Of a stretch of DNA of 64,000 nt, positions 1 to 64,000 are shown in pieces. The stretch lies in assembly GCA_020848545.1 (NCBI GenBank), contig JADLHZ010000044.1, forward strand, positions 248,001 to 312,000, written 5' to 3'. Origin of the DNA: Deltaproteobacteria bacterium. Lineage in GTDB: Bacteria; Myxococcota; JADLHZ01. Positions within the stretch are counted from its first letter, which is position 1, and every line of letters starts with the position of its first letter. The notes below the pieces were generated by a model. The model saw only the letters and a list, made by a program, of their open reading frames with translations. It was not told the origin of the DNA and made no database searches. The translations under genes were made by a program, and so were the position numbers.

Positions 1-1
1 T

Positions 2-1582
2 CCTTCCTTCGGCAACGACGAGGCGCGCTATTCGTTGGCCGAAGACTCTGCCCGGCAGCTCGCGGCCGAGGGCGTCACCGATCCGAAGGCGCTGCGCGAC
101 GGCGTCCTGCTTTGCGATCGCTTCTTGACGCGCGATACGCATTCGCTCGGCTACCTGACGCACGCCGGCCTGAAGCTCTCGACGCTGACCAAGGACAACT
201 TCGTCGCCGAGGTCGCGAAGGCCATCGCGGCCCATCTCGCGCACGATCCGTCCTGGGGCCCGGTCGAGAGCGTGCGCATCGTCAACGGCGTGCATGATCT
301 GCAGGGACAAGCGCCCGTTGCTGGCTCAGGGGGTGACTCGCACCGCGAAGGGATCATCAAGGCGCTCGGCGATCGCGAGATCTTGGCGATGATGGCCGGC
401 GATCGCGGCGAGATGTACAACTCGACCTATCGCAAGCTCTACGCCGAGTGCGTGCGACGGGCGCCCGAGGGCGACGTGGGGGCATGGCTGCGCACGCAGG
501 ATCCGACGCTCATGCGCGGCTTGCTCGCGAGCTTCGCGCGCTTCCGCCAACTCGACGCTGTCATGCAAGGCGGTGATCTCTTCGTCGACATGCTGATCAC
601 TGGGGCTTCGGGCAGCGACGCCCCCCGCCTGGCGCCGGTGCTCTCCGAGATGCTCGTCAAAGGCACGCCCGAGGTGCGGGAGAAGCTTCGCAAGGCGCTC
701 TTCGACCTGCTCGACCTGGACGTCGGCGCTCCCGGTCGGGCGACCGCCGGGCTCGCCCTGCGCGCGGCCTACGATCGCGGCGCCAGCTTCGGCGAAGACT
801 ACGACCTCTACGGCAAGCGCTTGCCGGCGATCCCGAAGGCGACGGTGCCGGTCGACGAGATGCTCGCCGACGGAGCCGTGACGACGGTGCAGTTCCTGAC
901 CACGAATCAAGGCGGCGCCGATCCGAAGGGCATGGCCAACTACTACATCGCGCACGGCTTCGTAGAGACCACCGTGGCGCGCAAGGTCGGCCGCGTCGTC
1001 GAGAAGGATCTTGGCAACGGCGTCATGATCTCCATGGTCGAGAGCGTCGACGTGCCGGCGGCCAAGGTGCCGTTCGGCTTGAACCCGAAGCAGACGAAGG
1101 TGTTCGAGAAGGTCGTCAACGGGGTGACGCTGCGCATGGTGATCACGACGGACATGACGCGCGATCGCAAAGCGGTCATCGACGATCCGGGCGTGGACAT
1201 GGTCACACACCGCGGACATCTCTACGACTTCGACAAGACCTTCCCGGCGATCGACAACCCGACGCGGAGCAAGCGCAGAAAGTTCCTGTTCGGTGGCTCG
1301 TGCTCGTCTTACAGCGACATGACGAGCGAGGGCTTTCAGCGCTCGTACGGCGAGCACCTCTTGTTCTCCGACTCGGACACCGGCCAAGCGGCGGTCAACA
1401 ATCCGTTCATCTTGGACGTGATGAAGGGCGTCGCAGCGGGCAAGCGCCAGATTTCGTCGTACGGCCTCGAGCGCTACGTGGACAAGCACGGCATCGTCCT
1501 CGCCGATGCGCCGGAGATGCAGCTCGAAGCCTATGCCTACACGCTCCGCGACTTCGTTTTGGATCCGTCCAAAAACCGATGA
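2..1582 (+). CDS. Unrecognised protein, 5'-truncated by window edge; possible clan CD-like cysteine peptidase fold
   Basis: The reading frame is open from base 2, so the true start lies upstream; a TTG at 35 is only an internal possibility. No family is recognised outright. In the C-terminal third a hydrophobic strand leads into THRGH (His codon at 1208) and a second hydrophobic strand leads into FLFGGSCSS (Cys codon at 1301). This His-Gly/spacer/Gly-x-Cys layout resembles the dyad of clan CD peptidases (caspase, clostripain, gingipain families). That is inference from spacing only. The N-terminal part is helical and featureless. The stop overlaps the next start (ATGA at 1579-1582), so it is translationally coupled to the secreted metallopeptidase gene, which hints at a shared proteolytic or export-related role. 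Confidence 0.6.
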   Translation, partial: PSFGNDEARYSLAEDSARQLAAEGVTDPKALRDGVLLCDRFLTRDTHSLGYLTHAGLKLSTLTKDNFVAEVAKAIAAHLAHDPSWGPVESVRIVNGVHDLQGQAPVAGSGGDSHREGIIKALGDREILAMMAGDRGEMYNSTYRKLYAECVRRAPEGDVGAWLRTQDPTLMRGLLASFARFRQLDAVMQGGDLFVDMLITGASGSDAPRLAPVLSEMLVKGTPEVREKLRKALFDLLDLDVGAPGRATAGLALRAAYDRGASFGEDYDLYGKRLPAIPKATVPVDEMLADGAVTTVQFLTTNQGGADPKGMANYYIAHGFVETTVARKVGRVVEKDLGNGVMISMVESVDVPAAKVPFGLNPKQTKVFEKVVNGVTLRMVITTDMTRDRKAVIDDPGVDMVTHRGHLYDFDKTFPAIDNPTRSKRRKFLFGGSCSSYSDMTSEGFQRSYGEHLLFSDSDTGQAAVNNPFILDVMKGVAAGKRQISSYGLERYVDKHGIVLADAPEMQLEAYAYTLRDFVLDPSKNR

Positions 1583-3084
1583 CCCTTCGATTTCGCCGTC
1601 GACAATCGCTTAGCCCGAGTGTATGCGCTCGCCCTGTGGTGAGGGCGCTCTCCTTTATATGTCTGTCGGTGTTGGCGACAGGCGTGGCCGACGCGGCTTG
1701 CCTCACGCCGCTGCGCCGCCAAGCGCGGCCGATCGCTTCGGGTCGCCCGGCGTTCTCGATCACGGTCGCGTCGGCGACGGGCTTGCCCTTCGTCGTCCAT
1801 GGCCCCGCGGGCTCGACGGCGACGCTCAACAAGATCCGCGACGCCGCCGACGCCGCTTGGCAGGCCGAGATCGTTCAAGGCGGCTGGCCGGCGCCGCCGC
1901 CCGACAACAACGGCGGCGACAACAAGTTCGACATCTACATCGATCCCTCGCTCGGAGAGGGCGAAGCGTTCGTCGATGAAGACGGCAACGTCACGAGCAC
2001 CGCGTGGAATGATCGCATGAGCTTCATGTGCCTGCCGCCGACCTTCGCGGACGACGCCGAGCTGAAGTCGCTCGTCTCGCACGAGCTCAACCACGCGTCG
2101 CAGTACGCCCTCGACGGCATCGAGGACGACGCGTTCTTCGAGCAGACCGCGACGCTCGTCGAGAAGCTCGTCGGTAAAGACGTCGAGACCTACAGCAGTG
2201 GCATCGAGGATTTTCAAAAGAACCCGGCGCGCGCGCTCGACTTCTTCGGCGACGATCTCTTCCAGTACGGCGGCGCCTTGTGGCTCATGTTCCTGACCGA
2301 AGCGCTCGACGACGGCAGCGACAAGCTCGCGAAGCGCTTGTGGGTCGACGGCAAAGAGAACGGGCAAACGAACGAGCCGGACTTTCTCGATGTGTTGCCG
2401 GCGATCCTGCACGACAAGGGCTGGACCACGGCGCGCTTCTTCGCCACCTTCGCGATCTGGCGCTACTTCACCGGCGCGCGCGATGACGGCGCGCACTTCG
2501 AAGAGGGCGGCCTGTGGGGCAGCGGGTCGCTCGTCCCGGTGGGCAAGAAGGCGTGGACGAAGGGCGCGGCGGTGCTCGACGCGTCGCTGTCGCCGCTCGG
2601 CATTGCGCTCTTCGAGCTGCCAGCGGCCGGGCCGATCGCCTGGACCGCAGCCAACGCCGACGGCGTCGTGGCGGCGCAGGCGATCGACGCAGCGGGGAAG
2701 GCCGTCGGCGACGTGCTGATCGCGGACGGCGCGAGCGGGACCTTCGCGATCGATGGCAAAGCGAAGAGCGTGGTCGTCGCGTTGACGCGCGTCGATGAGA
2801 CGTATGATCCGGATGATGATGCGTGGGACGCGGTGAAGATCACCGTGAAGCTCACGGTTGGGGAAACGCCAAAGACCGGCGATGTCGATGTCGATGGCGA
2901 TGGCGATGGCGATGGCGATGGCGAAGCGACGGCAACACCGGCGCCAGTGAAGCCCGCGGTTGCCGAGCCTACCGCCACGTCGACGACGAAGAACGGTTGC
3001 AACACGAACGGCACGGCGCTCGCGTGGCCTTTTGTGATCCTCGTGGCGCTGCGCCTCAGACGCACCCGGACAGAGCGCTCGTAA
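1579..3084 (+). CDS. Secreted HExxH metallopeptidase-like protein with MYXO-CTERM-like tail
   Basis: The 501-residue product starts at the ATG overlapping the previous stop. It opens with an Arg-rich signal peptide ending VADA-A. HELNH at residues 168-172 is a zinc HExxH motif in a hydrophobic helix, followed by an acidic helix (FFEQTATLVEKLV) that may give the third ligand. After a beta-rich region comes a low-complexity Asp-Val/Asp-Gly run and an Ala/Pro/Thr linker. The tail is Gly-Cys, a hydrophobic segment, then an Arg cluster (LRLRRTRTERS). This tripartite tail matches the idea of MYXO-CTERM surface sorting, in which the protein is processed at the Cys, but it has a single Cys. I infer a surface-displayed gluzincin-like peptidase; the substrate is unknown. 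Confidence 0.7.
   Translation: MTLRFRRRQSLSPSVCARPVVRALSFICLSVLATGVADAACLTPLRRQARPIASGRPAFSITVASATGLPFVVHGPAGSTATLNKIRDAADAAWQAEIVQGGWPAPPPDNNGGDNKFDIYIDPSLGEGEAFVDEDGNVTSTAWNDRMSFMCLPPTFADDAELKSLVSHELNHASQYALDGIEDDAFFEQTATLVEKLVGKDVETYSSGIEDFQKNPARALDFFGDDLFQYGGALWLMFLTEALDDGSDKLAKRLWVDGKENGQTNEPDFLDVLPAILHDKGWTTARFFATFAIWRYFTGARDDGAHFEEGGLWGSGSLVPVGKKAWTKGAAVLDASLSPLGIALFELPAAGPIAWTAANADGVVAAQAIDAAGKAVGDVLIADGASGTFAIDGKAKSVVVALTRVDETYDPDDDAWDAVKITVKLTVGETPKTGDVDVDGDGDGDGDGEATATPAPVKPAVAEPTATSTTKNGCNTNGTALAWPFVILVALRLRRTRTERS
2881..2922 (+). repeat. In-frame hexanucleotide tandem repeat
   Basis: Two GATGTC units are followed by five GATGGC units, coding an Asp-Val/Asp-Gly run in the linker before the C-terminal anchor of the metallopeptidase. 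Slipped-strand changes would alter linker length in multiples of two residues without a frameshift. Confidence 0.85.
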
Positions 3085-3166
3085 CCAACGACCGTCCGCT
3101 TGCGAATGCACGCGCCATGCACTTTTCGCTTGGCGGCGCGGTGACGAAGACGCTATTGCGCAGCGC

Positions 3167-3784
3167 TTGCTCTTTCGTAGCCGCCCAGAGCTCCTCGTGC
3201 CCTTTCGTCACGGCGACCGCGCCGCGTTGGAGGCGGTGTATCGCCACTACGTGCGCTTGGTCGAAACCGTCGTGACGCAGGGGACCTACGTCGCCGGCAG
3301 CCGCGTCTTCATCGGCGACGTCGAGCAGCGAAAGGACCTTTTGCAAGACATCTTCGCGCGGGCGTTCTCCGAGCGGGCGCGCCTCGGCTTCGACGGCCTG
3401 CGCGAGTATCGCCCGTACCTGCTCACCCTCGCGCGCAACGTCATGATCGACTGGGCGCGCAAGCGAAAAGAGACGCTGCCGGGGGACATCGATGCCCTCG
3501 TCGAGCAGTACGCGCCTGCCGACGCCCCGGTGGCTGAGATGCCGCCCTGGTCCGACCCGGCGACCATGCAGCTCGTCGAGCGCTATTTGCAGGGCCTGAC
3601 GGAGCCGACGCGGCGCTTACACGCGCTTCGCTACGAACAGGGCTTGTCACAAGACGACGCCGCCCGCACGCTAGGATTGAGCCGTCAGAACGTGCGGACG
3701 CTCGAGCAGAAGCTGCGCCAAGGGCTCGCCGATGCTTTGGGTGCAGCCGCTGCCAACCAAGCGCGGGCGAAGGCCGTAGGGTGA
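3167..3784 (+). CDS. ECF-type RNA polymerase sigma factor
   Basis: The 205-residue protein has the two-domain sigma-70 group 4 layout. Region 2 spans about residues 15-95, with the core-binding segment DLLQDIFARAFSE and an RPYLLTLARNVMIDWARKR helix. Region 4 spans about 125-190, with the helix-turn-helix EGLSQDDAARTLGLSRQNV. It should direct polymerase to a small regulon. The start is the TTG at 3167; an ATT at 3155 is the only nearby alternative in frame. It lies 6 bp upstream of a single-span membrane protein, which fits a cognate anti-sigma factor, and the caspase-like gene follows directly, so the three probably form one operon. No convincing ECF -35/-10 pair was found upstream. Confidence 0.85.
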   Translation: MLFRSRPELLVPFRHGDRAALEAVYRHYVRLVETVVTQGTYVAGSRVFIGDVEQRKDLLQDIFARAFSERARLGFDGLREYRPYLLTLARNVMIDWARKRKETLPGDIDALVEQYAPADAPVAEMPPWSDPATMQLVERYLQGLTEPTRRLHALRYEQGLSQDDAARTLGLSRQNVRTLEQKLRQGLADALGAAAANQARAKAVG

Positions 3785-3790
3785 GATGAA

Positions 3791-4417
3791 ATGAACAAGT
3801 ACGAACAGCAGCTCGACCGAATGCTCGCCCGCGGTCGCCTGTCGCCGGACGAGATCGACACGGTGCTCGCGCGGGCGTTGACCAAGCAGGAGACCGAGGC
3901 CGTCGCTGGGGCCGAAAAGCCGAAGGCCGGCTGGCGGTGGGCGCTCGTGCCGGCGCTGTCGTTCGGGGTCGTCGCGTCCCTGTTCTTGGTCCTCGCGAAC
4001 CCGTTTTCACCCCCGGTGTCCGGTGTGGGCGGCGAGTTTCGCGCCCGTGGCCAGAACAAGGTGACGCTCGCGGCCGAGTGCGCCGCGCCGTGCACGGCCG
4101 GCAGCGCGCTCGTGTTTCGCGCCTCGCCGCACGCCCAGACGGGCTACTTGGCGGCCTACGCGGCCAGCGGCGACGCCCGCATCTGGTACTACCCGAGCGC
4201 AGAAGTCCCGTCGCCGGAGCTCGCCCCGAGCACCCGCGACGAGGCGCTCTCGCAGGGCGCCGTCATCGGCCCTGAGCACGCACTCGGCCGCTACACCGTG
4301 CGCCTGTACTTGCTCAGCGAACGCTTGGATCGCGCCGCGATCACCGCGCTTGGTACCGACGACCCGCGCGTGCTCGGCTATACCGAAGCGGCGATCACTG
4401 TGGAGGAGCGTCGCTGA
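3791..4417 (+). CDS. Single-span membrane protein, putative anti-sigma factor
   Basis: The 208-residue protein has an N-terminal cytoplasmic helical stretch of about 47 residues and one transmembrane segment (about 51-69). Its periplasmic domain of about 135 residues contains a close Cys pair (ECAAPC). The N-terminal stretch lacks the His/Cys pattern of a zinc anti-sigma domain. Position between an ECF sigma gene (6 bp gap) and a caspase-like gene (0 bp gap), plus topology, support an anti-sigma or sensor role. The beta-rich outer domain resembles the DUF4384-like surface domains often seen with caspase-like proteins, but I cannot confirm that. The function is inferred from context. Confidence 0.6.
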   Translation: MNKYEQQLDRMLARGRLSPDEIDTVLARALTKQETEAVAGAEKPKAGWRWALVPALSFGVVASLFLVLANPFSPPVSGVGGEFRARGQNKVTLAAECAAPCTAGSALVFRASPHAQTGYLAAYAASGDARIWYYPSAEVPSPELAPSTRDEALSQGAVIGPEHALGRYTVRLYLLSERLDRAAITALGTDDPRVLGYTEAAITVEERR

Positions 4418-5998
4418 GTGCTCGCGTCCTGCCTGCTCATGGCTTCGCTTTCGACGGCCGCGATCGAGCCGGCGCCGACGACCTACGTCATCGCGATCGG
4501 CAACAACGCGGTGCCGCAAGACACCCGCGAGCAGTTGGAGACGCTGGCGTTCTCCGACGACGACGCGATCTCGTTCGCCGAGCTGTCTGAGCACTTCACG
4601 AACGACGTGACCCTGCTGGCCGAGCTCGATTTGCCGAGCCAGCGCCGCTACGGCAAGTGGCTCACTCGCGCGCGCCAGCCGACGCTCGCCGAGCTCGAGC
4701 GCGCGGTCCAACGGATCGCCATGCGCATCCAGAACACCGCCGACGCGGACGCGACGGTGATCGTGTTCTTCAGCGGCCACGGAAGCACCGCCAAAGACGG
4801 CGAGCCCTTCCTCGCGCTCGCCGATGCGTCGCTCACGCGAGCGCGGCTTTACGAACGCGTGCTCGCGCCTTTGCAACGCGCCCGGGCCGTGCACTTGCTG
4901 GTCGACGCGTGCAACGCCGAGTCGGTCGTGCGCCCGCGCGGCGGCAGCGGCCACAAGGTGCGCGATGTCGACGGCCAGCCGCGCACCTTCGCGCACAAGG
5001 AGCTCGATCGCGCGCTCTCGGGCACGACCCTCGCGCGTTTTCCGAACACCGGCGCCATCGTCGCGACGACGGCCGGCCGCTCCGCGCACGAATGGACGCG
5101 GTACGAGCGCGGCGTCTTCACCCACGAGCTGCTCTCCGGCATGCGCGGCGCCGCCGACGTCAACGGCGACCTGCGCGTCGAGTACAGCGAGCTTCACGCG
5201 TTCCTCTCCGCGGCCAACCGCGAGATCGACGATCCAAAGGCGAAGGTGGAGGTCGTCGTCGAGCCGCCGCGCAACAACGTGCGGGCGCCGCTCATCGATC
5301 TCTCGCGCCTGGTGAACGTCGCCTGGCTCGACGGCGACGCCGCCGCCGCGTGGGGCCACTTCTTCTTGGAGGATGGCCGCGGCGTGCGCGTCGCCGACGC
5401 TCACTTGGAGCAGCGCGCGCGCTTTCGCATGGCGCTGCCGATCGATTCGCCCGTGTTCATTCGAAACGCCGGCGGCGAGGTGCTCGTGCAGGCGAAGGCC
5501 GGCGAGACGATCAACGCCGGCGACTTGCGCTTCAGCCAAGGCACGACGAAGGCGCGCGGCGCCGTCGCGTTCGAGCTTCAGCGCGGGTTGTTCGCGGCGG
5601 CGTACGGCCCGACCTACTACCGTGGCTTCGTCGACGCGAAGGGCGACGTGCCCGTGAGCTTCGAAGTGAACGCCGCGCTCACGCCGCCGGCGAAGGCCGA
5701 ACGGTCGAAGGCGCCGGCCGTCGCGCTCTGGGCGATCGCTGGCGGCGCCACGGTCGCGGCCGCGATCCTCGGCGGGCTCGCGCTCGCGGCAGCCGAAGCG
5801 TACAACCGCACGGATCTGCAGGCGCCGGCAATGCAAGCGCGCGATCGCTACAACGCGATGATGATCGGCTTCTACACGACGGTGCCGGTGGCCGCCGCCG
5901 CGGCGATCGTCGGCTTCGCGGTGTATCCCTGGAAAGCGTCGGTCGCCATCACTCCGACCGCGACCGGCGTCAGCGCGAGCGTCGTCGGGCGCTTCTAG
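4418..5998 (+). CDS. Caspase-family (C14-like) peptidase with C-terminal membrane segments
   Basis: The 526-residue protein starts at a GTG immediately after the preceding stop. An N-terminal hydrophobic stretch (MLASCLLMASLSTAA) looks like a signal peptide or anchor. The caspase-hemoglobinase fold covers about residues 20-270: strand IAIGNN, catalytic His121 in VIVFFSGHG, and catalytic Cys165 in LLVDACN, with the expected spacing and hydrophobic strands. A less conserved region follows. Two hydrophobic segments at about 435-460 and 484-508 should place the C-terminus in the membrane. Bacterial caspase-like enzymes usually cleave after basic residues; the substrate here is unknown. Position behind an ECF sigma factor and its likely anti-sigma suggests stress-triggered proteolysis. 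Catalysis is well supported, the pathway is not. Confidence 0.8.
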   Translation: MLASCLLMASLSTAAIEPAPTTYVIAIGNNAVPQDTREQLETLAFSDDDAISFAELSEHFTNDVTLLAELDLPSQRRYGKWLTRARQPTLAELERAVQRIAMRIQNTADADATVIVFFSGHGSTAKDGEPFLALADASLTRARLYERVLAPLQRARAVHLLVDACNAESVVRPRGGSGHKVRDVDGQPRTFAHKELDRALSGTTLARFPNTGAIVATTAGRSAHEWTRYERGVFTHELLSGMRGAADVNGDLRVEYSELHAFLSAANREIDDPKAKVEVVVEPPRNNVRAPLIDLSRLVNVAWLDGDAAAAWGHFFLEDGRGVRVADAHLEQRARFRMALPIDSPVFIRNAGGEVLVQAKAGETINAGDLRFSQGTTKARGAVAFELQRGLFAAAYGPTYYRGFVDAKGDVPVSFEVNAALTPPAKAERSKAPAVALWAIAGGATVAAAILGGLALAAAEAYNRTDLQAPAMQARDRYNAMMIGFYTTVPVAAAAAIVGFAVYPWKASVAITPTATGVSASVVGRF

Positions 5999-6037
5999 CT
6001 CGGCCCAGAATCGCCTGGGGCTCGATTGCGGCGCGGT

Positions 6038-6955
6038 TCACGGCGCCGTCGCGCGCGCTTGCCGGCGCCGCAGCACCGAGACCAGCTCGGTCATCAGCTC
6101 GCCGCACGCGTCGATCGGCGCTTCGGCGTCGACGACGCTGATCAGCTCGCCCACGCGCACCGCGTACGTTCGCGCGGGTGCACCCGAAGCGGCGAACACC
6201 ATCGACTCGTCGCCGAACATCGACGGCTCGCCGACGAGGCCGCGTTCCTGGAGCTCGGCCGCGAACGCCGCCAAGCGCGCCTTCGCCGGGCGATCGCTCG
6301 GCGTCACGTTGATGATCGTCACGCCGACTTCACCGCAGCCGTACTCGGCGGAGTAGCCGCTCGCGAGCGCGCGCCCGCCGAGCACGCCCTTCGAAACGTA
6401 ACGATCGGAGCCTGGGATTCGGCTCGCCGCCGGCAGCTCGCGCAGCGCAGCGATTTCTGGGTCAGGCGTCTTCGGGCTCGGCAGCAGGAACGCGATCGCC
6501 TTCAACAGCGCCGCCGCCCGTGAACCACCGCCGAAGTTTCCCTGCGATCCCTTGATGCGCACGAAGTAGCGACCCTGGCGCAAGTACGACCAACCTGGCG
6601 AGCGAAACGCCTCGCTCTCGGGGCCGCTGAAGGTGTCGATCGGATTGCCGTCGAGCGTCTTGTCGTTGCCGAGCGCGCACATCGCCGCCAGCGCCGAGCT
6701 CAGTTGAAAGATCGTGACGCGCTCGCCGCCGTAGCTGGCGTCGACGGCCGCTTCGAGCCCGCACTCGACGTAGGCGCGCGCGTGGTAGGGGTCCTTGCGC
6801 TCGCCCGCCACGAACGCTGCCGGCGTCAGCCGCTTGTACGTCGTGCGCTCCAAGCCCGCGAGCACCGGGGTTAGAACGTCGGAAAGCGGATCCTCGTCGG
6901 CACGCGCGACGGCGCAGCATGACAAGGACAAGAGCATGACGAGACGAGCCAACAT
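6038..6955 (-). CDS. Exported protein, DUF6599-like
   Basis: The 305-residue protein starts at the ATG at 6955, which places a clear signal peptide (MLARLVMLLSLSCCAVARA) at the N-terminus; longer frames upstream add 54 unlikely residues. The mature region has two similar halves. The first contains SYGGERVTIFQLSSA followed by WSYLRQGRYFVRI, the second YVSKGVLGGRALASGYSAEY. This resembles the DUF6599 family of exported proteins, whose function is not known; the assignment is by eye. It is convergent with the caspase-like gene (39 bp apart) and divergent from tag, with which it shares a 115-bp upstream region. Confidence 0.65.
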   Translation of the reverse strand: MLARLVMLLSLSCCAVARADEDPLSDVLTPVLAGLERTTYKRLTPAAFVAGERKDPYHARAYVECGLEAAVDASYGGERVTIFQLSSALAAMCALGNDKTLDGNPIDTFSGPESEAFRSPGWSYLRQGRYFVRIKGSQGNFGGGSRAAALLKAIAFLLPSPKTPDPEIAALRELPAASRIPGSDRYVSKGVLGGRALASGYSAEYGCGEVGVTIINVTPSDRPAKARLAAFAAELQERGLVGEPSMFGDESMVFAASGAPARTYAVRVGELISVVDAEAPIDACGELMTELVSVLRRRQARATAP

Positions 6956-7070
6956 CGCATTCACCCGGCCGCGCATACACCGCGGCGTACCGTGATTATC
7001 GGCGGCATGTCCTCTCTGTTTCGTCGGGATAGTCGTCAAAGTGTCATGGGTTCGGCTAAGACGACGCGCG

Positions 7071-7661
7071 ATGAAGAAAGCCCGCTGCAGCTGGTCCGAA
7101 GGCCATCCGCTCCTCACGACCTACCACGACGAAGAGTGGGGCGTGCCCGTGCACGACGATCGCCATTGGTTCGAGAAGCTCGTCCTCGACGGCGCCCAAG
7201 CCGGGCTGTCATGGCTCACGATCTTGAAGAAGCGCGACGCATATCGGAAGGCGTTCGCCAACTTCGACGTGAAGACGGTTGCCCGCTACGGCGCGAAGGA
7301 CACGGCGCGCTTGATGAACGATGCCGGGATCGTGCGCAACAAGCAGAAGATCGCGTCGGCGATCCAGAACGCGAACGCCTTCATCGCGATCCAGAAGGAG
7401 CACGGCTCGTTCGACGCGTACATCTGGTCCTTCGTCGCGCACGTGCCGGTGCAGTCGAAGCAGAGCAGCAAGAAGCCGTGGCCTGCGCGCACGGAGCTCT
7501 CCGATCGCGTGTCCAAAGACCTGAAGGCGCGCGGCTTCAACTTCGTCGGCACGACGATCGTCTACGCATTCATACAGGCCGCCGGCGTCGTGAACGATCA
7601 CACCGTCGAGTGCTTCCGCCACAAAGCAGTGGCGAAGCTGGGTCAGAAGAGGCCGAAGTAG
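7071..7661 (+). CDS. tag: DNA-3-methyladenine glycosylase I
   Basis: The 196-residue protein matches Tag along its length. It excises 3-methyladenine (and 3-methylguanine) from alkylated DNA to start base-excision repair in the cytoplasm. Diagnostic stretches are YHDEEWGVP, QAGLSWLTILKKR, DAGIVRNKQKI and KARGFNFVGTTI. The zinc-site residues of E. coli Tag are present: a Cys at residue 6, a His in YHDEEW, and the H-x3-C in NDHTVEC. The position of E. coli Glu38, which contacts the base, is Asp here (LDGAQAG). I chose the ATG at 7071, where homology begins. Its 3' end overlaps the stop of the convergent Omp85 gene by about 19 bp. Confidence 0.95.
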   Translation: MKKARCSWSEGHPLLTTYHDEEWGVPVHDDRHWFEKLVLDGAQAGLSWLTILKKRDAYRKAFANFDVKTVARYGAKDTARLMNDAGIVRNKQKIASAIQNANAFIAIQKEHGSFDAYIWSFVAHVPVQSKQSSKKPWPARTELSDRVSKDLKARGFNFVGTTIVYAFIQAAGVVNDHTVECFRHKAVAKLGQKRPK

Positions 7662-10600
7662 AAATAAAAGTTCGGGATCGCCGTCTCGGCGCGCTCGTCG
7701 CGAAACGACGGGTTGAAGCCGATGTCGGCCGCCACCGAACCGACGCCCGTCTCGTAGCGCAGGCCGGCGCCCACGTTCACGCGCCACGCGAGCGGGTTGA
7801 ACGCCGCCGCCGAGAAGTAGAGGTTGCCGGCGTCGACGAAGACGGCGCCGCGAAAGTTGCCGATGATCGGGAAGCGAAACTCGGCCTTGGCGAGGACGAA
7901 GAACGCGCCGGGCACCGGCGTGTAGACCTTGTTCTTGTCGTACTCGACGCGGTTCGCTTGCTGCGCACAGGGCTTCGGTGGATCCGACTGTTCGACGACG
8001 CACGCGTCTTCGGGCAGCACCGTGCGATCGGCGTAGCCGCGCAGCGTGTTTCTGCCGCCCAAGAAGAAGCGTTCGTTCAGCTGCGCGCGCAGGAGGCCTT
8101 CCTCACCGGTCAAGCGGAAGATGTTGCCGACGCGGCCCGAGAGCACGAGCTCGCTGCGCTTGGTCACCGGGATGTAGCCGGTCACGTGGCTCTCGAGCTT
8201 GACGAAGCTGTAGCGCGGATCCGCCGGCGTGGGGCCCGCCGCGCTCGGCAGCTGTTGGCCGACCACGAGATCCGCCTTCAAGCTCGCGAGCAAGCCGGAG
8301 TGCGTGTTCAGCTTGTCGTCGCGGAGATCGAGCGTGAACGACGGGCCGGTCTTCCAGTTGACGAAGATGCCCGGCACGACCGCGAGCACGCTGCCGAAGT
8401 TGCGCGTGTCGCACGACGACGTCTGGCTGCGCTCTTTGCTCGAGGTGCGCTCCGGCGTGTCGATCTCGGCGTGCTCCGGCGCCACCTCGCGATCGACGGC
8501 GTCGCTCGCGCGCAGCGGAAAGCACTGGAGCGCGTTGTAGGCGATGCTCGTCTCGAGCGTGAGGCCGATGATCGGCGACGGGCGCAAGTCGACGCCGGTC
8601 AGGAAGCTGACGGTGTCCAACGAGAAGGGGATGGTGTTGATGCGCTCGTTGACGAAGTCGGCGTAGACCTGCGGCCGCCCCGGCAGCTTCAGCCCGCGCG
8701 GCGTGCGCCACGAGATCCGCGCTTGACGCTCGATCGAGAAGAAGATGACCGACAACGCGTCGCGCTGAAACGTCTCCGCGTAGCGCTCGGCCATGACGTC
8801 GGCCCACTTGTTGTAGAAGATCGGGATGAAGAGAAACTGCCGGTTGAGCTGCAGGCGCACGCTCAACAACTGCGCGGTGCCGAAGAGATTGCGCTCGTTG
8901 TACTCGACGTAGCCGCGCAGGCCCTGGGTGGTCGAGAAGCCGAAGCCCGCTTCGATGCTCTGCGTGTCGCGCTCGAGCAGGCGGATGAGCACGTCCTTCT
9001 GCTCGCCGGGCACCTCGGGATCGGTGAGGCCGACGCTTGCCGAGCCGAAGACCTCGAGCTTCGTCAGCTCGTCTTTGGTCGCCTGGGCGTCTTCGGGCGA
9101 GTACGGCTTGCCGGGCTCGAGCATTACGCGATCGCGCACCACGTAGTCTTTCGTGCGATCGCTGCCTTGAACGAGCACGCGGCCGACGAGCACCTGCGGG
9201 CCTTCGGTGATGTTGAAACGCAGATCGACCGTCGCCAGATCGGGCGAGAAGTCGCTCGTGTGATCGATGCGGGCGTACATGTAGCCCTTCTTGTGCATCG
9301 CTTTTTGGATCTCGTTCTGCGTTTCTTCGACGAGCAGCTCGGAGTAGGGCGCGCCGGGCTCGAGCTTCGACAGCGCGAAGAGCTGGTCGCTCTCGACGGC
9401 CTGTGAGCCGGAGAACGCGATCACGTGGATCATCGAGCGCGGGCCTTCTTTGACCGGAACGTCGATGTCGACGTCGCTCGGGACGAAGCCGGCCTTCAGG
9501 TTGTACACGCGCGGCGTCACCGCCACCGGCCCGACCTCGACGCGCGTGAAGCCCTGCTCCAGGTAGAGCTTGCGGATGGCGTCGACGGCCGCGCGGTACG
9601 CCTCGGGTAAGTAGGTGCGCGCCGGATCCTGCCGGTAGAGCCAGTGCGTGTGTCGGGGCGAGACCAAGCGCTGCGCGTCCGGGATGCCGGCCTGGCCGTC
9701 GGCGAGCGAGCGCACGGCGCCGCGGTTGAGCTCGCCCGAGATGATCGACGGATCCAACGCTTCGTTGACGAAGGCGACGACCTCTTCCTTCAGCCGGGCC
9801 TCGGTGAAGTGCTTCGAGCCCGGGAAGCGCAGCTCGGCGACCTCCGAGCGCTGCTGCTCGTCAATCGCGAGCACATGGCGGACGACGTGCTTGGCGGCCT
9901 CGTAGTAGCTCTCGATCTTCACGTCGGCGAACGCGAAGCCGTGCGCTTGATACTTCTCGTGCACCGCGCGCCGCCACGCGTCGAGCGTCGTCTTCGTCAG
10001 CGCCTCGTCGTCCGCGCGCTTCAGCAGACCGCGCAGCGACTCCTCGGTGAAGCTCTTCATGCCCTTCAACTTCAGGCTGACGCGGGGACCGCCGGCGATG
10101 ATGTAGCGCAGCACCACGCCGCCCGCCTCTTTCTCCAGCTCGCCACGCACCTGCGCCGTCAAGAAGCCGCGCTTGAAGTACGCCATGCGCAGCGCGCGCT
10201 CGTCGGCCTTGAACGCCTTCTCCGCGAAGCGATCGCCGGCGCCGAGGGCGAGCTCGTTCCGGAGAAATACCGCCTCCACCTTGCGATCGCCGACAAATTC
10301 GATGCGCGCGATCGACGTGGGCTCGCCGGCCTTCGAGGCGACCGTGATGTCGACGCTGCCCTTGCTGTTGTGCTGGCTGGTCACCGTGCACTGCGCTTTG
10401 AAGTAGCCGAGGGTCTCCCAGGTCTTCTCGCAGCGCTTCTGCAAGCTCTCGAGCGTCGCGCGATCGAACGCTTGGCGCTTTTGCACCATGCCCTTCATCT
10501 CGCGGCGCACTTCTTCGTCGCTGTCGCCCTTCAGCTCGAGCTCGCCGATCTGCTCCTGCTCGACGACGTCGACGTGCAGGATGATCGCTTTTTCCAGCGC

Positions 10601-11002
10601 CTCGGCGCGGACGGTGACGTCGGCGAAGCGGCCGAGGGAAAACAACCGGCGCACGCCGCGCGAGAGATCGTCGGAGGAGAAGAGGTAGCCGGGCTCGATG
10701 TCGATGAGGGACTGGACGAGCGCCTTGTTCGAGCCGGTGGCGCCGGTGATCTCGAGGGCGATGATCGGGCGGCCCTCGTAGGGGAAGAGGGCGGAGTCGG
10801 CGAAGGCGGCGTGTGCGAATAGAACAATGACTAGGAACGCGCTGAAAGCGTGAGACCGGTTCGTATGCGAGGCGCGACCGAGCGAGCAGCGCAGGCGTAC
10901 TTCCTGTACGCCGAGCAGCGGAGCGACGGAGCAACGAAGCAGACGGGCCGGTATCGCGCTTTCAGAACTCTTTGCGCCATTTGAGGTCGAGACCGAGGTC
11001 AT
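7643..11002 (-). CDS. Omp85-family outer-membrane assembly protein (BamA/TamA-like), start uncertain
   Basis: The frame codes about 1119 residues. A hydrophobic signal sequence ends AHAAFA at about residue 68. Several POTRA domains follow (repeats such as FSLGRFADVTVRAEAL and KLEVFGSASVGL). The C-terminal barrel has the loop-6 motif LRGY and ends in a terminal Phe (YFYFGLF), as outer-membrane barrels do. It should insert or assist folding of outer-membrane proteins, and lies directly downstream of tamB, its usual partner. The only ATG in frame is at 11002, inside tamB. It would add about 50 residues before the signal peptide, encoded by a 124-bp inverted-repeat element (10842-10965). There is no ATG, GTG or TTG between the element and the signal peptide. 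It has more POTRA domains than the three of typical TamA. Confidence 0.85.
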   Translation of the reverse strand: MTSVSTSNGAKSSESAIPARLLRCSVAPLLGVQEVRLRCSLGRASHTNRSHAFSAFLVIVLFAHAAFADSALFPYEGRPIIALEITGATGSNKALVQSLIDIEPGYLFSSDDLSRGVRRLFSLGRFADVTVRAEALEKAIILHVDVVEQEQIGELELKGDSDEEVRREMKGMVQKRQAFDRATLESLQKRCEKTWETLGYFKAQCTVTSQHNSKGSVDITVASKAGEPTSIARIEFVGDRKVEAVFLRNELALGAGDRFAEKAFKADERALRMAYFKRGFLTAQVRGELEKEAGGVVLRYIIAGGPRVSLKLKGMKSFTEESLRGLLKRADDEALTKTTLDAWRRAVHEKYQAHGFAFADVKIESYYEAAKHVVRHVLAIDEQQRSEVAELRFPGSKHFTEARLKEEVVAFVNEALDPSIISGELNRGAVRSLADGQAGIPDAQRLVSPRHTHWLYRQDPARTYLPEAYRAAVDAIRKLYLEQGFTRVEVGPVAVTPRVYNLKAGFVPSDVDIDVPVKEGPRSMIHVIAFSGSQAVESDQLFALSKLEPGAPYSELLVEETQNEIQKAMHKKGYMYARIDHTSDFSPDLATVDLRFNITEGPQVLVGRVLVQGSDRTKDYVVRDRVMLEPGKPYSPEDAQATKDELTKLEVFGSASVGLTDPEVPGEQKDVLIRLLERDTQSIEAGFGFSTTQGLRGYVEYNERNLFGTAQLLSVRLQLNRQFLFIPIFYNKWADVMAERYAETFQRDALSVIFFSIERQARISWRTPRGLKLPGRPQVYADFVNERINTIPFSLDTVSFLTGVDLRPSPIIGLTLETSIAYNALQCFPLRASDAVDREVAPEHAEIDTPERTSSKERSQTSSCDTRNFGSVLAVVPGIFVNWKTGPSFTLDLRDDKLNTHSGLLASLKADLVVGQQLPSAAGPTPADPRYSFVKLESHVTGYIPVTKRSELVLSGRVGNIFRLTGEEGLLRAQLNERFFLGGRNTLRGYADRTVLPEDACVVEQSDPPKPCAQQANRVEYDKNKVYTPVPGAFFVLAKAEFRFPIIGNFRGAVFVDAGNLYFSAAAFNPLAWRVNVGAGLRYETGVGSVAADIGFNPSFRDERAETAIPNFYFYFGLF
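10842..10965. repeat. Inverted-repeat element (MITE/REP-like) at the tamB/Omp85 junction
   Basis: The ends are imperfect inverted repeats of 19 bp: CTGAAAGCGTGAGACCGGT at 10842-10860 and GCCGGTATCGCGCTTTCAG at 10947-10965. At the centre lies a perfect palindrome with a 5-base loop, GGCGTACTTCCTGTACGCC (10894-10912), flanked by GAGCAGCG direct repeats. The right end contains the tamB stop codon. On the minus strand the element is translated in frame with the Omp85 gene. Similar intergenic sequences are, as far as I recall, dispersed in other proteobacteria; this is not verified. Confidence 0.6.
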
Positions 11003-14000
11003 TCGATAGGTCGCCAGAGTTACCCCAGCTGAGGTTCATGGTCGAGTATTGGTCCAGCGGAAATTCGAGCTCGACGCGCTGATCGTCGCTCTCGGTGATC
11101 GACGAGGTGAAGCGCAACTTCACGCCGCCGGCCACGTCCTTCACCAAGATGATGCGCGTCGAGTAGCGCGAGCCGCGGCCGACCTTCTGCGTGTAGCCGG
11201 TGCCGAAGCGCACTTCGTCGATCCTGAAGTACTCCTTGAGCTTGCGATCGAGGCCGGTCACGCTGCCCAAGAAGTTCAGGCCCACCGGCAAGACTTCTTG
11301 CGCGCTCCCGGCGTTGACGCCGGCGCCTTGCGAGAACTCGCTCTGGCGGAAGCCGAAAGCCAGGCACGACTTGATGTCGCCCTCGGGCACGATGCCTTTG
11401 GCGTCGCGGCCTGAGAAGTCCATCACGTAGTTGTCGGCGGTGCCGGAGACGCTGACGCCGATCTCGGCGGCGCACGCCTTCGTGCGCAGGCGCATGTCGA
11501 CGCGCGGCAGCACCTGGTAGCGCTCGATGAAGTCGATGGTGCCCGAGGTCAAGGTGAAGGTGTGGTTCTGCACGTAGAACTGCGCGTTCACCGGCGTGAG
11601 CGTGCCGACGAGGCCGGGCCGCAGGTTGGTGCCGGTGACGCGCACGTCGGCCTTGAGCTCGGCCTTGGCGATGTTGTTGTCGATGATCACGTTCTCGTCG
11701 CTGATGACGTGCACGTCGAACAACACGCGCTCTTCGTTCTTGTCGAGCGTGCGGGTGAGCGTCGGCTTTCTGCGGAACGACGGCATCATCGCGTCGAGGT
11801 TCAAGTCGTAGGTGTAGCGAAGATCCGAGACGTGCGCTTCGCCGGTGATCTCGAACTGCTTGGCGCGGTTGGTGTCGATGCGCAGCCGGCCCGACGCGAC
11901 GAGCGGCAGATCGCCCGGCACCGTGTAGTGCACGCGGTCGAGATCGAAGGCGAAGGACAGGTTTTGCAGGTCGCCCTCTGCGAGCTTCACGCTGCCGCTG
12001 CCCGAGACGGTGCCGTCGCCGAAGCCCGCGCTCAGGTTGTCGAAGGCGAAGGTGTCGCCCGACAGCGTCACTTCGCCAGACAGATCCTCGAAGGTGCGGT
12101 CGAAGAACGCGAACTTCAAGCGCAGATCCTCGAGCTTCGCCGTGCCGCGCAGCTCCGGTTGAGCGATCGCACCGGAGAGTCGCACGTCGAGCGGGACCGA
12201 GCCGGCGATGAGCTCGGTACGCGGCACGAAGGGCTGCAGCACCTTGCCGTCGAGCAAGCCGGTGAAGCTCACGTTCAACTTGCCGTCGAGCGCGACGAAG
12301 CCTTTGATCGCGAGGTCGACGCCCTGGCCGAGCAGCTCCAAGCCTTCGATCTGCAGCTTGCGCTCGGCGAGCGTGAGCTTGCTTCGCTGCTTCGACAACG
12401 CTGCGAGCGTCGGCGCGTCGATGCGCACTTGGTCGAGCACCAGCTGGCCGCTCAAACGATCGAGCGAGTTGAACGGGCCGCCGAGCGTGACCGCGCCGGA
12501 GACGACGGTCTCGTAGTCCGAAGGCAAGCCGAGCAGGCCGCCGATCCCCGCGTTCTTCAGCGCGCCCTCGAATTGAAACTCGGGCTCGTCGCCGATGTCG
12601 GCCGTGCCTTTGACGGTCATCTTGCCGTTCATCGCCTCCAAGTCGTAGCCGATGCGCTCGCCCTTCAAGCGCATGGTGCCGTTGATCGACACCGGCGGCC
12701 GGCCGGCGATCTTCAAGTCGTCGATCTGCACGGCGCCGTCGCCGATCGGGTCCTTGCCGAACTGCACATCGACGCGCGCGGTGAGCTTGCCGTCGAGCGA
12801 CTTTCTCGCCGCTTGCAAGAAGCGCAGCTCGGTCGTCGGCACGTCGGCCAGATCGGCGTGGATGCTGATCGGGCCGTTCGGCGTGGTCGCACCGTTGATC
12901 TCGACGTCGACGTCGCCCGCGCCGAGCTTGGCGCCGATCGTCATCTGCTCCAAGCGCCCTTCTTTCATCGCCAGCTTGCCGATCGCGGTCTCGAAGGGCT
13001 GGCCGAGCACCTCGAAGCCGTCGGACGCAAAGCCGATGTCGAGGCTCGGCGCAGAGGCCAGGCCGAAGAGATGGAAGCCGCCGCCGATGTCGCCCGAAAG
13101 GTTCTTCGCGAGCAGCGCCGGGATCGGCATCAGCGGGATGAGATCCTTGATGTCGCCCTCTTCGAGCGAGCCGGTGAAGTCGAAGCGCGGTCCGTTCAAG
13201 AGATCGATCTTGCCGGAGCCGTCGACTTGCGTCTCACCCAGCGTGGCGACCGCGTCAGGAAATTCGAGGGTGTGCTGATCTTGAAACACGACCTCGGAGT
13301 CGACGTGGCCGAGCACGATGCCCTGCACCTTCGTATTCTCCATGCTGACGCGCGCCTCGATCCGCGGTGGGCCGTAGGGGCCGCCGAGCTCGAAGATCAA
13401 CGGACCAGCGCCTTCGATGTTGACGCCGGCGATCGGGCCGAGCTTCTTCAGGTCCAAGAGATCGCTCTCGCCGTTGATGTGAAAGCCGAGGATCTGGTCG
13501 AAGTAGAAGCGCACGTTGACGTCGAGGCGCCCGGGATCGCCGGCGACGACCGCGTCTTCGAGCTCCAAGCGATCGGAGTAGAGCGAGAGCTTGGTGTCGA
13601 CGGTGGCGTTCTTCAACGCGAGGATCGTCTTGAACTCTTTCAGACGATACGAGCGATCGCGCGAGAGCAGCTCTTTGACGTCGATGTGCGCGGTGCCGGT
13701 GAGCACCGGATCGCTCAGGCCCTTCGTCAGCAAGTGGCCGGTGACTTTGGCGCGCCCCTCGGTATGCACGCTGACCCACGGATCCTTCACGCCGAGCGTG
13801 TCGAGGACGTCGGCCACGTCGATCGAGCCCCAGCGGATGAATGCGTCGAAGGGATAGTCGAGGCGCGGCTTCAGCGTGCCGGTCACCGACACTTCGCCCT
13901 TCATCGTGCGCAAGAGCAATTGTTTCACCTCGACGCGATCGGAGCTCGCGACGACTTCGGCGTGCATGTCGCCGATGGCGATGGAGCCGGCGGCGAGGCC

Positions 14001-15026
14001 GGTCGCGTCGACGTCGAGCTGCACCGTCGGCCGATCGCCCTCGGAGTCGATTTCGGCGCTGAACGCCGCGCGGCCGGCGAAGGGCGGCAGCTCCGGAAAG
14101 AGCGCCTGCAGGATCGCGAGGTCGACGTTGCTCTTGACCGTCAGGCTGCCTTGCTGCTTGTCCATGTCGACGTTGCCGGCCGAGCTGACGGACGCGGCGT
14201 CCGACACGAACTCGAGGGTGCGGACGGAGACGCGCTTCGGCGCCAAGAGATTGCCGCCCTTCACGTGCAGGCCGAGGCGCACGTTCTCGAGTACGACGCG
14301 GCGGTTCGGCAGCTCGATGGTCACCGGCGGCACCACGACCTCGACCGGGATCGATCCGCGCGCGCGCGGTGCGGCGAAGGCGTTTAAGTTCTTCACGTCG
14401 ATCACGGCTTTGCCCGGGATGTTGATCTGCACGCGCGCCTTCGTGATCAACGCGCCCCACAGCTCGAAGGGCACGCGCGTCTTCGTCGGATCGGCCTTGC
14501 CGCTGCTCGTGGTCAGGCCGGAGAGCTCCTCGAAGCCGCCGTTCTTGTAGGTCAGGCGCACTTCGGGTGAGCGCACTTCCAGCCACTCGAGCGCGACGCT
14601 GCCGCCGATCGAGCGGGTGATGCCGGGCATGACCGCGATGCGCCGTGCGACGAAGAACGGCCGCTCGCCCACGCGCCGGGCGATGACACCGTCGAGCTGC
14701 ACGCGTGGCGGGAAGAAGTCGACCTGCGTGTCGACGATGTAGACTTGATAGCCCGTGTATTTCACGAGCGCCGCCTGCGCGATCTTCACGAAGATGGCGC
14801 GCGCGCGGCTCGAGTAGACGCCGATGAACACGGTCGTCATCATGACGGTCAGCATGAAGGCGCCGAGCGCGATCCAATAGCGGAGCGGGGGTGAATGGTG
14901 GACCGCGCTCGTCACGATGCGGTCGATCCGCCGGTGCACCGACGCGCGCGCCCATGACCAAACTAAACGCGCGTAGTGACCGCAGAATTCTTGCGCGCGG
15001 GCGAGCCATGCACGGAAAAATGGCAC
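10962..15026 (-). CDS. tamB: Translocation and assembly module protein TamB
   Basis: The 1354-residue protein has an N-terminal transmembrane anchor (about residues 50-72, YWIALGAFMLTVMMTTVF) and a very long repetitive beta-rich periplasmic region typical of AsmA/TamB proteins, which form a hydrophobic groove. The C-terminal DUF490 domain ends in WRKEF. TamB spans inner to outer membrane and works with an Omp85 barrel in outer-membrane protein insertion or phospholipid transport. The Omp85 gene directly downstream on the same strand fits this. The start used is the GTG at 15026; about 50 residues precede the anchor. The stop codon lies within the end of the inverted-repeat element, so the last codons may have been changed by its insertion. 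Confidence 0.9.
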   Translation of the reverse strand: MPFFRAWLARAQEFCGHYARLVWSWARASVHRRIDRIVTSAVHHSPPLRYWIALGAFMLTVMMTTVFIGVYSSRARAIFVKIAQAALVKYTGYQVYIVDTQVDFFPPRVQLDGVIARRVGERPFFVARRIAVMPGITRSIGGSVALEWLEVRSPEVRLTYKNGGFEELSGLTTSSGKADPTKTRVPFELWGALITKARVQINIPGKAVIDVKNLNAFAAPRARGSIPVEVVVPPVTIELPNRRVVLENVRLGLHVKGGNLLAPKRVSVRTLEFVSDAASVSSAGNVDMDKQQGSLTVKSNVDLAILQALFPELPPFAGRAAFSAEIDSEGDRPTVQLDVDATGLAAGSIAIGDMHAEVVASSDRVEVKQLLLRTMKGEVSVTGTLKPRLDYPFDAFIRWGSIDVADVLDTLGVKDPWVSVHTEGRAKVTGHLLTKGLSDPVLTGTAHIDVKELLSRDRSYRLKEFKTILALKNATVDTKLSLYSDRLELEDAVVAGDPGRLDVNVRFYFDQILGFHINGESDLLDLKKLGPIAGVNIEGAGPLIFELGGPYGPPRIEARVSMENTKVQGIVLGHVDSEVVFQDQHTLEFPDAVATLGETQVDGSGKIDLLNGPRFDFTGSLEEGDIKDLIPLMPIPALLAKNLSGDIGGGFHLFGLASAPSLDIGFASDGFEVLGQPFETAIGKLAMKEGRLEQMTIGAKLGAGDVDVEINGATTPNGPISIHADLADVPTTELRFLQAARKSLDGKLTARVDVQFGKDPIGDGAVQIDDLKIAGRPPVSINGTMRLKGERIGYDLEAMNGKMTVKGTADIGDEPEFQFEGALKNAGIGGLLGLPSDYETVVSGAVTLGGPFNSLDRLSGQLVLDQVRIDAPTLAALSKQRSKLTLAERKLQIEGLELLGQGVDLAIKGFVALDGKLNVSFTGLLDGKVLQPFVPRTELIAGSVPLDVRLSGAIAQPELRGTAKLEDLRLKFAFFDRTFEDLSGEVTLSGDTFAFDNLSAGFGDGTVSGSGSVKLAEGDLQNLSFAFDLDRVHYTVPGDLPLVASGRLRIDTNRAKQFEITGEAHVSDLRYTYDLNLDAMMPSFRRKPTLTRTLDKNEERVLFDVHVISDENVIIDNNIAKAELKADVRVTGTNLRPGLVGTLTPVNAQFYVQNHTFTLTSGTIDFIERYQVLPRVDMRLRTKACAAEIGVSVSGTADNYVMDFSGRDAKGIVPEGDIKSCLAFGFRQSEFSQGAGVNAGSAQEVLPVGLNFLGSVTGLDRKLKEYFRIDEVRFGTGYTQKVGRGSRYSTRIILVKDVAGGVKLRFTSSITESDDQRVELEFPLDQYSTMNLSWGNSGDLSNDLGLDLKWRKEF

Positions 15027-15065
15027 CGCGAAAGTCTAGCGGTTTTACCCCGATTTCGAAAGGAT

Positions 15066-15200
15066 TTATTGGCCGCAGGCATTGAAGAAACGCACGTTCG
15101 CGGAGGCCGCCTCCAAGGGCTTTGCGCGCTCGCGCTTCAGCTCGGCCTGCGCCCACTCGGAGGCCTCGCCGAGATCGTCGGCGACGGCGTAGGTGACCAT
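15066..15200 (-). CDS. Small hypothetical protein (44 aa)
   Basis: The ATG at 15200 is closely preceded by GGGGAG, and 44 codons run to TAA at 15066. Nearly every third position is G or C, as in the neighbouring genes, while the bases just upstream do not show this. The product is helical and acidic with a Cys near the end (NACGQ). It sits between an exported propeller-like protein and tamB, all on the minus strand. It may be a real small gene or the remnant of a larger one; the family is not recognised. Confidence 0.35.
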   Translation of the reverse strand: MVTYAVADDLGEASEWAQAELKRERAKPLEAASANVRFFNACGQ

Positions 15201-15225
15201 CTCCCCGGCTGTGCGATCGTCGGAC

Positions 15226-16347
15226 CTACTTACACGCGATCTTCGTCACGTAGGGCGTGCCGACCTTGGCCGACACGTAGAGATGGCCGTCTTGATACGC
15301 CAAGAAGTTATTCGACCCGGCGATGTTGTGACGCTGCAGGCCGATGAGCACGAGCTCGTCTGCTTTGTGCGGCGCCTTCGGATCATAGCCGCTCGGAAAC
15401 GAAAACGGCGTGCCGCCCTTGCCCGCCACCTTCTGCGGCTTGCCGGTGGTCGGCAAATAGTAGATGGCGCCGCGAAACATCGTATAGAAACCAGTGCCGT
15501 CGCTGGCCAAGCCGCTGAACGCGATGGCGTCCGAGGACGACGCGCCGAACACATCCGAGCGCCCTTTGAAGATCTCGCGGGTCTCGCCCGTCGCCGGATC
15601 GACCTCGCTGAAGAAAAGGTTCGTGGCGTGGCCGATGTAGTAGATCTTGCCGTTGAGCCAAGCCATTGCATGCACCCAATCGCCGGGTGTCTTGGCCACC
15701 GTGCTGATCGTGTGCGCCGCGTCGTTGGCCATCTTCTTCAGCTTCTTGTCGGCGTCGATGAAGTAGACGCTGTCGTCGTCGCCAGCCACCGGCCACTTCA
15801 CGCTCGTGAACTTCGCGCTCGCGCCTGGGCCGTCGACGTCGCCGGTGATCTTCTTGGCGTCCTGAAACGCGCCGGTCGTGTCTTTCATTTGCCCAGCCAG
15901 AAACGTCACGTTGCACTTCGGCCCGAACGGATCGGTGATCTTGGCGAGCCCCAACGCAGCCGTGTCGGCGATGACCATGCTGCCGTCTTTGAGAAAGGTG
16001 ACGCCCCAAATCAGCGAGAAGCGCGCCTTAGTGCACGGGCCCGACAGCCATTGCTGTGACGCCTCGGTGTTGCCGGCCAACTTCTTGATCACGGGCTTTG
16101 GCGCCGAAACGTCGGTGTACCAAATCTCTTGGCCGGTGGTCGTCACCAAGTATTTGTCGCGAAAGTTGAGCGTGCGCCACCCGAGCGGAGGATCCTCGAG
16201 CACGCCTTTGCCTTCGTCGGGCTTGGCCATGCCGTCACTGAAGGTCGGATTTCCGGCGAAGAGCGCGGCGTTCGTGCAAGTGGGCGCTGCGTGCGCGACG
16301 ACGGGGACGAGCGACGCAAGAAGGAAGAGGCCGCGGGCGAAGAGCAT
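15226..16347 (-). CDS. Exported beta-propeller (NHL-like) protein
   Basis: The 373-residue protein starts at an ATG preceded by a strong AGGAGA site. The signal peptide MLFARGLFLLASLVPVVAHA is followed by a Cys-containing mature start (APTCTN). The body has repeated segments of propeller type (WGVTFLKDGSMVIADTA, MAWLNGKIYYIGHAT, YQDGHLYVSAK) that resemble NHL or YVTN blades. No catalytic motif is seen; such proteins usually bind ligands or act as extracytoplasmic scaffolds. It lies upstream of the small gene and tamB on the same strand, with 25 bp to the small gene. Identity beyond the fold is unknown. Confidence 0.7.
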   Translation of the reverse strand: MLFARGLFLLASLVPVVAHAAPTCTNAALFAGNPTFSDGMAKPDEGKGVLEDPPLGWRTLNFRDKYLVTTTGQEIWYTDVSAPKPVIKKLAGNTEASQQWLSGPCTKARFSLIWGVTFLKDGSMVIADTAALGLAKITDPFGPKCNVTFLAGQMKDTTGAFQDAKKITGDVDGPGASAKFTSVKWPVAGDDDSVYFIDADKKLKKMANDAAHTISTVAKTPGDWVHAMAWLNGKIYYIGHATNLFFSEVDPATGETREIFKGRSDVFGASSSDAIAFSGLASDGTGFYTMFRGAIYYLPTTGKPQKVAGKGGTPFSFPSGYDPKAPHKADELVLIGLQRHNIAGSNNFLAYQDGHLYVSAKVGTPYVTKIACK

Positions 16348-16441
16348 CGAGATCTCCTGGTGCACAGAGGGAACTGCTGGGCGCTTGGGTACCACCTCTT
16401 CGAGCGCAGATCACTTGGCGATGGCGGTGGTTGGCTGCCTC

Positions 16442-16460
16442 GACAATCTGTCGGATTGTC
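16442..16460. promoter_or_regulatory. Palindrome GACAATC-N5-GATTGTC, possible operator
   Basis: Seven-base perfect arms around TGTCG lie in the 183-bp gap between two minus-strand genes, about 95 bp upstream of the exported propeller gene. It could be an operator for that gene or a small hairpin; there is no T-run to make it a good terminator. Confidence 0.3.
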
Positions 16461-16530
16461 CGAGCAACGCGAACTTGCCGAGCACATCACTGCCGTAGGT
16501 GATGACACGCACGCTCATCGCGCGGGGTCA

Positions 16531-18174
16531 TCAGCGAATCGCGAGCGTGTGCGCGCCGGACAGTGACGCGTTCACCGTGATCCACAGCGCGGTCGAAGAC
16601 GCGTCGACGCTCGCGAAGTAGCCGGAGCCGGCCGCGAGCGGAGCGCCGTCGAGCGTCACCTCCGTCGGCGCGCCTGCGGTCCAGTCGTGCACCACGATCA
16701 CGGGAGACTTCAGCGCGCCCGTCGCGACCGCGAGGGTGGCGCGCACGCGGTTCGCTGCCGCACGCAGCTCCCACGTGCCGTAGACGTGGTTCCAGCCGGC
16801 CGGCGCGTAGGTGACGCTGTCCGTCCGCGCGACGCCCCCTGGGCCGGCGGTGATCACGCTGCCCGGCGCCGTGAGCGTGGTCGCCTGCACGGTCTCGATC
16901 TGCGTGACCTGCTTGGCCACGACCGCGTCGCTGTGTTTGCCGAGCACGATCGCCACCGAGTAGCTCTGAAACGGCCAGCCGACCGCGCTGCTGTCATCGC
17001 CGTAGACCGGATAGCTCTGCTTGCCGACCGCGCCGTAGTTCGTGCCCCACGCGAGGCGCTTGCTGGCGAGGGTGAACGGCATCTCGTACTGGTTCAGCTG
17101 AAACGGCCAGTTCCAATCCTGCGGCATTTGGCACGGGGGCGCCACCGTGTCGGGATCGCAGGGGCCGGTCGCCGAGGTCTTGCCGCGCGCCGGGTAGAAC
17201 CAGTACCCGCCGGCGTCGTGCTGCTCGAAAGTCTGCGTCTGCACGAGGCCCATCTCGGCGTCCGGGGCGTCGATCCACTCCATGGCGTAGGGCACGGTGT
17301 TTGGCTGCGAGTAGTCCCATCCGCTGGCCAGTGAGACCGGCTTCTGCAACGACTTGAATTTGTTGCGATCGCCCCAGCCCACGCCGGAGACGTCGTTGCC
17401 ACCACCGCCGTCCCAGTCGACGTCGCCGTACGGTGAGCGGCTGTCAGCGACGAGCGCGTCTTTGGCGAGCTTCGACGTGTCGTAGGTGATCGTCCACACC
17501 GGGTGATCCTTTCCCGTCGCGAACAACCAACGCACCGTGAAGTCCACGTTGCGACCGTTGACGGGATAGCTCCACTTGTACTCGTGCAGCGCGTGGTGCG
17601 CGCCGGTGAAGATCGTCGCGGTGGTGCCAGCGTGGCGCGTCGACAGCTCGGCGCCGCCCGAGAAGTGATTGACGATGAAGCCAAAGCCATGGTGGCTCGG
17701 GTGCGAGCTCTCGACCGTGCGGACGGCGCCGATGTCGTAAGTGAAGCGCCGTGCGTAGCCGCCATAGGTGCCGCCGGCGTCGCGCCCCGTGTTTGGCACC
17801 ATCGCCGCGCTGCGCTCTCTGCAGGCGCCGTCGCTCCATGTGTACAGGTCTGTCGTGTAGCCGCTGACGTTCGTGTTCTTCGCGAGCACGAGCGCTTTGC
17901 ATCCGTTTGCGCCGGGCGTCATGGGGCCGCTCGCCCCGGTGGGCCGAGGCGCGGGGGTGTTCGCCGTGACGCCCGTCGCGCCCGTCGATCCGTTCGCGCC
18001 GCTCGATCCGGTGCTGCCGCTTGGCGTCGTCGGTCCCGTCGTGCCCGGCGGCATACCGTTTGGCGGCGCTGTGTTCAGCCGCTCCCTTGCGTTTGTTTCG
18101 CCCAGGCGAGCGTCGTCTCCACAGGCAGAGGCAGAGGCGAGCACCATCGTCGCGAGCAGCATGCGTGTAACCAT
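16531..18174 (-). CDS. Lipoprotein with collagen-like segment, unknown function
   Basis: The 547-residue product is taken from the ATG at 18174. It gives a lipoprotein signal (LLATMVLASASAC-GDD) with Cys as the likely lipidated residue. A Gly-x-Thr/Ser collagen-like stretch of about 30 residues (bases 17965-18052) follows as a surface stalk. The large mature domain is rich in Trp, Tyr and His (HHGFGFIVNHFSGG, YKWSYPVNGRNVDF, ALHEYKW) and beta-strands, suggesting a carbohydrate-binding or carbohydrate-active fold, but no family is recognised. The start codon is immediately preceded by a GGGCCC hairpin and has no Shine-Dalgarno sequence, so a start at 18162 or 18210 is possible. It is divergent from the amidohydrolase gene. 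Confidence 0.65.
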   Translation of the reverse strand: MVTRMLLATMVLASASACGDDARLGETNARERLNTAPPNGMPPGTTGPTTPSGSTGSSGANGSTGATGVTANTPAPRPTGASGPMTPGANGCKALVLAKNTNVSGYTTDLYTWSDGACRERSAAMVPNTGRDAGGTYGGYARRFTYDIGAVRTVESSHPSHHGFGFIVNHFSGGAELSTRHAGTTATIFTGAHHALHEYKWSYPVNGRNVDFTVRWLFATGKDHPVWTITYDTSKLAKDALVADSRSPYGDVDWDGGGGNDVSGVGWGDRNKFKSLQKPVSLASGWDYSQPNTVPYAMEWIDAPDAEMGLVQTQTFEQHDAGGYWFYPARGKTSATGPCDPDTVAPPCQMPQDWNWPFQLNQYEMPFTLASKRLAWGTNYGAVGKQSYPVYGDDSSAVGWPFQSYSVAIVLGKHSDAVVAKQVTQIETVQATTLTAPGSVITAGPGGVARTDSVTYAPAGWNHVYGTWELRAAANRVRATLAVATGALKSPVIVVHDWTAGAPTEVTLDGAPLAAGSGYFASVDASSTALWITVNASLSGAHTLAIR

Positions 18175-18482
18175 GGGCCCGAGGGTGGGCCCAAACGCGG
18201 TGTGGCGCATGCCCCAGCGGGGTGACTTTGCATCCACGGAGGCTGCCGCCGCGGTTGAAATCGCCGCAGCGGTAGGCGCGACGACAGATTCAGCGATGCA
18301 CGGAGTAAACGCCGTCGCCCATAGGCTGTGCGGCATGTCACCCGTCTTTGCCGCTGAACCGCCGAAGGCCGAGGCCATGGTCGGGTTCGCGGTCAGGGTC
18401 GCGTGCGCGGCCAGGGCGTGGGAGGCGGGTCGCAGCTCAGTCGTTGACCGGGCGCCGGATCTCGCGGCACTGTCGCCGTTCT
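18175..18482. other. 308-bp divergent intergenic region with a start-proximal hairpin
   Basis: No gene or RNA was recognised. The left end holds GGGCCC-GAGGGT-GGGCCC (18175-18192), a 6-bp stem directly abutting the ATG of the minus-strand lipoprotein. A TTGACC at 18444 could be a -35 box for the plus-strand amidohydrolase, but I see no matching -10. I looked for riboswitch-like conserved boxes and found none. Confidence 0.4.
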
Positions 18483-20486
18483 ATGCTCCTCGCCGCTCTC
18501 GTCCTCGCCGCGGCAGCACCGGCGCCTCCAGAACGCTACGATTACATCGTCAAAGACTTCGTCGCCGGCGCGCTCGAGCGCAGCGAAGCGGGCGGCAAAG
18601 TCGAGATCAGCTTCAGCTATCGCGACAACGGCCGCGGCCCGACGATGAAGGAGAGCTACGCGCTCGACAAGGACGGCACGACGAGCGCGTTTCGCTGCGA
18701 CGGCACGACCACCTTCGGCTCGAAGATCGAAGAGCGCTTCGAACGCGCGGCCGGCGCCGGCAAGTGGAAGACGTTGATCGACGAAGGCGAGGCGAAGACG
18801 CCTGGCTTCTACGTGCCGTTGACCAGCTCGCCCGAGCATATGGCGGTGCTCGCCCGCGCGCTGCTCTTGGCGCCGAAGCAGACGCTCGCGTTGCTCCCGG
18901 CGGGCCAAGCGACGATCGAAAAAGTGCGCACCGAGGAGCTCGGCCAAGACAAAGCGAAGAAGAAGGTGACGCTCTACGCGATCACCGGCCTCGATCTGAC
19001 GCCGGTCTACGTCTGGCTCGACGACGCGACGAAGGCGTTCTTCGCGGCCGTCGCGTCCGGCCCTTACGGGCTCATCAGGAGCGAGTACAAAGCCTACGCG
19101 AAGTTCCTCGGCATCTTGACCAAGCAAGCGGACGAGACCTTGCTCGTCGCGCTGCACAAGAAGACGCGTCACCGGATCGACGCGCCGCTCGCCATCACCA
19201 ACGTCGACGTCTTCGACGCCACGCGCGCGAAGATCGAGCGGCAGAAGACCGTCTACATGTTCCGCGGCGCCATCGGCGCGATCGTGCCGGCGAGCGAACC
19301 GCTGGCCAAGGACGCTTACGTCGTCGACGGCACCGGCAAGACGCTGATGCCGGCGCTCATCGACGTACACGGTCATGAAGGCGAGTGGACAGCGCCCTTT
19401 CACATCGCCGGCGGCGTCACCACGGTGCGCGACATCGGCAACGACAACGAAGAGTTCTTGGCGCTGATGCGGCGCGTGGACGACGGCACCTACCTCGGCC
19501 CGCGCTACTTGGGGCGCGCCGGCTTCCTCGAAGGAGAGAGCGAGCATGCGTCTCGCGGCAGCGGCCTCGCGGGGTCGCTCGACGAGGCCAAGCGCTGGGT
19601 CGATTGGTACGCGCAGCACGGCTACCGCCAGCTCAAGATCTACAACTCGTTCAAGCCGGAGTGGGTGCCGGCGACGGTCGCGTATGCCCACGAGCGCGGC
19701 CTGCGCGTGAGCGGCCACGTGCCAGCGTTCACGACCGCGACGCAGATGGTGCGCGCCGGCTTCGACGAGCTCCAGCACATCAACCAAATCTTCCTGAACT
19801 TCTTCGTCGGCCCGAAGGACGATACGCGCACCTTGCTCCGCTTCGAGCTCGTCGGGGACAAAGGTTACACGCTCGATCTCGCGAGCAAGGAAGTGCAGCA
19901 GTTCGTCGCGCTCCTCCGCGATCGACGTGTGGCCGTGGACCCGACGCTCGGCGCCTTCGAGAGCATGTACCGCCAGGCGATGGGCGAGCCGTCGCCCACC
20001 TACGGCATGATCGCCGATCACTTTCCGGCGCTCTTGCAGCGCTCACTGCGCCAGGCCGACATGGAGGCGACGCCGCAGAAGCGCGAGATCTACCGCAAGT
20101 CGTACCGGCGCATGCTCGACATGGTCGCGAAGATGGAAAAATCCGGCGTCGCGATCCTGCCGGGCACCGACGGCTTCGCCGGCTTCTTGCTCCACCGCGA
20201 GCTCGAGCTCTACGTCGAAGCGGGCATCGCGCCGGCGCGCGTGCTGCAGATCGCGACGCGCGAGACCGCGCGCGAGCTCGGCTTCGATCGCCTGGGCACG
20301 ATCACCCCGGGCTTCTGCTCCGACACGATCTTGGTCGAGGGCGATCCGACGCAGGACATCTCGGCGGTGCGCAAGATCGCGATGGTGACGCGCGGCGAAG
20401 ATATTTATTATCCCGCCGAGATCTACGCGGCGCTCGGCGTGAAGCCGTTCGTCCCGCCGATCGCGATCGCGCCACCGAAGCCCTGA
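18483..20486 (+). CDS. Secreted amidohydrolase-family metallohydrolase
   Basis: The 667-residue protein starts at the ATG at 18483, giving a short signal peptide (MLLAALVLAAAAPAPP). An N-terminal domain of about 220 residues has no recognised family. The amidohydrolase superfamily barrel follows with a full metal site: HxH (His296 and His298 in DVHGHEG), carbamylatable Lys385 (QLKIYNS), His412 (SGHVPAF), His432 (ELQHINQ) and Asp563 (PGTDGF). Close relatives annotated as imidazolonepropionase-like or prolidase-like hydrolyse cyclic amides or dipeptides; the substrate cannot be read here. It likely acts outside the cytoplasm. The gene converges on the pseudouridine synthase gene with a 35-bp gap. 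Confidence 0.88.
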   Translation: MLLAALVLAAAAPAPPERYDYIVKDFVAGALERSEAGGKVEISFSYRDNGRGPTMKESYALDKDGTTSAFRCDGTTTFGSKIEERFERAAGAGKWKTLIDEGEAKTPGFYVPLTSSPEHMAVLARALLLAPKQTLALLPAGQATIEKVRTEELGQDKAKKKVTLYAITGLDLTPVYVWLDDATKAFFAAVASGPYGLIRSEYKAYAKFLGILTKQADETLLVALHKKTRHRIDAPLAITNVDVFDATRAKIERQKTVYMFRGAIGAIVPASEPLAKDAYVVDGTGKTLMPALIDVHGHEGEWTAPFHIAGGVTTVRDIGNDNEEFLALMRRVDDGTYLGPRYLGRAGFLEGESEHASRGSGLAGSLDEAKRWVDWYAQHGYRQLKIYNSFKPEWVPATVAYAHERGLRVSGHVPAFTTATQMVRAGFDELQHINQIFLNFFVGPKDDTRTLLRFELVGDKGYTLDLASKEVQQFVALLRDRRVAVDPTLGAFESMYRQAMGEPSPTYGMIADHFPALLQRSLRQADMEATPQKREIYRKSYRRMLDMVAKMEKSGVAILPGTDGFAGFLLHRELELYVEAGIAPARVLQIATRETARELGFDRLGTITPGFCSDTILVEGDPTQDISAVRKIAMVTRGEDIYYPAEIYAALGVKPFVPPIAIAPPKP

Positions 20487-20521
20487 AATACCTTTGTATC
20501 GCCACCGGCGGAATCAACGAT

Positions 20522-21481
20522 TTAGTTTCGCAGGACAGTCTCCGCAAGCGTCCGTCTGAGCTCGCGCAGATCGTCCGGAACCTCCGCCACAAACGTCGTC
20601 TCACGCCCGTTCGGTAACACGAGCGTGAGCCGATGCGCGTGCAGCGCTTGTCGCGAAAACGCCGCGATCACGTCGCGGACGCGCGCGTCCTTCACTTTCT
20701 TGAGTGCCTTGTCGGCGCCGTAGATCGTGTCGCCGACCAGCGGATGGCCGGCGTCGCTCGCATGCACGCGGATCTGGTGCGTGCGCCCGGTGAGCAGGGT
20801 GACCTCGAGCTCGCTGACGATGCCTTGCAGCAGCGCGCGCCGAACGTACTTCGTATGCGCTGCCTTGCCGCTCTTGCTCTTTGTCGAGAAGCGCTTGCGA
20901 TCGACTGGATGGCGGCCGATCGTCCCGGTCCACTCGCCGCGCTCAGGCACGACGCCTAGCGCCCAGGCGAGGTAGATCTTCTCCACGCGCCGCTCGGCGA
21001 ACGCCGCGGCCAAGTGCTGATGCGCGCGATCGTGCTTGGCGATGATGACGAGGCCGCTCGTGTTCTTGTCGAGGCGATGGACGATCCCCGGGCGCAGCTC
21101 GCCACCGATGCCCGAGAGGTCGCGCACGCGGTGGAGCAGGGCGTTCACCAAGGTGCCCGAGCGCTGCGTGTCCGACGGATGCACGGTGAGGCCCGGCGGC
21201 TTGTCGATCACGCAGACGTCTGCGTCTTCGTAGACCACGGTGAGCGGGATGTCCTCGGACTCGACGCGTACCGGCACCGGCGCTGGCACCACGACTTGCA
21301 CCGTCTCGCCGCCGTGCAGCACGCTGCTCGCTTTGGCGGCGGCGCCCGCGATCGTCACGTGGCCTTCGGCGATGAGCTGCTGAATGCGGCTGCGCGAAAG
21401 ATCCGTCGTTGCCGCGAGGAACTTGTCTAGGCGGGCGCCGCGCGCGCTCTCCGGCACGCGGACGATGAGCGGGGTCACCAA
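20522..21481 (-). CDS. RluA-family 23S rRNA pseudouridine synthase (RluC/RluD-type)
   Basis: The 319-residue protein has an N-terminal S4 RNA-binding domain (about 14-60, LDKFLAATTDLSRSRIQQLI) and the RluA-type catalytic domain. The catalytic Asp138 is in RPGIVHRLDKNTSGL, and further family motifs are GRTHQIRVHASDAGHP and QALHAHRL. It should isomerise uridines in 23S rRNA; RluD rather than RluC is likely but not proven. TTG at 21481 or GTG at 21478 is the start. Either overlaps the stop of the preceding small gene by a few bases, so translation is coupled. The two genes probably share the promoter proposed at 21769-21798. Confidence 0.92.
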   Translation of the reverse strand: MVTPLIVRVPESARGARLDKFLAATTDLSRSRIQQLIAEGHVTIAGAAAKASSVLHGGETVQVVVPAPVPVRVESEDIPLTVVYEDADVCVIDKPPGLTVHPSDTQRSGTLVNALLHRVRDLSGIGGELRPGIVHRLDKNTSGLVIIAKHDRAHQHLAAAFAERRVEKIYLAWALGVVPERGEWTGTIGRHPVDRKRFSTKSKSGKAAHTKYVRRALLQGIVSELEVTLLTGRTHQIRVHASDAGHPLVGDTIYGADKALKKVKDARVRDVIAAFSRQALHAHRLTLVLPNGRETTFVAEVPDDLRELRRTLAETVLRN

Positions 21482-21741
21482 ATCTTCGACTTGATGTGCC
21501 CCTTGGCTTTCACGAGCACGTCGACGATCGCCCGATCGTAGAAGTTCGTGCGGTCGAAGAGATCAGGCGCGACGCGGCTCTTGTAGAGCTCGCGGCCTTC
21601 CTCGATCTCGTCTTTGATCTTGTCGAAGAGCGTATCGTTGATGATGCCCTCGACGATCTTCTGCTCGTTATACAATGAGACGTCGGAGGCGATGGCTCGC
21701 GCCAAACGATTCGCTGCCTCAGGGGTGTCGATCAACGCCAC
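21475..21741 (-). CDS. Small conserved-looking helical protein, unknown function
   Basis: The 88-residue, mostly helical, charged protein has no signal peptide or membrane span. The GTG start has a good GGAGGTG site 6 bases upstream. The stop overlaps the start of the pseudouridine synthase gene, so the two are translationally coupled. Sequence features are an acidic helix (DKIKDEIEEGRELYKSR) and a C-terminal basic helix (KAKGHIKSKIW). No family is recognised; context suggests a role linked to ribosome or RNA biology, which is only a guess. Confidence 0.75.
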   Translation of the reverse strand: MALIDTPEAANRLARAIASDVSLYNEQKIVEGIINDTLFDKIKDEIEEGRELYKSRVAPDLFDRTNFYDRAIVDVLVKAKGHIKSKIW

Positions 21742-21768
21742 AGACGCGCACCTCCAAACCTCAAAGCC

Positions 21769-21798
21769 TAGTTAAGAAGCGATTCGGGTCGAGGTCAA
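21769..21798 (-). promoter_or_regulatory. Candidate sigma-70 promoter for the small protein/pseudouridine synthase pair
   Basis: On the minus strand TTGACC (21798-21793) is followed after 18 bases by TAACTA (21774-21769), about 28 bp before the GTG start. The -35 box is good and the -10 box is poor. It lies in an AT-richer gap downstream of the cytochrome gene. Confidence 0.3.
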
Positions 21799-21820
21799 GA
21801 AAGTCTCCGTCGATCTCTCT

Positions 21821-22840
21821 CTAGCGCGGGTCCTTCTCTGGATCCTCGCTCGCCGGCCGGTGCGACGCGCCCACGTAGTGCACCGCCGGCGGCAGCGTCT
21901 TCAGGTAGCGATACACGCTGCGCATGTCGGCGTCGCTCATCTCGCGAAACGCTTCCCACGGCATCTTCGAGCTCTTGTACACGCGCCCCGCCTGGAAGCG
22001 CTTCACGAAGCTCTCTTCATCCCACTTGGCGATGTGGCCGGTCTTCGGATCCGGCGTCAAATTCGGGATGCGGTAGACCATGTTCTCGTCGTCCTTGTCC
22101 GGCTCGGCCTGGGTGTTGCCGGAGAACTCGGCGCCCGAGACCTTCATCGACATCATGTCGAAGGGCGAGTGGCAGCCGATGCAAGCGGCGGGTCCGCGTG
22201 CGAGGTAGGCGCCGCGCTCGATCGACGGCTCGGCCGCGGGCGGCGCGTACTTCAGGCCTTCGAAGAACGGCTTGCGAAAATCGGGGCCGGCGAGCGACGC
22301 CATCCACTTGCCCAAGAAGCCTACGTCGTGCGGCTTGTTCTGCTGCTTCACCGGCGCCGTCGAGCGCAGGTAGGAGACGACCGCGAGCAGATCTTCGTCG
22401 GCCAGCGCCGGCGCGCTGAACACCATGAAGGTGAGCGCCTTGCCGTCCTTGCCGATGCCCCACTTGATGGCGCGCGCGAGCTCGCCGTCGGTCCAGGCGC
22501 CGATCCCGGTCTCGTTGTCCGGCGTGATATTGCGCGAGTAGAGCGTGCCGACAGGGCCCATCTTCCACTCGAAGCCGCCGGGCATCGCCGGCCGATCGCC
22601 CGGCTTTCGGTTCATCGTCGCTTCGAGTGGCGCGTGGCAGATCGAGCAATGCGCAAGCGCGTGAGCGACGTACTCGCCGCGCTTGATGACCTCGGGATCG
22701 GTGCTGGCTTGGATCGCGGGCTTCTCGATGGCGCTGTAGTCTTTTTGCCAGGTCGCCGAGATGTAAGCGACGTAGCCGGCGACGACGAGCAGGCAGAAGA
22801 GGATGAACGCCGCGATCGCGAGCAGGAATTTTTTCAACAT
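21821..22840 (-). CDS. Membrane-anchored diheme cytochrome c
   Basis: The 339-residue protein has an N-terminal uncleaved anchor (about residues 4-28) and two class I cytochrome c domains. Their haem sites are CSICH (65-69) and CIGCH (220-224), and Met-containing segments downstream may supply axial ligands. It should be periplasmic and transfer electrons, in the manner of the cytochrome subunits of periplasmic dehydrogenases or cytochrome c-type electron donors. No oxidase or dehydrogenase gene is adjacent, so its partner is unknown. It is transcribed in the same direction as the J-domain gene upstream, but a hairpin in the 72-bp gap may separate them. Confidence 0.9.
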   Translation of the reverse strand: MLKKFLLAIAAFILFCLLVVAGYVAYISATWQKDYSAIEKPAIQASTDPEVIKRGEYVAHALAHCSICHAPLEATMNRKPGDRPAMPGGFEWKMGPVGTLYSRNITPDNETGIGAWTDGELARAIKWGIGKDGKALTFMVFSAPALADEDLLAVVSYLRSTAPVKQQNKPHDVGFLGKWMASLAGPDFRKPFFEGLKYAPPAAEPSIERGAYLARGPAACIGCHSPFDMMSMKVSGAEFSGNTQAEPDKDDENMVYRIPNLTPDPKTGHIAKWDEESFVKRFQAGRVYKSSKMPWEAFREMSDADMRSVYRYLKTLPPAVHYVGASHRPASEDPEKDPR

Positions 22841-22865
22841 GCGGCGCGCGTCGAAACATTAATGC

Positions 22866-22885
22866 TGGCCCGTGGTCAAGGGCCA
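22866..22885 (-). terminator. Hairpin TGGCCC-N8-GGGCCA
   Basis: A perfect 6-bp GC-rich stem with an 8-base loop lies between the J-domain gene stop and the cytochrome start, both on the minus strand. No T-run follows, so intrinsic termination is doubtful; it may be an attenuating or RNA-stabilising hairpin. Confidence 0.3.
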
Positions 22886-22912
22886 TCCGCGTGCGAGCCT
22901 GAGTCCGTTTGC

Positions 22913-23725
22913 CTAGATCGTCTTCGCCTGCACGAAGCGATCGTAGATCTGCAGGTAGCTCTCGCACACCCGATCTTGCGGCAAGGAGAGGAAGCGCGCG
23001 TACTGCGAGACGAAGCCGCGCACGTACACGCGCGCCGGCAGCTTGTCGTATTGGTTCGCTTCGATCGCGCGAAGGTGCGTCATCGAGATCTTCGTACGCT
23101 GCGCGATCTGCTCGAGTGAGATGCCCTTGCTCTCGCGCAGGCGCATCAAGACGCCGCCGGAGAACTCCATGTTCGCGTCGAGCGCTTGCGGGCCGCTGAC
23201 GACCATCGATGGCGCTTCTGGCGTGGGCGGCGCGGCTTCGATGCTCGGTTCGGCCGCGGGCGGGGGCGCAGGCGGCGCGGCTTCGACCACCGGCTCCGGC
23301 GGCTTCGCCTCGATGGGTTTTGGCTCTGGTTTCGACTCCGGTCTCGTTTCCGGCGCCTTCGTCTCGACCGGCTCGCGCTCGACGATGCGCGCGTCGACGA
23401 TCGGCGTCGTTGTCGAGGTGACGCTCGTCGCATGGGCCATGGCGACGGCGCTCGACGAAGATTCACGTCGCTCGCGCTTGACCCCGATGCTGTCGTCGTA
23501 GCGCTCGCGCAGCCGCTCGTCGGACAGCGTTTGGTAGGCCTCCTCGAGCATGTTGCGCATCGACGCCGCTTCGTCGCCGCCAAAGAGCATGAACGTCGCC
23601 GAAGACGACTCCTCGAACACGCTCTTCAGACGCTCATACGCCGCTTCGATCTCCTCGCGCGTCGCGTCGGGGGTGATCTCTAGGAGCTTGTAGTAGTCCT
23701 GCTCGTGGTAGCTGCCCATGCTCAT
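22913..23725 (-). CDS. J-domain-like/HTH (RodZ-type) fusion protein
   Basis: The 270-residue protein has an N-terminal J-domain-like helical bundle (about 9-77, DYYKLLEITPDATREEIEAAY, then AYQTLSDERLRERYD). The HPD motif needed to stimulate DnaK is absent (TPD in its place). A Pro/Glu/Ala-rich linker (about 110-185) leads to a C-terminal RodZ-like HTH (about 195-260, LRESKGISLEQIAQRTKIS and YVRGFVSQYARFL). No membrane span is present, so it is not RodZ itself. It probably acts as a cytoplasmic DNA- or protein-binding adaptor. The start overlaps the stop of the MinD/FlhG-like gene (ATGA), so the two are coupled. Confidence 0.85.
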   Translation of the reverse strand: MSMGSYHEQDYYKLLEITPDATREEIEAAYERLKSVFEESSSATFMLFGGDEAASMRNMLEEAYQTLSDERLRERYDDSIGVKRERRESSSSAVAMAHATSVTSTTTPIVDARIVEREPVETKAPETRPESKPEPKPIEAKPPEPVVEAAPPAPPPAAEPSIEAAPPTPEAPSMVVSGPQALDANMEFSGGVLMRLRESKGISLEQIAQRTKISMTHLRAIEANQYDKLPARVYVRGFVSQYARFLSLPQDRVCESYLQIYDRFVQAKTI

Positions 23726-24723
23726 GGTGCTTCAGCCTCCATCGCAGCGAGCGAAGTCACGGCGCGCGGGCGCGTGGTCTTGCTCTGCGTGACCCGCTCG
23801 GCGATCTGGCGCAGCGCGCGCGCGACGTCGGAGTCGGGGAAGGCCTTCAGCACGGCTTGGCGCTTGCGCACCGCCTGCCAGACCGCGTTGTCGTAGGGCA
23901 GGCCTCCAAAGAGCTCGATGTCGACGCCGAAGTACTTCGAGCACGCCGAGCGCACGTTCTTCGCCGTCGTCTCGTCTTCTGGCCCGCGCATCTGGTTCAC
24001 GACGATCTTGAAGCCGAAGCTCTGCAGATCCTGCGCGAGGTCTTTGCCGCGTCCCGGCGCCTCCCGCACGATGTGCGCGATGAGATCGGCGGGCGTGCGC
24101 ACGACGAAGCGATCTTTATCGGCCATGATCCGATCGACCACCTTCGAGATGCCGTAGGCGTGCTCCAAGTTCTTCAGGCGGCGAAAGAACGCGGCCTTCA
24201 CGAAGCGGTACGCGTTCTCGATGCTCGTCGGCTCGGGCAGGATCGAGACGATGCCGAAGTCGGCGATCAAGAAGAAGTCGAGGGTGTTGTAGGAGGTGCC
24301 GGCGCCGAGATCGATGATCACGTAGTCGGCGTCGAAGCGCGCGATCTCTTTGAGGAGGCGCAGCTTCTGCGAGTAGCGGGGGTTCGCCGCGGTGACTTCG
24401 TCCAACGCGCCCGAGACGAGCGAGACGTTCTTGTGCGGCGTCATTGTCAACAACTCGTCGAGCGAGGTGCGCTTCTTCTCCATGAACTCGCTGAGCGTCA
24501 CCTTCGGCGGCTCGACGCCGAGGCAGGTGTGCAGGTTGGCGCCGCCGAGATCGGCATCGAAGAGCACGACCTTGTGGCCGCGCTCGGCGAGGGCGAGGCC
24601 GAGGTTGGCGGAGAGCATGCTCTTGCCGATGCCGCCCTTGCCACCGCCGACCGCGATGATCTCGCTGCCGCCCGCGGGGCGCTGCACGATGATCGGGCCG
24701 TCTTTGTCCATGTCCTTGCTCAT
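23722..24723 (-). CDS. MinD/FlhG-type P-loop ATPase
   Basis: The 333-residue protein starts at the ATG at 24723. It contains the deviant Walker A GGGKGGIGKSMLSANLG, switch I region DADLGGANLHT, and Walker B-like DYVIIDLGAGTS. These define the ParA/MinD/FlhG ATPases that dimerise on ATP and position cell structures such as flagella, division machinery or other polar machines. The LGGANLH segment and overall length fit the FlhG (YlxH) branch better than MinD. The C-terminus lacks an obvious membrane-targeting helix. No flagellar genes are nearby; the downstream partner is the J-domain/HTH protein, coupled by a 4-base overlap. An HNH nuclease gene lies 17 bp upstream. Confidence 0.88.
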   Translation of the reverse strand: MSKDMDKDGPIIVQRPAGGSEIIAVGGGKGGIGKSMLSANLGLALAERGHKVVLFDADLGGANLHTCLGVEPPKVTLSEFMEKKRTSLDELLTMTPHKNVSLVSGALDEVTAANPRYSQKLRLLKEIARFDADYVIIDLGAGTSYNTLDFFLIADFGIVSILPEPTSIENAYRFVKAAFFRRLKNLEHAYGISKVVDRIMADKDRFVVRTPADLIAHIVREAPGRGKDLAQDLQSFGFKIVVNQMRGPEDETTAKNVRSACSKYFGVDIELFGGLPYDNAVWQAVRKRQAVLKAFPDSDVARALRQIAERVTQSKTTRPRAVTSLAAMEAEAP

Positions 24724-24740
24724 CGCTACTTCTGTCGCTC

Positions 24741-25322
24741 TTAATCGCTGTTGTGTGGCTGCGCTTGCTCCAAGATCCCGAGGTACGGTTGCCAGTCCGA
24801 GTGGCGCGCGGTGCCGAGCGGATGCCGCACGAGCGCGCTCCACCGCGGCCGCGCCGGGTGGCGGAGCAGCTTCATACCCGCTTCATCGGGCGTGCGTCGA
24901 CCTTTCTTCAGGTTGCACGGCACGCAGCTGCAGACGACGTTCTCCCAAGTCGTGGCGCCGCCGCGGCTGCGTGGCAACACGTGATCGAGATTGAGATCGC
25001 TCGTGCGCGGTTGCCTCTGGCAGTACTGGCAGGTGTAGTTGTCGCGCGCGAAGACGTTCGTCCGCGAGAAGCGCACTTGGCCGATCGGCATGCGGTCGTA
25101 GTTCTGCAGCAAGATGACGCGCGGCGCCCGGAACGCGCGGCTCACGCTCTTGATCGCATCCTTGCCCGGCTCGAGGCGGGCCCACTCGCCGAAGTCGAAG
25201 ACGCGAAAGTCTCCGTCGAGCGCTTTCGCCAGATCCATGTAGAGCATGGTGAACGCACGGCGGACATTGGTGACGTTGACCGGCTGATAGTTACGATTGA
25301 GCACAAGGACCTGCTCGTTCAT
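24741..25322 (-). CDS. HNH endonuclease-family protein
   Basis: The 193-residue protein has a characteristic N-terminal segment (VLVLNRNYQPVNVTNVRRA) and an HNH domain. The zinc pairs are C98-x2-C101 (CQYC) and C133-x2-C136 (CVPC), with the catalytic Asp113-His114 in LDHVLPRSRGG and Asn128 in WENVV. This type is widespread as a stand-alone chromosomal HNH protein of unknown physiological role; it is not obviously part of a restriction system. The C-terminal tail after about 145 is less conserved. The start is ATG at 25322 (a GTG sits one codon upstream). It leads the minus-strand operon with the ATPase and J-domain genes. Confidence 0.9.
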   Translation of the reverse strand: MNEQVLVLNRNYQPVNVTNVRRAFTMLYMDLAKALDGDFRVFDFGEWARLEPGKDAIKSVSRAFRAPRVILLQNYDRMPIGQVRFSRTNVFARDNYTCQYCQRQPRTSDLNLDHVLPRSRGGATTWENVVCSCVPCNLKKGRRTPDEAGMKLLRHPARPRWSALVRHPLGTARHSDWQPYLGILEQAQPHNSD

Positions 25323-25459
25323 CACGCAAACACTCCCAGGATAACTACTGATAGTTTAAGCTGAAGCGGGAATCCCCGCAAACTTATGCGATCCTTGACC
25401 GCGCTAGGTGATCGTGAACTTCCTGGCGCGTTGCATCAGACGCAGCAGGAGCGATCGAA

Positions 25460-27241
25460 ATGAGCGGAGACATGGCGCAGCCGACGGGCGGCGCGTTCCT
25501 TCTCGAAGCGTGCGGCTCACGCAAGATCTTCACGCCGGAGCAGTTCAGCGAAGAGCAGCTCATGTTCCACAAAACCGCCGTGGACTTTCTGCTGCACGAG
25601 GTGATGCCGCGCTCGAAGGACATCGAGAACAAGAAAGAAGGCGTCGTTCCCAACCTGTTGCGCAAAGCCGCCGACGTCGGCCTGCTCTCGCTCGAGATCC
25701 CTGAACAATTCGGCGGCCTCGGCCTCGACGTCGCGACCAGCATGCTCGTCGCCGAGGCGATCTCGCGCCACGGCTCGTTCTCGGTCTCGCTCGGCGCGCA
25801 CACCGGCATCGGCACCTTGCCGATCGTCTACTTCGGCAACGCGAAGCAGCGGGAGAAATATCTGCCGCGCCTGAACTCCGGCGAATTGCTCGCCGCGTAC
25901 GCGTTGACCGAGCCGACGAGCGGCAGCGACGCGCTTGGGGCGAAGACGAAGGCCGTCCTCAACAAAGAGGGCACCCACTACGTCTTGAACGGCAGCAAGC
26001 AGTGGATCACGAACGCCGGCTTCGCCGACGTGTTCATCGTCTTCGCCAAGGTCGACGGCGAGAAGTTCACCGCCTTCATCGTCGAGCGCAAGACGACGGG
26101 ATTTTCGATCGGCGCCGAAGAGCACAAGATGGGCATCCGCGGCAGCTCCACGTGCCAGCTCACCTTCGAGGACGCGCCGGTGCCGAAGGAAAACGTGCTC
26201 GGCGAGGTCGGCAAGGGCCACAAGATCGCGTTCAACATTCTGAACCACGGGCGCTTGAAGCTCGGCGTCGGCAGCAACGGCGCGTCGAAGTACGTGCTCG
26301 GCATCGCCGTCGCGTACGCGAAGAGCCGAAAAGCCTTCGGCCAAGCGATCACGAATTTCGGTCTCATCAAGGAGAAGATCGGCGAGATGGGCTCGCGTAT
26401 TTTCGTGGCCGAAGCGATGGGCTACCGGACGTGCGGGCTCATCGATCACGCGCACGAGATCATCGACAAGGCCGATCCCGAGGCCGACAAGAAGCGCTTC
26501 AGTGCGTTGGAAGAGTTCAGCATCGAGTCGTCGATCCTGAAGGTCTTCGGCTCCGAGGTGACGAGCTACGTCGTCGATCAGGGCGTGCAGATCCACGGCG
26601 GCTACGGCTACAGCGAAGAGTACGCGGTCGAGCGGGCGTACCGCGACGCGCGCATCAACCGCATCTTCGAGGGAACGAACGAGATCAATCGCATGTTGAT
26701 CCCGGGCACGCTCCTGAAGCGCGCGATGCAGGGGAAGGTCTTGCTCATGGACTACTTCTCGGTGCTGCAGCAGGAGCTCGAGGGCGGCAAGGTGACGCCG
26801 CCGGACGCGGCAGGCTACATGGGCAAGGAGCGCGCGGTCGTCGAAAGCCTGAAGCGCGTGACCATCTACGTGCTGCAGCAAGCCGCGATGAAGTACATGC
26901 AGGACATCGAGAAGGAACAAGAGATTCTGGCGCTGATCGCAGACCTATGTATCGATGTATTCGGCATGGACTCGGCCGTCGCGCGCGCGGCGCAAATGCA
27001 AGACAGCAAGCACGCGCTCGCCAGCTGGGCGAAGTCCGCCACCGAGCTGTTCATCGCGCAGGCGCACAATCGCATCAACGACGGCGCGCGCCAGGTGATC
27101 GTCGAGATCAGCGAAGGCGACGATCGCCAAGCGCGCCTGCAGAACCTCGAGACGCTGACGCTGCCGTATGAAGCGTCGATCATCTCGCTGCGCCGGACGC
27201 TCTCCGAAACCATCATCGAGAAGGAGGCGTACCCGCTGTGA
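25460..27241 (+). CDS. Acyl-CoA dehydrogenase (FadE/VLCAD-type, long form)
   Basis: The 593-residue flavoenzyme catalyses the first, alpha-beta dehydrogenation step of fatty acid beta-oxidation. The acyl-CoA dehydrogenase core covers about residues 30-430: LTEPTSGSD and WITNAG near the flavin, QIHGGYGYSEEY, and the catalytic Glu404 in IFEGTNEINR. A C-terminal helical extension of about 160 residues follows, as in Bacillus FadE and mitochondrial VLCAD. It lacks a signal peptide and should be cytoplasmic or membrane-associated. Its stop overlaps the next start (GTGA at 27238), tying it to an exported S55 peptidase, which is an unusual partner. No electron-transfer flavoprotein genes are in the window. 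Confidence 0.93.
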   Translation: MSGDMAQPTGGAFLLEACGSRKIFTPEQFSEEQLMFHKTAVDFLLHEVMPRSKDIENKKEGVVPNLLRKAADVGLLSLEIPEQFGGLGLDVATSMLVAEAISRHGSFSVSLGAHTGIGTLPIVYFGNAKQREKYLPRLNSGELLAAYALTEPTSGSDALGAKTKAVLNKEGTHYVLNGSKQWITNAGFADVFIVFAKVDGEKFTAFIVERKTTGFSIGAEEHKMGIRGSSTCQLTFEDAPVPKENVLGEVGKGHKIAFNILNHGRLKLGVGSNGASKYVLGIAVAYAKSRKAFGQAITNFGLIKEKIGEMGSRIFVAEAMGYRTCGLIDHAHEIIDKADPEADKKRFSALEEFSIESSILKVFGSEVTSYVVDQGVQIHGGYGYSEEYAVERAYRDARINRIFEGTNEINRMLIPGTLLKRAMQGKVLLMDYFSVLQQELEGGKVTPPDAAGYMGKERAVVESLKRVTIYVLQQAAMKYMQDIEKEQEILALIADLCIDVFGMDSAVARAAQMQDSKHALASWAKSATELFIAQAHNRINDGARQVIVEISEGDDRQARLQNLETLTLPYEASIISLRRTLSETIIEKEAYPL

Positions 27242-28986
27242 TACGCGCGTTGTTCCTCGCCGTTCTCTTCTCTTCGGCCTCGGCGCTCGCCGCCGATCCC
27301 AACGTCTACAACCCCGCCGACGTGAAGCCTGGTCAGAAAGCGTACGGCCTCACGGTATTCGTCGGCGACAAGGTCGAAAGATTCGAGCTCGTCCTGCTCG
27401 GCACGCTGAAGAACTTCCTTGGCCCGCAAAAAGATCTCGTCGTCGCGAAGATCGAAGATCCGAAGCTGCAGCTCGCAGGCGTCGTCGCCGGCATGAGCGG
27501 TAGCCCTATCTACGTCGACGGCAAGATCTTGGGCGCGCTCGGCTATTCGATGGGCGCGTTCATGAAAGAGGGCATCTGCGGCATCACGCCCATCGAGTCG
27601 ATGCGCGAAGTGCTCGACCTGCCGGCGATCGATCCCTTCGGCGTTCCGGCGCAGAAGCCGGCAGGGAAGCCTCAGGCCGCCGTGGAAGGCTACGCGCAGC
27701 AGATGATCCCGATGGCGTCGCCGTTGAGCGTGAGCGGCGTCGATCCACGCTTGCTCGATCACTTCATGCCGTCGTTCGAGCGTGCAGGATACATCGCCGC
27801 GCCCGGCGGGAGCGCTGGCGGCGCGACGAAAGGCGTGCCGCGGAAGCTCGAAGCGGGCGGCGCCATCGGCGCGCAGCTCGTGCGCGGGGACCTCTCGATC
27901 GCGTCGACCGGCACGATCACCAGCGTCGACGGCGACAAGGTGCTCGCCTTCGGCCATCCCTTCCTCGGGACCGGCGCTTCGTCGATCCCCATGGCGAACG
28001 CCCGCGTCATCACGATCATCGCGTCCTTGCAGCGATCGTTCAAGCTGTCCGAGATCGGCGAGGAGGTCGGCTGCTTCACCCAAGATCGCCTGACCGCGAT
28101 CGCCGGCGAGACCGGCAAGAAGGCGGCGGTCATTCCTGTGAGCGTGGAGATCGCGACGCAGCCCGAAGGCAGGAAGAACCGCTACAGCTTCGAGGTCGCG
28201 CGCGATCCGCGGCTGACGCCCGAGCTCATTCAGCTCGTCCTCGCGAACGCGATGATGCGCCGCACGGACGCGGGCGTCGCCGGCACCGTCGAGCTCTCCG
28301 GCGAGCTCGAGCTGACGAACGGCGACAAGTATCCGCTGAGCGCGCTGCTCGCGATGGAGCGCGATCCGATGCTGCCGCTCTTCGCCGCGATGAGCGTGTC
28401 GCGGCCCTTCGACCTCTTGTGGCGCAACGACTACGGCTCGCCGCTCGTCAAGTCGGTGAAGGTGAGCGTCACGCTCGAGCGCGAGATCCGCCGCATGCAC
28501 GTCGAGTGGGCGTCGCTCGTCCGCACGACGCACAAGCCCGGCGACACGGTGGGCATCGAGGTCGGCGTCAAGCCGGACGACCAACCGGAGAAGACGCTCA
28601 GCATCGAGCTGTCTTTGCCGGATTCGACCGAGCCCGGCGACTACGAGATCCTGATCGGCGGCGCCGGCGAGGCGAACGGCAACGAGTTCAGAAACTTTGG
28701 CTTCCTCCGGCCGCAGAACAAGGAGTCGCTCGTGGCGGCGATGAAGTCGATCCGTCCAGACGGTCCGCTCTACGCGCAGCTCACCGGCAAAGGCGGTAGT
28801 GTCCGCGTGGGCGAAGCGCTGCTCAGCGACGTGCCGCTCTCGTACGCGACGCAGATCTCGCCGCGCGATCCCGACTCGCGGAGCCAGCGTTCGCCCGGGA
28901 GCCTCCTGCAAGAGACGAAGAAATCCGTCGGCGCGATGATTTACGGCGAAGCGCGCCTGCCCCTCAAAGTCCGCCCCAAGAGATAG
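27238..28986 (+). CDS. Exported SpoIVB-type (S55) serine peptidase domain protein
   Basis: The 582-residue protein has a signal peptide (LFLAVLFSSASALA) and an S55-type domain. GMSGSPIYVDGKILGALGY carries the likely nucleophile Ser87. A second block, LAFGHPFLGTG (about residue 240), carries the likely His. In SpoIVB the His precedes the Ser; here the order is reversed, as I recall it to be in other S55-domain proteins outside Firmicutes. SpoIVB cleaves a membrane metalloprotease regulator; the target here is unknown. The C-terminal half is beta-rich and may be an Ig-like interaction domain. It starts at a GTG overlapping the acyl-CoA dehydrogenase stop and lies 10 bp from the next gene. Confidence 0.85.
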   Translation: MIRALFLAVLFSSASALAADPNVYNPADVKPGQKAYGLTVFVGDKVERFELVLLGTLKNFLGPQKDLVVAKIEDPKLQLAGVVAGMSGSPIYVDGKILGALGYSMGAFMKEGICGITPIESMREVLDLPAIDPFGVPAQKPAGKPQAAVEGYAQQMIPMASPLSVSGVDPRLLDHFMPSFERAGYIAAPGGSAGGATKGVPRKLEAGGAIGAQLVRGDLSIASTGTITSVDGDKVLAFGHPFLGTGASSIPMANARVITIIASLQRSFKLSEIGEEVGCFTQDRLTAIAGETGKKAAVIPVSVEIATQPEGRKNRYSFEVARDPRLTPELIQLVLANAMMRRTDAGVAGTVELSGELELTNGDKYPLSALLAMERDPMLPLFAAMSVSRPFDLLWRNDYGSPLVKSVKVSVTLEREIRRMHVEWASLVRTTHKPGDTVGIEVGVKPDDQPEKTLSIELSLPDSTEPGDYEILIGGAGEANGNEFRNFGFLRPQNKESLVAAMKSIRPDGPLYAQLTGKGGSVRVGEALLSDVPLSYATQISPRDPDSRSQRSPGSLLQETKKSVGAMIYGEARLPLKVRPKR

Positions 28987-28996
28987 GACAAGGTTC

Positions 28997-31111
28997 ATGC
29001 GTCACTTCATCTTCACTGCCTGCGTGCTCGTCTCGCTGCCGCTCCCCGCGCTGGCGGAGTCGACCCGCTTTCACTCGTACGAAGGCTTCGCGAACTTCTT
29101 GGACGGCGACGCCAAAGGCACGGCGCTGACGGCGAACGGGCAGATCGAGCTCGGGCCACCGATCAAGAAGGTGTTCGAGGAAAAAGAAGGGCGCATCGCC
29201 GCGAGCGCGGCGTACGACGGCAAGGTCGCGCTCGCGTTCGTGCCGAACGGCCGGCTCGTCGTCGTCGATCAAGATGGCAAGAAGACCGAGTGGGGCGAGG
29301 CGCAAAAGGGTGTCGTGACCGCGATGGCGCTGACGTCCTCTGGCCTCTACGTCGCTACGATGGGGCCGACGCAGCTCGTGAAGTACCCTAAGGCCGGCAG
29401 CAAGGCCGAGCCGCTCACGTTGCCGGTGCCGGAGAAGTCGAAGGCTCCGGCGGCGATCTGGGCGATCGCCGAGTCGAAGAAGGGCTTGCTCATCGCGGCG
29501 TCCGGGCCGGGCTCTTTGTACCGCCAGGAGGGCGGCAAGTTCGTGGAAGTCTTCAAGAGCAACGAGGACGGTCTGCGGTCTTTGGCGGTCGACGACGCCG
29601 GTATGATCTTCGTCGGTGGCGGCAGCAAAGGCATCATCTATCGAGGCTCGTCCGACAAGGGCGGCTTCGTCGCGATCCACGACAGCGGGCTCGATGAAGT
29701 CACCGGCTTGCTACCGACGAAAGACGGCGAGGTCTATTTCCTCGGCTTGTCCGGCGCCACCGCGCGCGACGGCCGCGGCGAGCGCATCGCCGAGAAGGGC
29801 AAGATCCGCTCGACCTTCGCGCGCATCGACAAGGACGGCTTCGTCGACGTGCTCGCGGGTTCGGACGACGAGATCCTCTACGCGCTGTCGCCGGCGCCGG
29901 AAGGGAAGATCTACGTGGCGACCGGATCGGTCGACAAAGAGAACCTGCGCGGGCGCCTCTACACGACGCACCCGAAGACGCGCGAGATCGCGCTCGTCTA
30001 TCAGACGGCAGCGGCGCAGGCGATCGCGCTCCTCGCGAGCAAGAAGGGTCTTGCGCTCGTCACCAACGATCCGCCGGCCGTCGAGCAGCTCGAGTCGGGC
30101 TACGTGAAGGAAGGCGAGTTCACGCTGCCGATCTTCGACGCGCAGACGCAGTCGCGCTTCGGCAGCGTGCAGCTCGACGCGTCGCCGAGTCAAAAGGGCG
30201 TCGAGGTCATCGTCCGCCTGCGCACCGGGCAAGTGCAGACGCCCGACGCCACGTGGAGCAGCTGGACGCGCGATCTGCCGGTCGGCATCGGCGCGAGCGA
30301 ATTGCCGGCGGGCCGCTTCGTGCAGGCGAAGGTGGTGATGAAGAGCGACGGCAAGGCGACGCCGCAGGCGCGCCGCTTGCGCATCGCCTACGGCAGAAAC
30401 AACTTGGCGCCCTACGTCGGCGAGATCGCGCTCTTGCCGAAGAACGTCATGCTCGCGTCGCTCCCTGGCGACACCACGCGCGAGCGCACGATCTCGGTCA
30501 ACGATAAGGGGCTCCAGGAATTGCGTCGGATCAGCGCCGAGCCACCGGGCGATGCGAGCGCCAAGGCCCGCCAGTCGTTCGTCGACGGCATGCTCAGCGT
30601 GGCGTGGGTGGCGCAGGACCCGAACGGCGACGACATGCTCTTCGATCTCTTCGTGCGCGCCGAGGGCGAGCAGCAATGGAAGAAGCTGAAGAGCGGGCTC
30701 GACGTGCCGTTCCATTCCTTTGCCGGCCTGAGCTTGCCGGACGGCCGCTATCAGTTCCGGGTGAACGCCACGGACTCGCCTTCGAATGGACCGCAGGACG
30801 CCAAGAGCGAGACGAAGGAGAGCGCGTGGTTCACCATCGACAACTCGCCGCCGGCGGTGTCGAAGATTGAAGTCGCGAAGCGGAAGACCTTGAGCTTCGC
30901 GGCCAAGGATCTGCACTCGGTGCTGATCAGGGCCGAGTACGCGGTCGACGGGTCACCGCTGCGGCCGCTCTCGTCGAAGGACGGGCTCGTCGACTCGAAA
31001 GAAGAGGCGTTCGAAGTGCAGCTCCCCGAGCTGTCGAACGATCCGCACGTGATCACCGTGCGTCTACAAGACGAAGCCGGCAACGTCGCCAGCGGCGAAG
31101 CGCGCTTCTAG
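28997..31111 (+). CDS. Exported beta-propeller/fibronectin-like protein
   Basis: The 704-residue protein has a signal peptide (MRHFIFTACVLVSLPLPALA). Residues about 60-380 contain repeated propeller-like strands (LVVVDQDGKKTEWG, LRSLAVDDAGMIFVGGG, IYVATGS). The last 300 residues are beta-sandwich-like, with a fibronectin III or Ig-type pattern (DGRYQFRVNATDSPSN, and VITVRLQDEAGNVASGEA at the end). No catalytic site is seen. It is the third gene of an operon with acyl-CoA dehydrogenase and the S55 peptidase, so it may be a substrate or partner of that peptidase. It converges on the next gene with a 4-base overlap of stops (CTAG). Confidence 0.8.
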   Translation: MRHFIFTACVLVSLPLPALAESTRFHSYEGFANFLDGDAKGTALTANGQIELGPPIKKVFEEKEGRIAASAAYDGKVALAFVPNGRLVVVDQDGKKTEWGEAQKGVVTAMALTSSGLYVATMGPTQLVKYPKAGSKAEPLTLPVPEKSKAPAAIWAIAESKKGLLIAASGPGSLYRQEGGKFVEVFKSNEDGLRSLAVDDAGMIFVGGGSKGIIYRGSSDKGGFVAIHDSGLDEVTGLLPTKDGEVYFLGLSGATARDGRGERIAEKGKIRSTFARIDKDGFVDVLAGSDDEILYALSPAPEGKIYVATGSVDKENLRGRLYTTHPKTREIALVYQTAAAQAIALLASKKGLALVTNDPPAVEQLESGYVKEGEFTLPIFDAQTQSRFGSVQLDASPSQKGVEVIVRLRTGQVQTPDATWSSWTRDLPVGIGASELPAGRFVQAKVVMKSDGKATPQARRLRIAYGRNNLAPYVGEIALLPKNVMLASLPGDTTRERTISVNDKGLQELRRISAEPPGDASAKARQSFVDGMLSVAWVAQDPNGDDMLFDLFVRAEGEQQWKKLKSGLDVPFHSFAGLSLPDGRYQFRVNATDSPSNGPQDAKSETKESAWFTIDNSPPAVSKIEVAKRKTLSFAAKDLHSVLIRAEYAVDGSPLRPLSSKDGLVDSKEEAFEVQLPELSNDPHVITVRLQDEAGNVASGEARF

Positions 31112-31401
31112 CGGTTCTTGAGCTTGTCGATGATTTGTTGTTTTTTGGACACCGGCTCAATCAAGCCGGCGCGCATGAACAGCTCGGCCTCGATGTCCTT
31201 CAGCTTCTGCAAGAGCTCCGGATCCTGAGTCTTCGCTTCGAGCGGGGTCTCGTCTTCGAGCCCGATGCCTCGTCTCATACGCACGACCTTTTCTTGCACA
31301 TCGCTCAATTTCCCCGGCAGCTTCGCGACCTTCGGCGCGGACTTGGTGCGCGTGCGGACTTCCGTGGTGACGACTGTCTTCGACTTGTTCTTCGTTGCCA
31401 T
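31108..31401 (-). CDS. Small basic helical protein, unknown function
   Basis: The 97-residue, Lys/Arg-rich protein has a disordered basic N-terminus (MATKNKSKTVVTTEVRTRTK) and predicted helices (LLQKLKDIEAELFMRAG, KKQQIIDKLKNR). It has no signal peptide or membrane span. It is transcribed divergently from clpX, with 276 bp between them. Its stop overlaps that of the convergent propeller gene. A nucleic-acid-binding role is possible from its charge, but no family is recognised. Confidence 0.75.
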   Translation of the reverse strand: MATKNKSKTVVTTEVRTRTKSAPKVAKLPGKLSDVQEKVVRMRRGIGLEDETPLEAKTQDPELLQKLKDIEAELFMRAGLIEPVSKKQQIIDKLKNR

Positions 31402-31677
31402 GAGGACCTTCCTTCGTTTCCTGACAGTCTGAGGCTACGATCCGAGGACGAGGTGCGTCAAAATTTCTGCGTCAGGTTCCTCGGTCCATCGAGCGGCCGC
31501 ACCGTAGCTGCGCCAAAGCAGGGTGGCAAATAAAAAACCGCGCGCCGAACGACATTCTTCTTTTCGCGTCAAACACCCTTCCTGCCCATCAAAAACATGT
31601 GGCGCCGGCAATTGTTTGCTAACTTCCGATTAAGTGCTCCAGCCAAGAGATGCTGGCAGGCGGTTGAAGGAGACACA

Positions 31678-32940
31678 GTGAGCAGAAAAGATTCGAGCTA
31701 CGGTCACCTCTCCTGTTCGTTCTGCGCCAAGAGCCAACGCGAAGTGAAGAAGCTCATCGCTGGCCCCACCGTTTACATTTGCGACGAGTGCATCAAGCTC
31801 TGCACCGACATCGTCGACGAAGAAGCGTCGATGCAGCCGGGAGCGCAGGCGCCGCTCAGCCTGCCGAAGCCGAACGAGATCAAGGCGTTCCTCGACGAGT
31901 ACGTCATCGGCCAGGACTACGCGAAGAAGGTCCTGTCGGTCGCGGTGTACAACCACTACAAGCGCATCAATCAATCGATGCGTGGTGCCCCGGGCGGCAA
32001 AGACATCGAGATCCAAAAGTCGAACATCTTGCTGATGGGCCCGACCGGCACCGGCAAGACGCTGCTCGCACAGTCTTTGGCGAAGTTCCTGAACGTGCCG
32101 TTCACGATCGCCGACGCCACCTCGCTCACCGAAGCCGGCTACGTCGGCGAAGACGTCGAGAACATCGTCGCCAACTTGTTGGCCGCCGCCGACAACAACG
32201 TCGAGCGCGCCGAGCGTGGCATCGTCTACATCGACGAGATCGACAAGATCTCACGCAAAGGCGAGAACCCGTCGATCACGCGCGACGTCAGCGGTGAGGG
32301 CGTACAGCAAGCGCTCTTGAAGATCATCGAAGGCACGCGCGCGAACGTCCCGCAGCGCGGCGGCAAGAAGTACGGCCAGGGCGAGACGATCGCCATCGAC
32401 ACGACGAACATCCTCTTCATCTGCGGCGGCTCGTTCGCCGGCATCGAAGACGTCATCATGCGCCGCGTCTCTGGCGGCGGGCTCGGCTTCGGCGCCGAGC
32501 CGGCGAAGCAGAAGCCGGCGCGCCTCGGCGAGCTCTATCGCCGGATCGAGCCGACGGATCTCTTGAAGTTCGGCATGATCCCAGAGTTCACCGGCCGCCT
32601 GCCGGTGCTCGCGACCCTCGACGACCTGAGCGAGGACGATCTCGTCAACATCCTGACGCAGCCGAAGAACGCGCTCGTTCGCCAGTACAAGCGGCTCTTC
32701 GAGATGGAGGGTGTCAAGCTCAGCTTTTCGAAGAAGGCGACGCAAGCGATCGCCAAAGAAGCGATCGTTAGGAAGGCCGGCGCCCGCGGCCTGCGCGCCA
32801 TCGTCGAGAACGCGATGCTCGACATCATGTACGAAGTGCCGTTCATGAGCGGCATCAAAGAGTGCCGCATCACCGAGGAAGTGATCGCGAAGAAAGATCC
32901 GCCGATCCTGATCTTCGAAGAAGAGAAGAAGACGGCCTAG
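31678..32940 (+). CDS. clpX: ATP-dependent Clp protease ATP-binding subunit ClpX
   Basis: The 420-residue AAA+ unfoldase delivers substrates to ClpP. The N-terminal zinc-binding domain has CSFC and CDEC pairs. The AAA+ module has Walker A GPTGTGKT, pore-loop GYVG, Walker [10 protein letters not shown] and the sensor region [10 protein letters not shown]. It starts at the GTG at 31678, preceded by AAGGAG at ideal spacing; in-frame codons further upstream do not match ClpX. The 276-bp upstream gap is relatively AT-rich and probably holds the promoter, but I could not define boxes. In many bacteria clpX follows tig and clpP; here neither is adjacent. Confidence 0.97.
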
Positions 32941-32953
32941 AATCTGCCGGCGC

Positions 32954-34246
32954 TCACGAGCGCGCGTTGCGTCCTTCTTTGGCCGCGTTGTCCGCGATCG
33001 ACTGCGCCAACACCGAGAGCTGCGCCGAGATGCGATCGCAGAAGAACTGCTTCGCCTCGTCGCTCACGCGCACCTCGTTCTCGAGGATCGTGGTCACGCG
33101 ATCGAGCACCTTCTCCTTCTGCTTGCTGTTCTTGTCGACTGCTTGCTGCGTCTCGCGCTGGTTCTTCTCGACGTCTTTGTCGATCTCTTGCATCTCGTGA
33201 CGCAGCGCCCGCTGCTCCGCGCGCATCTGCTCGATGTCGGCCTCGAGCTTGTCGACCTTCGCTTCAATCTGCTTCGTCACTTGATCCATCACGTAGGCCG
33301 CGGCTTGCTTCGGATCGTTCATCGCCATCGCGGTCTTCATCGTGTCGCTGCTGATCGAGACGCCCTCGACCGCGACGCCGTTCTTCGCCGCGTCGGCCCC
33401 CGCTGCTGTGGCCGGCGTCCCGGGCGGCACCAGTGAATCGATCAACGCTTGCGACGCAGCAGCGCGATCGTCGTCGGACGCCTCGGCGTACTTCTCGGCG
33501 CGATCGGCGACGCCGCTCAGGCGATTCGCCGCGTCCTGCTTGTCGGCCGCCGTGCCGGCGCCGGCCTGCGCGATCGTCAAGACCATGTAGATCGCCAGAC
33601 CGGTGGCCGCGTTGTCGCCGGACGCGATGCCGTCGACGATGTTCTTCACTTGCTCTTTCGGCATGTCGATGCCGGCCTTCTTCAGCTCGTCGGCGATCAG
33701 CGCTTCGAGCCGCGCCTTCATCTGCTCGGCGTTCTCTTTGTTCTCGGCGCCGACCATCTCCATGATCTTCGGCATCAGCTGCGTGATCTTCTCCAAGAGG
33801 TGCGTGAGCTTGTCGATCGTCTCGCGGCACACCTTGATGCGGTTTTCGATCTCGCCGATCTGGTGCTCGAGCTCTTCTTTTCTGCCGCGCGCATCTTGCA
33901 TCACGCGCTGGAACATCATGTTCAAATGTTGGCTCATCTGATCGTAGCCGCTCGCCATGTCGAGCAAGAGACCCTGCGCCGTCGACGGATCCGCCTTGCC
34001 GGGGCCGCCGGCGGCGTCGATCGACAAGGGCTCGTTGCCGTCTCCCGGCCGTGGACCGACGGCGGTCCCGTCGGCGTTCAGCATCTGCAGCGGCGCCGTG
34101 ACGACGATGTCTGACGGCATCTCGGGGCCCTTTGCCTTCTTGGTTTCCTTCGATTTCTCGGTGCCATCGGCGTCTTCCGAGCCGTCGACGACCACATCGC
34201 CTGCAGAGAAAGGACGGACGCCGCCCGGGCCGATGGTGGAGCTCAT
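32954..34246 (-). CDS. Coiled-coil protein, unknown function
   Basis: The 430-residue acidic protein has a disordered N-terminus (about 1-110), a strong coiled coil (about 115-190, KEELEHQIGEIENRIKVC), and an Ala-rich helical middle with a weakly hydrophobic helix (TGLAIYMVLTIAQAGAG). A second long coiled coil (about 330-400, KQIEAKVDKLEADIEQMRAE) follows. No signal peptide is seen. The coiled coil/hydrophobic helix/coiled coil plan recalls type III secretion translocators, but no secretion genes are nearby, so this is only a resemblance. The ATG at 34246 is preferred over an upstream in-frame start that would overlap the trpS upstream region. It converges on clpX with a 13-bp gap. Confidence 0.75.
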   Translation of the reverse strand: MSSTIGPGGVRPFSAGDVVVDGSEDADGTEKSKETKKAKGPEMPSDIVVTAPLQMLNADGTAVGPRPGDGNEPLSIDAAGGPGKADPSTAQGLLLDMASGYDQMSQHLNMMFQRVMQDARGRKEELEHQIGEIENRIKVCRETIDKLTHLLEKITQLMPKIMEMVGAENKENAEQMKARLEALIADELKKAGIDMPKEQVKNIVDGIASGDNAATGLAIYMVLTIAQAGAGTAADKQDAANRLSGVADRAEKYAEASDDDRAAASQALIDSLVPPGTPATAAGADAAKNGVAVEGVSISSDTMKTAMAMNDPKQAAAYVMDQVTKQIEAKVDKLEADIEQMRAEQRALRHEMQEIDKDVEKNQRETQQAVDKNSKQKEKVLDRVTTILENEVRVSDEAKQFFCDRISAQLSVLAQSIADNAAKEGRNARS

Positions 34247-34313
34247 GTAGTCCACTGTAACAGATGGGTCGTGGATTGGCTCAATCTCGCTCGATCGTGC
34301 TAGCGGACGGCGC

Positions 34314-35291
34314 ATGCGTATCTTCAGCGGCATTCAACCGACCGGCCGCAAGCATCTGGGAAACTACTTGGGCGCGATCCGCCAGTACGTCAGCGGCCAA
34401 GATCGCGGCGAGGGCATCTACTGCGTCGTCGATCTGCATGCGATCACGATCGCGTACAAGCCCGAGGATCTGCGAAAGAGCGTCTACGACACGACGGCGA
34501 TGCTGCTCGCGGCCGGCCTCGATCCCGAGCGCTGCATCCTCTTTCGCCAAGGCGACGTGCGCGAGCACACCGAGCTCTGTTGGCACCTCGCGAGCGTGAC
34601 CGCGTTCGGCGAGCTCAGCCGCATGACGCAGTTCAAGGACAAGTCGGCGAAGCAGGACCTCGTGAAGGCCGGCCTGTTCCTGTACCCGGTGCTGCAAGCC
34701 GCAGACATCTTGCTCTACCAGACCGACGAGGTGCCGGTCGGCGAAGACCAACGCCAGCACATCGAGCTCACGCGCGACGTGGCGATGCGCTTCAACGAGA
34801 CCTTCGGCAAGACCTTCGTCGTCCCGAAGCACGTGATCCCGACGATCGCCGCGCGGGTGATGGACCTGAAAGATCCGACGACCAAGATGTCGACGAGCGC
34901 GCGCGTGCCGGACGGCGTCGTCCACGTGCTCGACGAAGAGGCGGCGACGCTCAAAAAGTTCAAGGGGGCGACGACGGACTCCGGGAGCGAAGTGAAGCGC
35001 GGCGACGACAAGCCCGGCGTGTCGAACTTGATCGAGATCTACGCTGCGGTTCGGGGCGTGGCGCCTGACGCCGTCGAGCAGGAGTTCGTGGGTAAGCGCT
35101 ACGGTGATTTCAAGCTGGCCGTGGGCGACGCGGTGAACCAGTACTTCAAGCCTGTGCGCGAGAAGTACGTGACCTTGCGCGCGGACGAAGCCGAGCTCGA
35201 GCGCGTGCTTGGTAAGGGCGCGGAGAAGGCGCGGGCGATCGCGGTGAAGACGATGCAGAAGGTGCGCGACGCGATGGGGTTGAAGGTGTGA
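34314..35291 (+). CDS. trpS: Tryptophanyl-tRNA synthetase
   Basis: The 325-residue class I synthetase charges tRNA(Trp). The first signature is TGRKHLGNYLG (HIGH-like) and the second is KMSTS, a known variant of KMSKS. The tryptophan-binding and dimer segments FLYPVLQAADILLY and PVGEDQRQHIEL are intact, and length matches the family. The short 67-bp region upstream is shared with the divergent coiled-coil gene. The stop overlaps the GTG of the collagen-like lipoprotein gene (TGTGA), so an essential housekeeping enzyme and a surface protein appear to be co-transcribed. Confidence 0.96.
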   Translation: MRIFSGIQPTGRKHLGNYLGAIRQYVSGQDRGEGIYCVVDLHAITIAYKPEDLRKSVYDTTAMLLAAGLDPERCILFRQGDVREHTELCWHLASVTAFGELSRMTQFKDKSAKQDLVKAGLFLYPVLQAADILLYQTDEVPVGEDQRQHIELTRDVAMRFNETFGKTFVVPKHVIPTIAARVMDLKDPTTKMSTSARVPDGVVHVLDEEAATLKKFKGATTDSGSEVKRGDDKPGVSNLIEIYAAVRGVAPDAVEQEFVGKRYGDFKLAVGDAVNQYFKPVREKYVTLRADEAELERVLGKGAEKARAIAVKTMQKVRDAMGLKV

Positions 35292-36775
35292 TTGCCCAAG
35301 CGCGAAGAGTTTTCCTCTCGAGCATCGCTGTTCTTCTGATCGCCTGCGCGCAACCGCCGCCGGCGGTGACGGGCCCCACCGGGCCAACCGGAGCGACCGG
35401 GACCGGCGTCACGGCGCTCGTGACGTCTCTGCCGGTCAACGATCCGAGCTGTCCCGCGGGCGGCACGGTGATCACGATCGGCGCGACGACGCGCGTCATC
35501 TGCGACGGCATCGCCGGGGCGATGGGCGCGACCGGAATCGCCGGTGGAACGGGTCCGAGCGGACCCGAGGGATCGCAAGGCGTCGCCGGGTCGAACGGTC
35601 CGACGGGCGTCAGCGGTCCGAGCGGCCCGAGCGGCGCGATGGGCCTCGTCGGAAATCCGGGCGGCACGGGCGCGACCGGTGCGACTGGGGCATCCGGCGC
35701 GACAGGCGCGACAGGATCGACGGGTTCGATCGGCACCACGGGCAATCCCGGGACCACGGGCCCGACGGGCGCCACCGGTGACCCTGGCACCACCGGCGCG
35801 ACCGGCAGCACCGGCGCGACAGGAAGCAATGGCGCCACCGGACCGCAAGGATCCCCCGGCGCGAGCCTGAATCCGAAGCGACTCGCGCTCCGCCGTTGGT
35901 ACGCGGCGAACCAACTCGGCTTCACAGTCCCCGTCGGCAACTCCCCGCAGGGCGTCGCGTTCGACGGTGATCACCTCTGGGTCGCCAACACCGGCGGCGC
36001 GTCGGTGACGAAGATCGTCGCGGCCACCGGCGCCAACGCCGGGACCTTTCCGGTCGGCCCCGCGCCGGTCGGCGTGCTCTTCGACGGCCTCCACATCTGG
36101 GTGTCGAACACCGCCGACGGCACGGTTTCGAAGCTCTTCGCGACCACCGGCGCGGCGGCGCCCGGCTCACCGTTTTCGACGCTCGGTAACAACCCGCAGA
36201 AACAGATGGCGTTCGACGGCTCGCACGTGTGGATCGCGAACTCGAACAGCAACACCGTCGCGAAGATCGACGCGAGGACGGGCGCGCACGCGTTCGGCTC
36301 GCCCTTCGCCGTCGGCGTCACGCCCGTCGGTGTCGAGTTCGACGGCACGTCCATCTGGGTCGCCAATCAAGGCGAAGGCACCGTCAGCAAGTTGAACCTC
36401 GATGGCTCGAGCGCGGCGGGCTCGCCGTTCTTGGTCGGCACTTCGCCGCAGGGCATCGCGTTCGACGGCGTGCATGTCTGGATCACGAACTTTGGCGACG
36501 GCACGGTCACGAAGCTCATCGCCGCGACGGGTGCGCCTGCGGCCGGCTCACCGTTCGCGAGCGGCGCCGGCCCGATGGGGATCGCCTTCGACGGTACGCA
36601 CGTTTGGATCGCCAACCGCTTGGCCAACAACGTCTCGAAGTTGACCGCGACGACGGGCGCGCACGTTCTCGGCTCGCCGTTCCTCGTCGGCGGCCTCGAT
36701 CCGTTCTGCGTTGCCTTCGACGGCGCCAACGTCTGGGTCACGAACAACGGCACGAGCACGGTGAGCAAGCTGTGA
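35288..36775 (+). CDS. Collagen-like lipoprotein with seven-bladed propeller
   Basis: The 495-residue protein begins with a lipoprotein signal (LSSIAVLLIAC), the Cys being the likely lipid anchor. Residues about 28-195 are a Gly-x-Thr/Gly-Pro-x collagen-like stalk, with one interruption containing a Cys pair (about residues 55-80). The rest is seven repeats of about 42 residues, each with the core AFDGxHVWxAN and ending TVSKL, which should close a seven-bladed beta-propeller of YVTN/NHL type. It is probably displayed on the surface as a stalk and head for binding. The GTG start overlaps the trpS stop. A hairpin that could terminate both this gene and its convergent neighbour follows at 36776. 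Confidence 0.88.
   Translation: MIAQARRVFLSSIAVLLIACAQPPPAVTGPTGPTGATGTGVTALVTSLPVNDPSCPAGGTVITIGATTRVICDGIAGAMGATGIAGGTGPSGPEGSQGVAGSNGPTGVSGPSGPSGAMGLVGNPGGTGATGATGASGATGATGSTGSIGTTGNPGTTGPTGATGDPGTTGATGSTGATGSNGATGPQGSPGASLNPKRLALRRWYAANQLGFTVPVGNSPQGVAFDGDHLWVANTGGASVTKIVAATGANAGTFPVGPAPVGVLFDGLHIWVSNTADGTVSKLFATTGAAAPGSPFSTLGNNPQKQMAFDGSHVWIANSNSNTVAKIDARTGAHAFGSPFAVGVTPVGVEFDGTSIWVANQGEGTVSKLNLDGSSAAGSPFLVGTSPQGIAFDGVHVWITNFGDGTVTKLIAATGAPAAGSPFASGAGPMGIAFDGTHVWIANRLANNVSKLTATTGAHVLGSPFLVGGLDPFCVAFDGANVWVTNNGTSTVSKL
35371..35870 (+). repeat. Collagen-like Gly-x-Thr coding repeat
   Basis: Degenerate 9-base units (GGN-x-ACN types such as GGCGCGACG and GGCGCGACC) code for the collagen-like stalk. 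The repeat is interrupted around 35405-35520. Such tracts are prone to in-frame expansion or contraction. Confidence 0.75.
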
Positions 36776-36793
36776 AGGCGACGCTCTTCGCCT
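36776..36793. terminator. Bidirectional hairpin between convergent genes
   Basis: AGGCGA and TCGCCT form a perfect 6-bp stem with a CGCTCT loop. It fills almost exactly the gap between the stops of the lipoprotein gene (plus) and the DUF4336-type gene (minus). No long T-run is present on either side. Confidence 0.45.
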
Positions 36794-36794
36794 G

Positions 36795-37502
36795 CTAGAG
36801 TCGCGCGGCGATCTCGCGCAGCTCCGTCGCCGGCCGCTCGAGCCAGGCCCCGTGCGCGAGCACGACGCGCTTCAAGGTGGCGTCGGCGGCGAGCGCTTCG
36901 AGCTGCGCACGAAACGCGCGCTTGTCGTTCATCAGCATCATGCGCATCACGCGCGGCACGCTCGCGACGCCGGTCGGCGCCATGAACAAGCCCGTGAACG
37001 AGAGCGGCGACGCCTTCGGCATGTTGCAGATCGCGTCGTTGACCACGATCGTCGTGTCGCCGTTCGGTGCTTGCACCGAGAGGTAGCCTTCGCCCTTCTT
37101 CATACCGGCGAAGGTCGCGAGCTTCACCCGCGGATCCGCCGGCAAGTCTTCGTACGTTCCTTCTGGCGCGACGACGGCGCCGACGTTCTTCTTGGCGCCT
37201 TCGGGGCAGAGCACCTTCATCTGCGGGTAGCGCAGCTTCCAGATCTTCGCGTCTTGGCGATGAAAGCCGCCGGGCACGATCAGAAACGCCGGCGTGCCCC
37301 ACGCTTCGAGCTTCTTCATCTCGGGCTCGTCGAGCGCGACGGCGTTGTGCACGACGAGGCGGCCGTCTTGCAGGCGCGCGATGCTCATCACGCGTTTCAC
37401 CTTCGGCTGTGGCATCGTGCCGCGCACCGTCCAAAAGTTGTCCTGATGCTCCACGATCGGCTCGTGCGGCAGCACGGTCCACTGCTCGAAGACTTTGGCC
37501 AT
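36795..37502 (-). CDS. DUF4336-type protein (metallo-beta-lactamase-like, lacking metal motif)
   Basis: The 235-residue protein starts at the ATG at 37502; the longer frame upstream is antisense to the next gene. The pattern fits DUF4336 proteins: NFWTVRGTMPQ near the start, ARLQDGRLVVHNAVALDEPE, then GGFHRQDAKIWKLRYPQMKVLCPEG. These share the metallo-beta-lactamase fold, but the HxHxDH zinc motif is absent here, so hydrolase activity is doubtful. The assignment is by eye. It is divergent from the YkgJ-type gene with only 51 bp between starts. Confidence 0.7.
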   Translation of the reverse strand: MAKVFEQWTVLPHEPIVEHQDNFWTVRGTMPQPKVKRVMSIARLQDGRLVVHNAVALDEPEMKKLEAWGTPAFLIVPGGFHRQDAKIWKLRYPQMKVLCPEGAKKNVGAVVAPEGTYEDLPADPRVKLATFAGMKKGEGYLSVQAPNGDTTIVVNDAICNMPKASPLSFTGLFMAPTGVASVPRVMRMMLMNDKRAFRAQLEALAADATLKRVVLAHGAWLERPATELREIAARL

Positions 37503-37553
37503 GACGCGGGCGACTAGCGTAGCGAGGCCCCTTTGTGCAAACGAGTCGCTCGA

Positions 37554-38144
37554 ATGAGTCGTCGTAGAAAATCGCTGCCGGAGCTCAACGGAGTGTCGAT
37601 CTCGAAGATCGAGCTGGAACAAGACGGCGATTTGCACGTCGAGTTCGACTTGCCGACGCCGAGGGCGCAGCAGTCGCCGCACCACCGGACCGACATCGTG
37701 GCCAAGCGCACCTTCGACGTCTACGAGGACAAAGAGCTGCAAGAGGCGGCGCGCACCTTGTTCCGCCTCTTGCGCGAGCGCATCGCCGTGCCGGATCCGC
37801 ACCGCGTTGAGATCGACTGCATGCGCTGCAAAGAGAGCCGCTGCTGTCGCGAGTACGACGTCTTCGTCGACGAGGACGATCGGCAAAGGCTCGCCGAGCA
37901 CCTCGGCATGAGCCCGGCCGCCGTGTTGAAGAAGCACCTCGTCGAACGCCCGGACTGGACCGGCGACTATCGCTATCGGCTGAAGAAGCTCCGCGACAAG
38001 GCCGGCGAGCGCTGCTCCTTCTTGAAGCGCGACCAAGGGTCCGGCCGCATGCGCTGCTCCGTCTACGCCGGGCGGCCGACGCTTTGCCGCACCTTCGACG
38101 AGCACGATTGCACGCTCTTCGACGACGACGGGCGCGCGTTCTGA
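37554..38144 (+). CDS. YkgJ-family cysteine-cluster protein
   Basis: The 196-residue protein has the Cys pattern of the YkgJ family (a presumed zinc or Fe-S binding domain). The residues lie in CMRCKESRCC (about residues 91-100), CSFL, CSVYAGRPTLCRTF and HDC. The motif YxGRPxxCRxF is typical of the family. Biological function is unknown in most members. The ATG at 37554 is preferred over TTG at 37533. It has a basic N-terminus and no signal peptide. It is divergent from the DUF4336-type gene, and the 191-bp gap downstream separates it from the envelope-machine cluster. Confidence 0.85.
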   Translation: MSRRRKSLPELNGVSISKIELEQDGDLHVEFDLPTPRAQQSPHHRTDIVAKRTFDVYEDKELQEAARTLFRLLRERIAVPDPHRVEIDCMRCKESRCCREYDVFVDEDDRQRLAEHLGMSPAAVLKKHLVERPDWTGDYRYRLKKLRDKAGERCSFLKRDQGSGRMRCSVYAGRPTLCRTFDEHDCTLFDDDGRAF

Positions 38145-38240
38145 GCCGGCCGAGATCGCCCTCTTCTGACTCACCGCATTCGCTCGCGGAGCGCCGATTT
38201 CATTGGCTTTTGCTGCGATCAAGCAAGCGATCATGATGTC

Positions 38241-38277
38241 AAAGTCGCACTGTGTAATTTCGTTTACATGACTTTGG
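38241..38277 (+). promoter_or_regulatory. Candidate regulated promoter of the Nfs/Glt-like cluster
   Basis: In the AT-richer 191-bp gap before the eight-gene cluster, the inverted repeat CAAAGTC (38241-38247)/GACTTTG (38271-38277) flanks TGTAAT (38254-38259), a 5-of-6 match to a -10 box. No good -35 box is seen at 16-18 bp, which would fit an activator-dependent promoter. Transcription would give a leader of about 70 bases. Confidence 0.3.
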
Positions 38278-38335
38278 CTCATGTGGTACCAGCTCCGACC
38301 TTGTAAGTTTTGCTTGCCACCGACCGGAGGCCTCA

Positions 38336-39166
38336 GTGCCAATTGTTGTCCGTTTGCATCCGAGCCGGCCGCCAACGCAGATGCGTTGGCGCAAAGCTCG
38401 GTCCCAGCTTGCAGCGGTAATTCTCGGTTTTTCGCTCCTGACTTCACTCCCAAAAGCGGCGCGCGCCAACGACACCGAGGTCGCGTCGGCGGAGTTTGCC
38501 GACGACAAAGACGACGCGCCGACGTTGATCAATCGCCACCGGCCGCTGAAGTTGAACGTCGAGATCTCGGCGCTGTTCATGCCGACGCTCATCGAGAAAT
38601 ATCTGAACCACATGGGCGGCGCCGTCGGCGTCGCGCTGCACTTGACCGACTGGATCGCGATCGAAGTGCTCGGCGGCTATTTGTTCATGCGCGAGACGAG
38701 CATCATCGGCGGCCAAGAGGGCGTGCGCTACAGCATCGCGGTCGATCGCGGTGAGGTGCGCAACCCGAACTTGCCTGATCTCGTGGGCATGAGCTGGCTC
38801 GTGCAGGCGGGCGTCACGCTGGCGCCGCTCTACGGCAAGATCAACTTCTTCTCGGAGTTCGATCTCACGGCGCAGCTCTACTTGGCCGGCGGCGTCGGCA
38901 TCATTGGCGCTGTCCGCCGCGATGTCGCGCGCGACGTGGACGTCACGCTCACGAACATCGTCCCGAACCCCGGTGGTCCGGTGAAGTTCAACGGCAACTT
39001 CGGCTTCGGCTTCCGTTTGTTCTTCAATAAGTGGTTCGCGATCCGCGGCGAGTTCCGCGACTTCGTCTTCTCGGACACCTTCGTGTTCCAGACCGGCGGC
39101 GCCGCCGAGACCGACATCATCCACAACTTCATGGGGCTCTTCGGCCTCAGCTTCATCGTGAACTGA
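38336..39166 (+). CDS. Nfs/Glt-like outer-membrane beta-barrel protein (GltA/GltB-type), first of cluster
   Basis: The 276-residue protein starts at a GTG with GGAGG eight bases upstream. The signal peptide has a long basic N-region and ends AARA (about 44). The mature part alternates hydrophobic and polar residues in strands (LKLNVEISALFMP, WIAIEVLGGYLFM, FGFGFRLFFNKWFAIRGEFR) and ends in the strand LFGLSFIVN. This is the small-barrel type that pairs as GltA/GltB or NfsA/NfsB in Myxococcus. Whether it is the A or B member cannot be settled by eye. It heads the operon, and the next barrel starts 7 bp downstream. It should lie in the outer membrane as the envelope end of the complex. Confidence 0.8.
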   Translation: MPIVVRLHPSRPPTQMRWRKARSQLAAVILGFSLLTSLPKAARANDTEVASAEFADDKDDAPTLINRHRPLKLNVEISALFMPTLIEKYLNHMGGAVGVALHLTDWIAIEVLGGYLFMRETSIIGGQEGVRYSIAVDRGEVRNPNLPDLVGMSWLVQAGVTLAPLYGKINFFSEFDLTAQLYLAGGVGIIGAVRRDVARDVDVTLTNIVPNPGGPVKFNGNFGFGFRLFFNKWFAIRGEFRDFVFSDTFVFQTGGAAETDIIHNFMGLFGLSFIVN

Positions 39167-39173
39167 GCGGAAC

Positions 39174-40049
39174 GTGAAATACACTCTCGCATCTGTCGCG
39201 CTTTCTTCGCTCATGTTCGCGCCGCTGTTCGCGACGGCCGTGCACGCCGACGACACGCCTGCCGCCGTCAAGCCCGCCGGCCCGACCAAAGACTCGAGCG
39301 GCGACTACGACCTCGCGCGCGTGCCGGCCAAGGACGAGTCGATCTACGTCACGCAAAAGCGCGCGTTCTCGAAGCGCGGGCACTTGGAGTTCACGCCGAT
39401 CTTCGGCGCCGTCATCAACACGCGCTTCGTCAGCACGCTCGGCCTCTACGGCGCGCTCGCGTACCACTTCAAAGAGAACTTCGCGCTCGAGGTGATGGGC
39501 GGCTACTCCGGCGTCCCGTTCACGCGCTACACCGAAGCGACGATCGAGATCCGCGAGAAGGAAAACCTCGAAGCGCCCGACGCCGATCGCAAGTGGATGG
39601 ACTGGTTCGTCGGCGCTGACGTGCAATGGTCGCCGTTCTACGGGAAATTGCGGCTGATCCCGGGGCTGCTCGCCACCTTCGACATCTACGTGCTCGCTGG
39701 CCTCGGCGTCGTCGGCACCCGCGCGCCGTGTCTCCCGAACGCGAGCTACTTGGCGAACGGCCAGGGCGAGGAGCCGAGCGGGCAGGGCGTGCAGGGCATC
39801 ACGGGCACCTGTCCGGCGGATCCGGCGGTCGCCGCGCTCCCAGCCGGTATCAAGTTCGCCGGTCAGTTCGGCGGCGGCGCCCGCGTGTTCTTCGCGCGCT
39901 GGTTCGGCATTCGCGTCGAGATCCGCGACATCATTTATTCCGAGAATGTCACCCGCGTGGAAGTCACGTCGGGCGGCCGCAACGAAGTCATCTCCACCGA
40001 CATTCGCAACAACGTGCTGTTGATCGTCGGCTTGTCCTTCTTGATCTGA
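39174..40049 (+). CDS. Nfs/Glt-like outer-membrane beta-barrel protein (GltA/GltB-type), second of cluster
   Basis: The 291-residue protein starts at a GTG and has a signal peptide ending AVHA (about 25). A hydrophilic stretch (about 26-65) precedes barrel strands that parallel those of the preceding protein: HLEFTPIFGAVINTRF, YHFKENFALEVMGGYSG, RWFGIRVEIRDIIYSE, and final NVLLIVGLSFLI. A Cys pair lies in a loop (about 183 and 207). It appears to be a divergent paralogue of its neighbour. In Myxococcus the two barrels work together with the TPR protein GltC/NfsC, whose homologue follows 10 bp downstream. Confidence 0.8.
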   Translation: MKYTLASVALSSLMFAPLFATAVHADDTPAAVKPAGPTKDSSGDYDLARVPAKDESIYVTQKRAFSKRGHLEFTPIFGAVINTRFVSTLGLYGALAYHFKENFALEVMGGYSGVPFTRYTEATIEIREKENLEAPDADRKWMDWFVGADVQWSPFYGKLRLIPGLLATFDIYVLAGLGVVGTRAPCLPNASYLANGQGEEPSGQGVQGITGTCPADPAVAALPAGIKFAGQFGGGARVFFARWFGIRVEIRDIIYSENVTRVEVTSGGRNEVISTDIRNNVLLIVGLSFLI

Positions 40050-40059
40050 GCTTGACCTG

Positions 40060-41598
40060 ATGAGGCGGAGCAACATGTTCAGTCTTGGCCAAGGCCGCTT
40101 TTCGATTCTCGTCCTGCTGCTCGCTGCGGTCCCGGGGACGGCCGGCGCGGCGGAGATGACCTCGGCGTTCGCTGCGTATCAGGGCCGCGACTACGCGCGC
40201 GCCGCGGCCGAGCTCTTCGAGGTCTCGCAGAAAGATCCGAGCCTGCCGAACCGGCAGCAAGCGGAGTTTCTGCTCGGCAAGAGCTTGCAGGAGCTCGGCT
40301 ACTACGTGCCGGCGCTCGCGTACTACCGCAGCGTCATCTACGCCGGAAAGACGCACCCCTCGCACAAAGAGGCGTGGACCCAGCTCATCGACCTGGCGCG
40401 CCTGTTGAAGGACGACTTCATCATCCCGGCGATCGTCAACGCCCGCTACGACGCCGACGCCGACACCTTGGGCTCGCTCGACGCCGACCGCATCCTCGCC
40501 ATCAATTATATGATCGGCGCGCTGTCCTACCGGCAGACGAAGTTCGATACAGCGTACGAGTTCTTGGGCTCGATCAAGGTGTCGAATCCTTATTACTATC
40601 TGCGCGCGCGCTACCTGATGGGCGTCGTCCGCATTCGCAAGCAGGACAATAAAGGAGCGACCGCGCTCTTCGATGAAGTGATCAACGCGGTCCACGAGGA
40701 CGACGAGGACGAAGAGCACCAGTCGCTGAAGAACCTGGCCACGCTCGGAAAAGCCCGCGCGAACTACGCCTTGGGCGACTTCAAAGCGTCGACCGAGGCC
40801 TACCGGTCCGTCCCGCGCTTCTCGGCCGAGTGGTACGACGCGCTCTTCGAGAACGCCTGGTCGTACTTCATGGCGGAAGACTACGGGCGTGCGCTCGGGG
40901 AGATCGAAAGCGTTCTATCTCCTTATTTCAACAAGCGTTTTCGCGCCGAGGCGTACGTCCTGGCGGCCACCATCTACTATTCGAACTGCCAGTTCGACCG
41001 CACCCGCGGCATGCTCGACGCCTTCAAGGAGCGCTACGAGAGCGCGCTCGAGAAGCTGAACGCGTACGTTGCAAGTGAGCGAAAGAACACGGATTTTTAT
41101 AAGGATCTGGTCAATACCGCCGACGCGATTCCGGTCGAGATCCTGCGCCAAGTACGTCGCAACGGCCGCTTCTTGAACTACCACCGCATCATCTCGGAGA
41201 TAAATCGCGAGCAAGAAATGCTCGGACGCGCCGATAATTGGCGAAGCACATCCTTGCGCGGGGAGCTCGAAGGGATTTTGAAGGACCAAAACGAAACCTT
41301 TGAGAGCTACACCGGCGGTTGGGTGAAGAGCCAGCTCAAGAACCAGGCGAGCGTGTTGAACCAATTCGTCAACAACGCGCGCTTGATCAAGTTCGAGACG
41401 GCCACCAGCGAGAAGGAAGTCTTGGAGGCAGGTGGCGAGATCGCAGGCATGAAGCGCAAGCGGCTCCCGCGCCCGGACATCCCGGACGACCAGCACCAAC
41501 ACTGGAACTTCAAGGGTGAGTACTGGGTCGATGAGGTTGGATATTACGTGCACTCGGTCCGCAAGGAGTGCGTAGAGGCGGGCGTCGCAGCGCAGTGA
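40060..41598 (+). CDS. gltC: Periplasmic TPR protein, GltC/NfsC-like
   Basis: The 512-residue protein has a signal peptide ending GTAGA (about 31), the ATG at 40060 or 40075 being the start. Repeated helical TPR pairs follow (FAAYQGRDYARAAAELFE, YRQTKFDTAYEFLGSIK, NYALGDFKASTEAYRS). The C-terminal third is helical and charged (KFETATSEKEVLEAGG). GltC and NfsC are TPR proteins that connect the inner complex to the outer-membrane barrels. Assignment rests on gene order and TPR content. Myxococcus GltC is, as I recall, somewhat longer. It lies in the operon between the barrels and the giant TPR gene. Confidence 0.8.
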   Translation: MRRSNMFSLGQGRFSILVLLLAAVPGTAGAAEMTSAFAAYQGRDYARAAAELFEVSQKDPSLPNRQQAEFLLGKSLQELGYYVPALAYYRSVIYAGKTHPSHKEAWTQLIDLARLLKDDFIIPAIVNARYDADADTLGSLDADRILAINYMIGALSYRQTKFDTAYEFLGSIKVSNPYYYLRARYLMGVVRIRKQDNKGATALFDEVINAVHEDDEDEEHQSLKNLATLGKARANYALGDFKASTEAYRSVPRFSAEWYDALFENAWSYFMAEDYGRALGEIESVLSPYFNKRFRAEAYVLAATIYYSNCQFDRTRGMLDAFKERYESALEKLNAYVASERKNTDFYKDLVNTADAIPVEILRQVRRNGRFLNYHRIISEINREQEMLGRADNWRSTSLRGELEGILKDQNETFESYTGGWVKSQLKNQASVLNQFVNNARLIKFETATSEKEVLEAGGEIAGMKRKRLPRPDIPDDQHQHWNFKGEYWVDEVGYYVHSVRKECVEAGVAAQ

Positions 41599-41640
41599 TG
41601 AGTTTGTGGGTTCGAGCTGACGGTAGCAGTAGGAGCGGCA

Positions 41641-44600
41641 ATGAAGATTTTGAGCATTTCTCTCTCGGGAGCTCTCTTTGTGGGTGCGGCGGTGCTCGGG
41701 GGCGACGCCCTCGCTGCCACCGTCGTCAAGGCGAAGAAGGCCGACACTAAAGAGAAGGACGAAGCCGCACCGTCCGACACGCCGGTCGATCGCTCGGAAG
41801 TGAAGCCGGTCGCCAAGGTCGAGAAGCCGAAGCCGAAGGCCAAGAAAGAGCCGGAGAAGATCGGCCCGGCGAAGCTCGGCGTCTACGCGTCGAGCGAAGA
41901 CGTGGAGCGTGACGCCGCCGCCGATGCGCGCCGTGACGAAGCGATCAGCGAGCTCTCGAAGATCATCCCGACCTTCGAAGAGGGTCCGCAGAAGGCCGAC
42001 CTCTTGTACCGCCTGGCCGAGCTCTATTGGGAGAAGGCGAAGTTCACCTACTTCCAAGAGTTCCGCGGCTACGACGACCAAGTGCAGAAGTGGGCCGACG
42101 CGGGCAGCAAGAAAGACAACGAGCCGAAGCTCAATAACAGCAAGTCCGAAGGCCTCAAGAAGCAGGCGATCGCGATCTACGATCAGATCCTGAAGCGCTA
42201 CCCTGACTACGCCCGCACCGACGAAGTCTTGTTCAACAAGGCGAACAGCACCTACGAAGCCGGCGACAAGAAGAGCGCCATCGAGCTCTACTTCCAGCTG
42301 GCCAAGCGCTTCCCTGACTCACCGTTCGTGCCGGATACGTACCTGGCGCTCGGCGAGCACTACTTCAACAACAACGAACTGCAGAAGGCGATCACGGCGT
42401 ACCAAAAGGCCGTGCAGACCAACAAGCCGAAGATCTACGCCTTCGCGCTCTACAAGCTCGCGTGGTGTGACTACAACGCGCAGGACTATTCGGGCGCGCT
42501 GCAGAAGTTCAAGACCGTCGTCGACTACTCCGAGAAGCAAGCGACGAAGAAGAAGAAGAAGGACCGCGTTCAGCTCCGCCAAGAGGCGCTCAAGGACATG
42601 CTCCTCGCCTTCGCGCAGATGGACGCCATCGACGAGGCGAAGGAATACTATACGGCCAAGCTCGAGCGAGAAGAGCTCGCGGTCTACTTGGGCAAGCTCG
42701 GCGGTCTCTACGAAGACCAAGGCAAGTACGATCTCGCGGTGAAGACCTACAAGATGGTCAACCTCGAGTGGCCGGACTCGCCGAAGGCGCCGCAATACCA
42801 GTCGTCGATCATCGCGGCCTACGCGCAGATGGGCAAGCGCGACAAGGTGCGCGAAGAAGTGAAGCGCCTGATCTCGCTCTATAAGCCGAGCGGCACCTGG
42901 GCCGTCGCGAACAAGGCGAACAAGAGCGCCTTGGAAGAAGCGTACGAGCTCACCGAGCGCTCGCTGCGTGAGCTGACGACCGAATTTCACGCCGAAGCGC
43001 AGAAGGTGGCCAAAGAAGGCGACCGGACGACGGCGGAGAAGTCGTACTCGCTCGCGCGCGATCTCTATAAAGAATACCTCGACGCATTCGGCGACTCCGA
43101 GAACGCGTACAAGATGCGCTTCAACTACGCCGAAATTCTCTACCGCGAGAAGTCGTACGAGAAGGCGGCCGAGCAGTTCGATCTCATCGCCGCCGCGGAT
43201 CCGAAGGGCAAGTACCTCAAAGACGCCGCGTTCTCGAGCGTGCAAGCGTGGGAGCTCATCGTCGAAGGCGAGACAGCCGGGCACGACAAGGAGAGCAAAG
43301 ACGCCAAGGGCAAGCTCAAAGAGCTCGGCAAAATGTCGCGCTTGGAGAAGGGCAAAGAGTACCCCGAGCTCGCGATCCCGGAGAACTACAAGAAGCTCGC
43401 GCTCGCGTGTGAGCGCTTCGTGAAGGTGCTCCCGAACGACCCGGACGTCGTGAAGGTGAAGTTCAAGGAAGCGCGCATTTACTTCATCCACAACCACTTC
43501 GAAGAAGCCGGCAAGGCCTTCGGTGAGATCATCGAGCGCTGGCCGAACGACAAGCTCGGCCGCTTGGCCGCGACCTTCGTGCTCGAAGGCTTCAACATCC
43601 GCGAGCGTTGGGACGAGCTCAACAAGTACTCGCGCGAGATCAAGAAGCACAAAGATCTCATGAAGGACGAGGGCTTCGCCAAGGAAGTGCAAGACTTCAT
43701 CGAAGGCAGCTCGTTCAAGATCGTTCAGGGTCTCGAGGCCAAGGGAGAGCTCGCGGACGCCGGCAAGCAATACCGCGCGTTCGTCGACGAGTTCCCAAAG
43801 TCGAAGTTCAGCGACACGTCGCTCTACAACGCCATGGTCATCAGCGACAAAGCGGGTCAGCTCGATGTCGCCTTGGAGTCGGCCGAGAAGCTCCTGAAGG
43901 AGTACCCGGACGCCAAGACCAAAGAGACGACCACCTTCCTCGTCGCCTCGTTCTACGAGCGCGTCGGCGAGTTCGAGAAGGCGCTGAAGGGCTACCAAGC
44001 GTACATCAAGGCGTTCCCGAAGGGCGAGAAGATCCAGGACGCCGAGTTCAACACGGCGCTCTTCTTGGACGCGCTCGCCTTGAACAAGGAAGCCGTCGCC
44101 GCGTTCAGCGCGTTCCTCGACAAATATCCGAAGGCCAAGGACCAGCTCGCGGTCTACCAGCGCATCGGCGCGATCTACGAGCGCATGGGCGACCAGAAGA
44201 AGGTGATCGAGCACGCCGAAGCGTTGGAGCGCCGCTTCAAGGACGCGCCGGTCGGCACGATCTTCGAGGGGTTGCACAAGGTCGCGAAGATCTACAAGAC
44301 GCAAAAAGGAGGCGACAAGCTCGCCCTCGCGCAGTGGAAGATCATCTGGGATCGCTTCAGCAAGCTGAAGGGCGAAGACAAGACGGACTCGAAGGTGCTC
44401 TTCGCGGCCGCGCAATCCCGCTTCGAGCTCTATGAAGAGAAGTTCGCCGAGTACAGCGCGATCAAGCTGAAGGGCACCGACAAGCAGGTCGGCGAGAACT
44501 TGGTCAAGAAGATGAAGGTTCTGACCGACGTCGAGAAGGAATACACCGAGATCCTCGCGCTCGGAAACGGCGACTACGGCATCGCGGCGCTCTTCCGCAT

Positions 44601-44913
44601 CGGCGCCGCGTACCAGGACCTGTCGAAGACGATCTTCGACGCGCCGGTGCCGAAGTCGTTGAACGAAGAGCAACGCGAGATCTACTCGTCCGAGCTGCAG
44701 AACAAGGCGTTCCCGCTCGAAGAGAAGGCGATCGAAGCGTACGAGAAGGCGCTCGCGAAGTCGAACGAGCTGCACATCTACAACGAGTGGTCGCTGAAGG
44801 CGCAGGATCGGATGGCGCAGTTCAAGCCGGGCGAGTTCCCGGAAGTGCGCAAGTTCCCGGTGGCGACGCAGGATCGTTTCACGGCGCCCACGATCGTCGG
44901 GGTGGAGAAGTAA
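41641..44913 (+). CDS. gltD: Giant periplasmic TPR protein, GltD (AgmU)/NfsD-like
   Basis: The 1090-residue protein has a signal peptide (MKILSISLSGALFVGAAVLG, cleavage about 26), then a Lys/Pro/Glu-rich stretch to about 75. Some fifteen or more TPR-like repeats fill the rest (LYRLAELYWEKAKFTYF, FYERVGEFEKALKGYQAY, YQRIGAIYERMGDQKKV). AgmU/GltD is a TPR protein of the Myxococcus gliding complex, reported in the periplasm and along focal adhesion sites; NfsD is its spore-coat counterpart. Size, TPR content and order support the match. The next gene starts 2 bp after the stop. Confidence 0.85.
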   Translation: MKILSISLSGALFVGAAVLGGDALAATVVKAKKADTKEKDEAAPSDTPVDRSEVKPVAKVEKPKPKAKKEPEKIGPAKLGVYASSEDVERDAAADARRDEAISELSKIIPTFEEGPQKADLLYRLAELYWEKAKFTYFQEFRGYDDQVQKWADAGSKKDNEPKLNNSKSEGLKKQAIAIYDQILKRYPDYARTDEVLFNKANSTYEAGDKKSAIELYFQLAKRFPDSPFVPDTYLALGEHYFNNNELQKAITAYQKAVQTNKPKIYAFALYKLAWCDYNAQDYSGALQKFKTVVDYSEKQATKKKKKDRVQLRQEALKDMLLAFAQMDAIDEAKEYYTAKLEREELAVYLGKLGGLYEDQGKYDLAVKTYKMVNLEWPDSPKAPQYQSSIIAAYAQMGKRDKVREEVKRLISLYKPSGTWAVANKANKSALEEAYELTERSLRELTTEFHAEAQKVAKEGDRTTAEKSYSLARDLYKEYLDAFGDSENAYKMRFNYAEILYREKSYEKAAEQFDLIAAADPKGKYLKDAAFSSVQAWELIVEGETAGHDKESKDAKGKLKELGKMSRLEKGKEYPELAIPENYKKLALACERFVKVLPNDPDVVKVKFKEARIYFIHNHFEEAGKAFGEIIERWPNDKLGRLAATFVLEGFNIRERWDELNKYSREIKKHKDLMKDEGFAKEVQDFIEGSSFKIVQGLEAKGELADAGKQYRAFVDEFPKSKFSDTSLYNAMVISDKAGQLDVALESAEKLLKEYPDAKTKETTTFLVASFYERVGEFEKALKGYQAYIKAFPKGEKIQDAEFNTALFLDALALNKEAVAAFSAFLDKYPKAKDQLAVYQRIGAIYERMGDQKKVIEHAEALERRFKDAPVGTIFEGLHKVAKIYKTQKGGDKLALAQWKIIWDRFSKLKGEDKTDSKVLFAAAQSRFELYEEKFAEYSAIKLKGTDKQVGENLVKKMKVLTDVEKEYTEILALGNGDYGIAALFRIGAAYQDLSKTIFDAPVPKSLNEEQREIYSSELQNKAFPLEEKAIEAYEKALAKSNELHIYNEWSLKAQDRMAQFKPGEFPEVRKFPVATQDRFTAPTIVGVEK

Positions 44914-44914
44914 T

Positions 44915-46162
44915 ATGAAGACGCAAACCCTCACCAAAGCCGCCCTCGCTGCTCTTGCTCTCGTCGCCGGCGCCTGCGCCGAACAAGCCGCGGCGCCCCC
45001 GCCGGTCGCCGCCGCGTCGCGCCCGTCGGAGACGAAGGTCCGCGCCACGAAGGTCGACAACCGCGACTTGAACACGGCCGAGTCCGAGTATCAGGCGCAG
45101 GTCGACGGCGATTCGAAAGACGTCACCGCCAAGATCAACCTGGGCGTCATCAAAGAGCGCAAGTGGGACTTGGATGGCGCGTTGAAGGCGTACCAAGAGG
45201 CGGTCAAGGCCGACCCGAAGAACCTCGCGGCGGCGCTCAGCCTCGCGCGCGTGCTGACCGCGGTCGGCAAGGGCGAGATGGCCGAGAAGTTCCTGTTGAT
45301 GTCGAAGAAGGCGAACGGCGACTTGCCGGAGATCCTGAACGGCCTCTCCAGCGTGGCGCGCGCCCGGAAGAAGTACCCGGAAGCGATCGAGTACGCGAAG
45401 AAGGTGCTCCTGCGCGAGCAGAACAACATCGACGCGTTGAACAACATCGCGCTCGTCTACTTGGAGCAGGGCAAGTTCGACTCGGCCGAGCTCTACGCGC
45501 AGACGGCGATCAAGCGGGCGGGCGAGGGGAAGAACCTTTCGTCCCTCTACGTCACGCTCGGCATGATCCAGTACAAGAAGGGCGAGATGCAGCGCGCCCT
45601 CGCCTTGTTCAACAAAGCCATCGCCCTCGACCCGAACAACGGCGTCGCCCGCCAGAACGTCGGCCTCATTGCGTTGGCGTACCGTGACTACGGCCTCGCC
45701 AGCAGCGAGCTCGAGCAAGCGTACGGCCTCGGCCAGACCTCGAAGGAAGTCAGCGCGGGCCGTTGCTATGCGTTGGAAGGCTTGAAGAAGGGCCTCGAGG
45801 CGGCCACCTGCATGAACACGCTGCTGACCCGCATGCCGCCGAAGGATCCGGAGACGGCGTCGCTGCTCTTCGCGCTCGGCATGATCCACATGAACGTGAC
45901 CCGCGATCGCGACGCCGCGATCGCCGCGTTCAAACGCTACGCCGACGTCAAAGAGAACTTATCAAAGACAGACCGCGTTTTTGACTTGATCAAGTCCCTC
46001 GAATCGCAGCAAAGTGCAGCGCCTAAGGCGGACGAGCCGGCGAAGCCCGAAGACAAGGCCGAGCCGAAGCCGGAAGAGCCGGAAGAGAACAAGGCGAAAG
46101 CCGATGCAAAACCGGCGAGTGTGCGAAAGAAAACGAAACGGCAGACCAAGGGCCGCGTTTAG
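44915..46162 (+). CDS. gltE: TPR lipoprotein, GltE (AglT)/NfsE-like
   Basis: The 415-residue protein has a lipobox (LALVAGAC, Cys about 21), an Ala/Pro linker, and at least six canonical TPRs (about 70-330: INLGVIKERKWDLDGALKAY, LGMIQYKKGEMQRALALF). A disordered Lys/Glu/Pro tail ends KKTKRQTKGRV. AglT/GltE is the outer-membrane TPR lipoprotein of the gliding complex. It starts 2 bp after the giant TPR gene, so the two are probably coupled, and the small GltF-like gene follows at once. Confidence 0.88.
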   Translation: MKTQTLTKAALAALALVAGACAEQAAAPPPVAAASRPSETKVRATKVDNRDLNTAESEYQAQVDGDSKDVTAKINLGVIKERKWDLDGALKAYQEAVKADPKNLAAALSLARVLTAVGKGEMAEKFLLMSKKANGDLPEILNGLSSVARARKKYPEAIEYAKKVLLREQNNIDALNNIALVYLEQGKFDSAELYAQTAIKRAGEGKNLSSLYVTLGMIQYKKGEMQRALALFNKAIALDPNNGVARQNVGLIALAYRDYGLASSELEQAYGLGQTSKEVSAGRCYALEGLKKGLEAATCMNTLLTRMPPKDPETASLLFALGMIHMNVTRDRDAAIAAFKRYADVKENLSKTDRVFDLIKSLESQQSAAPKADEPAKPEDKAEPKPEEPEENKAKADAKPASVRKKTKRQTKGRV

Positions 46163-46192
46163 TTGAGCAGAGTGGCAGGACGAACGAAGAGG

Positions 46193-46480
46193 ATGCGCCT
46201 AGTGAAGAACGTTTTGTTGATGAGCCTCTTGTCGATCGCGCTCACATCAGTGAGCAGCCTGGTGAGCCCCGCCGCGCACGCGCAGGAAGTCGGCGCCAAC
46301 GACAAAGTCGTCTACAAGAAGCGTACGCTGGTCGATTTCTCCGACGTCAGCATTCAAGGTGAGCTGCGCAAGCCGGAAGGCGACTTCTATGGCTCGCGCA
46401 AGCGCACGCGTTTTCAAAAGCTGATCCGCGTGCGGCCGAACTTCGTTCCGGAAATTTTGTCGTCGACGGACAATCTCTAG
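46193..46480 (+). CDS. gltF: Small exported protein, GltF/NfsF-like
   Basis: The 95-residue protein is taken from the ATG at 46193, with in-frame TTG (46163), GTG (46172) and GTG (46202) as alternatives. The signal peptide ends PAAHA (about 30). The mature 65 residues hold a compact conserved-looking block (KRTLVDFSDVSIQGELRKP, GSRKRTRFQKLIRVRPNF). GltF is a small periplasmic protein of the gliding complex; the match rests on size, export, the basic IRVR segment and position between GltE- and GltG-like genes. Its precise role is not known to me. Confidence 0.75.
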   Translation: MRLVKNVLLMSLLSIALTSVSSLVSPAAHAQEVGANDKVVYKKRTLVDFSDVSIQGELRKPEGDFYGSRKRTRFQKLIRVRPNFVPEILSSTDNL

Positions 46481-46518
46481 TCGCTGGCTCCTTTGGCAGG
46501 TTTTGAGGATAGCGCCCT

Positions 46519-48798
46519 ATGAAGAAGCAGAAAGCAGAAGTCAGACCGATCGTGCTCGTGGTGACCCAAGACGGGGAGACGCGCGAGTACGAGTTCAAGC
46601 AAGACTCGGTCATCCTCGGTAGCGGCCCGACGGCGAACGTGGTCCTCGATGACGACAGCGTCTCGAGCATCCACGCGATCATCAAGTTGACGATCGAGAC
46701 GGCGACGCTCATCGACCTCGGCAGCGAGAGTGGCACCTTCGTCAACGGCGCCGAAGTCCGCGAGCAGAAGCTGAAGGACGGCGACAAGGTGAAGCTCGGC
46801 GACATCGAGCTCGACGTGCAGCTGCCGCCGACGACGACGTCGGCCGCCGTCGCTGCCGACGCGAAGACGGAAGCCGCTGCGGCGAAGCCGGCGAAGGCCG
46901 AAGACAAGACGGTCAACCTGCACAAGCCGGCGCAAGCTCCGGTCGCGAGCGTCAACGTTGCGTCTGCCAAGGTCGCCGCGCCGCCGCCGCCGCCGTCCGA
47001 TGCCTCGCAGCCCGCGATCGATCCGCAGCAGCTCACGTCTCCCACCGAGACGCGCCAGACCTCGGACCCTTCGTTCAAGCCGGCGCTCGACGCCAAGACG
47101 ATCGAGATGGATCCCGTCAACCTGCCGCCGGAAGTGCGGGCGGCGTTGCCGAAGGGCGAGCTCAAGAAGGACGAAAAGAAGAAGCCGGAGCCGAAGGTCG
47201 AGGCGAAGCCCGCCGCCAAAGCTCCGGAAAAGACCTCAGAAAAGGTCGCTGCCAAAGCCGCGCGTGAAGAAGTTGCCCCAGCCGACGACGGCACCGAGAT
47301 CATCAAGCGCGAGCCCGCCGGCGCCCCGGCGTCGAACGCGAGCGTCACGCTGCACGACTTGAACGGGAAGCTCGTCGGCGTCGACGTGACCTCGACCGGC
47401 ATCGCCAAGACCGTCGTCGCAGAGTTGCCCGCCACCGAGCGCGCCACGAAAGACGCGAAGACGTTGCAGGTCGCGCTGCACTGGGGCGATCAGCTCCTGC
47501 AAGTGCGCCACTTCGAGACCGCAAGCGAAGTGACGATCGGCGAGGACAATAAGAACACCTTCGCCATCGCTGCCGACGGCCTCCCGGAGTCGATGACCTT
47601 CGTGCGCGCGGACACCGACGGTTTGACCGTCGTCGTGCCGGATACGTTCCCGGTCGAAGTCGCGCTCGGCAAAGAGCTCTTCGATCGCGACGGGCTGAAG
47701 AGCCGCGGTCGCTTGAAGCCGACGGACGGCCCGGTCAAGAGCTCGGCGTTCAAGCTCGGGCTCAACGAGCGCGTCGCCGCCAAGATTGGCGCCGTCACGC
47801 TCAGCGTGCAGTACGTGACGCCGGCGCAGAAGTTCAAGACCACGCTCGTGCAGCGCTTGGATCAAGCGTTCGTCGGCACCGTCGTCTTCACGGCGCTCTT
47901 TGCGCTCTTCACCTTCGCGATGGTGCTCGTCTCGCCGCGTGGCGAAGAGGGCTCGGACGACGACTTGTTCAAGAACCAGGCGCGCTTCGCCAAGCTGATG
48001 CTCAAGGACGAGCAGAAGAAGCCGCAGAAGAAGTTCGAGCTGTCGGGCAGCAAGGGCGGCGGCAAGCACAAGGACGAGGAAGGCAAGTTCGGCAAGAAGG
48101 AAGCGAAGCAAAAGGACGCGCTCGCGTCGGCCAAGGGTGCGCCCAAGGTCGATCCGAACAAGCGCGAGAAGGATCGCAAGATCGCGTTGAACGCCGGCAT
48201 CCTCGGCGCCTTGAAGGGCGGCAAAGCGGAGGCGGTCTCGAACGTCTTCGGCCCGGGCGGCCTCGGCACCGGCATCAACAGCGCGCTCGGCGGCATGCGT
48301 GGCTCGGCCATGGGCGACGCGGGCGGCATGGGCGGCCTCGGCTCGCGCGGCACCGGCCCGGGCGGCGGCGGTAATTCGCTCGGCATCGGCGGTCTCGGCA
48401 ACGGCAACGGCCGCGGCACGGGCGGTCTCGGCAACGTCGACCTCGGTGGCCGTGGTCGCGGCGAGCGCTCGGTCGAAGCCGGCAAGACGATCATCCAAGG
48501 TGGCTTGTCGCAAGAGGCGATCAAGCGCGTCTTGGACCGCGCACAGAGCCAGCTCCGCTACTGCTACGAGAAAGAGCTGCAACGCCTGCCGGACTTGAAC
48601 GGTAAGGTGACGGTGAAGTTCGTCATCGGCGGCACCGGCGGCGTCAACGAGGCCAACGTCAGCCTGACGACGCTCGCCAACACGAATGCCGAAGAGTGCA
48701 TGCTGCGCGTGTTCCGTCGCTTGAAGTTCCCGGCTCCGTCCGGCGGCGGCATGGTCGACGTTTCCTACCCGATGATCTACAAGCCGCTCGGTGACTGA
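46519..48798 (+). CDS. gltG: FHA/TM/AgmX-PglI-domain protein, GltG (PglI)/NfsG-like
   Basis: The 759-residue inner-membrane protein has, in order: a cytoplasmic FHA domain (about 15-105: VILGSGPTANVVL, SSIHAIIK, GTFVNGAEV) that binds phosphothreonine; a Lys/Ala/Pro-rich linker; a second beta-rich domain (about 310-440); one transmembrane segment (about 451-473); a charged then Gly-rich periplasmic stretch (about 590-655); and a C-terminal AgmX/PglI domain (about 665-759). The last is TonB-like, with the conserved Cys pair in RYCYEKEL and EECMLRVF. In Myxococcus, GltG links the AglRQS proton-driven motor to the periplasmic TPR proteins. The FHA domain suggests control by a Ser/Thr kinase not seen in this window. 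Confidence 0.92.
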   Translation: MKKQKAEVRPIVLVVTQDGETREYEFKQDSVILGSGPTANVVLDDDSVSSIHAIIKLTIETATLIDLGSESGTFVNGAEVREQKLKDGDKVKLGDIELDVQLPPTTTSAAVAADAKTEAAAAKPAKAEDKTVNLHKPAQAPVASVNVASAKVAAPPPPPSDASQPAIDPQQLTSPTETRQTSDPSFKPALDAKTIEMDPVNLPPEVRAALPKGELKKDEKKKPEPKVEAKPAAKAPEKTSEKVAAKAAREEVAPADDGTEIIKREPAGAPASNASVTLHDLNGKLVGVDVTSTGIAKTVVAELPATERATKDAKTLQVALHWGDQLLQVRHFETASEVTIGEDNKNTFAIAADGLPESMTFVRADTDGLTVVVPDTFPVEVALGKELFDRDGLKSRGRLKPTDGPVKSSAFKLGLNERVAAKIGAVTLSVQYVTPAQKFKTTLVQRLDQAFVGTVVFTALFALFTFAMVLVSPRGEEGSDDDLFKNQARFAKLMLKDEQKKPQKKFELSGSKGGGKHKDEEGKFGKKEAKQKDALASAKGAPKVDPNKREKDRKIALNAGILGALKGGKAEAVSNVFGPGGLGTGINSALGGMRGSAMGDAGGMGGLGSRGTGPGGGGNSLGIGGLGNGNGRGTGGLGNVDLGGRGRGERSVEAGKTIIQGGLSQEAIKRVLDRAQSQLRYCYEKELQRLPDLNGKVTVKFVIGGTGGVNEANVSLTTLANTNAEECMLRVFRRLKFPAPSGGGMVDVSYPMIYKPLGD

Positions 48799-48821
48799 TC
48801 TCTCCTAGTCAGTCTTAGAAA

Positions 48822-49568
48822 GTGAATCTCTCCGTGAACACACGCTCTCTCGTCTCCCTCGTCGTCTGCGCTGCGATCGTGGTCGTCAGCACGCCGGCGT
48901 TCTCCGCAGCGCGCGCTGCCGCGAAGGCGCCGGCAGCCAAGGCCGAGGAAAAGGAAGAGGAAGAAGAAGAGGAAGGCAAGGATCAAAAGGCGGCGGGCGG
49001 TGAGCTCCCGAGCGATCCGACCGGCAAGCTCTACGAAAAGTTCGAGATGTCGCGCGGCTTCTTCATCTCGAGCGACGTCGGCATGGTGTGGGCGTTCGGC
49101 GGCTATGATCCCGGCCGGTCGAGCTCGAACACGCAAGCCTACGTCGGCCTCAACATCGGCTACGACTTCACCAGTTGGTTCAGCTGGCAGATCCACGCGG
49201 GCCGCGGCTTTGCGGCGAGCTCGCCGCGCAGCCCGAACCAAGTGACGCGCATTCGCGACTTCGGGTGGACCAACGTCCTGACGGGTCCGCTTGCCTGGAT
49301 CCGCATCTGGGAGCGCTTGGCGATTGAAGTGAAGCTGCTCGGCGGCATCGCGATCTTGGATCCGGTCCCGCTCGAAGTCGCGGTCGACGGCGTGGCAGTC
49401 TCTGTCGTCGCCGGCTCGATCGGCGGCGGCGTAGGCTTGAAGTACATGACGCTGCTCACCGACTTCACGATCGGCTTCGAAGCGACCTTCCTCTATATGA
49501 TCGTGCCTGGCGCGGGCGGTATTCCTGCGCTCAACATTGCGCCGCTCGTCGTCCGCTACACCTTCTAA
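48822..49568 (+). CDS. gltH: Outer-membrane beta-barrel protein, GltH/NfsH-like
   Basis: The 248-residue protein starts at GTG 48822 or 48834. A signal peptide ends TPAFSA (about 28). An Ala/Lys then poly-Glu stretch (about 30-55, EEKEEEEEEEGK) precedes barrel strands (GFFISSDVGMVWAFGG, AYVGLNIGYDFTSWFSW, LAIEVKLLGGIAILD) and a final VVRYTF with C-terminal Phe, as in outer-membrane proteins. GltH is the third barrel of the gliding system. It is the last gene of the cluster. Its 3' end overlaps the convergent MYXO-CTERM-like gene by 38 bp. Confidence 0.82.
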   Translation: MNLSVNTRSLVSLVVCAAIVVVSTPAFSAARAAAKAPAAKAEEKEEEEEEEGKDQKAAGGELPSDPTGKLYEKFEMSRGFFISSDVGMVWAFGGYDPGRSSSNTQAYVGLNIGYDFTSWFSWQIHAGRGFAASSPRSPNQVTRIRDFGWTNVLTGPLAWIRIWERLAIEVKLLGGIAILDPVPLEVAVDGVAVSVVAGSIGGGVGLKYMTLLTDFTIGFEATFLYMIVPGAGGIPALNIAPLVVRYTF

Positions 49569-50442
49569 GCCATAGCGCCAATCCGACGAGGATCACGAGC
49601 GGCGAGCCCGCGTGCGTGGCGTTGCAGCCGGCGTTCACCTTCACCCGATCCGAGGTCACCGTCGCAGCGCTGCTGACGCTGAGCGGCGCGCCGGCGCTGT
49701 CGACGATCATCGCTTCGACGGCCGCGTTCGTGTCGACGACATGGGCGACGATGCGCACGGTCGTCGCCGCGCCGCCTTTCAGGTCGGGCAGGGGATAGCC
49801 GTCGCCCTCCGCGGCGAGCGCTTGATCTCCGAACCACGCTTCGCCGATCTCGAGGCCCGAGATCGTCGTCTTCAGGCGCGCGCGCGAATAGGTGTACGGA
49901 ATCTTCGGCGGCGCGAGCGCGACGAGGATCTCGGCGGCGGCGCCGACGAGGACGGCCTCTCGCGAGATCGACGCTTCCAAGCTGATGAGGGGCACCTTCG
50001 CCGTCAGCGCCGCGGCGCTCGTCGTGCTGAGGACCGCGCCTTGTGGACCGACGACGGCAAAGTCGATGGCGGCGGCGGTCGCGATGACCTGCGCGGAGAT
50101 CTGGATGATGAACCTTTGATTCCCCTCGAGCGGCGGCAGCGCGTAATTCGGGCCGGTCCCCGAGAGCGCGCTCGGGTTGATCACCGCGCCGTTCAGCGTG
50201 CCGATGCCGAAGGTCGCGTCGCCGAGCTTCAGGCCGGCCGAGGTGGTCCTCAGCGAGGTGTTCGTGGCGCTGTCCAGGATCGGCGGCATCGTCAGCTCGA
50301 CGCGGATCGTCACGCTGGCGCCGATCTCGTCGCCGTTCGCTTTGACTTGGTTCGCGAGAACGATGTGCGGCTCGTCGGTGGTGCCGCGCGCGGGACCGCC
50401 TGCAACGAGAACGAGTGGCAAGAGCAGCTCAGCGTAAGTCAT
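49531..50442 (-). CDS. Secreted protein with MYXO-CTERM-like tail, unknown function
   Basis: The 303-residue protein has a weak signal peptide (MTYAELLLPLVLVAGGPARG) and two similar beta-rich halves (LRTTSAGLKLGDATFG and LKTTISGLEIGEAWFG), suggesting two Ig-like domains. The tail is AGCNATHAGSP, a hydrophobic segment (LVILVGLALWL) and an Arg cluster (RRCSGRR). This is the MYXO-CTERM plan, with one Cys before the hydrophobic segment and a second in the Arg cluster. It is probably exported to the cell surface. It overlaps the upstream Ig/barrel gene by 14 bp and the convergent GltH-like gene by 38 bp. Confidence 0.7.
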   Translation of the reverse strand: MTYAELLLPLVLVAGGPARGTTDEPHIVLANQVKANGDEIGASVTIRVELTMPPILDSATNTSLRTTSAGLKLGDATFGIGTLNGAVINPSALSGTGPNYALPPLEGNQRFIIQISAQVIATAAAIDFAVVGPQGAVLSTTSAAALTAKVPLISLEASISREAVLVGAAAEILVALAPPKIPYTYSRARLKTTISGLEIGEAWFGDQALAAEGDGYPLPDLKGGAATTVRIVAHVVDTNAAVEAMIVDSAGAPLSVSSAATVTSDRVKVNAGCNATHAGSPLVILVGLALWLRRCSGRRAAQC

Positions 50443-52423
50443 ACAGATACCCCACCGTCAGACCAAAGCCGCCGACGTTTCCGCGAACGTCGCCGGTTCC
50501 GTAAATGAGCTGCCACGACACCTCGGCCCGAAGCCTTCCTGGTCCCACTTGCGCCGCGACGCCGGCCCCGACGCCGACGATCGGCGCCACGAAGTAGCCG
50601 CGCTGTCGCAGCGTGCCGCTCGTACTGCTCAGTGAAATGGTACTCCATGAGGGCTGAACCCCGCCATTCGCAGCGAATTGGAGTGCCCAACGCTGCGAAA
50701 CTGGCAGGTTGAAGCGTGCACCGAACGCGATCGGCATGCCGGTGAGGGTGACGGTCGTTCGTCCACTGGGGCCGCCTGCCGCGAACCCAGTCTGTACGGG
50801 GATGTAGTAGCGGCCTCCCACCATCACTGTGAGCTCGACCGGCCACTGCGCCGGGCGGATCGCCAGCTCGAGCGTGCCGCCGACGTTGGTCGTGCGCGCA
50901 AAGTTGATGCCGCCGAAGACTTCGGCGCCGAGCGCGATGCCCCAGGACTTGCGCGCAGGCAGCACGGTGATCGGCGTCGACACCGTGAGCTTGCCGTCGG
51001 CGGTGCGCAGCGCAAGCGTGCCTGGGCCGGCGTTCGCCTCCGCCGCGACGGCGTGCGCGACCTCGTAGCGTCCCTTGCCGATCGAGCGGATCTCGCTCTG
51101 GCCGGGCGGATCGATCACCGTCAGCGCGACGTCCGGGACGGGATTGTTGAAGCGATCGAAGAGCATGAGCTCGCCTTTGATCGCGCTCGCGCCGGCGCGG
51201 GCGACGCCGAGGCCCACAGTGAGCTGGCCGCGCGCGGGTGGAGCGGGGCCGACGCGCAGCGCGATGGAACGGCGCAGCGGTGGCAGCGACGCGATGATCG
51301 TGATCGCCGTCTTCGCCTTCGAGTCGGCCGGCACGCGCAGTTGGGTGAGCGTGCCTTGCTGAATGAGCTGGCCGATCTCGGGCGCGATCGCAGGGCGCGC
51401 CGTGACGACGACGTTGCCCTTTTGATCGAGCGCGCGGGCGGTGATCGTGACGAGCGCGTCGTCGCCGGCCGCGATCTCCGGTGGATCGAGGGTGAGATCG
51501 AGCTTCGCCGGTGGGCCGGCCGCGAGCGCGACCTTCACGCCGTCGAGCATCGCCGGCTCTTCACGCAAGGACACGCGAATGTCGGCGGTGTCGTCGTCGA
51601 GCACGTCGGGCGCGCGGTAGCTCATGGCGTAGAGGCCGGCGGCGGTCGTGCTCGGCGCCGACAGCGTGCCGCGGTTGACCAGCGTGACCAGGTTCGCGCT
51701 CGGATCCGGCGCGCCCGAGGGCAACGCAACGAAGGCTTCGACCGCGAGCGGTGCGGGATCGCTCCAGCTCGCACCCGGCAAGCCGAGCAGCGCGACCCGC
51801 AAGCGCGAAAACGGCGGCGGCTCGAGCGGCAAGCTGACTTGCTTCTTGTTGCCCGCGAGATCGAGCGAGCGCACGATCGCCGCGGCCACGCCGGGCGGGA
51901 CGACGACGGGAACCTTCACGCGGCCGCGCTTGTCCGCCTTCAACGGCCCGTAGGTCTTGTCGCCGACGTCGACCTCGACCTGCGCGCGCGGCTTCGTTTC
52001 GAGCGAGAGCGTCTCCTTGGCGAGCAGCGGCAAGGCGAGCCACGCGTGGCGCATCGGCGCATTCGGGTCTTGCGCGAGGAAGATCGCGAGCTGCGGGTAG
52101 CGCTTCGCCGGTGGTTTGTAGGTCGCCGTGTACTTGCCCGGCGCGACGAGGCGCGGCTCGCTCACTTCGCCGACGTTGACCGTGAGGCGCGGCGGGCCAG
52201 CCGGCGGCAGCGCGACTCCGCGGGTGATCGCAGCGCCTGTGCTCGCGGCACCGAGAGCGGCGATCGTGATCTCGACGCTGGCGCCGTCGCCGAGCAAGAG
52301 CGTCGGCGCGGAAGCCTCGAGCGAGAGCGGCGGGCCGGCGATGACCGCTGGCGTGGGCGGCGGGCCGGTTTGAATCGCCGGCGCCGCGACGAACGCGTGC
52401 AGCAGCGCCACGATCAGCGCCAC
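50429..52423 (-). CDS. Ig-like repeat protein with C-terminal outer-membrane barrel
   Basis: The 664-residue protein has a short hydrophobic N-terminus (MALIVALLHAFVAAPA) as signal peptide and three to four Ig-like beta-sandwich domains (about 30-470). Segments such as ITARALDQKGNVVVTARP and LMLFDRFNNPVPDVALTV are typical of bacterial Ig-like (invasin-type) folds. The final 180 residues form an outer-membrane barrel (WGIALGAEVFGGINFA, LTVMVGGRYYIPV, VGGFGLTVGYLYDLR). This places Ig domains on one side of the outer membrane. The start lies within the 3' end of the FecR gene (10-bp overlap). Confidence 0.8.
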   Translation of the reverse strand: MALIVALLHAFVAAPAIQTGPPPTPAVIAGPPLSLEASAPTLLLGDGASVEITIAALGAASTGAAITRGVALPPAGPPRLTVNVGEVSEPRLVAPGKYTATYKPPAKRYPQLAIFLAQDPNAPMRHAWLALPLLAKETLSLETKPRAQVEVDVGDKTYGPLKADKRGRVKVPVVVPPGVAAAIVRSLDLAGNKKQVSLPLEPPPFSRLRVALLGLPGASWSDPAPLAVEAFVALPSGAPDPSANLVTLVNRGTLSAPSTTAAGLYAMSYRAPDVLDDDTADIRVSLREEPAMLDGVKVALAAGPPAKLDLTLDPPEIAAGDDALVTITARALDQKGNVVVTARPAIAPEIGQLIQQGTLTQLRVPADSKAKTAITIIASLPPLRRSIALRVGPAPPARGQLTVGLGVARAGASAIKGELMLFDRFNNPVPDVALTVIDPPGQSEIRSIGKGRYEVAHAVAAEANAGPGTLALRTADGKLTVSTPITVLPARKSWGIALGAEVFGGINFARTTNVGGTLELAIRPAQWPVELTVMVGGRYYIPVQTGFAAGGPSGRTTVTLTGMPIAFGARFNLPVSQRWALQFAANGGVQPSWSTISLSSTSGTLRQRGYFVAPIVGVGAGVAAQVGPGRLRAEVSWQLIYGTGDVRGNVGGFGLTVGYLYDLR

Positions 52424-53331
52424 AGCTTCTCCTTCAGCTTGACGTTCGGCGCTTTGGCGTCGTGGGTGAACGCCGAGGCCACGCGCTTCTTCCTGCCGAG
52501 CACATCGGTGGCGACGACGGCCAGCTCTTGGCGGCCGGGCCGAAGCTCCACTTGCGCGGTAAAGACGCCGTTGTCATCGGCCTCGATCGGCCGGCCTTGG
52601 ATCGTCAGGCGGCTGCCGATCTCGACCTTGCCTTTGATCGCCACCAGCGTGCGGTTCGTGATCTTCGCGCCAGGCCATTCGACGGCGAGGAGGACGTTCT
52701 TCAACGCGCGCGCCTTGTCTGGCGTGCCGGTCGACTTCAAGTGGCTCACCTGGCCGGCGCCGAGGTTCACCGTCTTGCCTTTGGCGGCGATGCTGACGGC
52801 GCCGCTGATGTTGGCGACGGCGACGACGCCGCGGCCGTTCGAGATCATCGAGAAGTGACCGCCCTCGGTGCGGACGACGGCGTCGCTGCCAGCGGCTTCG
52901 ACCTCGACTTGGCCCTTGCCTTCGGTGACCTGCGACTCGAGGCGGCCGGTCAAGCGACCGCGGATGACGCTGTCCGAGAGCTTTTTCACCGCGAACTCCG
53001 AGCGCTCGTGGATGCGCAGCTTCACTTCGTTGACGGCGATGTCGACCTCGCCGTCGTCGGAGGTGCGGATGGCGTCGGTGACGTCGAGGCGGTCGCCGAC
53101 GTTGACGGCGCTCCATTCGCTCTTCCTGTCGCCGACGGTGCGCTGCACTTCCACCTTGCCGCGTTGGGAGACGATCGTCGCGAGTGCGACGGGTGCAGAC
53201 GCCGGCGTGCTGGCAGGTGCGCTGGCCGGCGCGCTCGCGGGCGCAACGTCGGCCAGCGGCTCGTCGTCGCAGCCGCTGCACCCTTCCGCCAATACGCCCA
53301 AAACGAGCGCCCCCAGGATCCGAACCCGCAC
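52414..53331 (-). CDS. FecR-domain lipoprotein
   Basis: The 305-residue protein starts at GTG 53331. A lipobox (LGVLAEGC) is followed by a Cys-rich start and an Ala-Pro/Ala-Ser repeat linker (about 30-48). A FecR-like beta-helical domain spans about 50-210 (KVEVQRTVGDRKSEWSAVNV, DAIRTSDDGEVDIAV). A C-terminal Ig-like domain (about 215-305) ends KLKEKLWR. It is a paralogue of the FecR protein at 60431-61366, sharing the layout and a similar C-terminal domain. FecR domains often sense or regulate at the envelope, but here no TonB receptor is nearby. It leads a three-gene minus-strand operon, divergent from the cyclase gene by 79 bp. Confidence 0.82.
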   Translation of the reverse strand: MRVRILGALVLGVLAEGCSGCDDEPLADVAPASAPASAPASTPASAPVALATIVSQRGKVEVQRTVGDRKSEWSAVNVGDRLDVTDAIRTSDDGEVDIAVNEVKLRIHERSEFAVKKLSDSVIRGRLTGRLESQVTEGKGQVEVEAAGSDAVVRTEGGHFSMISNGRGVVAVANISGAVSIAAKGKTVNLGAGQVSHLKSTGTPDKARALKNVLLAVEWPGAKITNRTLVAIKGKVEIGSRLTIQGRPIEADDNGVFTAQVELRPGRQELAVVATDVLGRKKRVASAFTHDAKAPNVKLKEKLWR

Positions 53332-53410
53332 CGATCAATCGTAGGGTCCGCGCGATCTTCCGTCCATTATTCGGTCGCTGAGCGCTTCATGGCGGCGCCG
53401 CATTTTTGCC

Positions 53411-55123
53411 GTGGCGGCAGAGGTCGGAGACAATGCCCGCGTGCGGCTCGCGGCGAAGCTCTCATTGCTCCTCGGCGCAGCGAGCGCGGTCCCGCTCCTC
53501 GTCGCCACGGCGATCACGCTGCCGAAGAATCAGGCCGCGCTGACGGGGCAGTTGGCGGAGCTGTACCAGAAGAGCGCTGCGGCCTTGGCCGGCGAGACGA
53601 ACCAAGCGCTCGCCGACAAGATCGAGGCGCTCTCCCTCGCCAGCCACGCGTTGCCGTTTCACACCTTGAGCCCAGAGGAGCGCGAGCAGGCGCTCCTGCT
53701 CGTCTATCGGCAGACCAAGGGCGCGAGCATCGCCGGTCTCTTCGACGCGAGCGGCGACGCGGTGGCCGCGCCGGTGTATTTCTCGACGACGCCCGACGGC
53801 GATCGCGATGGACACGAGACGGTGAACGACGTCGATCTCGCAGCGTACGCAGGCGCGGTGCCGTTGAAGGCGGCGATCGACGCCGGCATCGCCGTGGGCC
53901 CGGTGTACGTCGGCGCCGATTCGACGGGTCAGCCGATCCCTCGGGTCGCAGTAGCGCTCGCGGTCGCAGGAGCGAAGCGCGGCGAGAAGTGGGTGCTCGC
54001 GGTCGAGATCTCGCTGCGCACGATCGCCGACCGTTTCTCTGCGTTTCGGCTCGGCAAGCACGGCCAAGCCTTCCTCGTCGATGGCGGCGGTCGCATCGTC
54101 GCGGCGAAGAATCCTGCGCTCATCCTCGCACGCACCGAGCACGCGAGCGTCGCCGGGAAGCGGGCGAGAGGGGCCACGGCAGACGTACCGCTCGTTGGGT
54201 GGACGGTGAAGGTGGAGCAGCCGGACGCTGAGGCGCTCTTGCCGATCCGCCGGCAAATGCAGACGGCGGGCCTGGCGCTCGCGGTGAGCTTGCTCGTCGC
54301 CTTCGTCGCGGGCTTGACCACGGTGCGCGCAGTGACGAAGCCCGTCGCGCGCCTGCGTGAAGCGGCCGCCGCGGTCGCCGCTGGCAAGCTGTCGGCCGAG
54401 GTCGCGATCAAAGGGAAGGATGAGCTCGCCGAGCTCGGCGTGTCGTTCAACACGATGACCCGCGGCCTGCGCGAGCGCGAGCGCCTGCGGGCCACGTTCT
54501 CGCGCTACGTCTCGGACGAGATCGCGCAGCGTGTGCTCGCGGAGAGCAGCGACGGCGATCTCAAGGGCGAGCTCGTCGAGGTGACCGTGCTGTTCATGGA
54601 TCTGCGCGGCTTCACGACGCTCAGCGAGCGCTGCACGCCGCGCCAAGTCGTCGACATCTTGAACGCGTACTTCGACGTCGTGGTGCGCGTGGTCGCGAAG
54701 TATCAGGGGGTCATCAACAAGTTCATGGGCGACGCCGTCATGGCGTTCTTCGGTGTGCCGAAGGCGATCCCGGATCCGGAACGGCGGGCGTTGCAGGCGG
54801 CGCTCGAGATCAGGAAAGAGCTCTTCGCGTTGAACCAGCGTCGCGCCGAGGCCGGCGAGCTGACCGCGGAGTTCGGCATCGGCATCAACACGGGGCAAGC
54901 GATCGCCGGCAACGTGGGCGGTCAGGAGCGTCTCGAGTACACGGTGATCGGCGACGCGGTGAACGTCGCTTCGCGCTTACAGACGCAGGCGGCCGGCAAC
55001 GAAGTGGTCGCGAGCGGCTCGACGGTCGCGCGCGTCCAGGGCGCGTTTCAGCTCGAGTCGCGCGGCGACGTGAAGGTCAAAGGACGCGAGCAGGCCGTCG
55101 CGATGTATTTGATCGTCGGTTAG
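53411..55123 (+). CDS. Membrane adenylate cyclase (class III) with Cache-like sensor and HAMP
   Basis: The 570-residue protein starts at GTG 53411 (GTG 53441 also possible). Transmembrane segment 1 (about 15-36) and 2 (about 286-308) bracket a periplasmic Cache-like sensor. HAMP follows (about 308-362), then the class III cyclase domain (about 385-560). Metal Asp397 (FMDLRGFTTLSE) and Asp441 (NKFMGDAVMAFFG) are present. Lys437 and Asp515/Thr511 (YTVIGDAVNVASR) specify ATP, and Asn518 and Arg522 are the transition-state residues. It should make cAMP in response to a periplasmic ligand. It leads the signalling operon; a palindrome that may be a TetR-type operator lies after its stop. Confidence 0.93.
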   Translation: MAAEVGDNARVRLAAKLSLLLGAASAVPLLVATAITLPKNQAALTGQLAELYQKSAAALAGETNQALADKIEALSLASHALPFHTLSPEEREQALLLVYRQTKGASIAGLFDASGDAVAAPVYFSTTPDGDRDGHETVNDVDLAAYAGAVPLKAAIDAGIAVGPVYVGADSTGQPIPRVAVALAVAGAKRGEKWVLAVEISLRTIADRFSAFRLGKHGQAFLVDGGGRIVAAKNPALILARTEHASVAGKRARGATADVPLVGWTVKVEQPDAEALLPIRRQMQTAGLALAVSLLVAFVAGLTTVRAVTKPVARLREAAAAVAAGKLSAEVAIKGKDELAELGVSFNTMTRGLRERERLRATFSRYVSDEIAQRVLAESSDGDLKGELVEVTVLFMDLRGFTTLSERCTPRQVVDILNAYFDVVVRVVAKYQGVINKFMGDAVMAFFGVPKAIPDPERRALQAALEIRKELFALNQRRAEAGELTAEFGIGINTGQAIAGNVGGQERLEYTVIGDAVNVASRLQTQAAGNEVVASGSTVARVQGAFQLESRGDVKVKGREQAVAMYLIVG

Positions 55124-55135
55124 CGCCTGTGAGAA

Positions 55136-55151
55136 TTTACCGTTCGGTAAA
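55136..55151. promoter_or_regulatory. Palindrome TTTACCGTTCGGTAAA, possible TetR-type operator
   Basis: Seven-base perfect arms TTTACCG/CGGTAAA are separated by TT. The two-base centre is too short for a hairpin, so a protein-binding site is likelier. The ACCG-NN-CGGT core is common in TetR-family operators. It lies 13 bp after the cyclase stop and 73 bp before the hybrid kinase start. No TetR gene is in the window. Confidence 0.45.
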
Positions 55152-55223
55152 CCCACGCTGCCCGAAGAAATTGTGGCCGCCTCTTCGGCTCTGCTGCATA
55201 ACGATGCTGTAGGAAGTGACAGC

Positions 55224-58200
55224 ATGGGCACCGACGAAGGCACTCAGGTGAGACCCACCATCGTGATCGTCGACGACGATCCGGACATTGTTTCACTCCT
55301 CTCGAAGACGCTCGGCAACCACTATCGCGTGCTCCCGGCGACCTCTGGCGTCGAAGCGCTCGGGCTCATCGGCTCGCACGAAGTCGCGGCGATCGTGACC
55401 GATCAAAAGATGCCGGGGATGACCGGCGTTCAGCTCGCGCGCGCGGTGCACCGCGAGGATCCTTCGCTCGGCGTCGTGTTGCTGACCGCCTACACGGATC
55501 CTGCAGACGTCATCGCCGCGATCAACGAAGGCGAAGTGTTCCGCTTCGTCACGAAGCCGTGGAACGTCAGCGACCTCATGCTCGCGCTGCGCGGCGCCAT
55601 CGAGCGCACGGAGCTCCAGCGCGAGAACCGGCGCCTGGTGAACGCCCTGAACCGTCAGATCAGCGCGATCACCTTGGTGAGCGGGGTCGGCCGCGACGTC
55701 GGCGTCACCGGCACGTCCTTCGACGTCTTCGCCCACTTGCTCAAGCGCCTACCCGGCGTCATCGACTTCGAGCTCGGCGCGGCGCTGCTCGAAGACGCGC
55801 CGGCCGACTCCGCGCAGAAGCCGCGACGCTTCTTGCACATCGAGTGCGCGCTCGGCGCCGACGAACGATCGTTGGTCCGCGCCCGTGATCGCACGCTCGA
55901 GCTCTTCGCCGAAGCGACGGCGCGCGGCACGCTCGACGAAGCCGAGCTCGTGGTGCGCGTCTCGGGATCGCAAGGACCGCAGCCCTCGGGCCTGTCGGAC
56001 GCCGCCAAGGTCCACGAAGTCTACGTGCCGGTCAGCGCCCACGGGGGCCAGATGGGCTTGCTCGTGCTCTATCGCGCGCAGGGCAAGCCGTACGGCAAAG
56101 ACGACGCGCGCCTGCTCGACGTGCTCGCGAGCGAGACCAGCGTGCTCCTCCAGCACCAGCAAGAAGTCGTCGAAGAGGAGCGCCGCCATTTCAACACGCT
56201 GATGTCGTCACTGGCTGACGGCGTCGTCGTCGCGCGCCTCGACGGATCGATCACCACGATGAACGCCGCCGCCCGTGGCATGCTCGGGCTCTTTCCGGAT
56301 CAGCCGATCGACGCGCAGGCGGTTTGGCCGCTCCTCGGCACGACTCCGCGCGAGGCGCTCGAGTCGTTCGAGACGCGCGGGCCGGCGCCGGTGAGCTTCC
56401 AAGCCGAGGTGCTCGGCCGGCCGATCGCGTCGGTGGCGTCGCCGGTGTTCGACACGAAGCGGCGCCTGCACCAAGTCGTCTACACCTTGCGCGACACCTC
56501 CGAAGAGCGCGACGTCGAGCGCGCGAAGGACGAGCTCATCGCCACGATGTCCCACGAGCTGCGCACGCCCCTCTCGGCGATGCGCGCCTCGCTCGACTTC
56601 GCGATCGATCTGCACGGCAACGATCTGCCGCCAGACGCCCGGCGCTACATTACGACCGCGCGGGACTCGAGCGAGCGGCTGCGCGCGCTGCTCGACGACG
56701 TGCTCGATCTCGCCAAGCAGAAGGCCGGAGAGCTGGCGGTGCGCCGCGCGACGATCGATGTCGCGCCGATCCTCGATCGGGTCGCCGAGGCGCTCCGCGC
56801 GCAAGCCGAGAAGAACGGCGTCAAGATCGTGCTCGAGCAACAGACGCGCGGGCTCGGAGCGCATGGCGATGAAGTGCGTATCGGCCAAGTGGTGACGAAC
56901 TTGGTGTCGAACGCGATCAAATTCGCCAAGGTCGGAACGAACATCCGCGTCTCGGCGAACCTCGTCTCGACGACGCCGAGCTTCCTGATGGTCAGCGTGT
57001 GGAACGACGGCCCGGTCATCCCAAAGCACGAGCACGCGCGGATCTTCCGCCGCTTCGAGCAGGGATCGACCGCGGCGCTCACCAAGCACCGTGGCTCCGG
57101 GCTCGGGCTGTCGATCTCGGCGTCGCTCATCGAGGCGCACGATGGCGTGATGTGGCTCCACAGCAAAGAGGGCGAGGGCACGACGTTCAGCTTCGCGATA
57201 CCGTGCGAGCGGTTGACGCCGAACGTGCGCCCGGTGTGGCGTGAGTCGGTCCCCGCGGTCGCCGGGATGCGCGTCTTGGTGATCGACGACGATCCGTCGC
57301 TGCGCGAGTTCTTACGCGGATGCTTGGCCAAGCACGACGTCGAGGTCGAGCTCGCGAGCGACGGCGACGGCGCGCTCTCGCTGGCGCGGCGCATTCCCTT
57401 CGACGTCATCCTGACCGACGTGCGCATGGGCGACGTCGACGGCTTGGTCCTCACCGAGACGCTGCGCCACGATCCGGTGACACGGCACGTGCCGGTCATC
57501 GTGTTCAGCGTCATGGAGCAAGCAGACGCGGCGCGGCGCGCGGGCGCGGCCGTGTTCTTGCCGAAGCCGCTCGAGCTCTCGGTGCTCGTCGACAAGCTGC
57601 AGAAGCTGAAGGAAGAGCGCAGCCGCGGCCAAGCGCCGGTCGTGCTCATTGCCGACAGCGATCCCGCGGCGCGCAGGGTGATGGCGCAGGTGCTCGCGAA
57701 CCTCGGCTCGCGCATCGTCGAGGCGAACGATTTTGGCGCCGTCGTCAACACGCTGGAGACGCAGAAGGTCGACGTGCTCTTGCTCTCCACCGTGCTGCCG
57801 GACGGTGACGCGATCACCGCCTTCGAGGCCTACAAGCACGGCCATCACACCGCCGACGTCATCACGCTCTTCCTCTCGGACAGCAGCGACACGGCGCTCA
57901 AGGTCCGCGCGTTTCGCGCTGGCGGCGACGAGTTCCTGCAAAAACCGATCGACGCTCTCGAGCTCGGCGCCCGCGTGGACAGTGCGCTTCGCCGCCGTGA
58001 TCGCGAGGTGGCCTCGAGCCCGACGACGCGCCTGCCGGGCAGCGCCGCCATCGAGCGCGAGGTGCAGGCGCGCATCCAAGCGAACGAGCGCTTCGTGCTC
58101 TGCTACTTCGACATCGATCACTTGAAGGCGTTCAACGACGTCTACGGCTACGCCAAGACCGACGGCGTCATCCAACAGACCGGCGACATCCTGCGCGAGT

Positions 58201-58586
58201 CTGCGTTGCGCGCCGGCGGCCCGAAGGACTTCGTCGGCCACATCGCTGGCGACGACTTCGTGTGCATCTTCAGCGAAGAGAACGCCGAGAAGATCTGCGA
58301 GCAGGTGATGGACGCGTTCGATCGCATCATCCCGCTCTACTACGACTCGGTCGATCGCAAGCGCGGCTACATCGAGGCAGAAGATCGCTACGGCGCGCAG
58401 CGGCGCTTTCCGATCATGAGCATCTCGGTTGCCGCGATCGCCGGCGCGCCCGGCACGACCTACGCCTCGCTCGCCACGAACGCCGCGGACATCAAGCGCC
58501 GCGCGAAGGCGATCGAGGGATCGGCGTTCGTGCTGAGCAAAGACGGCAAGCTCCAAGAGCGACAGGCCCGCCACAAGGCGCCATAA
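55224..58586 (+). CDS. Hybrid histidine kinase with three receiver domains and degenerate GGDEF
   Basis: The 1120-residue cytoplasmic protein is taken from ATG 55224 (AGGAAGTG upstream) rather than GTG 55173. The order is: receiver 1 (about 8-125, phospho-Asp60 in VTDQKMPG); a GAF-like domain (about 150-300); a PAS-like domain (about 315-430); HisKA with His444 (ATMSHELRTP) and the HATPase domain (to about 675); receiver 2 (about 690-800, Asp732 in ILTDVRMGD); receiver 3 (about 810-925), in which Ser855 replaces the phospho-Asp (LLLSTVLPDGD); and a GGDEF-like domain (about 930-1110) with AGDDF at 1008-1012. The Ser855 receiver cannot be phosphorylated as usual, and the AGDDF site is probably inactive as a diguanylate cyclase. 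The next kinase starts 10 bp downstream. Confidence 0.93.
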   Translation: MGTDEGTQVRPTIVIVDDDPDIVSLLSKTLGNHYRVLPATSGVEALGLIGSHEVAAIVTDQKMPGMTGVQLARAVHREDPSLGVVLLTAYTDPADVIAAINEGEVFRFVTKPWNVSDLMLALRGAIERTELQRENRRLVNALNRQISAITLVSGVGRDVGVTGTSFDVFAHLLKRLPGVIDFELGAALLEDAPADSAQKPRRFLHIECALGADERSLVRARDRTLELFAEATARGTLDEAELVVRVSGSQGPQPSGLSDAAKVHEVYVPVSAHGGQMGLLVLYRAQGKPYGKDDARLLDVLASETSVLLQHQQEVVEEERRHFNTLMSSLADGVVVARLDGSITTMNAAARGMLGLFPDQPIDAQAVWPLLGTTPREALESFETRGPAPVSFQAEVLGRPIASVASPVFDTKRRLHQVVYTLRDTSEERDVERAKDELIATMSHELRTPLSAMRASLDFAIDLHGNDLPPDARRYITTARDSSERLRALLDDVLDLAKQKAGELAVRRATIDVAPILDRVAEALRAQAEKNGVKIVLEQQTRGLGAHGDEVRIGQVVTNLVSNAIKFAKVGTNIRVSANLVSTTPSFLMVSVWNDGPVIPKHEHARIFRRFEQGSTAALTKHRGSGLGLSISASLIEAHDGVMWLHSKEGEGTTFSFAIPCERLTPNVRPVWRESVPAVAGMRVLVIDDDPSLREFLRGCLAKHDVEVELASDGDGALSLARRIPFDVILTDVRMGDVDGLVLTETLRHDPVTRHVPVIVFSVMEQADAARRAGAAVFLPKPLELSVLVDKLQKLKEERSRGQAPVVLIADSDPAARRVMAQVLANLGSRIVEANDFGAVVNTLETQKVDVLLLSTVLPDGDAITAFEAYKHGHHTADVITLFLSDSSDTALKVRAFRAGGDEFLQKPIDALELGARVDSALRRRDREVASSPTTRLPGSAAIEREVQARIQANERFVLCYFDIDHLKAFNDVYGYAKTDGVIQQTGDILRESALRAGGPKDFVGHIAGDDFVCIFSEENAEKICEQVMDAFDRIIPLYYDSVDRKRGYIEAEDRYGAQRRFPIMSISVAAIAGAPGTTYASLATNAADIKRRAKAIEGSAFVLSKDGKLQERQARHKAP

Positions 58587-58596
58587 AAGGGGCGCC

Positions 58597-60417
58597 GTGA
58601 AGCTCTTTCCGAAGCTCGCGCTGGTGACGCTCTTCGTAGCGCTCCTCCCGCTGAGCATCGTCGGCTTCTCGCTGATCCGGCTGGAACGCGACGCCATCTC
58701 CGGCCTCTTGGAAGCCCGCCATATCGCGCTCGCGAACCTGTGCGCCGAGCGGCTGTCGCGCGCGCTCGAAGAGACCTGGACGCGCTTGTCTGCGACGCTG
58801 CGCTTGGTCGACGCCGGCGCGTTGTCGCGAGAGGAGGCGCTCGGCCTCATGCGGGCGCTCTATGGCCAGTCGGATGACGTCGTCTCGGTGCAGTGGGTCG
58901 ACGGCGCAGGTGCGCATCGGCATCCGCGCGTTGCGCTCGAAGGCGCCGCCGACGGTCGCGTCGCGGTGACGAAGGAAGATTCCGCAGCGCTCGACGCCTT
59001 CTTGCCCTCGCTCGCGAAGCTCGAGGTCCCGGAAGGTGAGCTCGTGATGAGTGAGCCGCTCGTGTTCCTCGGCCGCGCGACGCCGAGCGTGCTCCTCGTG
59101 TTCGCGGCGACGGCGAAGAGTCAGGAGCGCGTCATCGTCGAAGTGAGCCTGCGCGGCGCCGAGCGTGCGTTCTCTGCGGCGCCACGGAGCGACGGGCGCG
59201 CGAGCGGCTTTGCGCTCCTCGCTCGCGACGGGCGCGTGCTCGTGCGATCGAAGGGCGATGCGGCGCTGGCGCAGCTTCCGGCGCGGGTCGACCTCGGGCG
59301 TGTGCCGGTGCAAACGTCGTTTCGCGTGTTGCTCGGCGAGGGTCGCGCATTGGCCGCGATGGCTCCCGTGGGCGACACCGGGCTCACCGTGCTCGTCTTC
59401 GACGCCGAGGCGAGCGTCTTCGCCGTCGCGCAGCAGATGCAGGCGCGCACGCTCCAAGGCCTCGCGGCAGCGGCGGCGCTCAGCGTGCTCGTTGGCTTCT
59501 TCCTCTCACGCTCGTTGCGGCGCCGGCTCGCCCACTACGACGCAGCGGCAAAGAGTCTCGGCGCCGGCAAGCTCGCGACGCGCGTCAGCATCGACACGGC
59601 CGATGAGCTCAGCGTGCTCGGCACGACGCTGAACTCAATGGCCGCCGATCTCGAAGCGAGCCGCGCCGAGATCGAAGCGTGGAACAAGGAGCTGCAAGCG
59701 CGGGTCGAAGCGCGGACCGCCGAGTTGAAGGCGGCGCAAGCGCGGTTGATCCAAGCGGCGCGCCTCACCGCGGTCGGCCAGCTCGGCGCCGGCGTCGCGC
59801 ACGAGATCGGCAACCCCTTGGCGCGGATCATCGGCTACGCGCAGCTCGTGAAGGCCGACGCGCGCCTCGACAAAGATACGGTCGACTCGCTCGACAAGAT
59901 CGAGATCGCGGCCAAGCGCGTCGACGACATCACGAAGGGCCTCCTGCGCTTCTCGCAGACCCAGGCGTTGCCTGCGGAGCCGAACGTGTCTCTTTCGGTC
60001 GTCGCCAAGGAAGCGGCCGAGCTCGTCCGCACGCGCGTCGAGGCGGAAGGAGTGCGCCTGACGATCGACGTCGATCCGGCGCTCACCTTGACCTGTCAGC
60101 CGTCGCAGCTCGTGCAGGCGCTCTTTCAGCTCTTGGACAACGCGCGCAAGGCGACGAAGAAGGACGGCAGCATCGCGATCGAAGCGAAGAAGCCGAACGG
60201 CCGCGTCATCCTCGGCGTGCGTGACACCGGCGTCGGCATCGCGAAGGAAGACCAGGACAAGCTCTTCGATCCCTTCTTTACGACGAAGCAGGATTGGCAG
60301 AGCCCTGGCCTCGGGCTCTCGCTCGTCTACCGCATCGCCGAAGCGCACGGCGCCGACACCTTGGTCGAGAGCGAGCCCGGCCACGGCGCATTCGTTGCCA
60401 TCGTTTTCCCGCCGTAG
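58597..60417 (+). CDS. Membrane histidine kinase with HAMP (NtrB-like catalytic core)
   Basis: The 606-residue protein starts at a GTG. Transmembrane segments at about 5-25 and 285-307 enclose a periplasmic Cache-like sensor. HAMP (about 308-360) and a coiled coil (KELQARVEARTAELKAAQ) lead to the HisKA with His402 (VAHEIGNPLARIIGYAQL) and an ATPase domain with N box (LLDNARKAT), G1 (DTGVGI), F box (LFDPFFTTK) and G2 (GLGLSLVY). It should autophosphorylate on His402 and pass phosphate to a response regulator, possibly one of the receivers of the preceding hybrid kinase. The adjacent cyclase has the same sensor/HAMP plan. Confidence 0.95.
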   Translation: MKLFPKLALVTLFVALLPLSIVGFSLIRLERDAISGLLEARHIALANLCAERLSRALEETWTRLSATLRLVDAGALSREEALGLMRALYGQSDDVVSVQWVDGAGAHRHPRVALEGAADGRVAVTKEDSAALDAFLPSLAKLEVPEGELVMSEPLVFLGRATPSVLLVFAATAKSQERVIVEVSLRGAERAFSAAPRSDGRASGFALLARDGRVLVRSKGDAALAQLPARVDLGRVPVQTSFRVLLGEGRALAAMAPVGDTGLTVLVFDAEASVFAVAQQMQARTLQGLAAAAALSVLVGFFLSRSLRRRLAHYDAAAKSLGAGKLATRVSIDTADELSVLGTTLNSMAADLEASRAEIEAWNKELQARVEARTAELKAAQARLIQAARLTAVGQLGAGVAHEIGNPLARIIGYAQLVKADARLDKDTVDSLDKIEIAAKRVDDITKGLLRFSQTQALPAEPNVSLSVVAKEAAELVRTRVEAEGVRLTIDVDPALTLTCQPSQLVQALFQLLDNARKATKKDGSIAIEAKKPNGRVILGVRDTGVGIAKEDQDKLFDPFFTTKQDWQSPGLGLSLVYRIAEAHGADTLVESEPGHGAFVAIVFPP

Positions 60418-60430
60418 GTACAATGCGCAG

Positions 60431-61366
60431 ATGTCCGGCCGCGGCAGCATCATCGCTTGGTCTTTGGCGCTCGCTGCCGTGATCGCGGGCGTGTATTGGC
60501 TCACGCTCGGGCGCCGCGAGACGGACGCGATCGTGATCGATGCGCAACCGTCGTCAGCGACGCAACCCGCGAGCACGCCCACAGCTTTGACCCTGACGAA
60601 AGTGGATGGCGCGCTGAGGGTGAAGGCGCCGGCCGGCACCGAGCGCGAGCTGAAGGTGGGCGACGCCGTCAGCGTGAGCGACGAAGTGCTGTCGGGCGCC
60701 GGCACGAGCGCCGAGCTCAGCCTCGACGGCGCCAGCATCGCGATCGGCGCCGAGACGCAAGTGCAGTTTCGCGGCGAGAGCGGGGACGCGCTGCAGTTCT
60801 TCATCACCGGCGGCAACGTGCAGGCGAGCTCGAGCGGGCGGGCGTTGGAGTTTCTCGCAGCCGGGACGAGCGGCCGAGTGCGCGTGCAAAACGCCGCTGC
60901 GCGCTTGTTGTCGGACGGTTCGCGCGGGCTCGTGGCGTACTCCGAGCGCGGGCAAGTCTACGTGACGAACGCTGGCCAAACCATCGCGCTCGACGCCGGC
61001 CAAGCGACGCGCCTCATCGCCGAGAAGGCGCCGGCGAAGTCATGGAAGATCCCGGCGTCGATGCTGCTCAAGGTCTCGTGGCCGAAGGAGAGCGAGCTCG
61101 CCGTCCGCAAGCTGAAGCTCGGCGGCAACGTGAGCCCCGGCGCGCTCGTGCGGGTGCAGAGCGGCGGCGGCACGACGCGGGCGCTGGCGTCGGAGCACGG
61201 CGACTTCGTCATCGAGCTGCGTCTCGACGAAGGCGCGAACGAAGTCGTCGTGCAGAGCGACGACGCGCGCGGCAAGCACGAGCTCGTCAAGCACCGCATC
61301 AAGGTCGATACGACGCCCGCGGACGTCGGCGTCGAAACGAGCCCCGAGATGTGGAAGAAGAAGTGA
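60431..61366 (+). CDS. Membrane-anchored FecR-domain protein
   Basis: The 311-residue protein starts at ATG 60431, 14 bp after the kinase. The N-terminal anchor (about 7-26) is followed by a Thr/Ser/Pro linker (about 36-52). A FecR-like domain spans about 53-210 (VKAPAGTERELKVGDAVSV, LALDAGQATRLIAEK-like strand). A C-terminal Ig-like domain ends PEMWKKK. Layout and C-terminal domain parallel the FecR lipoprotein at 52414-53331 (LLAVEWPG and LLKVSWPK, both ending in a Trp followed by basic residues), so they are paralogues with different anchors. It may be a periplasmic sensor or scaffold for the signalling operon; function is inferred. Confidence 0.8.
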   Translation: MSGRGSIIAWSLALAAVIAGVYWLTLGRRETDAIVIDAQPSSATQPASTPTALTLTKVDGALRVKAPAGTERELKVGDAVSVSDEVLSGAGTSAELSLDGASIAIGAETQVQFRGESGDALQFFITGGNVQASSSGRALEFLAAGTSGRVRVQNAAARLLSDGSRGLVAYSERGQVYVTNAGQTIALDAGQATRLIAEKAPAKSWKIPASMLLKVSWPKESELAVRKLKLGGNVSPGALVRVQSGGGTTRALASEHGDFVIELRLDEGANEVVVQSDDARGKHELVKHRIKVDTTPADVGVETSPEMWKKK

Positions 61367-61477
61367 GGTCGTCAGCGCTCAGCTTTCGGCTTTCAGTAAT
61401 ATCGTAAGCGGACGCCTCACAACTTCTTTGGCGAAAAACGACGCTCCCTGTCACCCTTCTCGACAAGGTGGTGGTGC

Positions 61478-64000
61478 ATGCGGCGGGCGTCAGTGGGTCG
61501 CGCTAGCCTTGCCTCGACTCTTCTGCTGCTCGTCGCAGCGGAAGCCGGCGCCGTGCAGATCACGGCGACCGAGCGCCTGACGAGCCATCCAGCCGACCAA
61601 TATAATCCCGTGATCTCCGGCGACGTCGTCGTCTACACCGATACGCGCGCAGGCAACGCCGACATCTATCTCTACAGCCTCGCGACGCACCAAGAGCTCA
61701 ACATCACGAACGATCCGGCGAATCAGCTGTTGAACGACGTCTACGGCGACTTCATCGTGTACTCGGACTTCCGCACCGGCGTGGCGCAGGTTTGGGCGTA
61801 CTACATCCCGAGCGGGACCCAATGTAGAATTACCTATACATCGCGCGCTTCACTCTCGCCTTCGGTCGGCGGCGAGATGCTCGTGTTCCAGGATCAGAAC
61901 GGCACCGACTCGGACATCGCCGCGTTCGATCTCAGCACCCTCGACACGAACGACATCGCAGCGTCGTGCGACGCGCTCGGCAGCGGTCAGTTGGCGGGTC
62001 CGCACACGATCGATCTCGGCCCTGGCCGCCAGCTCTCGCCGAAAACGTCGGGGGATTGGGTCGTCTACCAAGGTGTCAACGCCGAGAACCAACCGCGCAT
62101 CTTCGCGTACAACCGCGAGACGCAGCTCGTGACGGCGATGCCCGAGCGCGGCAAGAACCAGCTCCTCCCCGACATCGATGGCACCCGCGTGGTCTACGTC
62201 GAGGACGACGGCACCAACCGCGACATCGCCTTCTTCGATCTCGGCACCAGCACCTTCATTCAGGTGACCGGCGACGCGTATCGCCAGAACTTCCCTTCCA
62301 TCTCGGGCAACTTCATCGCCTTCGAAGACTCGCGGGCCGGCAACCTGGACATCTATCTCTACGACATCTCCACCGGCCTGCTGACGGCGCTGACGAACGA
62401 TCCGGCGAACCAGTACTTGAACAGCATCGACGGCGAGCGCGTCGTCTTCACTGACGCGAGCGCCGGCAATCTCGACGTCGTCATGGTCACCTTCGACGCC
62501 GATCCGGTGCCGGTGCCCGAGCCGTGCGAGCGCGAAGGGCAGGGCACTGAGATCGCCGACGTCACGGGGCGCACGGTGTTCGCGCTCGACGACCCGAGCC
62601 TCATCACCAGGCGTCAGTTCATCCTGTGGCCGTTCATGCATCACAGCTTCACCGGCGGCTCGTTCACCTACGTGAGCGATCATCACCGCATCGTCTACAC
62701 GCTCGATCTGCCGAGCGACACGCCGCAGGCGATGGTGACGATCCACGCGCAGCTGAAGCAATCGCAGCTCCCGAGCGTGCTGCTCGCGGCCGGGCTCGAA
62801 TCACGCACGGGCCTCGTGCTGCGTGCGAACGGCGCTGAGCGGCGCTGGGATGATCCGGCGAACGGTGTGGCAGACGTGACGTTGATCGCGGCCAAATACT
62901 ACACACCACTCAGCGACTCGGACGCGGAGGTCTCGCTCGGCAGCGCGCGGGCGTTTCGCATCCCTCCGACGATCTCCGTCAGCGCCGGAAACGGCGGCAA
63001 CCACACGGCGACGCTGACCTACCGCGCCGGCGCGAGCGAAGTGCGCTGCACCTATCGTGGCGGCAGCTCACAAGCCCACCCGCACAACGCCAGCCAGCGC
63101 GCGCGCGGGCGAACGTACCATTTCTCTTCGTGCGACAGCGATGATGATGACGGAGACGACGACGACGACGACAACAACGGTCATCACGGCGGCCACGGCC
63201 ATGGCCACGGTCACCACGACGACGGCCCCGAGGCGGGCGACACGATCAGCGCCGACTACCTGAAGCTGCACGTCGACAGCGGCGACAGCGAGCACGAGGA
63301 CGGTCGCACCGAGCTCACGATGCGGATCTACGCCGTGAGCTCCGCGGGCGCCGATGCTTGGACCGACGTCGTCATCGCGGCGCCGATTCCGCTCTTCGCC
63401 GGCAACAACGAGATCACGCTCGAGGGCCCCGAGTACGGCAAGGCGTACATGAAGTACCGTCGTGTCGACTTCAAGAACGGCGGCACGCTGCGCGCGGTGT
63501 CACGTCCCGCGTGCGTTCCGGACAACACGTTGATCCCTGCCTGTCACGACAGCGCGGCCGAAACGCTCTACGGTCCAGTCTCGTTCGTACGCCGCGGCGG
63601 CGCCATCGAGACCTTCCCCTATCACTACGAAACCACGGCGACGGCCGCCGCCATCTTGTGTGTCACGAACGGCGACGGCGACGGATCGCAGCGCGTGAGC
63701 GCCGCCGTCATCGGCCACAACGGTGAGCCGGTGCTCGGGCCGAGCGCGTTCGGCGCGGAAACGGCAGAGACCGCGGCGCCGCTGATCGCGCAGCTCGTCA
63801 ACGACGGCACGGTCGAGCTGCGCAGCGCGCCGGGCTCGTATCTCACGCTGAAGATCGTGCGCTTGCCGCCGCCGCCGCCCACGCCGCCATCTCAGCCTGG
63901 CCACGGGATTCCGCGCTTGCGCTTGGGCGACTGCTCGGGCGCAGGCGACACACCGCCGCTCTGGCTCGCGATCGTGCTCTTGGTTCCGCTCTTCTCGCGC
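61478..64000 (+). CDS. Large secreted TolB-like propeller protein, 3'-truncated by window edge
   Basis: The frame from ATG 61478 is open to the last base (841 codons), so the stop lies outside. A signal peptide (LASTLLLLVAAEAGA) is followed by a TolB/WD40-like propeller (about 25-350) with repeats such as ITNDPANQLLNDVYGDFIVYSD and LTNDPANQYLNSIDGERVVF. A second beta-rich region (about 370-545) leads to an Asp-rich then His/Gly-rich linker (about 552-585), and a third domain (about 590-800). A Pro-rich segment (PPPPPTPPSQPG) precedes DCSGAGDTPPL and a hydrophobic segment (WLAIVLLVPLFSR). This is a MYXO-CTERM-like tail cut just before its expected end. It is probably a surface protein; the ligand is unknown. 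Confidence 0.8.
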   Translation, partial: MRRASVGRASLASTLLLLVAAEAGAVQITATERLTSHPADQYNPVISGDVVVYTDTRAGNADIYLYSLATHQELNITNDPANQLLNDVYGDFIVYSDFRTGVAQVWAYYIPSGTQCRITYTSRASLSPSVGGEMLVFQDQNGTDSDIAAFDLSTLDTNDIAASCDALGSGQLAGPHTIDLGPGRQLSPKTSGDWVVYQGVNAENQPRIFAYNRETQLVTAMPERGKNQLLPDIDGTRVVYVEDDGTNRDIAFFDLGTSTFIQVTGDAYRQNFPSISGNFIAFEDSRAGNLDIYLYDISTGLLTALTNDPANQYLNSIDGERVVFTDASAGNLDVVMVTFDADPVPVPEPCEREGQGTEIADVTGRTVFALDDPSLITRRQFILWPFMHHSFTGGSFTYVSDHHRIVYTLDLPSDTPQAMVTIHAQLKQSQLPSVLLAAGLESRTGLVLRANGAERRWDDPANGVADVTLIAAKYYTPLSDSDAEVSLGSARAFRIPPTISVSAGNGGNHTATLTYRAGASEVRCTYRGGSSQAHPHNASQRARGRTYHFSSCDSDDDDGDDDDDDNNGHHGGHGHGHGHHDDGPEAGDTISADYLKLHVDSGDSEHEDGRTELTMRIYAVSSAGADAWTDVVIAAPIPLFAGNNEITLEGPEYGKAYMKYRRVDFKNGGTLRAVSRPACVPDNTLIPACHDSAAETLYGPVSFVRRGGAIETFPYHYETTATAAAILCVTNGDGDGSQRVSAAVIGHNGEPVLGPSAFGAETAETAAPLIAQLVNDGTVELRSAPGSYLTLKIVRLPPPPPTPPSQPGHGIPRLRLGDCSGAGDTPPLWLAIVLLVPLFSR
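63131..63230 (+). repeat. Asp-rich/His-Gly-rich coding tract
   Basis: GAC/GAT runs followed by CAC/CAT-GGC repeats code a poly-Asp stretch and a His-Gly repeat within the large propeller protein. Such a tract is a likely divalent-metal-binding linker. Confidence 0.7.

Follow-up and report, generated by a model that had tools for sequence, protein, structure and literature searches.

The locus

The window analysed here is a 64,000-nucleotide stretch of a myxococcotal genome, in which three open reading frames on the plus strand were verified at 3167-3784, 3791-4417 and 4418-5998. The gaps between them are 6 and 0 bp, in agreement with the compact operon described in an earlier reading of this DNA (the sequence-only reading). 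The genes and their features are the following.

3167..3784, + strand: ECF sigma factor, 205 aa, TTG start (TIGR02937 2.6e-18, Sigma70_r2, Sigma70_r4)
3791..4417, + strand: membrane anti-sigma factor, 208 aa (zf-HC2, antisigma and DUF4384 matches in same-slot homologues, one transmembrane segment, AlphaFold model)
3941..3997, + strand: anti-sigma transmembrane segment, residues 51-69 (hydropathy 2.37)
4037..4051, + strand: FRARG motif, residues 83-87, candidate cleavage after R86 (codon 4046-4048; conservation)
4064..4405, + strand: anti-sigma Ig/FN3-like beta-sandwich, residues 92-205, predicted periplasmic (AlphaFold, weak Foldseek matches)
4418..5998, + strand: exported caspase-family (C14) peptidase, 526 aa, GTG start abutting the anti-sigma stop (PF00656 2.3e-9)
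4418..4462, + strand: caspase signal peptide, residues ~1-15, weak in the window copy and clear in relatives
4778..4780, + strand: catalytic His121 (H in 70/70 homologues)
4904..4912, + strand: D163-A164-C165, catalytic Cys with the metacaspase-type Asp two residues before it (C in 70/70, D163 invariant)
5156..5191, + strand: EF-hand-like loop D247-x-N249-x-D251...E258 in the caspase domain (profile match to EF-hand proteins)
5711..5923, + strand: caspase C-terminal helical hairpin, residues 432-502, probable membrane anchor (two hydrophobic segments, AlphaFold helices)

The first gene had been read as an ECF sigma factor, and its match to TIGR02937 (sigma70-ECF) lies above the cut-off, with sigma2 and sigma4 as its only sigma regions, as defines ECF factors. 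Its TTG start is backed by alignment, relatives beginning within one or two residues of it.

The window's middle protein matches no curated family above cut-off. It has one hydrophobic segment and lacks the HxxxCxxC motif of the ZAS subgroup, as had been noticed before, and its branch is likewise without the zinc motif; anti-sigma factors without zinc are known. Homologues in the same slot, when scanned singly, carry the zf-HC2 zinc anti-sigma motif (8/28), NCBIfam antisigma matches (10/28) or DUF4384 (4/28), and because of the zf-HC2 and antisigma matches we conclude that the middle gene encodes an anti-sigma factor, predicted to bind and inhibit its sigma. The predicted architecture is that of a membrane anti-sigma: a cytoplasmic N-terminal domain, one transmembrane segment, an extracytoplasmic domain, and a gene adjoining that of its sigma factor. 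In the AlphaFold model, cytoplasmic helices (3-13 and 19-40) are followed by the transmembrane helix (~51-72), a low-confidence stretch (about 70-91) and a beta-sandwich (92-205) with pLDDT mostly above 80-90, for which Foldseek returned weak Ig/FN3-like fold matches, none at E<=0.001. The predicted topology has the N-terminus inside, which leaves the C-terminal Ig-like domain outside.

The caspase and its predicted compartment

The third protein matches Peptidase_C14 (PF00656) above the cut-off, and its nearest solved folds by Foldseek are the metacaspases 7qp1 and 8a53 (best E 2e-6). The catalytic pair named by the sequence-only reading is correctly numbered, and both residues are kept in 70/70 family members; with the caspase fold and His-Cys dyad of peptidase C14 in place, the enzyme is apparently intact. 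D163 and D48 are invariant in the family and, as in metacaspases, fit a basic P1 residue (Arg/Lys). Orthocaspases cut after basic residues, according to PMC6426788.

Members of the caspase family begin with typical Sec signal peptides. That of the window copy is weak, with a hydrophobic core and an A-A end and no charged residue before the core. Membrane segments had been proposed at both ends of the protein; the N-terminal one reads as a Sec signal peptide and no anchor, and the C-terminal one holds as a predicted helical hairpin (AlphaFold helices 432-464 and 468-502), whose flanking charges do not clearly favour the proposed orientation. The hairpin is common but not universal, since the examined Myxococcaceae caspases that are divergently encoded end before it.

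With a Sec signal peptide on the caspases and an external location predicted for the Ig-like domain, the two are predicted to meet in the periplasm. A topology that separated the caspase domain from the anti-sigma C-terminal region had been named as grounds against a proteolytic link between them; the predictions place both in the same compartment.

EF-hand Pfam matches occur in 7/33 caspase members and D247 and E258 are invariant, so that calcium dependence is plausible, judging from this EF-hand-like loop. Two other ideas about the caspases were dropped: the single in-frame TGA reported for Myxococcaceae caspases, considered as selenocysteine, is the natural stop in the two clean translations, and a PADLOC match considered as a sign of anti-phage defence is to a generic caspase only.

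A linked and co-diversifying triad

A query with the caspase only against 97 related genomes found relatives in 67. Across about 77 neighbourhoods the same order recurs, with a sigma factor, a gene for a protein of 200-315 aa with one transmembrane segment, and a caspase, the last two mostly overlapping by 4 bases. When contigs of GTDB genomes were scanned independently with a caspase alignment, 63 loci came up; apart from one labelled Comamonas, their records belong to myxobacteria, deltaproteobacteria, or unclassified bacteria or proteobacteria. That record (L180, Comamonas sp. KCTC 72670) holds a typical Myxococcus-like triad and likely comes from a mislabelled or contaminated assembly.

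Where a caspase-found locus has at least 1.7 kb of upstream sequence (n=52), an ECF sigma gene lies upstream in 52/52 and a middle-gene homologue in 50/52. A scripted count on the same 52 loci gave 50 and 46, respectively; four of its six misses are caspases truncated at contig ends, for which sigma and anti-sigma are both present. In L152, apparently the same as L087, the middle slot holds an unrecognised 256-aa gene with one transmembrane segment. The linkage also appears in the reverse direction: in genomes picked for having few caspases, 12 of the 16 full-length middle-gene matches adjoin a C14 gene, and five genomes without C14 yielded middle-gene matches that are almost only partial and N-terminal. 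The linkage of sigma, anti-sigma and caspase is not due to chance. It is conserved across the phylum, which answers the search for co-occurrence that the sequence-only reading had proposed and removes an objection, lack of linkage in relatives, that it had anticipated.

Myxobacteria and their relatives carry several copies of the triad in each genome. The source genome has about 18 C14 proteins, and caspases with both partners are found in the window triad, C44 near 46 kb, C25, C90 and C33; the C56 caspase has a sigma gene upstream. Incomplete triads are also present, with anti-sigma and caspase but no adjacent sigma on C118 (L033), a lone caspase on C26 (L099), and a sigma-anti-sigma pair without caspase on C140 (L234).

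Among 51 triads from 18 genomes, each with at least two triads, pairwise distances are correlated, with a rho of 0.54 for sigma against caspase, 0.39 for anti-sigma against caspase and 0.31 for sigma against anti-sigma. When partners were permuted within genomes, which keeps species relatedness, the observed rho was reached in 0/1000 permutations for each pair. This indicates, without proving contact, that the three genes form cognate units that duplicate and diverge together.

Several variants of the layout were seen. A second triad class (L233, L235, L236, L238, L240-L249), largely missed by the first searches, combines a zinc anti-sigma, whose linker motif resembles RxKGG, with a caspase of ~530 aa. 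In a Myxococcaceae variant (L083, L085, L086, L090, L092) the sigma-anti-sigma pair is divergent from the caspase and the anti-sigma linker retains R-S/G; in L037, L039, L042, L047 and L117 about 1 kb or more separates sigma from anti-sigma.

Upstream of the window triad, the two proteins that had been taken to form a proteolytic neighbourhood both exist. Window positions 1-1582 encode a 515-aa part of a 714-aa protein (full gene L036:3439-5583, starting upstream of the window) that has HRGH...GGSCSS in its C-terminal part and is possibly clan CD-like; the 515-aa part has no Pfam match. Overlapping it by a few bases, 1576-3084 encodes a secreted HExxH protein that matches the MXAN_6640 metalloprotease family at 7.9e-30, its 104.6 bits falling short of the 140-bit cut-off. 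No homologue of either protein occurs in ~160 other neighbourhoods, and we rejected them as members of the module.

Possible autoregulation in Myxococcaceae

Orthologous triads in Myxococcaceae share an ECF-like promoter footprint, CGACC(C)-N17..20-CGTAT with a diverged spacer, which in most cases lies 130-150 bp ahead of the sigma reference point. Its position upstream of the sigma genes suggests that these triads are autoregulated. The footprint was not seen at the window copy, for which there is no close relative to support footprinting. Genome-wide matches to CGACCC-N16..18-CGTAT, a motif derived from another branch, are few and barely above a reversed control, and for this reason we claim no regulon. 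A pooled motif over all triads (TTCC-N16-CGTC) was discarded, as it falls around the start codon of sigma in related sequences and probably reflects coding sequence.

A conserved basic residue in the anti-sigma linker

Directly after the transmembrane segment, the anti-sigmas bear the motif [F/W/L]xx[R/K][G/S], which is FRARG in the window copy, ending in R86-G87. Among 85 dereplicated triads the R86 position is R or K in 84 and the G87 position G or S in 84, in a family with a mean column identity of about 21%; the one exception (L192) falls in masked, broken sequence. In divergently arranged anti-sigmas the R is retained and the next residue is S, G or K, and the basic motif is present in 10/10 further caspase-linked homologues from caspase-poor genomes. 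A few anti-sigmas, L098 among them, have the motif farther from the membrane. R86-G87 sits in a low-confidence, predicted-disordered linker in the AlphaFold model, and the basic residue matches the basic P1 preference of orthocaspases. These features make it a candidate caspase cleavage site, and the predicted compartments of caspase and linker agree, as a site-1 cut would require.

The motif appears to track the presence of the caspase. Caspase-less full-length homologues of one family, f13 (L297, L299, L313), are without the basic motif, as is L232; this is suggestive, the motif-less set being small and partly of one lineage. Five homologues with no adjacent caspase (L032, L234, L237, L239, L250) keep R/K-G/S, so the motif may be structural or may be cut by a caspase encoded elsewhere. 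Such orphans would be expected if the operon were conserved without direct contact between caspase and anti-sigma and R-G were part of the Ig-like fold or a determinant of export or topology, which basic residues near membranes can affect. We regard this as very improbable, given that AlphaFold places R-G ahead of the first strand, in a disordered segment, and that R-G is missing from some domains that are clearly homologous but have no caspase.

Contact could also serve the opposite purpose, with the periplasmic domain of the anti-sigma regulating the caspase: the R-G linker, as a docking site or a pseudosubstrate, would keep the protease inactive at the membrane, and another protease would make the site-1 cut. 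The same conserved contact would be expected and co-diversification fits. We consider this improbable, since one small protein would need two functions and there is no citable precedent in this caspase family.

The caspase may instead be an effector whose expression is all that sigma and anti-sigma control, degrading proteins of the envelope, of prey or of the cell itself as part of a stress or death response. Its gene is last in the operon and translationally coupled, the protein is exported (by predicted signal peptides), and some Myxococcaceae caspases are divergent from the sigma-anti-sigma pair and lack the C-terminal hairpin; earlier authors proposed a role in autolysis or programmed death (PMC3501461). 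An effector role leaves unexplained the near-invariant basic residue of the linker, its absence from the caspase-less f13 homologues, and the co-diversification of anti-sigma and caspase, to which coupling in one operon could contribute. On balance we find it rather unlikely.

A proposed model of anti-sigma cleavage by the co-encoded caspase

We favour, with a probability of roughly 0.58, a reading in which the anti-sigma receives its site-1 cut from the periplasmic orthocaspase encoded with it and an RseP-type step frees the sigma factor. The N-terminus of the anti-sigma would hold the ECF sigma in the cytoplasm, with its Ig-like domain in the periplasm, where the exported caspase would be anchored, in the window copy, by its C-terminal hairpin. 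Upon a signal, perhaps Ca2+, perhaps a ligand recognised by the Ig-like domain or by the beta domains of the caspase, the caspase would cut after the conserved Arg/Lys (R86) just outside the membrane. Intramembrane proteolysis of the RseP type would then release the sigma factor, which would turn on its own operon and other genes; the source genome has two strong M50 matches (PF02163) as site-2 candidates. The sequence-only reading had raised the peptidase as the releasing protease, and conserved linkage, agreeing compartments and a candidate site now favour this; the cleavage itself and where it falls, the release of sigma, the signal and the regulon are what we infer.

We see an even chance that this extends across Myxococcota, with expanded families of exported orthocaspases acting as dedicated, operon-encoded site-1 proteases for their cognate ECF anti-sigmas, each making its cut after a single conserved basic residue close to the outer side of the membrane, and with several insulated copies per cell.

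Relation to known systems

The gene pair was noted in 2012, when Asplund-Samuelsson et al. (PMC3501461) found that, of five metacaspases in M. xanthus, four share an operon with a sigma factor. The accessible passages also list such sigma-70/metacaspase operons in Anaeromyxobacter, Haliangium, Sorangium, Ralstonia and Fibrobacter and tentatively suggest autolysis; unlike the present reading, they do not call the middle gene an anti-sigma and give no linker site or release mechanism. In the accessible literature we found no mention of the anti-sigma identity, the export or the candidate cleavage site, although the supplement of the ECF reclassification may list this context.

The closest general parallel is RseA-DegS-RseP, in which a membrane anti-sigma with a periplasmic domain is cut outside and then inside the membrane. 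Its site-1 protease is of the DegS serine type, whereas the candidate here is a clan CD cysteine peptidase encoded in the same operon. In type III-E Craspase (PMC10028731), the caspase-like Csx29 cuts the anti-sigma Csx30 and so relieves its action on an ECF sigma (CASP-sigma), as proposed for the window triad, and Craspase structures are among the weak Foldseek matches of the window caspase. Craspase differs in being cytoplasmic, RNA-activated and of the CHAT family, with no membrane step. The window operon has no CRISPR genes, and its caspase, with a signal peptide and hairpin, matches PF00656 only, unlike the TPR-CHAT protease that accompanies Cas7-11.

Two further families place clan CD peptidases near ECF sigma factors. 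ECF54 (PMC8999054), with a CHAT/subtilase/carboxypeptidase context, is proposed to act without an anti-sigma, unlike the triad. In the EACC2-caspase systems (PMC8195603) the caspase beside the ECF sigma is paired with EACC2 and a DUF1822 partner, neither of which was found at the window locus; the window caspase scores 35.6 bits against NF047832 (caspase_w_EACC1), versus a cut-off of 140, and no EACC domain was found. Given the Csx29-Csx30 precedent, we rate the triad as likely new in part: regulated proteolysis of an ECF anti-sigma is of a known kind, and a co-encoded periplasmic orthocaspase as its site-1 protease would be a new variant.

To our knowledge, the role of most bacterial caspase homologues is unclear, and they are usually discussed in terms of cell death. 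If the proposed reading is true, an entire branch of bacterial caspases would gain a concrete signalling job through a conserved partner and one predicted cleavage residue, and the long-noted, unexplained sigma-metacaspase operon of M. xanthus would become directly testable by point mutation. It would also mean caspase-driven signalling across the membrane, in several insulated copies per cell.
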